A DNA stretch of 33,687 nucleotides from Candidatus Firestoneibacteriota bacterium (GTDB lineage: Bacteria; Oederibacteriota; D2-FULL-39-29; CAIOVX01), in the NCBI GenBank assembly GCA_903894145.1, contig CAITPB010000073.1, positions 1-33,687 of the forward strand, written 5' to 3'. Every line of letters starts with the position of its first letter. Position 1 is the first letter of the stretch. Of this stretch, positions 1 to 33,687 are shown one piece after another. The translations under genes and the position numbers were made by a program. Under the pieces are notes generated by a model that made no database searches, was not told the DNA's origin, and worked only from the letters and a program-made list of their open reading frames with translations.

Positions 1-364
1 GGTTCTCAGTGGTAAGAACTCCGAAAACCACAGGAATGCCGCTTTCCATAGCAGAGGCAGCTACGCCTTTAGAAACTTCCGCCGCTATATACTCGTTGTG
101 GGTTGTGCTTCCTTTGATGATAGCGCCAAGGCAAATAACAGCATCATACTTTTTGCTCTTCGCGAGCTTGCTTGCGAGATAAGGAATCTCAAAAGCGCCG
201 GGAACCCAATACACGCCTATATCTTTGTCGTCGCCGTCGTGCCTCTTTATGGCATCAATTGCGCCATCAAGGAGTTTTCCGGTTATGAACTCGTTGAATC
301 TGCTTACTACTATACCAAATTTGCACCCTTTTGCAATCAATTTCCCTTCATATACTTTTGCCAT
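1..364 (-). CDS. ribH: 6,7-dimethyl-8-ribityllumazine synthase, truncated by window edge (C-terminus missing)
   Basis: Reverse-strand translation [46 protein letters not shown]...[42 protein letters not shown] is typical of RibH; SD-like GGAGG upstream of the ATG; last gene of the rib cluster. Confidence 0.93.
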
Positions 365-471
365 ATATTCCTCCTTTAAAAGGTGATTAAAATGATTTGT
401 AAAAAGCGATTACGAAGATTAAATAAGACAGTTTTTGCGCGTCCGCGCATCTGAGCATCCAGATGTTCCAC

Positions 472-519
472 GCCTTTAAGCCTTTAAGCCTCCAACCTTC
501 CAACCATCTAACCCTCTAT
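472..519. repeat. Degenerate 8-bp tandem array, 6 units (plus strand consensus ~CCYTYYAA)
   Basis: Units read directly: gcctttaa gcctttaa gcctccaa ccttccaa ccatctaa ccctctat. Confidence 0.75.
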
Positions 520-531
520 CCACGGCTTTGT

Positions 532-1743
532 TTATATATGCAGAAAGTGTCCCATCTTTTTCTGCTTCGTCCTCAGGTACTTCGCGTTCACCGCATTTGG
601 TTTTATCTCTATGGGAACTCTCTCGACGACTTTCAAACCATAGCCCTCCAACCCTACTATCTTTCTGGGATTATTAGTCAGCAGTCTCAGCCTCTTTATC
701 CCAAGATCACAGAGTATTTGAGCGCCTATTCCGTAGTCGCGCAGGTCCGGTTTAAACCCGAGTTTTACATTTGCTTCGACCGTGTCATAACCTTCGTCCT
801 GCAGGGCATAGGCCTTCAGTTTATTCACCAGCCCGATACCCCTGCCTTCCTGCCGCATATAAACAATAGCCCCGGCCCCTTCTTTTGAGATAACGCGCAT
901 TGCCTCTTCAAGCTGATCGCCGCAATCGCAGCGGTAGCTGCCCAGTATGTCGCCTGTGAGGCATTCTGAATGCATCCTTACCAGCACGCTCTTCTCTTTT
1001 GAAATATCCCCGAGAACAAGAGCAAGCGGGAAATCGTGATCGGCAAGATTCTCATAGGCAATCGCTTTCCAGTTCCCGTATTTGTTTGGGATTACGGTCT
1101 CCACAGCCCGCTTGATGAAGTTTTCGTTCTTGCGCCTGTATTCAATAAGTTCCGCCACAGAGATAATCTTTAACCCGTGCTTTTTCGCATAAGGCACCAA
1201 ATCGCCAAGTCTTGCCATTGTGCCGTCTTCTTTCATGATTTCGCAGATAACTCCGGCCGGATACAAGCCTGCCATTTTTGCAAGATCAACCGAAGCTTCC
1301 GTCTGTCCAGCTCTCTTCAAAACGCCGCCGATATCAGCGCGCAAAGGGAAAATATGTCCGGGCCTGACCAGGTCTGCCGGGTGCGTCTTCTTGCTTACCA
1401 GGTCCAATATCGTCTTTGACCTATCAGCGGCAGAAATACCGGTTGTCGCACCGTGTTTCGCATCTACGGAAACCGAGAAAGCTGTCTGGTGAACTGAGGT
1501 GTTATCGCAGACCATATCCGGGATTTCGAGCTCATCGAGTCTTTTCCCTTCGAGCGGAACGCAGATAAGCCCCCTGCCGTATTTCGCCATGAAATTCACT
1601 TTGTCCGGGGTTATCTTCTCCGCCGCAAGAACCAGATCGCCTTCATTCTCCCGGTCCTCGTCATCTATTACAACGACGAACTTCCCGTTCCGGATGTCAG
1701 CGACTGCTTCGGGAATTGTTGATAGTACTGTTTTCTTTGGCAT
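532..1743 (-). CDS. ribBA: Bifunctional 3,4-dihydroxy-2-butanone-4-phosphate synthase / GTP cyclohydrolase II
   Basis: DHBP synthase motif [21 protein letters not shown] motifs [20 protein letters not shown] and RQEGRGIGL. Confidence 0.97.
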
Positions 1744-1762
1744 AGACCGTCCTGTCCTCTAA

Positions 1763-1875
1763 AAGTTTGTAATGTTCATAAGGTTTGTAAGGTTTATAAG
1801 GTAAATACGAACCCTGCTTAACAGACTTTATATACCTTATAAACCTTATGAACTTTGCTTTTACCTTACAAACTT
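1763..1875. repeat. Two inversely oriented degenerate 9-bp tandem arrays (GTTYRTAAG) forming a long imperfect inverted repeat
   Basis: Left arm GTTTGTAAT GTTCATAAG GTTTGTAAG GTTTATAAG GTAAATACG (1765-1809); right arm CTTATAAAC CTTATGAAC (1836-1853) and CTTACAAAC (1865-1873) is the reverse complement type. Confidence 0.8.
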
Positions 1876-2526
1876 TTATAAAAGAAACCCATTCTCTTTT
1901 AAAAACTTTTCGTCGATTTCCTTCTTATTTCCCTTCGCCTTAAGAACATATTTTGCGAGCATATCGGTTTCAATATTTACTATATCGCCTTCCTTCAGCG
2001 AAATAAGCGTTGTTTCTTTTAATGTATGGGGGATGATGTTCAAAACAATCGCGTCAGATTTAAGCTCCATTATGGTGAGGCTGACCCCATTGACCGCAAC
2101 AGACCCTTTATGAACCATATAGGCGAGCAGCTCGTCCGCCACGGCTATCTCTATTGCCGCCGCCGATGAGTTCTTTGACAGGCTCCGGATTCTTCCTGTT
2201 CCGTCTACATGCCCTTGAACAAAATGCCCGTCAAACCTGCCGTCAGCCCGCATCGCTCTTTCCAGATTTACCGCGCTGCCGCGCGTCAAAAGGCCAAGGT
2301 TGGTCGACGCGAGAGTCGCCTTTGTCGCTTCAACAGTAAATTCCCCGGCGCAAAACGCGACGGCTGTAAGACAGGCTCCGTTTACTGCAATGCTCTTACC
2401 TAATGCAATATCCGAGCTTATAAGAGGCGCTGTTATTTCAATGAGGATATTATCCCCGGAACTTTTTACGCCCGCCACGCGGCCTATTTCTTCAATTATC
2501 CCCGTAAACACATGCCCTCCGTTCAA
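1876..2526 (-). CDS. ribE: Riboflavin synthase alpha chain (start codon uncertain: TTG 2526 or GTG 2511)
   Basis: VFTGIIEEIGRV N-terminus and internally repeated lumazine-binding fold (GKSIAVNGACLTA / KGSVAVNGVSLTI). Confidence 0.96.
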   Translation of the reverse strand: MNGGHVFTGIIEEIGRVAGVKSSGDNILIEITAPLISSDIALGKSIAVNGACLTAVAFCAGEFTVEATKATLASTNLGLLTRGSAVNLERAMRADGRFDGHFVQGHVDGTGRIRSLSKNSSAAAIEIAVADELLAYMVHKGSVAVNGVSLTIMELKSDAIVLNIIPHTLKETTLISLKEGDIVNIETDMLAKYVLKAKGNKKEIDEKFLKENGFLL

Positions 2527-3614
2527 ATCCCTCCGAAAAGGTCCCCTTCAACCAGAATATCTTCTCCTGACACGGAATATTTCACGTTTCTCATTTTTAG
2601 GGAATCTTTCATAAACCTTATCCCGAGATCTCCCGTAAGCCCCAAACCCCTGCCGCAAAACTTTGGAGCGATAAACAAGACAACTTTGTCGGCAAGCTTT
2701 TCTCTCAGCAAGCTTGTAATGACACCGCTCCCGCCCTCCGCGAGGACCGAGGAGATGCCGTAGGCGGGAAGTTTGCGCAAAAGATCCCTCAGATCAAGCA
2801 TCCCGCCTTTAAGCTTCACCGTGATTATTATCACGCCTTTATTCCTGAAGGCGATCTTCTTTCTTTCTCCGGCTTTACCGGAAACTGCTATTATTGTACC
2901 TTCCCCCGCAAGTTTCGCGGAAAGCGGCGTCTTAAGCTTTGGGTCGAGAACCAGCCTTAGCGGATCTCTGCCCTTGACCAGGCGGACCGAGAGTTTAGGG
3001 TCATCCGCCAAAACAGTATTGACTCCGACCATAACGGCGTCATAGCGGGCCCGCATGCCGTGTACCCTCCGGCGGCTCTCTCTGCAGGATATCCATTTCG
3101 AATCCCCGGAGTAAGTCGCTATATTCCCGTCCAGCGTTACCGCGGCTTTCACCGTGACAAGAGGACGGCCCTGCGAAACGCATTTCATATAGGGCTCGTT
3201 AATCTTTTCGCACTCTATTCCCTGCTCTGCCTCTTCCACTTTTATTCCGCTTTTTTTCAGGAAAGCTATACCCTTTCCCGATACCTTCGGGTTGGGGTCC
3301 CTCATGCCGATTACTACTTTCTTTATGCCTGCCTCAACCAGCCTCTTTGCGCAGGAACCGGTCTTCTTTCCCGGAAACCAAACGCAAGGTTCGAGCGTGA
3401 CATAGGCAGCCGCTCCACGCGCTTTTTTTCCGGCCTTCCTTAGCGCCATCGCCTCGGCGTGTTCCCTGCCGAAAGCCGCGTGAAACCCCCTGGCGATTAT
3501 CCTTCCTGATTTGACAAGAACGCATCCGACAAGAGGATTTGTTTTGGTCAGGCCTTCGCCCCGGAGCGCTTCACGGATTGCAATCTCTATGTACCGGCTT
3601 TGCAGTTTCCTCAT
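2523..3614 (-). CDS. ribD: Bifunctional diaminohydroxyphosphoribosylaminopyrimidine deaminase / 5-amino-6-(5-phosphoribosylamino)uracil reductase
   Basis: Deaminase HAEAMAL and LEPC motifs; reductase region TLDGNIATYSGDSKWIS...DAVMVGVNTVLADDPKLSVR; first gene after the FMN riboswitch. Confidence 0.95.
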   Translation of the reverse strand: MRKLQSRYIEIAIREALRGEGLTKTNPLVGCVLVKSGRIIARGFHAAFGREHAEAMALRKAGKKARGAAAYVTLEPCVWFPGKKTGSCAKRLVEAGIKKVVIGMRDPNPKVSGKGIAFLKKSGIKVEEAEQGIECEKINEPYMKCVSQGRPLVTVKAAVTLDGNIATYSGDSKWISCRESRRRVHGMRARYDAVMVGVNTVLADDPKLSVRLVKGRDPLRLVLDPKLKTPLSAKLAGEGTIIAVSGKAGERKKIAFRNKGVIIITVKLKGGMLDLRDLLRKLPAYGISSVLAEGGSGVITSLLREKLADKVVLFIAPKFCGRGLGLTGDLGIRFMKDSLKMRNVKYSVSGEDILVEGDLFGGI

Positions 3615-3626
3615 TGTTTGTCCGCC

Positions 3627-3660
3627 AAAAAAAATGCCTTGCTCTTTTCAGGGCAAGGCA
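3627..3660 (-). terminator. Intrinsic terminator of the FMN riboswitch expression platform
   Basis: Minus strand TGCCTTGC-CCTGAAAAGA-GCAAGGCA followed by TTTTTTTT. Confidence 0.9.
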
Positions 3661-3671
3661 TAAAAGTTAAA

Positions 3672-3790
3672 AAAAACCCTCTTCTATCCGGACTTTAACC
3701 GTCGGCACCGGAGTTTCACCGGTTCAGTCCGTCACAGTGACGGAGTAGCGGGCTTTACCGCCGGTAGGGAATCGCACCCTGCCCTGAAGG
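3672..3790 (-). ncRNA. FMN riboswitch (RFN element) aptamer upstream of ribD
   Basis: Minus strand CCTTCAGGGCAGGGTGCGATTCCCTACCGGCGGTAAAGCCCGC...GGACTGAACCGGTGAAACTCCGGTGCCGACGGTTAAAGTCCGGATAGAAGAGGG matches the conserved RFN core. Confidence 0.97.
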
Positions 3791-3797
3791 TATATAT

Positions 3798-3826
3798 ATT
3801 ATATACTCTAAAATCCCGGAAGTCAA
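3798..3826 (-). promoter_or_regulatory. Sigma70-type promoter for rib operon (TTGACT-17-TATAAT)
   Basis: Minus strand -35 TTGACT (3821-3826), 17-bp spacer, -10 TATAAT (3798-3803), just upstream of the aptamer. Confidence 0.88.
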
Positions 3827-3842
3827 GACGCGCAGGCCTTCT

Positions 3843-5480
3843 TTAATTTCTTGGGCCATAAACCGGCAATGGCAGCCCCTTTTCAATTGCGCCCATATCC
3901 GGAGCCTTCCCCGCAAAACCATCGGTAATGTTCGCTATTTCTACGCCGGCGTCTATGGCAGGACATCCGTCTTTGAGTTCAAACATCGGCGCCGGGGATA
4001 TCACGGCGGGAGGCGTGGCTATATTCCAATCAGCGGCAAAAAGGCTCTCTTTCTTCACGACTATCCCGTGCTTTTCCTGGTCAATATCTTCAAAATAGTC
4101 GCCGGCAGAGACCGGCATTTTGCTTATAAAACAGTCGTAGTCAAGATCGTATCCCTGGTTTATAGGACCTATGTCGTGATAATCAAGCGGCCCCGCCCAG
4201 CAGGAGTAAATATTATTTCTGGAATAGACATGGTTGAGGAGCGAACCTTTTGTGTTGTTCAGGAAAGTATTGTTAATAAAAATAGCACCGTTTGAAAGAT
4301 ACCTGTCTTTGAAATAATTCTCCCGAAAGCCGGCTATCTGGTTCTTTATAAAATAGGCCGGCCCTCCCAGGTATGGCTGGAAACTCATTCCATTGTGAAG
4401 ACAGGAATAGAGCCTATTGTTGAAGATCCTGATATTTGGACCGCCATCGTCGGTCTCAAAAGCGTCATCTGAATTGTTAAAACTGTCATTGCCGAAAACA
4501 TCGCTGTTAGGGGTCTCTATGGACAGCGCGTCCCCGACGCGCGTAATCCTGTTGTAACAGATGACCTGTCCTATCCCGGCATGAGATTCAATTCCTTCTC
4601 CGTCAATACTGCCTTCGGCTGGGATATTGTCTCCTGAGATAAAATTATCCGCTATGTAATTCTCGCTGGATTGAATTTCTATTGAGTAATGGCTGTCAAG
4701 TATCTTGCAGTGCATAATCGCGGTCCTGTCAGCGCCGGGACTCATAACGAGCGCGAACGGGAAGCCTTTAACAGTTATGCCGCAGAACATTGCTCCGGGA
4801 ACGCAGAAATTCACGCCCCTTTCTATCTCTTCGGAACCGCGTTTCATCGAGCCTTCTATTATTACCTCTCCGTCGCCGGCGGCCATAATCGTAACCGGGG
4901 CAAGGACTTTAAAGTTTCCGTCGTATACGCCCGCGTGAACCAGAAGCACTTCCCCGTCTTTCGCGGCAAGTACGGCCTTCCTCAGCGCACCCCGGGCAAC
5001 AGGTTTGACCTCGGTTACCTTTGCGAACTTCAGGTCAGGCAGGACAGGATAAACCCTGGTCTTCACCGCGAGGAGTTCCTGGGCTTCCCCGCCGTCAGGG
5101 TCTTTCAGCGATAATCTTACTTCATACTCCGTGCCTTCTTTCAGGTTAAAGATGGAACCGGCTAAATAGTTCAGTTTCCAATGTTCTATAACATAGCCGC
5201 TCATGTGGTTCTTCCAGCCGACGGCTGTTGCCATAGAACTTTTGTCGGGAGTGACCGCGCCCGCCCGGAAAAGGTCCATCGCTTTCTTCCATTCAGCCGC
5301 GCCTTTCTCCCTGAACTCAACCTTGCAGGCAGCGTTGTTGTTGCTGTCTCCTTCAATATTCCACTGAATGCCGGCGCACTGCATCGTTGCGTATACGGAA
5401 GGCTTTTCCTTTATTATGGTTTCGTTGCCGGCGGACAGCAACGACGAAATGAAGACCAACAGGATTACCAGTTTTTTCAT
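3843..5480 (-). CDS. Secreted protein with fibronectin-like N-terminal region and right-handed parallel beta-helix
   Basis: Signal peptide MKKLVILLVFISSLLSAG; repeated beta-helix-like segments (ENYIADNFISGDNIP, NSDVFGNDSFNNSDDAFETDDGGPNIRIFNNRLY); DMGAIEKG C-terminus. Confidence 0.8.
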   Translation of the reverse strand: MKKLVILLVFISSLLSAGNETIIKEKPSVYATMQCAGIQWNIEGDSNNNAACKVEFREKGAAEWKKAMDLFRAGAVTPDKSSMATAVGWKNHMSGYVIEHWKLNYLAGSIFNLKEGTEYEVRLSLKDPDGGEAQELLAVKTRVYPVLPDLKFAKVTEVKPVARGALRKAVLAAKDGEVLLVHAGVYDGNFKVLAPVTIMAAGDGEVIIEGSMKRGSEEIERGVNFCVPGAMFCGITVKGFPFALVMSPGADRTAIMHCKILDSHYSIEIQSSENYIADNFISGDNIPAEGSIDGEGIESHAGIGQVICYNRITRVGDALSIETPNSDVFGNDSFNNSDDAFETDDGGPNIRIFNNRLYSCLHNGMSFQPYLGGPAYFIKNQIAGFRENYFKDRYLSNGAIFINNTFLNNTKGSLLNHVYSRNNIYSCWAGPLDYHDIGPINQGYDLDYDCFISKMPVSAGDYFEDIDQEKHGIVVKKESLFAADWNIATPPAVISPAPMFELKDGCPAIDAGVEIANITDGFAGKAPDMGAIEKGLPLPVYGPRN

Positions 5481-5503
5481 TATTCCTCCGGAGAAAGGCC
5501 GTT

Positions 5504-6418
5504 CTACAAGGAAACTCTGCCCCTTATCACAGAAACAGAGTCAAAAGAATTGTCTTCAAAGTATTTATTCAATCCTTTGATGATTTTGAAAGGAGTTAGG
5601 GGATCGTAAAAAGAGGCTGTTCCGACGGCAACCGCGGACGCGCCGGCAAACAGGTACTCAACGGCGTCTTCTGCTGAAGCGATCCCGCCCATGCCTATAA
5701 TCGGAATTTTTACCGCCGAGAAGGCTTCATATACGGCCCTTATTCCCACGGGTTTTATGGCCGGCCCGGAAAGTCCTCCGATTACGTTTGCGAGTTTCGG
5801 CTTTCCCGTCTTTATGTCAATTGCCATTCCCCGAAGCGTGTTGATGAGAGACAAGCCGTCGGCGCCGGCCCTCGCCGCAGCCCTTGCCGTTTCTTTGAAG
5901 TCGCTTACTTCCGCGGAAAGTTTTACAAATACCGGCACCCTGCTCTTTCTCTTCACGGCTTTGGTTATGGCGTAGACATCCCCTAGGTCCTGGCAGAATA
6001 GCCCCGAATTTTTGTGTTTCACATTAGGGCAGGAAATATTAACTTCGAGAGCGGAGACGCCTTTAGCTTTTCCGAGCAGCCGCGCAAGCTCCGCGTATTC
6101 TTCTTTTGAGTTGCCCGCGATGTTAACGAAAACCGGCAGGTCAAACTGCCGGAGGAACGGGAGCTTCTCGTTTATAACCGCTTCCACTCCGGGATTTTGC
6201 AGGCCAATGGAGTTTAGCATTCCGTAGGGAGTTTCCGCGGCTCTCGGCGGCTTATTCCCGGCGCGCGGTTTGAGCGTCGTTCCTTTTACAATTATGCCGC
6301 CCAGCAAATTCAGGTCAAAGACGCGCGAGAACTCCTCTCCGAACCCGCAGGTTCCCGAGGCAAGCATCACCGGGTTTTTCATTTTTATGCCGGCTATTTT
6401 TACGCTTAAGTCCGCCAA
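5504..6418 (-). CDS. pyrD: Dihydroorotate dehydrogenase catalytic subunit (PyrD type 1B)
   Basis: MKNPVMLASGTCGFGEEFS, ALEVNISCPNVKHKNSG, IIGMGGIASAEDAVEYLFAGASAVAVGT. Confidence 0.95.
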   Translation of the reverse strand: MADLSVKIAGIKMKNPVMLASGTCGFGEEFSRVFDLNLLGGIIVKGTTLKPRAGNKPPRAAETPYGMLNSIGLQNPGVEAVINEKLPFLRQFDLPVFVNIAGNSKEEYAELARLLGKAKGVSALEVNISCPNVKHKNSGLFCQDLGDVYAITKAVKRKSRVPVFVKLSAEVSDFKETARAAARAGADGLSLINTLRGMAIDIKTGKPKLANVIGGLSGPAIKPVGIRAVYEAFSAVKIPIIGMGGIASAEDAVEYLFAGASAVAVGTASFYDPLTPFKIIKGLNKYFEDNSFDSVSVIRGRVSL

Positions 6419-7200
6419 ACTATCTCCCTTGAATCAAACACCGGCCCGTCGGCGCAAATGCGCTTGTAGCCCGTGCCCATGCCTTCTTTTACGGAGCAGA
6501 CACAGGACAGGCAAACACCTATGCCGCAGGCCATCATGGATTCCATTGAGACCTGGCATTCTATCCCGTGTTTTTCAGAGACTTGCGCAACTGCCTTAAG
6601 CATCGGGACCGGCCCGCAGGCATACACCGCGGAGGTCCCGCAGGAAAGTCCCGCGCAGGCCTTATCCAACTGTCCCGTCACCAGGCCTTTAAATCCCCGG
6701 CTTCCGTCTTCGGTGGTTATTTTGGGGGATTTGAAACCTTCTTTATACAGAAGTTTTTTATTCTTCGCGCCTATTATGACCGTTGTATTAATTTTCCGGC
6801 GTTTTAGTTCCCGGTATAAGAATGCCACAGGAGAAACACCGTACCCTCCGGCTACGAGAACAGCGTGCCTAAGGCCTTCCCTGACCGTAAAGCCGTTGCC
6901 GAGAGGCCCGAGAACGCTAATTATCTCGCCCTTCTTTTTCTTTGAGAGAATTTCAGTGCCCTTGCCCGCCGCTTTGAAGAGAATCTCAACACACCCTTTC
7001 CCGGCGGAGAATATTCCCATCGGCCGGCGGATAAGAGGCATGCCTGAAGCATTCACCTTAAGGCTGATGAATTGGCCCGGTTTCGCTGTCCGGGCTATTA
7101 CGGGAGCCGCAAGCTTCATCCTAAAGTATCCTCCGTCAGTCTCTTTTACAGAAAGAATAACGGCGTCAGAAACATTTATGTTAAATTTTTGCTTTTTCAC
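6406..7200 (-). CDS. pyrK: Dihydroorotate dehydrogenase electron transfer subunit
   Basis: FAD/NAD domains (PGQFISLKV..PLIRRPMGIFS, VAGGYGVSPVAFLYREL) and C-terminal Cys cluster MACGIGVCLSCVC; overlaps pyrD. Confidence 0.94.
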   Translation of the reverse strand: MKKQKFNINVSDAVILSVKETDGGYFRMKLAAPVIARTAKPGQFISLKVNASGMPLIRRPMGIFSAGKGCVEILFKAAGKGTEILSKKKKGEIISVLGPLGNGFTVREGLRHAVLVAGGYGVSPVAFLYRELKRRKINTTVIIGAKNKKLLYKEGFKSPKITTEDGSRGFKGLVTGQLDKACAGLSCGTSAVYACGPVPMLKAVAQVSEKHGIECQVSMESMMACGIGVCLSCVCSVKEGMGTGYKRICADGPVFDSREIVWRT

Positions 7201-8575
7201 CGAGTTTAGGCACCTTAACCTTTAATTTTAACTTCTTTCTCAGGAAGCTGCCGAATTTTAGCGCGGAGCTTTCTTCCCCGTGCACCACAAAAACCTTGGG
7301 TTTCTTGCTCTTGAAGTTTGAAACCCAGCTTAAGAGCCCTTTGCGGTCGGCGTGGCCCGAAAAACCTCCCAGCGTGTATATTTTCGCGTTTACGGCTATC
7401 TCTTCTCCAAAAATCTTTACCGTCTTATTCCCTTTGATTATGGCGTCGCCGAGCGTTCCTCTGGCCTGAAATCCGGTAAAAACAATGTTACATTCTTTTC
7501 TCCAGAGGTTGTGCTTGAGGTGATGTTTAATACGTCCGGCTTCGCACATCCCGCTCGCTGATATTATTATGGCCCCGCTTTTCACTTCGTTCAAGGCCTT
7601 TGAATCGTCGGCTCTCTTCGCGAATATCAGGCTGGGAAAATCGAACGGTTCCATGCCTTTCTTCATCCTGTTTTTTGTCGTCCTGTCAAAAAAGCCCGTG
7701 TTCGCCCTGAAAATCTCTGTGGCGGCAATGGCCAGGGGCGAATCAACGTAAACCGTAAAACCTTCAAGTTTCTTCTTGTCATAGAGCATGCGGAGCTCAT
7801 AAATAATCTCCTGCGTCCTTTCAATCGCGAAGGCCGGGATTATTATATTTCCGCCGGTATTTTTGGTTTTCTTTATTATGCCTGCGAACTCCTTCACAGT
7901 CTCCTGCCTTGACTTGTGAAGCCGGTCGCCGTAGGTTGACTCCACTACAAGGTAGTCCGTGTCTTTTAGCTTGGTTGGGTCGCTGAGTATCTCCTGTCTT
8001 TCATTCCCGACATCCCCCGAGAAAACCACCCTTTTGTTCCTGCCCTTTTCGGCGTAGCTTATCTCCACTATGGCAGAACCCAGGATATGCCCGGCATCCA
8101 CAAACCTTACCTTGAAACCGTTAACCGGAAACGCTTTGTTGTACTCGCGCGTCTCAAAATATTTCATGCATTCTTCGGCATCGGGAACAGTGTACACCGG
8201 ATCAAGCGGTTCTTTGCCGGCGCGCACTCTTTTGCGGTTCCGCCATTCAAGTTCTATGCTTTCCACATGGGCCGCGTCAATAAACATTATTTTACAAAGT
8301 TCCATAGTGGGTTTTGTGCAAAGTATCTTGCCCCTAAAACCTTTCTTGACCAGCCTTGGGACCAGCCCCGAATGGTCAATATGCGCATGGGTCAGTATCA
8401 GGTAATTGATTTCCGACGGGTCAAAAGCGAAATCCTGATAATTCATTTCTGTCAGGTCTTTAGTCCCCTGAAACATCCCGCAGTCCACCATAATCTTGTG
8501 CTTACCGTCTGATATAAGATACTTTGAACCGGTTACGGTCCTCGCGGCGCCGAGAAAAGATATTTCTATGGACAT
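7181..8575 (-). CDS. MBL-fold/beta-CASP ribonuclease-like protein
   Basis: LTHAHIDHSGLVPRLVKKGFRG, VFSGDVGN, IIISASGMCEAGRIKHHLKHNL, GFSGHADRKGLLSW, VHGEES. Confidence 0.92.
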   Translation of the reverse strand: MSIEISFLGAARTVTGSKYLISDGKHKIMVDCGMFQGTKDLTEMNYQDFAFDPSEINYLILTHAHIDHSGLVPRLVKKGFRGKILCTKPTMELCKIMFIDAAHVESIELEWRNRKRVRAGKEPLDPVYTVPDAEECMKYFETREYNKAFPVNGFKVRFVDAGHILGSAIVEISYAEKGRNKRVVFSGDVGNERQEILSDPTKLKDTDYLVVESTYGDRLHKSRQETVKEFAGIIKKTKNTGGNIIIPAFAIERTQEIIYELRMLYDKKKLEGFTVYVDSPLAIAATEIFRANTGFFDRTTKNRMKKGMEPFDFPSLIFAKRADDSKALNEVKSGAIIISASGMCEAGRIKHHLKHNLWRKECNIVFTGFQARGTLGDAIIKGNKTVKIFGEEIAVNAKIYTLGGFSGHADRKGLLSWVSNFKSKKPKVFVVHGEESSALKFGSFLRKKLKLKVKVPKLGEKAKI

Positions 8576-8587
8576 TGACCCTCCGGA

Positions 8588-9385
8588 CTAAACTTTTTTC
8601 CCGCGTTTTGCCTCTATCTTTGCTTTTCCTTTACCCGTAAAAACCGCGACTATTATCCCCAATTCGTAAAGTAATATCAAGCAGGCCGAAAGCACCAGCA
8701 TAGAAACCGGGGTAGGGTCAGGAGTTATGGCAGCCGAGAATATGACGATGATCAAGATTGCCGCCTTTCTTGAAGTCCTCAGCTGTTTTGCCGAAACAAC
8801 GCCGGCCCGCGCAAGCATTCCTATCGCGAGAGGGAGCTCAAAGGGCAAAGAAAAAACTGCTGTCATCAGGAGCAGGAAATTCGTGAAGCTTCCCATCGTT
8901 ATCATTGGCACGGCGCCTGCGGACGCCCCGTATTTCACGAAGATGTCTATGGTTGCCGGAATAAGCAGGAAATAGGACACGAAAGCGCCGGCGGCAAAAA
9001 ACAAGATTGATCCGAAAGCGACATAAGCCAGAAGAATCCTGTCCCTTTTTGAGAATGCCGGAGAAATAAAAGCGTATGCCTCCCAGGCAAGGACGGGGGA
9101 AACCGCGGCTGCCCCGATAAAAGCGGCTACTTTCATTCCGGCAAAAACCGGGTCAAGAGGCTGGGTGAAGATTAACTTAGGAGCTTCGAGCAGTCCGAAC
9201 TCACCTGCTTTGGGCATGAAATGCTCGAAGAGATACTTAAGAAGCCTTGCAGCGTAGGAATCGAAGAAATAGGGAAATATAAGAGGAATAGTAAAGAAGA
9301 GCAGGAAACATCCGATAACTACCAGAAGCCTCCCGCGAAGCTCTTCCAAATGCCCGACAACCGTCTTGCGTGCGTCCATTCCCAT
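8588..9385 (-). CDS. tatC: Sec-independent protein translocase TatC
   Basis: N-terminal VVGHLEELRGRLL motif and multiple TM segments characteristic of TatC. Confidence 0.92.
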   Translation of the reverse strand: MGMDARKTVVGHLEELRGRLLVVIGCFLLFFTIPLIFPYFFDSYAARLLKYLFEHFMPKAGEFGLLEAPKLIFTQPLDPVFAGMKVAAFIGAAAVSPVLAWEAYAFISPAFSKRDRILLAYVAFGSILFFAAGAFVSYFLLIPATIDIFVKYGASAGAVPMITMGSFTNFLLLMTAVFSLPFELPLAIGMLARAGVVSAKQLRTSRKAAILIIVIFSAAITPDPTPVSMLVLSACLILLYELGIIVAVFTGKGKAKIEAKRGKKV

Positions 9386-9433
9386 CCTTTGAATAGTTGA
9401 TTAGAGGGATTTCAAATCTGCGCAAGCAAATAA

Positions 9434-12643
<3,210 letters not shown>

Positions 12644-12656
12644 TTTTTCCCTTTTT

Positions 12657-12689
12657 AAAAAGCCGCGCCCGCCAAACAGCGGACGCGGC
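12657..12689 (-). terminator. Strong intrinsic terminator between the YHS-like gene and carB
   Basis: Minus strand GCCGCGTCCGC-TGTTTG-GCGGGCGCGGC (11-bp stem with one G-U) then TTTTT. Confidence 0.88.
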
Positions 12690-12712
12690 CTGAAAACTTT
12701 TAATCAAAGCCG

Positions 12713-13687
12713 CTATTTCTCTTTAGTTGTATCTGCCGCAGGCTCTGCAGCCTTCTTCTTTTTGTCTTCTACAGGCTTTTTTAGTACGGTCCTTAAATAC
12801 ATCTTGTCAGCGTCTATGTATTGAAGAGGACTCGCCTCAAACATGGCTTTGTGCGTGTTACCGCAGAAAAAATAGCTTCTCCCTTCATACCTCGCATCCG
12901 GAAAAGTATTTCTCCCGCGCCCTCTTATCTTGTCCTGCTTGCCGCAAACCTGGCAGGTTACTATTTCCTTTGAATATTTCCACTGGTTCTTTTCGAACTC
13001 TCTTTTCCTTGCCTCGTCAATGAAATAATATCTTACCCCGTGATACTCGGAAGAAGGCGTCTTTTCCGTAACCTTAATGTTTGTTCCCGTAACCGCGCAA
13101 ACCGTTTCGGAAAGTATCGTTGAATCCGCCTCAGCCGGAACAGGAACCTTTTTTACTGCTTCAGGTTTTACCGCCGGAACAGCTGCAGGAGCAACCTGGG
13201 CAGGAACTGCCGGAGCCGTTTGCGCCGGAGCTGCCGGAACTACCTGGGCCGGAGCCATAGGAGCGGGCTTCGCCGGAGTTGCAGGAATAGCCAGCACCGG
13301 AGTTGCAGGAACAGTTTGCGCCGGAACTGCAGGAGCCACCTGCGCCGGAGTTGCCGGAGCCGTCGGCGCCGAAGCTGCTGGAGCCGCTGGAGCCGTCTGC
13401 GCCGGAGCTATAGGAACAGACTGCGCCGGAGTTGCAGGAATAGCCAGCACCGGAGTTGCAGGAACAGTTTGCGCCGGAACTGCAGGAACCGCCTGCGCCG
13501 GAGCTGCCGGAGCCGTCGGCGCCGTCGGCGCCGGAGCTGCTGGAACAGTTACCTCTACTTTTTTTTCTTGAACAACTGATTTAGGGGCTGATTTTTTTTC
13601 AGGCGCCGGCTCGTCTTCATCAAAAGCCTGGCCAAATACTCCGGCAGAAAGGAAAAGTACACCTAGAATTGTCACTATTAACCTCAT
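12713..13687 (-). CDS. Secreted Ala/Pro-rich protein with two C-terminal YHS/TRASH-like domains (ORF trimmed to ATG 13687)
   Basis: Signal peptide MRLIVTILGVLFLSAGVFGQA with SD GGAGG upstream; APAQTVPATPVLAIPATPAQ repeats; CAVTG...YHGVRYYFIDEARKREFEKN and CQVCG...YEGRSYFFCGNTHKAMFEASP. Confidence 0.75.
   Translation of the reverse strand: MRLIVTILGVLFLSAGVFGQAFDEDEPAPEKKSAPKSVVQEKKVEVTVPAAPAPTAPTAPAAPAQAVPAVPAQTVPATPVLAIPATPAQSVPIAPAQTAPAAPAASAPTAPATPAQVAPAVPAQTVPATPVLAIPATPAKPAPMAPAQVVPAAPAQTAPAVPAQVAPAAVPAVKPEAVKKVPVPAEADSTILSETVCAVTGTNIKVTEKTPSSEYHGVRYYFIDEARKREFEKNQWKYSKEIVTCQVCGKQDKIRGRGRNTFPDARYEGRSYFFCGNTHKAMFEASPLQYIDADKMYLRTVLKKPVEDKKKKAAEPAADTTKEK
13271..13487. repeat. 64-bp perfect direct repeat (13271-13334 and 13424-13487) inside the Ala/Pro linker
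   Basis: cgccggagttgcaggaatagccagcaccggagttgcaggaacagtttgcgccggaactgcagga occurs twice, offset 153 bp (51 codons). Confidence 0.85.
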
Positions 13688-13723
13688 AAAGGATACCTCC
13701 TGAGGACTGAACTTAACTTCGTA

Positions 13724-13752
13724 ATTATGCCACACATGGCTGAAAAAGTCAA
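13724..13752 (-). promoter_or_regulatory. Promoter for the YHS-like secreted protein (TTGACT-17-CATAAT)
   Basis: Minus strand -35 TTGACT 13747-13752, -10 CATAAT 13724-13729. Confidence 0.75.
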
Positions 13753-13776
13753 CAAATTCATGTTTTTTGAATAACC

Positions 13777-13805
13777 TTGATAATTCAATTTGCTAATGTT
13801 ATTAT
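13777..13805 (+). promoter_or_regulatory. Promoter for tRNA-Leu (TTGATA-17-TATTAT)
   Basis: -35 ttgata 13777-13782, 17-bp spacer, -10 tattat 13800-13805, 15 bp before the tRNA. Confidence 0.75.
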
Positions 13806-13819
13806 TGAAACTCTTAAAT

Positions 13820-13903
13820 GCCGGAGTGGTGGAATTGGTAGACGCAGAGGACTCAAAATCCTCCGACTTCACGGTCATGAGAGTTCGATTCTCTCCTCCG
13901 GCA
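13820..13903 (+). tRNA. tRNA-Leu (anticodon CAA), CCA not encoded
   Basis: Acceptor gccggag/ctccggc, anticodon stem gagga/tcctc with loop ctCAAaa, T-arm gagagttcgattctctc, long variable arm. Confidence 0.95.
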
Positions 13904-13975
13904 TGTAAATGTGATTACTGATTGCTTATTGCTAATTCCCCTCCTTTCAAGGGTCCGGAGTTTCCCGGGAGTGAA

Positions 13976-14605
13976 ATGCAAACAAAATGGATTGACATAA
14001 CTTTACCTGTAAAGCCGGGAATGCTCAGATGGCCAGGCGACGCTTTAGTCCGCTTTATAAAGATGAAAGAAATGAAAAAAGGCGCACAGAATAACCTCAG
14101 CGCTATCTCTCTCGGGTCGCACACCGGCACACATATGGATGCTCCCCTTCACTTCTTTGCCGGCGGAAAGAGCCTGGATAAAATGCCTTTAGAAGCTGTT
14201 ATAGGCCCTGCCCGAGTGCTTGAGATAAAAGACAAAGAATGCGTGAAATCAGATGAGCTTAGGCGCTTTAATATTCTCAAAGGGGAGCGCATACTCATAA
14301 AGACCGCGAATTCAGGATTTAAGAAAGCACGCAGTTTTCGGGAAAATTTCACATACATATCCCTTGAAGCCGCAAAATACATTCTGTCGCGGGGCGTCAG
14401 GACGCTAGGCATTGATTATCTTTCCGTGGGCGGGTTCAAAAAAGACGGAACTGAAGTACACAGGGCCCTTCTTGGAGCGGGAATCTGGCTGATTGAAGGA
14501 CTGGACCTGAGCGGTGTCAAACCGGGCAAGTATGAGCTGTTCTGCCTGCCGTTGAAAACCGTGGGTCTTGAAGGCGCACCCGCAAGGGTAGTAATAAGAA
14601 AATAA
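13976..14605 (+). CDS. Cyclase / kynurenine formamidase-like metal-dependent hydrolase (start trimmed to ATG 13976)
   Basis: WIDITLPVKPGMLRWPGD, SLGSHTGTHMDAPLHFFAGGKSLDKMPLEAVIGPARVLEI, TLGIDYLSVGG. Confidence 0.9.
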   Translation: MQTKWIDITLPVKPGMLRWPGDALVRFIKMKEMKKGAQNNLSAISLGSHTGTHMDAPLHFFAGGKSLDKMPLEAVIGPARVLEIKDKECVKSDELRRFNILKGERILIKTANSGFKKARSFRENFTYISLEAAKYILSRGVRTLGIDYLSVGGFKKDGTEVHRALLGAGIWLIEGLDLSGVKPGKYELFCLPLKTVGLEGAPARVVIRK

Positions 14606-14608
14606 AAT

Positions 14609-14634
14609 ACTGCGGCCTGAAGGCCGGAGTTTTT
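14609..14634 (+). terminator. Intrinsic terminator after the cyclase gene
   Basis: ACTGCGGCC-TGAA-GGCCGGAGT followed by tttt. Confidence 0.75.
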
Positions 14635-14790
14635 GTTTCGGTTGGTAAGGTTCATAAAGTAATCATTTTTAAAACTATTATATTCTTACCCGACACCTCA
14701 TTTGTGCCTAAACAGGGCATTACCTCATATTTAATCTGCCTTCTTTTCTTTTGTGTCTTGCCTTTTGTAAATAAATTCACAGAATCCCGC

Positions 14791-14818
14791 AAAAAAAAGG
14801 GCCTCCGATAGGAGGCCC
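14791..14818 (-). terminator. Intrinsic terminator after the Cys-rich secreted protein
   Basis: Minus strand GGGCCTCC-TATC-GGAGGCCC followed by TTTTTTTT. Confidence 0.92.
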
Positions 14819-14835
14819 AATCTAACTGAGGAATA

Positions 14836-15303
14836 CTATTTCACAGGAACACCTACGATTTTTTTCAGCGGTTCTCCGCATTTCGGGCAGTTCCCCGGAA
14901 GACCGGAGGTGATATTATCCGGCACGCAAGTATAAATCACCCTAAACTTCTTCAACTTTGCGCCTTTATCCGCTTGGCAGGTTCCCGGCTTATCACTTGT
15001 CATCCCGCAGGCCTGACATTTGTAAGTAAAGCTCTTTATCTTTTTTACAAGAGCCTGCTTGCAGGTCGGGCATTTACCCGGCCCGAGAGATTCTATCTTT
15101 TCGTGTTTCTCGCAGCAATACCTTTCCTCTGTTACACAGTCCTTGTCTTTCATCACAGTTTTGTCCGCTGCATTTACTGCAGGAACAGCTGTTGAAACCG
15201 CCGCCGGGGCGGTTCCTGTTGCCGACGCCGGAGTCTTTGCCGTCTCCGCGGAAAGAACAAACCCGAACAAAGAAACAGTAACCGCTACCATAAATGTTCT
15301 CAT
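14836..15303 (-). CDS. Secreted protein with three heavy-metal-binding/zinc-ribbon-like modules
   Basis: Signal peptide MRTFMVAVTVSLFGFVLSAE; modules YCCEKHEKIESLGPGKCPTCKQALVKK, YKCQACGMTSDKPGTCQADKGAKLKK, YTCVPDNITSGLPGNCPKCGEPLKK resemble the YTCPMHPE...PGKCPKCGM.L heavy-metal-binding domain. Confidence 0.72.
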   Translation of the reverse strand: MRTFMVAVTVSLFGFVLSAETAKTPASATGTAPAAVSTAVPAVNAADKTVMKDKDCVTEERYCCEKHEKIESLGPGKCPTCKQALVKKIKSFTYKCQACGMTSDKPGTCQADKGAKLKKFRVIYTCVPDNITSGLPGNCPKCGEPLKKIVGVPVK

Positions 15304-15315
15304 AATTTCCTCCCT

Positions 15316-15783
15316 TTACTTCCTGTCAGTTAAAGCCCTGCGTATCTCCCTGTTCACTTCTCTTTTTTTGATAGTCTCTCTCTTGTCAAAAGCCTTCTTG
15401 CTGCGCCCCAGCCCTATCTCCGCTTTTACCACATTTCCTTTCATATAGATGCGGAGCGGAACCAGCGTAAGATTCCCTTCCGTCAGCCTTCCCATCAGGC
15501 GGTTAATCTCGCGCCTGTGAAGCAAGAGTTTTCTCTTTCTTTCCGGGTCAACATTATTATAGCTGCCGAATGAATACGGGCTTATATGTACATTATATAG
15601 GTAGAGTTCTCCGTTGTCAATGCGGGCAAAACCATCCTTTATATTTACCTTGCCGTCCCGCGCGGACTTCACTTCTGTTCCCGTAAGGGCCAGACCTGCC
15701 TCATACCTTTCCAGGATGGAGTAATCAAATGTCGCCTTCCTGTTGGCGGAAATCAGCTTCTCTACTACCTTTTCATCAGTCAC
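15316..15783 (-). CDS. smpB: SsrA (tmRNA)-binding protein
   Basis: ISANRKATFDYSILERYEAGLALTGTEVKSARDGKVNIKDGFARI...SPYSFGSYNNVDPERKRKLLLHRREI. Confidence 0.97.
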   Translation of the reverse strand: MTDEKVVEKLISANRKATFDYSILERYEAGLALTGTEVKSARDGKVNIKDGFARIDNGELYLYNVHISPYSFGSYNNVDPERKRKLLLHRREINRLMGRLTEGNLTLVPLRIYMKGNVVKAEIGLGRSKKAFDKRETIKKREVNREIRRALTDRK

Positions 15784-16559
15784 GCGAACCTCGTAAGGTC
15801 AGCAACGCTTTGCAGGACATAATCAGGATGCAGTCTTTTCGGAATCTTTTGAAGGTCCTTTCTTGAAGTAATACCGGTCAAAACAAGGGCTGTTTTCACA
15901 CCGGCTTTCTTTCCGAAAAGAATGTCGGTTTCATATCTGTCCCCGACCACAAGCGTATCTTTAGGAGCATAACCCGTTTGAGCGAGCAGTTTCTCAAGCA
16001 TAAAGGGGCCGGGCTTCCCGACCACAAAAGCCTCTTTCCCCGACGCGGCTTCAACCGATGCGACTATGCTTCCGCAGCCGGGAAACACCGAGTTGTTCGC
16101 ACCCGGGTAGGTCGCGTCTTTATTTGTAGCCATCAGTTTCGCTCCGCCCAATAAAAACTGCTGGGCAGCAAGCAGCTTTTTGAAACTAAACTGCCTGTCA
16201 AGCCCCACAGCAACAAAATCCACTCCTTTCACGGAATGCTTTTCCCTTACTATGCGAGTTCCTGATTTTTTTATTTCATCCCTCAGGCCTTTCGCTCCTA
16301 TCACAAACACCTTCTTCGCTTTCTTCTTTCTTAGAAACTCTCCGGCGGCATACGCAGCGCACATTATTTCTTCAAGTTTTACATTGAAACCCATGCCGCG
16401 GAGCTTCTTTCGGTACTGCGCCCTTGAAAGCAGCGCGTTATTGGTAGCATAAGTTACCGTGTGCCCATTCTCCTGAAGATAGGCAAGCGTTTCAACCGCG
16501 CCCTTGACCACCTGGGATTCCCTGTAAACACAGCCGTCAAGATCAAGAATGAAAAGCAT
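15780..16559 (-). CDS. HAD-IIA family phosphatase (NagD/phosphoglycolate phosphatase-like)
   Basis: FILDLDGCVYRES, YATNNA, VVGKPGPFMLEKLL, TLVVGDRYETDILFGKKAGVKTALVLTGIT. Confidence 0.92.
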   Translation of the reverse strand: MLFILDLDGCVYRESQVVKGAVETLAYLQENGHTVTYATNNALLSRAQYRKKLRGMGFNVKLEEIMCAAYAAGEFLRKKKAKKVFVIGAKGLRDEIKKSGTRIVREKHSVKGVDFVAVGLDRQFSFKKLLAAQQFLLGGAKLMATNKDATYPGANNSVFPGCGSIVASVEAASGKEAFVVGKPGPFMLEKLLAQTGYAPKDTLVVGDRYETDILFGKKAGVKTALVLTGITSRKDLQKIPKRLHPDYVLQSVADLTRFA

Positions 16560-17395
16560 TATCTCGCTCCGGCGCGCAGCCTAAGCTGTTCAACATATTC
16601 GTAAGGAATCAAGATAGTCCCGAGGAGCATCTTATTCTTGCTCATTCCGTGGCAGTCGGAACCGCCGGTCATTGCCAGTCCGTTCGCCTGCGCCATGGCC
16701 TTGTACCTTTCCACGGCGGCAGTATTATGCTCAGTGTGATAAACTTCAATCCCGTCAAGACCCATCGGAATCATGCTCTTCACCAATTCGTCGTTATTGA
16801 GGACCACCGGGTGCGCCAGCACGGCAGCTCCGCCGGCGGCCTTTATCATCCGGATAACTTCACGCGGGCTCATTTTGTGCTTGCCCACATAAGCAGGCCC
16901 GTTTTGGCCGATGTAGCGCCTGAACGCGTCTCCGATAGTTGAGACATGTTTCGCGTCCTTCAAAGCCCTGGCTATGTGCAGCCTGCCGACCGAGGTGTAG
17001 GATTCGGTCAGTTTAAGGACATCTTCCAATTCAATGTTGACATTCTGCCCTTTGAGTTTCCGGATAATCTCTTTTGCCCTCTCCAGCCTTGATTCCCGAA
17101 GCATTTTTAGCGTCGCGGCAAAAACCGGGTCCTTGTGATTGATAAAATATCCGAGTATGTGTATCTCTGCCTGGCCTTCTTCTGCCGACAATTCTATGCC
17201 GGGAATAACTTCTACGCCGGCTTCCTTGCCGAGGAGAAGCGCTCTGTCAAGGGAATCAACCGTATCGTGATCGGTTATGCCGACCGCCGAAAGGCCGACA
17301 AGTTTGGCGTTTAAAATTACCTCGTCAGGGCCAAAAGTTGAATCAGAAGCGTTGGTGTGAACGTGCAGATCAGCATAACCGTTTTTTGTGGTCAT
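16559..17395 (-). CDS. PHP-domain metal-dependent phosphoesterase
   Basis: YADLHVHTNASDSTFGPDEVI, AVGITDHDTVD, VIPGIELSAEEGQAEIHILGYF, LAHPVVLN, GGSDCHG. Confidence 0.93.
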   Translation of the reverse strand: MTTKNGYADLHVHTNASDSTFGPDEVILNAKLVGLSAVGITDHDTVDSLDRALLLGKEAGVEVIPGIELSAEEGQAEIHILGYFINHKDPVFAATLKMLRESRLERAKEIIRKLKGQNVNIELEDVLKLTESYTSVGRLHIARALKDAKHVSTIGDAFRRYIGQNGPAYVGKHKMSPREVIRMIKAAGGAAVLAHPVVLNNDELVKSMIPMGLDGIEVYHTEHNTAAVERYKAMAQANGLAMTGGSDCHGMSKNKMLLGTILIPYEYVEQLRLRAGAR

Positions 17396-18135
17396 TTTAT
17401 CCCCGCAATTTTATGGACCTGAGGCGTTACCCTCAGATCCTTTAGAATCCCTTTTGAAAGCGCCATGCCAAACTTTTCAAGCGCGCCTTTTATTCCCAGC
17501 GCCTGGTCCGGTTGAATGCAGGCCGTTATCCCGGGTGAGACTTTCTTTAGCATCAATAGCGCAAAGAGAAGCTCCTTCTCAGCCGTGGAACCGGTTACAA
17601 CTATCTTCACGAAGGCTTTTTTCCCGGAGAGCCGCAGAAACTCGCGGTGTTTTTTCCAGACCGCCTTTCTGCCGGTTGCGGATGGCAGTTTTATATCAGC
17701 CGAGACAATATCGGCGTATTTCAGCACCAGCTTCAACTCCGCAGGATGCGCGGCATTAGTTTCAAGATAGGTCTTGTATCCTGCCTTCTTCAGCCCTTTT
17801 AGGAGTTCCAGCGTAAACTCCGGCTGTTCAAGCGGCTCGCCTCCCGTAACGCTTACAGAATGGACCGGACCAAACTCTTTAACCGCGCTAATCACGGCCG
17901 CAACCGAAACCGGATTTATTTCCTTCTTCCCGGAGATATCCGCCTTCTTTACCCGTTTCCACGCGCGCTTTGTGTCGCAGTAAGCGCATCCGAAAGAACA
18001 GCCTGATAATCTTACAAAGACCTGCTTTGCTCCGATATACAGGCCTTCACCCTGCAGGGAAACAAAAATTTCGCTGACCCAGCCTTTATTCAAAGTAAGT
18101 TGCACAAGACCTCTCGGTCTCCCAGACGGATACAC
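17392..18135 (-). CDS. queE: 7-carboxy-7-deazaguanine synthase, radical SAM (start uncertain: GTG 18135 or GTG 18105)
   Basis: SEIFVSLQGEGLYIGAKQVFVRLSGCSFGCAYCDTKRAW; SVTGGEPLEQPEFTLELLKGLKKAGYKTYLETNAA. Confidence 0.93.
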   Translation of the reverse strand: MYPSGRPRGLVQLTLNKGWVSEIFVSLQGEGLYIGAKQVFVRLSGCSFGCAYCDTKRAWKRVKKADISGKKEINPVSVAAVISAVKEFGPVHSVSVTGGEPLEQPEFTLELLKGLKKAGYKTYLETNAAHPAELKLVLKYADIVSADIKLPSATGRKAVWKKHREFLRLSGKKAFVKIVVTGSTAEKELLFALLMLKKVSPGITACIQPDQALGIKGALEKFGMALSKGILKDLRVTPQVHKIAGIK

Positions 18136-18454
18136 GCGCCGCCCTCACGCCTTTGAGTTTAACTTTTTTCTTGAGTTCCGAGTAAATATGCTTCGCGATA
18201 TTCTCCGCCGACGGATTAATTTTCTTGAAAGGCGCAAGTTCATCCAGGACTTTATGGTCAAGAGCCTCTGTTATCTCCTTCAGCGCGGTTTTTATATCGC
18301 CAAAATCCACGGCAAGCCCGATGCTGTTAAGTTTTTTTGCGGCAACCACCGCTTCAATTTTATAATTATGGCCGTGCATATTCTCGCACTTACCTCTGTA
18401 TCCGCGAAGATAATGAGCCGACTCAAACCCTCCGAGCACCTTGACTTCAAACAT
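18086..18454 (-). CDS. queD: 6-carboxy-5,6,7,8-tetrahydropterin synthase
   Basis: FESAHYLRGYRGKCENMHGHNYKIEAVVAA, LDHKVLDE, NPSAENIAKHIY, VSVWETERSCATY. Confidence 0.95.
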   Translation of the reverse strand: MFEVKVLGGFESAHYLRGYRGKCENMHGHNYKIEAVVAAKKLNSIGLAVDFGDIKTALKEITEALDHKVLDELAPFKKINPSAENIAKHIYSELKKKVKLKGVRAARVSVWETERSCATYFE

Positions 18455-18486
18455 TTCCCCTCCGCGAATACCTGTTTAATTTGTTT

Positions 18487-18515
18487 TATTTATTGCCGTT
18501 AATGACTCAAGTCAA
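18487..18515 (-). promoter_or_regulatory. Candidate promoter for queD operon (TTGACT-17-TAAATA)
   Basis: Minus strand -35 TTGACT 18510-18515, 17-bp spacer, weak -10 TAAATA 18487-18492. Confidence 0.5.
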
Positions 18516-18537
18516 AACGGTTTGGTTTTGGTCCCCA

Positions 18538-18582
18538 GTTACAAACCTTATAAACTTTATAAACCTTATGAACTTTATTAAC
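18538..18582. repeat. Degenerate 9-bp tandem array, 5 units, overlapping the ispG stop codon
   Basis: Plus strand units GTTACAAAC CTTATAAAC TTTATAAAC CTTATGAAC TTTATTAAC; same family as 1763-1875. Confidence 0.82.
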
Positions 18583-19639
18583 TTTTTAGCTTATTTATTT
18601 CCTTCATCAACTCTTCCACCAACTTCTCTTCTTTCACCCTCTTAATAACCTTTCCGTTCTTGAACAACATCCCCATGCCTTTGCCGCAGGCTATGCCAAG
18701 ATCGGCTTCAGACGCCTCTCCCGGTCCGTTTACAACGCAACCCATGACCGCAATTTTTACTGATTTTTCAATACCTGCCACCAACTTTTCCACCTTTTCA
18801 GAAAGAGCGAAAAGATTCACTCCGCACCTGCCGCAGGTGGGGCAGACTATTAGGTCAACGCCTTTATCGCGGAGCCTGAGCGTTTTCAAAATGCCGCAGC
18901 CTACCCTTATTTCCTCTAATGGATTTCCGGCCAGAGAGACGCGGATTGTATCTCCTATGCCGGAATGCAGCAGCACGCCTATCCCTACCGCGGACTTAAT
19001 GGTTCCTCCGGAAACCGTTCCGGCTTCCGTCACGCCCACATGAAAAGGATAATCGCACTCCTTTGCCATTTTCGTGTAGGCTTCTATTGTCGTCAGGGTG
19101 TCGGAGGCTTTCAGGGAGAGCACAATATCTTCAAATTTGTTCCGCTCAAAGAACCGGATAAAGGAGACCGCCTTTTTTACCATCTTCTTCGCCGTCTCAG
19201 CCGCGCTCTCATTCCTCTGTTTGCCTGAATATTTTTCAAGAGAACCGGCGTTAACTCCTATCCTTATCGGGATGCGCGCGGATTTTGCGGCAGCTATAAT
19301 TTCTTTAACCTTCAAATCGCTTCCGATATTGCCCGGGTTAATGCGTATTTTGTCGGCTCCGGCTTCAATAGCGAGCACGGCCAGCCTGCTGTTGAAATGA
19401 ATATCAGCGACAAGCGGTATTTTTATGCAGGCCTTTATCTGTTTTATTCTTCCCGCGGCTTCTTCGTCCAAAACAGCGCATCGGATAATCTCGCAGCCTG
19501 CGGACTGCAGCTCTTTTATTTGCGCGATTGTCGCCGCTGCGTCCCTGGTGTCAGTCTTGGTCATGGACTGAACCGAGACAGGCGCTTTGCCGCCTATTGT
19601 TATATTTCCGGCCTTTACCGGCCGGGTAATGCGTCTCAT
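18578..19639 (-). CDS. ispG: 4-hydroxy-3-methylbut-2-en-1-yl diphosphate synthase (start trimmed to ATG 19639)
   Basis: MRRITRPVKAGNITIGGKAPVSVQSMTKTDTRD; Fe-S motifs CPTCGRCGVNL and VMGCVVNGPGEASEADLG. Confidence 0.97.
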   Translation of the reverse strand: MRRITRPVKAGNITIGGKAPVSVQSMTKTDTRDAAATIAQIKELQSAGCEIIRCAVLDEEAAGRIKQIKACIKIPLVADIHFNSRLAVLAIEAGADKIRINPGNIGSDLKVKEIIAAAKSARIPIRIGVNAGSLEKYSGKQRNESAAETAKKMVKKAVSFIRFFERNKFEDIVLSLKASDTLTTIEAYTKMAKECDYPFHVGVTEAGTVSGGTIKSAVGIGVLLHSGIGDTIRVSLAGNPLEEIRVGCGILKTLRLRDKGVDLIVCPTCGRCGVNLFALSEKVEKLVAGIEKSVKIAVMGCVVNGPGEASEADLGIACGKGMGMLFKNGKVIKRVKEEKLVEELMKEINKLKS

Positions 19640-20997
19640 CTGTTCATCGTCCTCAATATCATATTGAAAATGTCCAGAGAAAATACGCCGATTATCATTA
19701 CCAGCACCACCGCCCACCCCGCGTACATCAGCGCCATCTGGGTCTTTAAAGGCACCGGCTTCCTTATTATGCCTTCAGCTATATAAATGAGAATCAGCCC
19801 GCCGTCAAGCACAGGAATAGGCAGAATTAGGTTTAACGCGCCTACTATAGTGCTAAGAAGCGCCGTGAGGAAAAGGAGCTGTGTCAAGCCCTTTTCAGCC
19901 GCGTCCCCGGCCATCTGAAACATCATGATAGGCCCTCCGACGGAATCCCTTACGGATTGCTTGCCTTTAGCCATCAGCCAGAGCGCCTTTACCTGAAGCA
20001 GGGTCAACGAGACCGGCTTGTCAATTGCCATGAGAAATGATTCTTTGACGCCATAGGCCTTTTTATAGAACATCAGCGGTTTTGCCGAGATGCCTATCAT
20101 AAACCTCTTGGATATAATATTGTCCTTTATGGGAGTTACCGTCCGGAACTGCTGCTTGCCGGCCCGGTCTACCAGAAACACTATATCTTTTCCCCCGCAG
20201 GAACCGACAACATCATAAATATCCGCGAACTGAGTTATTTTTTTGCTGTTTGCTTTGAGAATAAGATCGCCGTTCTTGATGCCTGCTTTATAGGCAGGCG
20301 TTCCGACGCTGACCTCAATAACCGCCGGCATGAACATTGCCAGCCCGAAAGGCTTATCATGGAAAAACTCGACTTTCAGGTCTTTTTGCTTCCCTGCCCG
20401 CTCTATAGTCGCGGTAAATATTTTCTTCTCGCCTATCTCATCGTAGAGTTTGTGCGTAAGCTCCGCCGGCTTGCCGTCAACAAGAACGATTTTGTCTCCT
20501 TTCATGAAACCGGCTTTTTCGGCTATAGAGCCTTTTTCCACCGAACCCACGACGGAAGGGCTGGTCCCGTACTGCACGCCGGTAACGAAGACGAAGAAGA
20601 ATATCACCACTCCGAGTACCAGGTTTATGAAAGACCCCGCGAAGGTAATAAATATTTTAGACCACCACGGCTGGCCCAGGAATTCGTATTTCTCAAAAGT
20701 ATCCTTGCGCCTGAGTTCGTTGTTTACCTCTTCTGCGGGTTCGTCGCCTGCCATCTTGACATAACCGCCCAGAGGAAACCAGGAGATCATATACTCCGTA
20801 TCGCCTTTCTTAAAACCGGCCAGTTTTCCGCCCCAGCCTAGAGAAAACTTAAGCACCCTGACGCCCATTATTTTCGCGGCTAAAAAATGCCCTGCTTCGT
20901 GGACGAAAACAACCACCCCAAAAGCGAAGAACGCGGCAATATAGGGCAGCGCGCCAGCGGCAAGAGCCAAAATATTCCCCGGTAAATTACCTGTCAT
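19636..20997 (-). CDS. rseP: Site-2 protease, RseP-like zinc metalloprotease with PDZ domains
   Basis: VVFVHEAGHFLAAKIMGVRVLKFSLGWGGKL; PDZ regions; NLILPIPVLDGGLIL. Confidence 0.95.
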   Translation of the reverse strand: MTGNLPGNILALAAGALPYIAAFFAFGVVVFVHEAGHFLAAKIMGVRVLKFSLGWGGKLAGFKKGDTEYMISWFPLGGYVKMAGDEPAEEVNNELRRKDTFEKYEFLGQPWWSKIFITFAGSFINLVLGVVIFFFVFVTGVQYGTSPSVVGSVEKGSIAEKAGFMKGDKIVLVDGKPAELTHKLYDEIGEKKIFTATIERAGKQKDLKVEFFHDKPFGLAMFMPAVIEVSVGTPAYKAGIKNGDLILKANSKKITQFADIYDVVGSCGGKDIVFLVDRAGKQQFRTVTPIKDNIISKRFMIGISAKPLMFYKKAYGVKESFLMAIDKPVSLTLLQVKALWLMAKGKQSVRDSVGGPIMMFQMAGDAAEKGLTQLLFLTALLSTIVGALNLILPIPVLDGGLILIYIAEGIIRKPVPLKTQMALMYAGWAVVLVMIIGVFSLDIFNMILRTMNR

Positions 20998-22153
20998 TTG
21001 CTATCTCCTTTTCAGCGGCTGACCTGGCCCAGTCGCCGGCAGAAAGTATCTCCGTCAGTTTTGGGTTCAAAATAGTCTTATGGGCAGCCATGACTTTCTT
21101 TATTATTCTCGGAATATCCATGAAACCGGCTGCTTTAGAAAGAAACGCGTTAACGGCCGTCTCAGCTGAGGCCGCAAGCACCGCCGGCATTGTACCTCCC
21201 TTCACAAGCGCCGAGTAGGCGAAAGCCAGGCACTCAAACCTCGCGGTATCCGGCTTCGCAAAAGTAAGAGGCCCGCAGGATGAGAGATTCAGCCTTGGAA
21301 GATTATTGTTTATTCTCTCGGGCCAGCTCAAGGCATACTGTATCGGAAGCTTCATATCCGTGACACCGAGCTGAGCCATCACCGAACCGTCCGAGAACTC
21401 AACCAGAGAGTGCACAATGGATTGGGGGTGCACCAGCACGTCAATTCTCTCGGGAAGCATATTGAAAAGATGATGCGCCTCTATTACCTCAAACCCTTTG
21501 TTCATTAGCGTCGCTGAGTCCACCGTTACTTTACTTCCCATATCCCAGGTAGGATGCGCGAGCGCGTCCTCAACCGTCACTTTTTCAAGTTCCTTTTTTG
21601 AAAGATCCCTGAAAGGCCCGCCTGAAGCCGTGAGTATCAACCTCCTCACGCTTGCCCGTGATTCGCCGTTCAGGCACTGAAATATTGCCGAGTGTTCGCT
21701 GTCAACCGGGAGTATATTCACTCCCTTTGCGCGCGCGAGTTTCATAATATAATCGCCGGCAAAAACTATAGATTCTTTGTTTGCCAGCGCCACATGTTTT
21801 CCGCGTTTTATTGATTCAAGCACCGGGACAAGCCCTGCGGAACCCACAACCGCGACAAGCACAAGTTCGGCCCCTGTCTCGCGGACAAGTTTTATCATTC
21901 CTGCCGTTCCCGCGTATACCTTCGGCGTGTACCTGCCGCCAAAGGAGGACGCGAGGCCCGCTGCTTTTCCTTCGTCTTTAACGCAAAGGAGCGACGGTTT
22001 GAATTTCAAGGCCTGCTCTTTCAAGAGCGCGGCGTTCCCCCAGGCGGAAAGAGCTACCACCTCAAAGCGAGCGGGAAACGCGGCAACCACCTTCAGGGCG
22101 TTAACGCCGATGGAACCGGTTGAGCCCAGTATTGCTATCTTTTTTCTTGTCAT
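20987..22153 (-). CDS. dxr: 1-deoxy-D-xylulose 5-phosphate reductoisomerase
   Basis: KKIAILGSTGSIGVNALKVV, ALANKESIVFAGD, LPVDSEHSAIFQCL, LTASGGPFRDL. Confidence 0.97.
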   Translation of the reverse strand: MTRKKIAILGSTGSIGVNALKVVAAFPARFEVVALSAWGNAALLKEQALKFKPSLLCVKDEGKAAGLASSFGGRYTPKVYAGTAGMIKLVRETGAELVLVAVVGSAGLVPVLESIKRGKHVALANKESIVFAGDYIMKLARAKGVNILPVDSEHSAIFQCLNGESRASVRRLILTASGGPFRDLSKKELEKVTVEDALAHPTWDMGSKVTVDSATLMNKGFEVIEAHHLFNMLPERIDVLVHPQSIVHSLVEFSDGSVMAQLGVTDMKLPIQYALSWPERINNNLPRLNLSSCGPLTFAKPDTARFECLAFAYSALVKGGTMPAVLAASAETAVNAFLSKAAGFMDIPRIIKKVMAAHKTILNPKLTEILSAGDWARSAAEKEIANDR

Positions 22154-22971
22154 AGGAAATATTTCATGAGCAGAATGAAAACCGGCGCCGCCAGCAGGAA
22201 CGAATCCAGCTTGTCAAGCAGCCCGCCGTGCCCCGGAATTATATTTGAAGAATCCTTGACGCCCGAAAACCTCTTGATAAGCGACTCCGTTAAATCTCCC
22301 GCCTGCGCGCTAAGGCCGAGTATCACGGCAAAGAGCACAACCCGAACCGTGTCAATCCCGATGTAACTGTTGCCTGTCGCCAGCTTTAGAATAAGGGCCG
22401 CCCCGGCAACCACGGCCAACCCGCCCAAGAGGCCTTCGATTGATTTTTTTGGACTGACCGGCTTAAGCAGTTTATGCTTTCCGATTGCCGTGCCTATGAA
22501 GTAAGCGGCGCTGTCATAGATCCAGACTACGCCGAAGAGGAAAAGCGCGTAGAAAGGGCCAAAGTGTATTACCTGAAGAAGTTGAACGCCAAGCACTATG
22601 ATGTAAAAACCGCCCAGCACCGTGAAAGCCATCGAGAGCATCCCGTTCTTGATATCCTTGTTGAATATCGGCGGGACCAGCACCAGCGCGGCGTAAAGTA
22701 TCATAAGGGCGAACACCTTTATGAGATCAAATGCGGTGTCAGACGGAGTCATATTCATAAGTTCGTACAGGCATATGGCAAGGAAGAGAAGATTGGCCCA
22801 GAGCATGGTCTCGATTCCGGCCTTTTTCAGCATGCGATGGTATTCTATCAGCGCCCCCGCGAGCGCGCCTATTATTATGATGTCATAAACCAAGGGGCTC
22901 TTAAATACAGAGAATAAAAAAACGGGAAGGAATACAAGAAATACCGCTATACGGATAAACCTTTCCATCAT
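22150..22971 (-). CDS. cdsA: Phosphatidate cytidylyltransferase
   Basis: Multiple TM segments and signature SPKKSIEGLLGG...LSAQAGDLTESLIKRFSGVKDSSNIIPGHGGLLDKLDS. Confidence 0.95.
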   Translation of the reverse strand: MMERFIRIAVFLVFLPVFLFSVFKSPLVYDIIIIGALAGALIEYHRMLKKAGIETMLWANLLFLAICLYELMNMTPSDTAFDLIKVFALMILYAALVLVPPIFNKDIKNGMLSMAFTVLGGFYIIVLGVQLLQVIHFGPFYALFLFGVVWIYDSAAYFIGTAIGKHKLLKPVSPKKSIEGLLGGLAVVAGAALILKLATGNSYIGIDTVRVVLFAVILGLSAQAGDLTESLIKRFSGVKDSSNIIPGHGGLLDKLDSFLLAAPVFILLMKYFL

Positions 22972-23654
22972 ATCCCCCCGAAACGCCGTTCGCGTTTCCT
23001 GTATGCTTCAAGCGCCTCGTGAAGGCTTGCCGCCGTGAAATCCGGCCAGAGCGTCTGCGTGACATAAAACTCGGAATAGGCTATCTGCCATAGCAGAAAG
23101 TTTGAGACTCTCATCTCTCCGCTGGTCCGGATGAGAAGGTCAGGGTCGGGCATGCCCCCGGTGTAAAGATAATCGGAGAGCAGGTCTTCATTTACGGCTT
23201 GCGCTGCGTTCTCGGGCGTCATTCCGGCGCCTGACGAGAGCACATCAGAAACAATCCGCCGTACAGCATCCACAATTTCTATCCTGCCTCCGTAATTCAA
23301 AGCTAGACTGAGCACCATTCCTTTATTGCCGGAGGTCTCCTTCATAGCCTTCACCAGCTCTTTTTGCACAAAAGCCGGTAATTCCTTATACCGGCCTATC
23401 ACATTGAACCTGATATTATTCTTCATCATGGTTCTTTTTTCTTTGAGCAGGAATATCTTTAGCAGCCGCATAAGGAAGCCGACTTCTTTCTCCGGCCTGG
23501 ACCAGTTCTCCGAAGAAAAAGCGTAAAGAGTAAGGTACTTTACACCTATGCGCCTGCATTCGGTAACTACATCTTTAACTACATTTACGCCGCGCCTGTG
23601 ACCTTCGATCCGGGGCAAACCGCGGTTCACGGCCCAACGGCCGTTGCCGTCCAT
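22968..23654 (-). CDS. uppS: Isoprenyl transferase / undecaprenyl diphosphate synthase (conserved N-terminus extends upstream of the ATG)
   Basis: MDGNGRWAVNRGLPRIEGHRRGVNVVKDVV, TLYAFSSENWSRPEKEV, DLLIRTSGEMRVSNFLLWQIAYSEFYV; upstream in-frame codons encode IKLKIPAHIAII. Confidence 0.95.
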   Translation of the reverse strand: MDGNGRWAVNRGLPRIEGHRRGVNVVKDVVTECRRIGVKYLTLYAFSSENWSRPEKEVGFLMRLLKIFLLKEKRTMMKNNIRFNVIGRYKELPAFVQKELVKAMKETSGNKGMVLSLALNYGGRIEIVDAVRRIVSDVLSSGAGMTPENAAQAVNEDLLSDYLYTGGMPDPDLLIRTSGEMRVSNFLLWQIAYSEFYVTQTLWPDFTAASLHEALEAYRKRERRFGGI

Positions 23655-23703
23655 TATTATCGCTATGTGGGCCGGTATCTTAAGTTTAATCTTCGGGCCT
23701 GCC

Positions 23704-24255
23704 TTAGACTTCCATTATTTCCTTTTCCTTGTTAACAAGGAACTTATCTACATCAGCAATAAACCTGTCGAGCATCTTCTGCACGGCGTCCTTGTTCCTC
23801 TTGCTGTCATCCTCGGACATCTCAGCCGCCTTCTTTGCCTTGTCCAGCTCGTCATTGGCGTCGCGCCTGATGTTTCTAAGCGACACCTTGCCTTCCTCGC
23901 CGAGTTTTCTGGCGTACTTGGAAAGTTCTTTCCTTCTCTCTTCCGTAAGGGAGGGCACATTTATGCGGATGAGCTTTCCGTCGTTCACCGGGGTCAGCCC
24001 CAGGTCGGATTTCATAATGGCTTTTTCTATATTTTGAAGAGCAGAAGGGTCAAACGCTTTTATCTCTATAGTCCTGGCCTGTACCGACACATTTGCGACC
24101 TGCTTGAGAGGCACATCCGCCCCGAAATATTCCACTTTTATGCTGTCAAATATGGCGGTTGACGCGCGACCGGTACGAATGGTCGCAAGCTCTACACTGA
24201 CATGCTCTGCGGCTTTTTTCATTTTATCTTCTGTCACTTTGATGTTGAAAGGCAT
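23704..24255 (-). CDS. frr: Ribosome recycling factor
   Basis: KMKKAAEHVSVELATIRTGRASTAIFD, INVPSLTEERRKELSKYARKLGEEGKVSLRNIRRDAND. Confidence 0.97.
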   Translation of the reverse strand: MPFNIKVTEDKMKKAAEHVSVELATIRTGRASTAIFDSIKVEYFGADVPLKQVANVSVQARTIEIKAFDPSALQNIEKAIMKSDLGLTPVNDGKLIRINVPSLTEERRKELSKYARKLGEEGKVSLRNIRRDANDELDKAKKAAEMSEDDSKRNKDAVQKMLDRFIADVDKFLVNKEKEIMEV

Positions 24256-24285
24256 ATTGTCCCTCCTTAATACAATTGACTCGTT

Positions 24286-24996
24286 TTAAGAAACGATTGT
24301 TCCTATCTTTTCGCCGGAGATTGCCCTGGAGAAACTGCCCGATGCTCCGGAATCGAATACTATGATGGGGATGTTATTTTCCATGCAGAGGGTCACGGCA
24401 GTTGCATCCATGACCTTAAGTTTATTATTGATGACTTCCATGTAGCTTATTTCGTTAAACTTCTTCGCGGCTTTGTCTTTCTTGGGGTCTGATGTGAAGA
24501 TACCGTCAACTTTGGTGGCTTTAAGCAGGACATCTGCTCCGATTTCAATTGCCCTCAGGGCCGCCGCGGTGTCCGTCGTAAAGTAAGGATTTCCTGTACC
24601 TGCCGCGAAAATAACCAGCCGGCCCTTTTCCATGTGCCTTATCGCCCTTCTTCTGATGTAGGGTTCGGCTACTTTCTCTATCTCCAGGGCGGTAAGCACC
24701 CGGGTAAAGACGCCCTGCTTCTCCAGCGCGTCCTGGAGAGCGAGCGCGTTAATTACCGTAGCCAGCATGCCCATGTAGTCGGCCGAGACCCTGTCCATGC
24801 TCTTTGCGTAGGACCCGCGGAATATATTTCCTCCGCCGATCACAACCGCAAGCTCTATATGCATCTGCTCTTTGGTTCTTTTTATTTCTGTCGCAAGCTC
24901 TTTGAGTATGGTCGGGTTCAGTCCCTGCTGGGCCTCGCCCGACAGCGCTTCACCGCTTATTTTCAGGAGCACTCTCTTATATTTTGCCTTGCGCAT
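24286..24996 (-). CDS. pyrH: UMP kinase
   Basis: [62 protein letters not shown]. Confidence 0.97.
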
Positions 24997-25035
24997 CCTA
25001 CCCTCCGGAGACCTGGCGTTTTAGCTCTCGGATAC

Positions 25036-25061
25036 AAAAACCGCGGGCTTTTGGCCCGCGG
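25036..25061 (-). terminator. Intrinsic terminator between tsf and pyrH
   Basis: Minus strand CCGCGGGC-CAAAA-GCCCGCGG followed by TTTTT. Confidence 0.88.
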
Positions 25062-25067
25062 CTCTGA

Positions 25068-25661
25068 TTATTTCTCTCCGACCTTGAACCTGGAGAATCT
25101 CTTGATCACGATATTCTCCCCGGTCTTGGCTATTTTAGCCGTGACCAGATCTTTTATGCACTGCTTGTCATCCTTTATGAAAGCCTGTTCGACAAGGCAA
25201 ACATCTTTGTAGAATTTCTCTACCTTACCGTCAACAATCTTCTCGGCAATCTTTTCCGGCTTGCCTGATTTGATGGCCTCTTCTTTGAAGATAGACCTTT
25301 CTTTCTCAAGCACTTCCGGAGCGATATCTTCGCGTTTCACATACAACGGATTCATCGCGCAAATCTGCATCGCGATATCCTTGCAGAGTTCCTTAAAATC
25401 TTCGGTCCTGGCAACAAAATCCGTCTCGCAGTTTACTTCAACCATCGCGCCGACCGTGCCTTCCATATGGATATAGGAGTAAACCAGACCTGAAGCCGCG
25501 CTTCTGACAGCCTTCTTCTGCGCGGTCGCGAGCCCTTTCTTTCTTAAGAATTCAACGGCTTTTTCAAGATCGCCCTTTGAATCATCAAGCGCCTCTTTGC
25601 AGGCCAGCATGCCCGCGCCGGTTTTTTCCCTGAGTTCCTGGATCTCTTTCGTGCTTACCAT
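25068..25661 (-). CDS. tsf: Elongation factor Ts
   Basis: IQELREKTGAGMLACKEALDDSKGDLEKAVEFLRKKGLATAQKKAVRSAASG, VEVNCETDFVARTE. Confidence 0.97.
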   Translation of the reverse strand: MVSTKEIQELREKTGAGMLACKEALDDSKGDLEKAVEFLRKKGLATAQKKAVRSAASGLVYSYIHMEGTVGAMVEVNCETDFVARTEDFKELCKDIAMQICAMNPLYVKREDIAPEVLEKERSIFKEEAIKSGKPEKIAEKIVDGKVEKFYKDVCLVEQAFIKDDKQCIKDLVTAKIAKTGENIVIKRFSRFKVGEK

Positions 25662-26506
25662 TATTCTACGCCTCCCTTGCCCGGTTTCTTTTTAAGGCTA
25701 GTCTTATCCTCTTGGAATTTTTCTATTACAGTTTCCATCTCTTCATCTATGTCGGCGGGAATTTCTTTTGCTTCCGCAGCCGCGTCTGCCGCGGCTTTCT
25801 CGGCCAGAAGCGCTTCTTCGGCCACGCCTCTCTTGCCTTCAAGTACAGATTCGGAGATGAGGTAGGTTACAAGTTTGATAGCGCGTATGGCGTCATCGTT
25901 GCCCGGAATAACATAGTCAACTTCATCCGGATCGGAATTGGTGTCTGCGATGCCGATTACGGGTATCTCAAGCCTCTTCGACTCAAGGATTGCCGTGTGT
26001 TCTTTCTTGGTGTCGACCACATAGACCGCTGCAGGCAGCCTGTCCATGTTGCGTATACCGCCGAGCACCTTGGAAAGTTTCGCCATCTCTTTCTCAAAAC
26101 CAAGCACTTCTTTTTTGGTGAATTTGGAGAAAGTGTCGTTCGCCTTCATCTTTTCAAGATCTTCAAGCCTCTTGATGCTCTTCTTGATGGTTTTGAAATT
26201 TGTGAGCATTCCGCCGAGCCACCTGTAAGAGACATAGAACATCCCCGCTCTCTTGGCTTCCTCGGTGATTATCTCCTGGGCCTGGCTCTTAGTGCCGACG
26301 AAAAGGACATAGCCTCCCTTTGCCGCGGCGTCCTTAACGAAATCGCAGGCTTCCTTGAGCTTCTTCACGGTCTTCTGGAGGTCGATAATATAAATACCGT
26401 TCCTCTTACCGTAAATGAATTTTGCCATTTTGGGATTCCAGCGTTTGGTCTGGTGTCCGAAGTGAACACCAGCTTCGAGCAATTGCTTGATTGAAATGAC
26501 CGGCAT
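25661..26506 (-). CDS. rpsB: 30S ribosomal protein S2 (start trimmed to ATG 26506)
   Basis: [46 protein letters not shown] with [36 protein letters not shown]. Confidence 0.97.
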
Positions 26507-26656
26507 ACAAAAAACCTCCTTAAGGTTTTTACCTCCGCTCATTCGGCCCGCATTCCCGGGCGCCGGTTGGCTCCGCGGGACCTGTGCGTGCATTTATGAA
26601 GAGCGTGTGAATTCCCGGTCGAATTACCGGGTCTGCGCCTTGGCGGCGCGATAGTA
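26507..26656 (-). promoter_or_regulatory. Structured rpsB 5' leader (candidate ribosomal protein leader)
   Basis: Minus strand hairpins GCGCC-GCCAA-GGCGC, CCCGGT-AATTCG-ACCGGG, GCCCG-GGAATG-CGGGC and AAAAACCT-TAAGG-AGGTTTTT next to the ATG. Confidence 0.55.
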
Positions 26657-26661
26657 TATAA

Positions 26662-26690
26662 ATAATATAGGAATTAAAGGCAAATTTCAA
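26662..26690 (-). promoter_or_regulatory. Promoter of the rpsB operon (TTGAAA-17-TATTAT)
   Basis: Minus strand -35 TTGAAA 26685-26690, 17-bp spacer, -10 TATTAT 26662-26667. Confidence 0.8.
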
Positions 26691-26747
26691 GATATTTGTG
26701 CGGGATAAACGAAAAAGCCCTGCTTTCTCGTGCGTTTTTAACCTTTT

Positions 26748-27965
26748 TCAGGATTTTTTCCACTTTTTGAACTCTTGAATGATGCGGTTGACCAGTTTAA
26801 AAGTCTCGTATTGCATAAGTTGTGATGTATCCGCTTCATAGCCGCCGTTCACAAAAGCGTTTGCGTGCGGCATATAGCTCAGGTAACCGGTTGAATTATA
26901 TAGAATGTATGTTTTTTTAAATGGCGAATTCCATTTTATCTCAAGTCCTGGCTCCGCCAGCAGCTCTCCCGGAACGCCTGCAAAGCAAACATCTCCAATC
27001 CGGAGGAAGACAACTTCCGCGGTCTCAGTCTTCTTTTTCTCAAAAAGCGGCATGATATGTTTTTTATTCCCCGCGTTAATGGCCATGGGGACTTTTATGG
27101 ACCTGGTTTCCACTTCGGGGCTTTTTATCCTGCAGCCCGCTGCCTTCAGCACCCGCGAAAAGCTGCCTGAAACTTTCAAACCCAGTCGCCGTCCGAGGCT
27201 CTCCATCTTTTTGAAACCGCCTTCACAATCATACGGATGCAGGTCCCCGCAAGCGCCGGTGGTAAAAACGCAAAAGCCGCCGAGTTTTCGTTCCACGGTT
27301 CTTCTTAACGCTCCGGGATAATCAGAGGTGATTTTTAGCGACTTGCCTCCGCGCCTCTGGGACGCGAGCGGATGAGCGGAGTAATTAACTATATTGGCTA
27401 AGTCCTTTTTCGTCCTTCTGCTGACGAAAAACAGCATTCCAAGTTCAGGGTCGGTCACGCCGTCGGCAACGGGTTTTAAATGTTTTTCTTCAGGCAGATA
27501 AGCAAACCTGCTGCCGGCAAGTAAAACCCTCCTGTTAATATTCTCATAAGCATTTACCGAATGACGGTAGACGTCCACGGGTTCCATCCCTAAAAAAACT
27601 CCTTCTAAGGCTTCGAGCGTCCTTTCAATAAGCCATTCAGAGTACTTTTCATCTCTTAAAGATTCTTTAGACGCCGAGCGCGAGTGCGGTCCGGAATGAG
27701 TATGCGTGCAGGCAACAATAATACTTCCGGATTTTATCCCCGTCTTCGCAGCGGCCCGTTTCCGAAGCTCAAGAATGAGAGGCCTGTCCATTCCGATAAG
27801 GTCATAACTGAGCAGCAGGGCTTTCCTTCTTCCGTCATTAAAGGCTAGGCCTGAAAGCAGCAGGTCATCATACACTCCGTTAGAAACATTGTCCGGCCCG
27901 TATCCCCCGAGCAGGGCGCCGACCACCGGCGTTATTTTGTTCCTGAAAGTTTTTATTCTCAGCAT
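26748..27965 (-). CDS. Neutral/alkaline ceramidase N-terminal-domain family hydrolase
   Basis: ACTHTHSGPHS zinc motif, NYSAHPLA, FTTGACGDLHPYD, FAGVPGELLAEPGLEI resemble the neutral ceramidase superfamily. Confidence 0.8.
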   Translation of the reverse strand: MLRIKTFRNKITPVVGALLGGYGPDNVSNGVYDDLLLSGLAFNDGRRKALLLSYDLIGMDRPLILELRKRAAAKTGIKSGSIIVACTHTHSGPHSRSASKESLRDEKYSEWLIERTLEALEGVFLGMEPVDVYRHSVNAYENINRRVLLAGSRFAYLPEEKHLKPVADGVTDPELGMLFFVSRRTKKDLANIVNYSAHPLASQRRGGKSLKITSDYPGALRRTVERKLGGFCVFTTGACGDLHPYDCEGGFKKMESLGRRLGLKVSGSFSRVLKAAGCRIKSPEVETRSIKVPMAINAGNKKHIMPLFEKKKTETAEVVFLRIGDVCFAGVPGELLAEPGLEIKWNSPFKKTYILYNSTGYLSYMPHANAFVNGGYEADTSQLMQYETFKLVNRIIQEFKKWKKS

Positions 27966-28903
27966 GTTTTCTTCCTTTTTACGGCGGAGGCCCCGGCTCT
28001 CGCGATATCGACATCTTTTAATCCATACTTTGAGAGCAGTTCTTCAGGCTCGCCTGACTCTCCGAAAGAATCGTTAACCGCGACAAATTCCACCGGAACA
28101 GGGAATGAAGCTAAAAGAGCTTCCGCGACAGCCGATCCCAGCCCGCCGTTTCTCTGGTGCTCCTCGGCAGTAACTATACATCCGCACTTTTTTGCCGCGT
28201 CCACAACAGCTTGCTTATCCAGCGGTTTTATCGTAGCCATATTGATTACCGCCGCATCCACTCCCGCCTTTTCAAGCAATACAGCCGCACGCAGCGCTTC
28301 CGGAACCATTATTCCGCAGGCAATTATCGCAAGGTCTTTTCCTTCTCGAAGAGTCACTGCTTTCCCGATGGCGAAAGGGGTTTCTTCTTTTGTTATGACT
28401 TCCGAGGCCGTTCTTGCCGTCCTGATATAAACCGGGCCTATGTATTCCGCGGCAGCCCGGACAGCCTTCTTCACCTCAAGCGCGTCTGCCGGGCAGATGA
28501 CCGTCATGTTCGGGAGCGCTCTCATAATTGCAATATCTTCGAGGCACTGAGCCGTTGCCCCGTCCGAACCCGCGGAGATACCTGCATGCGAACCCACAAG
28601 TTTTACGTTGGCCTTGTTGTAGCAAACAGTTATCCGTATCTGATCATACGCGCGGTTCGTCAGGAAGACAGCGAAAGAACAGGCAAAAGGAATAAAACCT
28701 TCCCTGCTCATTCCCGCGGCGGTTCCAATCATATCCTGCTCGGAGATGCCGAGGTTGAAAAATCTGAGAGGAAATTCCTTTTTGAATCCGGCAGCCTTAG
28801 TAGAATCCTCCAGGTCTCCCGAAAGGACCACTACACGGCTTTCTCTTTTCCCGAGCTCAGCCAGTTCTTCTCCGAATCCGTCCCGGATGGCTTTTAATTC
28901 CAT
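27959..28903 (-). CDS. Transketolase C-terminal subunit (split transketolase)
   Basis: LSGDLEDSTKAAGFKKEFPLRFFNLGISEQDMIGTAAGMSREGFIPFACSFAVFLTNRAYDQIR; VTAEEHQRNGGLGSAVAEAL. Confidence 0.93.
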   Translation of the reverse strand: MELKAIRDGFGEELAELGKRESRVVVLSGDLEDSTKAAGFKKEFPLRFFNLGISEQDMIGTAAGMSREGFIPFACSFAVFLTNRAYDQIRITVCYNKANVKLVGSHAGISAGSDGATAQCLEDIAIMRALPNMTVICPADALEVKKAVRAAAEYIGPVYIRTARTASEVITKEETPFAIGKAVTLREGKDLAIIACGIMVPEALRAAVLLEKAGVDAAVINMATIKPLDKQAVVDAAKKCGCIVTAEEHQRNGGLGSAVAEALLASFPVPVEFVAVNDSFGESGEPEELLSKYGLKDVDIARAGASAVKRKKTC

Positions 28904-29724
28904 TTTTCAAGCTCCAGAAGCGCAGCCGCCAGATCCTTATCGTTTGGGGCCTTGCCGTGCCAGTGAGGGTTAAGCTCCATGAACGAGACGCCCTTCCCTT
29001 TGATGGTATTTGCCTTGATAAAATACGGCATGCCCGGCTCTTTCCCGAAGCCGCGAAGCGCCCCGAGTATCTGAACCATATCATGGCCGTCTATTTCTTC
29101 AACCTTCCAGCCAAACTGCCTAAGTTTTCCCGCCACAGACTCAATATTTTTTATCTCCGCGACAAGGCCGTTCTGCTGGACTTTGTTAGCGTCCAGGATA
29201 ACGCAGAGATTATCCAGCTCGTGATGCGCCGAGGTAAGAAAGGCCTCCCAGACCTGTCCCTCCTGCATCTCGCCGTCGCCCAGCATGCAGTAAATCATGT
29301 GTTTTTCTCCCTTTAGTTTCGCGGCCAGCGCCATTCCGTTCGCGAAGGAAAGTCCCTGTCCAAGACTGCCCGTGGAAAGTTCGACGCCGGGAACAGCTGC
29401 GTGAACGTGCCCCTGGAGCAGAGCCCCGAGCTTCCTGAACCTGTCAAGTTCGGCTTTCGGAAAGAATCCCTTTTCTGCCAGCACGGTATACAGTGCCGGG
29501 CTTGCATGGCCTTTGGACATGATAAACCTGTCGCGGGCAGGACTTTGCGGCTGGCCAGGAAAAACTTTGATTTTCGAGAAATATAGCGCTGTGAGAAGAT
29601 CAATGCAGGAAAGAGAGCCGCCGGGATGCCCCGCGCCGGCCTTGTTTATCATCTTCAATATCTCTATCCGGAACTTTCCGGCTTTCCGTTCCAGTTCCTT
29701 TATGTCTTTTTTATCCGGCTGCAT
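28894..29724 (-). CDS. Transketolase N-terminal subunit (start trimmed to ATG 29724)
   Basis: MINKAGAGHPGGSLSCIDLLTALYF, FIMSKGHASPALYTVLAEKG, GSLGQGLSFANGMALAAK, GDGEMQEGQVWEAFLTSAHH. Confidence 0.94.
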   Translation of the reverse strand: MQPDKKDIKELERKAGKFRIEILKMINKAGAGHPGGSLSCIDLLTALYFSKIKVFPGQPQSPARDRFIMSKGHASPALYTVLAEKGFFPKAELDRFRKLGALLQGHVHAAVPGVELSTGSLGQGLSFANGMALAAKLKGEKHMIYCMLGDGEMQEGQVWEAFLTSAHHELDNLCVILDANKVQQNGLVAEIKNIESVAGKLRQFGWKVEEIDGHDMVQILGALRGFGKEPGMPYFIKANTIKGKGVSFMELNPHWHGKAPNDKDLAAALLELEKWN

Positions 29725-29733
29725 GCTTGTCCT

Positions 29734-29762
29734 ATTATACAACACTTTCTCCGCCCTTTCAA
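29734..29762 (-). promoter_or_regulatory. Promoter for split transketolase operon (TTGAAA-17-TATAAT)
   Basis: Minus strand -35 TTGAAA 29757-29762, 17-bp spacer, -10 TATAAT 29734-29739. Confidence 0.82.
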
Positions 29763-29768
29763 AACAAG

Positions 29769-29797
29769 TTGACAAATCCGCGCGGCTGGCATAAAAT
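29769..29797 (+). promoter_or_regulatory. Promoter for the GGDEF gene (TTGACA-17-TAAAAT)
   Basis: -35 ttgaca 29769-29774, 17-bp spacer, -10 taaaat 29792-29797; SD cggaggg at 29811-29817. Confidence 0.85.
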
Positions 29798-29822
29798 TAA
29801 ATTGAATTAACGGAGGGAACTT

Positions 29823-30752
29823 ATGGTTGAGACTGCCAAGAATGATTCCTTTGATGAAATGCAAAAACCGGGAGCAGATTTCTCCGCCTCATCGGCTTTC
29901 AGGAGCCAGGCCTTCAAGTACCTCTCGGAAAAATCTAAAACTTTCGGGTTTGTCTCAGGTATTCTCTCTCTCTCCGCCGTGGCTTTTCTTGATTACACAA
30001 CCGGGAATGAGATTGTGATGGTCCTTCTTTATCTTATCCCTATCATAATGACTTCGTGGCTTTTAAGCAGGCGGGCAGCTATGATTTTCCCGGTTTTGTG
30101 CGGCCTCTCCCTGATCAGCATAGACTTGCTCAACGGCCATGTTTACAAAAACAACCTGGTGCTAATCTGGAACGCAGCCACAATCCTCGCCACATTCCTG
30201 ATAATTACCATTGTATTCCAGGCTTTAAAGCAGGCTTATCTGGACGAAAGAAAACTTGCGCGCCACGATATCATGACCGGCATCCCGAACAGGAAAATGT
30301 TCTATGAGGAACTCGACAAAGAAGCCTACAGGACCGGCAGGTACGGCAGGCCTTTCACCGTAGCGTATATAGATATGGATAATTTCAAACACATAAATGA
30401 TTCGCTCGGACACGACAGCGGGGATGAACTTCTCAGGTTCGTTGCGAATTCCATCCGGCGGAATATCCGCATTTCAGATGTCGTTGCGCGTATGGGAGGG
30501 GATGAATTTATTCTGCTTTTGCCGGAGACCAACCAGGAGCGGGCCAGGCTGGTAATCTCCAAACTGCTGAGGCACCTAAACTCCTCCATTAACAAAGAGA
30601 TTTGGCCTGTTTCTTTCAGCATAGGCGTCTTAAGCTGTGAATCCGGGTCTTGTAACGCCAGGGAAATGATCAAGAAAGCTGATGAACTTATGTATGAAGT
30701 AAAAAGGGCCGGCAAGAACAGCGCGAAATTCGGAAAGTTCGGAAAATACTGA
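29823..30752 (+). CDS. Membrane-anchored diguanylate cyclase (GGDEF)
   Basis: N-terminal TM helices; HDIMTGIPNRKMFYEEL, YIDMDNFKHINDSLGHDSGDELL, RISDVVARMGGDEFILLLPE including an RxxD I-site five residues before GGDEF. Confidence 0.95.
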   Translation: MVETAKNDSFDEMQKPGADFSASSAFRSQAFKYLSEKSKTFGFVSGILSLSAVAFLDYTTGNEIVMVLLYLIPIIMTSWLLSRRAAMIFPVLCGLSLISIDLLNGHVYKNNLVLIWNAATILATFLIITIVFQALKQAYLDERKLARHDIMTGIPNRKMFYEELDKEAYRTGRYGRPFTVAYIDMDNFKHINDSLGHDSGDELLRFVANSIRRNIRISDVVARMGGDEFILLLPETNQERARLVISKLLRHLNSSINKEIWPVSFSIGVLSCESGSCNAREMIKKADELMYEVKRAGKNSAKFGKFGKY

Positions 30753-30780
30753 CACTCTTTGCAGGGACTTACGGTTAAAC

Positions 30781-32712
30781 TTAAGGATTCAGGTTTTCCA
30801 GTTCGTGCGACAGGTTCAGCCACTCTTCCTGCAGTTTCTTGGCCTTCTCCTCATCAAGTTTAAGCTGTTTTACCTGCTCCGGATGGCCGGGGTCTTTGTA
30901 GAACTCCGGGCTCTCCATCTCCTTTATCATCTCAGCGTTCTTTGCGTGAAGCGCGGTCATCTCCAGGTTTATCTCTTCTATCCTTGCGGCAAGTTCCTTT
31001 TTCTTGTGCGCGACCATGGACGGATTGACCCTTTTTTTCTTTTCCCGGGACTCGGTCTTTACAGCAGGCTTTTCTTTCGGGGCAGTTGTTCTTTCTTTTA
31101 AGGGAAGCCCGACAGTCTCCCCCATAAGCTTCTTTTTCTCTACATAATAATCATATCCGCCCGCGAAGGGAATAAGACGGCCGCTATTTACTTCCACTAT
31201 TTTGTTGGAAATTGAGCGTATAAAATGCACGTCATGGCTGATGAAACAGATAGTGCCGGTGTAATCATTGAGGGCCTTTATCAGGATGTCCCTTGACGGG
31301 ATATCCAAATGGTTTGTCGGCTCGTCCATCAGTATGAAGTTCGGGGGGTTTATCAGCACTTTGGCAAGGACCAACCGGCTCTTTTCTCCTCCGCTTAAAA
31401 CTTTCACTTCTTTAAAAACATCATCGCCGCGGAACATAAACATGCCTAGCATTTTCCGAAGCGACAGTTCCGCCGCCATGGGCGCCGCAGAATCGAGTTC
31501 CTGAAGCACCGTATTGTCAGGATTAAGAACATCAAGCCGGTACTGCGGGTAGTAAACCGCGTTGACGTTGAAACCCAGCCGCCGTTTTCCGCTCTCGAAC
31601 GGCAAAACCCCTGCCATTATCTTAAGCAGCGTGGATTTGCCTGCGCCGTTAACACCGACAAGCGCTATCCGGTCTCCCCTCTCAATGGAAAGGTCAACCC
31701 CGGAGTAGATACTTGTGCTGCCGTAGGATTTATGGAGGTTCTCCAGCGCTATTACTTCCCGCCCGCTCTTTACGGGTTGGGGAAAAGAGAAATTGAGAGT
31801 CTTTTTTTCTTTCTCGACCACTATTTCTTCCATCTTGTCGAGGTGTTTTATTTTGCTCTGCACGGATTTTGCTTTTGAAGCGGTCGCGCGAAACCTGTTA
31901 ATGAACTCCTGCAGGCGTTCCTTCTCTTTCTGCTGCTGTCCGGATTGCTTCTCCAGAATATCGCGCTTCTTCTGTTTCTCCTCCAGGAAGAAGTTGTAAT
32001 TCCCCTTGTAACTGACCAGCTTGCCGCTGTCTATCTCAAGTATGCGCGTGGATACGTTGTCGACGAAGTCCCTGTCGTGCGAAGTGAATATCAGGATTCC
32101 CTTGTAGGACAATATGAAGTTCTGCATCCAGAGCAGAGAGTAAAGGTCCAGGTGGTTAGTGGGCTCGTCAAGGAGCATTATGTCCGGCGGGTTTACAAGC
32201 AGCCTGGCGAGAGCTATTCTCATTAACCAGCCGCCGCTGAACTCTTCCGTATTGCGGTTGAAGTCCTTCTCCTTGAAACCCAGCCCGTAAAGCACGCGTT
32301 TGGCCTTGTACTCTACATTATAACCGTCAAGCGCTTCGAACCTGTGGCTCAACTCGCTGTATTCATCGTAATATTTTGCCGCGTCATCCCCGCCCATCTT
32401 ATGCTCAAGCTCCCTCATCTTCGCTTCAATCGAACGTATTTCTTCGCTTGAACCCGCGACTTCCTCTATTACGGTCTTGCCGCGGATGGAATCTATCTCT
32501 TGCGGAAGAAAACCTATCTTTGCTCCGGTTTCAACGACGCGCTCGCCGGAATCGCAGTGCTCCTCTCCCGTTATTATCTTAAAAAAAGTGGTTTTACCGG
32601 AACCGTTCGGGCCGACCAGAGAAACGCGCTCACCGTCGTTGAAATAGGCTTCCGCCTCCTCAAGTATCACCCTTTCTCCGAAGTTTTTCGTAAGTTTCGT
32701 AATCTGAAGCAT
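30781..32712 (-). CDS. ABC-F family ATP-binding protein
   Basis: Two ABC cassettes without TM segments (GPNGSGKTTFFK / GVNGAGKSTLLK; LLDEPTNHLDLYSL / LMDEPTNHLDIPSR), inter-domain linker and C-terminal coiled coil. Confidence 0.95.
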   Translation of the reverse strand: MLQITKLTKNFGERVILEEAEAYFNDGERVSLVGPNGSGKTTFFKIITGEEHCDSGERVVETGAKIGFLPQEIDSIRGKTVIEEVAGSSEEIRSIEAKMRELEHKMGGDDAAKYYDEYSELSHRFEALDGYNVEYKAKRVLYGLGFKEKDFNRNTEEFSGGWLMRIALARLLVNPPDIMLLDEPTNHLDLYSLLWMQNFILSYKGILIFTSHDRDFVDNVSTRILEIDSGKLVSYKGNYNFFLEEKQKKRDILEKQSGQQQKEKERLQEFINRFRATASKAKSVQSKIKHLDKMEEIVVEKEKKTLNFSFPQPVKSGREVIALENLHKSYGSTSIYSGVDLSIERGDRIALVGVNGAGKSTLLKIMAGVLPFESGKRRLGFNVNAVYYPQYRLDVLNPDNTVLQELDSAAPMAAELSLRKMLGMFMFRGDDVFKEVKVLSGGEKSRLVLAKVLINPPNFILMDEPTNHLDIPSRDILIKALNDYTGTICFISHDVHFIRSISNKIVEVNSGRLIPFAGGYDYYVEKKKLMGETVGLPLKERTTAPKEKPAVKTESREKKKRVNPSMVAHKKKELAARIEEINLEMTALHAKNAEMIKEMESPEFYKDPGHPEQVKQLKLDEEKAKKLQEEWLNLSHELENLNP

Positions 32713-32813
32713 TTTTCTCCCATGAAAACACAGGGGACAATCCGGCCCGGATACTACAGGGCAAGGACAGTCCCCGGCAAAAGCGGCCTGACGCCGCGAA
32801 TATTTACTACTGA

Positions 32814-33687
32814 TTAAGTCCTGTAATGCGCGTTTATTTTTATGTAGCCTTCCGTAAAATCGCAGGTCCAGACTTTCGCTCTATTTTTCCCGGCTCCGAG
32901 ATCAACCGTTATGCGCACTTCCTTCCCGGCAAGAGCCGTGTGCGCCTTTTTTTCGCTGAAACCCGGAAGTTCTATTCCGCCGCTGACTACTTTCAGGCCT
33001 CCGAAAAATATCTTTATTTTTTCTTCACGGAATTTAATACCGGAATTTCCTACCGCCGAAAGCACTCGCCCCCAGTTCGGGTCGCCGCCGTAAACAGCCG
33101 TCTTCACGAGCGAGGACTTCGCTATAGCCATCGCCGCAGCGCGGGCGGTCTTTTCATCAACGGCGCCTTTTACTTCTATTTCAACGAATTTTGAAGCGCC
33201 TTCTCCGTCCCTTACAATCTGTTTTGCCAGCGAAATCATCACGGAAGAAAGTGCCTTCAGGAACGCGTTATATTCCCGGCCGCGCGCCTTTATCGGACGG
33301 TTTCCTGCCATTCCGTTCGCGAGACACAGTACCGTGTCATTTGTGCTGGTGTCACCGTCCACGGTAATGGAGTTGAAACTCTCTTTAACGCAAGCCCCCA
33401 AAGCGGCATCAAGCATTTGCTTGGAAACGGAAACATCGGTAAGAACAAAACACAGCATGGTCGCGAGGTCCGGGTGTATCATACCGGAACCCTTTGCCAT
33501 GCCGAAGATACCGCATTTACGGCCGCCTAGTTTCAGCCCCGCACCTGCCGTTTTAATAAAAGTGTCCGTGGTCATTATTCCGCGAGCCGCTTCCTCGAGA
33601 CCTTCCGGACGAAGCCTCCGCGCGGCGGCCTTTACGCCCGCGATTATTTTCGCTACCGGAAGTTTTACCCCTATAACGCCGGTCGAA
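32814..33687 (-). CDS. argJ: Bifunctional glutamate N-acetyltransferase / amino-acid acetyltransferase, N-terminus beyond window
   Basis: MAKGSGMIHPDLATMLCFVLTDV autoprocessing site; FNSITVDGDTSTNDTVLCLANG; YGGDPNWGRVLSAVGNSGI; frame continues open to the window end. Confidence 0.95.
   Translation of the reverse strand, partial: STGVIGVKLPVAKIIAGVKAAARRLRPEGLEEAARGIMTTDTFIKTAGAGLKLGGRKCGIFGMAKGSGMIHPDLATMLCFVLTDVSVSKQMLDAALGACVKESFNSITVDGDTSTNDTVLCLANGMAGNRPIKARGREYNAFLKALSSVMISLAKQIVRDGEGASKFVEIEVKGAVDEKTARAAAMAIAKSSLVKTAVYGGDPNWGRVLSAVGNSGIKFREEKIKIFFGGLKVVSGGIELPGFSEKKAHTALAGKEVRITVDLGAGKNRAKVWTCDFTEGYIKINAHYRT

Follow-up and report, generated by a model that had tools for sequence, protein, structure and literature searches.

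What is the repeat that fills the gap between ribE and ribBA in this riboflavin operon, and what might it do there? Repeats between bacterial genes are usually either palindromes that transposases mobilise or minisatellites prone to slippage. The nonamer repeat described here combines a fixed unit count and a fixed orientation to stop codons with conserved sites, in which some letters are free and the sequence is replaced. The window (the whole stretch of DNA analysed, 33,687 nucleotides) is contig C73 of the incomplete genome G000 (1.88 Mb in 283 contigs, 87% complete). The genus was sampled with four genomes, some of them incomplete or possibly mixed bins. The sequence read came from three genomes, with about 1.36 Mb from G002 (98% complete), 0.44 Mb from G000 and about 0.22 Mb from G003. 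Genes were predicted with a home-made hexamer model.

The nonamer element of the rib operon

The operon begins with an FMN riboswitch before ribD (3672-3795, minus strand, Rfam). The riboflavin synthase gene ribE (Lum_binding, Pfam PF00677) is an open reading frame at 1876-2526 of the minus strand with its stop codon at 1876-1878, and the downstream gene ribBA (PF00926 and PF00925) lies at 532-1743 of the same strand. The nearest named relatives of the RibBA protein come from Candidatus Firestonebacteria metagenome-assembled genomes.

A preliminary description placed a degenerate array of 9-bp units in the 132-bp gap between the two genes, and the array is indeed there: a two-unit pattern matched 12 times in the window (0.20 expected in shuffles) and TRF detected the array independently. 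The arm adjoining the ribBA start is regular. It consists of four nonamers, GTTTGTAAT GTTCATAAG GTTTGTAAG GTTTATAAG, at 1765-1800 on the plus strand, antisense to the rib operon, with a full match of the strict four-unit pattern at G000:C73:1765-1799. It is closed by the terminal motif GTAAA (1801-1805, plus strand); GTAA follows most four-unit arms in G000 and G002. This arm had been counted as five units, and the supposed fifth, GTAAATACG, is the terminal motif seen on most arms genome-wide.

The ribE-side arm is irregular. Its first unit GTTTGTAAG (1865-1873, minus strand) is split from three further units, GTTCATAAG GTTTATAAG GTATATAAA (1827-1853, minus strand), by the 11-bp linker GTAAAAGCAAA (1854-1864, minus strand); comparable GTAAA...AAAAGCAAAA linkers are found between arms in G002. 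Between both arms lies a centre without repeats (1806-1826), the loop of the predicted folds. The gap is therefore not made wholly of 9-mers, as had been thought, because the linker and the centre interrupt them. The array was also said to begin at the ribE stop codon; it is near this codon, and its first unit begins 2 nt after it.

A second arm of the window, at 18538-18582 on the minus strand (TRF and pattern matches), has five units in sense that overlap the stop codon of ispG (PF04551), and has no inverted partner. A two-unit remnant (14641-14658, plus strand; pattern matches and gene model) lies downstream of a plus-strand gene ending at 14605. The Rfam search of the window returned the FMN riboswitch and one tRNA only, with no RNA family matching the arms. 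Two other kinds of repeat were seen in the window: the octamer GGTTNGAN, of a distinct short-repeat family, directly past the ribBA stop (491-521, minus strand), and repeats of 24 to 153 bp within a predicted protein that weakly matches the YHS domain (13181-13546).

Distribution in the order

The element in the ribE-ribBA gap belongs to a family of intergenic elements that is specific to the order. With two mismatches allowed, GTTYRTAAGGTTYRTAAG matched 332 times in the genome of the window and once as reversed control, and the numbers were similar in three congeners. The search for further genome-wide copies, proposed with the first description, thus gave hundreds, far above the reversed control. 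The strict four-unit pattern had 28 to 179 matches in eight of nine genomes of the order and two in the ninth (G006); none was found in 36 other genomes of the phylum, and controls gave zero. Arms of the second family of the order are alike, with four units, GTAA and inverted partners.

Libraries of phage and plasmid DNA contained no match to the arm, and literature searches found no description of these nonamer arrays. An origin from phage or plasmid was rejected on the lack of DNA matches; six viral contigs carried simple runs of identical 9-mers or related arrays, not the arm. Many G000 contigs break off no more than a few hundred bases from an arm (e.g. C3, C29, C43, C45, C52), so the arms act as assembly breakpoints.

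Structure of the arm

The element is an arm of four degenerate GTTNNTAAS nonamers closed by GTAA, located in sense right past a stop codon, either alone or facing an inverted arm. After the four nonamers the terminal motif reads GTAA(A/G/T). Arms in G002 had two units in 26 cases, three in 37, four in 104, five in 12 and six in 4, and the excess of four over three is significant (p 1.5e-8). Four-unit arms made up 104/183 in G002, 43/77 in G000 and 29/55 in G003. At the ninth base of the unit C prevails in G002 and G in G000; NN is mostly TA, TG, CA, CG or CT. Arms end as (AAAA)GTT... and ...GTAA(A/G), the preceding AAAA being usual in G000 and less strict in G002. Head-to-tail repetition of arms also occurs, as in contig C9 of G003, where the period is 53 bp.

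The NN columns of the four units are mutually independent, and adjacent units resemble each other no more than by chance. NN strings do not form haplotypes (17 identical pairs; 12.5 ± 3.8 expected), so the frame has been kept while NN was free. A single arm is not a palindrome and folds weakly (-3.3 and -4.6 kcal/mol; shuffles -2.4 and -2.7). Protein-binding arrays of the operator or iteron kind are recognised by a fixed pitch, a fixed number of sites, a conserved core and free spacer bases, and the arms have all of these.

Could the arms be neutral minisatellites, AT-rich 9-mers expanded by slippage and tolerated in gaps? At the ribE-ribBA gap the unit number does change, with two units missing at a related locus (L053, see below), and simple arrays of identical 9-mers occur in the unrelated viral contigs. 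However, the sharp peak of arm length at four, where slippage would give a decaying distribution, is not that of an ordinary minisatellite; the constant GTAA end, the fixed orientation, the conserved positions and the chance-level likeness of adjacent units also disagree with it. Octamer arrays of G002, by contrast, vary widely in length. We regard a minisatellite as very improbable. Plain selfish tandem expansion, one of the functions first considered, is likewise unlikely, given an arm length that stays close to four units.

Position and orientation at gene ends

In G002, 168 of 179 arrays (~95%) are intergenic, in a genome sample where intergenic DNA is 7.3% of the sequence. Where a gene flanks the array on both sides, the genes are co-directional in 113 cases, convergent in 40 and divergent in 3; divergent gaps are avoided. 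Of the arms that lie 25 nt or less from a stop codon, 95 run outwards, in the reading direction of the gene, and 8 run back towards it (p 5e-20). The commonest distances from the stop to the first unit are -8, where the TAA of the unit itself serves as the stop, and +2, as at ribE. The bias to gene 3' ends that the preliminary description proposed to look for is borne out by the intergenic share and by this close tie to stop codons. Arms were found near about 9-10% of genes only, with no known common function. A use as in-frame back-up stop codons was rejected, because no single frame prevails.

Inverted neighbouring arms stand head-to-head in 56 cases and tail-to-tail in none. Among co-directional gaps, 26 of the 65 with a sense arm also have an antisense arm, as do 6 of the 318 that lack a sense arm (odds ratio 35, p 3e-17).

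Another candidate was an intrinsic transcription terminator, possibly a bidirectional one of the form A4 - stem - T4. In G000 most sense arms do follow AAAA, and most antisense arms are followed by TTT(T) on the mRNA strand. But the stem is AU-rich, and at least five T in the seven bases past the stem were found in only 5/14 cases in G000 and 3/33 in G002. Several loci have a GC-rich, terminator-shaped hairpin of their own beyond or between the arms. Predicted terminators are equally frequent behind genes with arms (0.33) and without (0.39), and since they show no association with the arms, this candidate was rejected; we give it hardly any probability.

Pairing between inverted arms

The preliminary description proposed that the two arms could fold into an AU-rich hairpin in the rib mRNA. 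The gap does fold far better than shuffles (z -6.3 in sense and -8.8 in antisense), whereas the idea of a selected mRNA structure found no support. A selected hairpin would be an AU-rich stem, intercistronic or 3', that shields the upstream message or serves as an RNase cleavage site, as with enterobacterial REPs. It would be matched with the strong predicted fold, with the co-occurrence of sense and antisense arms in co-directional gaps, with the exclusive head-to-head arrangement, and with the site within an operon controlled by the FMN riboswitch.

The strong fold, however, is what any two arms would give. Native partner arms bind no better than swapped ones (-30.2 vs -31.7 kcal/mol); pairing differs neither between sense and antisense strands (p 0.8) nor by any G-U bias to the transcribed strand. 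Complementary bases are rarer at facing NN positions than in shuffles (0.326 vs 0.423 ± 0.025), as would be expected if perfect palindromes were unstable. Judged by NN complementarity and the arm-swap test, compensatory base changes between paired arms are absent. In co-directional gaps lone sense arms outnumber paired ones and are equally intact, with 0.035 mismatches per unit in single and 0.050 in paired sense arms. The independence of NN, together with pairing no better than that of swapped arms, means that there is no sign of co-evolved RNA pairing, and a co-varying hairpin was rejected on arm swapping and the G-U strand test. The pairing of arms is real as co-occurrence and is not tuned as a base-paired structure. 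We therefore think a selected mRNA hairpin unlikely.

Conservation between genomes

Between G000 and G002, 80 syntenic gaps of at least 50 bp were compared. Arrays were present in 21 of them in G000, and 15 of these 21 also had an array in G002, against 0 of the 59 gaps without a G000 array (p 8e-12). At shared sites NN and the ninth base are mostly different. It means that site occupancy is conserved between two species, while the sequence there is usually replaced. The syntenic gaps present a mosaic of gain and loss, in which no clean empty site was seen.

Locus L053 has the same element in its ribE-ribBA gap, minus two units; its gap is 99% identical with that of the window, whereas ribE is 83% and ribBA 81% identical. 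Locus L052 has a different element at this position, with a hairpin module inserted, and at three loci of the other family ribE and ribBA have no gap between them. A comparison of arms at matching genes in the two families covered only a handful of genes.

Some gaps show 97-100% identity between species that share about 83% in coding DNA, while others are fully replaced; this was seen in the L053 gap and in gaps of G000 contigs C107, C78, C59, C111 and C180 compared with G002. The pattern suggests short-tract exchange of gaps, or mixed bins.

Associated repeats and transposases

The sequence read contained 41 copies of REP1, a two-hairpin module some 75 bp long, GCCGCACTTCGTGCGTCTTGTTCTG...ATGCCGGAC..GTCCGGCATAGCAGAATAA. 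In 25 copies REP1 directly adjoins ...TAA of an arm on one side and GTT on the other, and the arm is back in its 9-bp phase once the module is taken out, which fits target-specific insertion of a non-autonomous element into arms. Genes for Y1 (IS200/IS605-type) transposases occur in eight of nine genomes of the order and are absent from the nearly armless G006. No REP1 was found alongside the Y1 genes examined, and no arms were found at their loci except one in G001/G003, behind an integrase-like gene. Y1 transposase as the cause of the arms was rejected, because Y1_Tnp is common across the phylum in genomes without arms. In the sister family, the Y1 genes at L191, L194 and L196 have long palindromes on both sides (GTGTGACAGTCAC...GTGACTGTCACAC; AAAAGGGACAGTCCC...), unrelated to the arms.

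These data bear on the main rival reading, a mosaic repeat like REP or BIME. Here the arms would be non-autonomous DNA, mobilised by a transposase or spread by recombination, piling up downstream of genes as the least harmful place, with any role in mRNA secondary. The high copy number, the intergenic position, the inverted pairs and the mosaics with other repeats speak for it, as do the REP1 insertions with TAA unit boundaries on both sides and the coincidence of Y1 genes with arms across the order; preferred heterodimers have also been reported for REPs (PMC3733652). On the other hand, the arms are not copies of a master sequence, since NN is free and unlinked. They are not palindromes, they keep a 95:8 orientation relative to genes and their occupied sites are conserved between species, while the Y1 genes lack REP1 and, bar the one locus, lack arms. 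A mosaic repeat is possible, and we place it on the doubtful side. If true, it would be a new kind of mobile repeat that doubles as landing pad for a second hairpin element.

Other repeat families share the locations of the arms. Octamer arrays of the GGTTNGAN type near gene ends in G002 lie past the stop in sense in 17 of 18 cases, and unrelated heptamer and octamer families have the places and, where countable, the orientation of the arms. This suggests that the process is not specific to nonamers. The G002 gaps hold the further degenerate heptamer families AATYAGY, AAATTCK, AAGCACC and GACRGAR (loci L131-L190 and L219-L238, e.g. C60:1-194, C60:19135-19380 and C91:130320-130500). Inverted pairs of the AAGCACC family are head-to-head in 17 cases and tail-to-tail in none, and two syntenic gaps have a heptamer-type array in G002 where G000 has nonamers. 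A dispersed repeat of 117 bp, 97-100% identical across species, was found at many G002 sites and in G000 (C143:3061-3178, C45:803-919, C226:7811-7931), with at least one copy inside a nonamer arm.

Possible function of the arms

The explanation that we tentatively prefer as the best, at somewhat below even chances, is a four-site recognition array at gene 3' ends for a putative multivalent nucleic-acid-binding protein. Such a protein would read the repeated TAASGTT core and treat NN as spacer. Its target might be the 3' untranslated part of nascent RNA, or DNA where genes end; marking, protecting or processing the ends of transcripts are examples of what it might do. An inverted partner arm would then add a second site, with the hairpin as a by-product.

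Taken together, the fixed number and pitch, the constant end, the free NN, the orientation, the conserved sites and the intact single arms make a recognition array the best reading; a mobile repeat, a minisatellite, a terminator and a co-evolved stem each fit them less well. The ninth base, G in G000 and C in G002, is as expected if a trans-acting factor had changed its preference. Against the recognition array, antisense arms beside downstream starts are not explained by a simple 3'-end mark; arms lie near only a small share of genes, and heptamer and octamer families occupy the same places.

A bolder form, which we consider rather unlikely, is an undescribed, order-wide 3'-end code of exactly four TAASGTT sites past stop codons. 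A putative multivalent protein dedicated to this code would bind it as RNA or DNA; the protein's preference at the ninth base would have shifted between species, and the genome-wide set of sites would have followed. If the four-site binding array is true, it points to a new 3'-end factor in an uncultivated order. The rival models differ in testable predictions.

Comparison with known repeat systems

The arms resemble REP, BIME and REPIN sequences in their many extragenic copies, in forming inverted doublets that can fold as hairpins, and in mixing with other repeats as mosaics; a REPIN consists of two REPs in inverted orientation (PMC3116915). REP dimers favour non-identical partners, a preference left unexplained in the survey (PMC3733652), and facing NN bases of the arms are also under-matched. 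However, a REP unit is an imperfect palindrome of 20-40 bp, while the arm is four short direct nonamers with free NN. REPs carry a GTAG or CGTC tag at one end (PMC3733652); the arm has neither and is oriented relative to the gene. REPs flank their RAYT (Y1_Tnp) gene, while arms were near one Y1 locus only (G001/G003). REPIN singlets are degenerate remnants of doublets, whereas single arms are intact.

Foldback transposons have inverted arms of short tandem repeats around an unrelated middle sequence. For the nonamer arms no transposase, target duplication or copied arms were found, and the middle is often the host's own gap, terminator-like hairpins included. The NIME/dRS3 repeats of Neisseria also form mosaics between genes, bordered by short inverted repeats whose inner bases vary; dRS3 consists of one 20-bp inverted repeat, unlike four direct nonamers. 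In the survey of REPs, dRS3 is entered as a CGTC-1 REP (PMC3733652).

STAR elements of Staphylococcus are, like the arms, interspersed intergenic direct repeats at positions stable over time (PMC3532100). Their motif number varies, from 1 to 6 at the gapR locus, and spacers of 40-44 bp separate the motifs (PMC3532100), whereas the arms are four contiguous 9-mers with fixed pitch, tied to stop codons.
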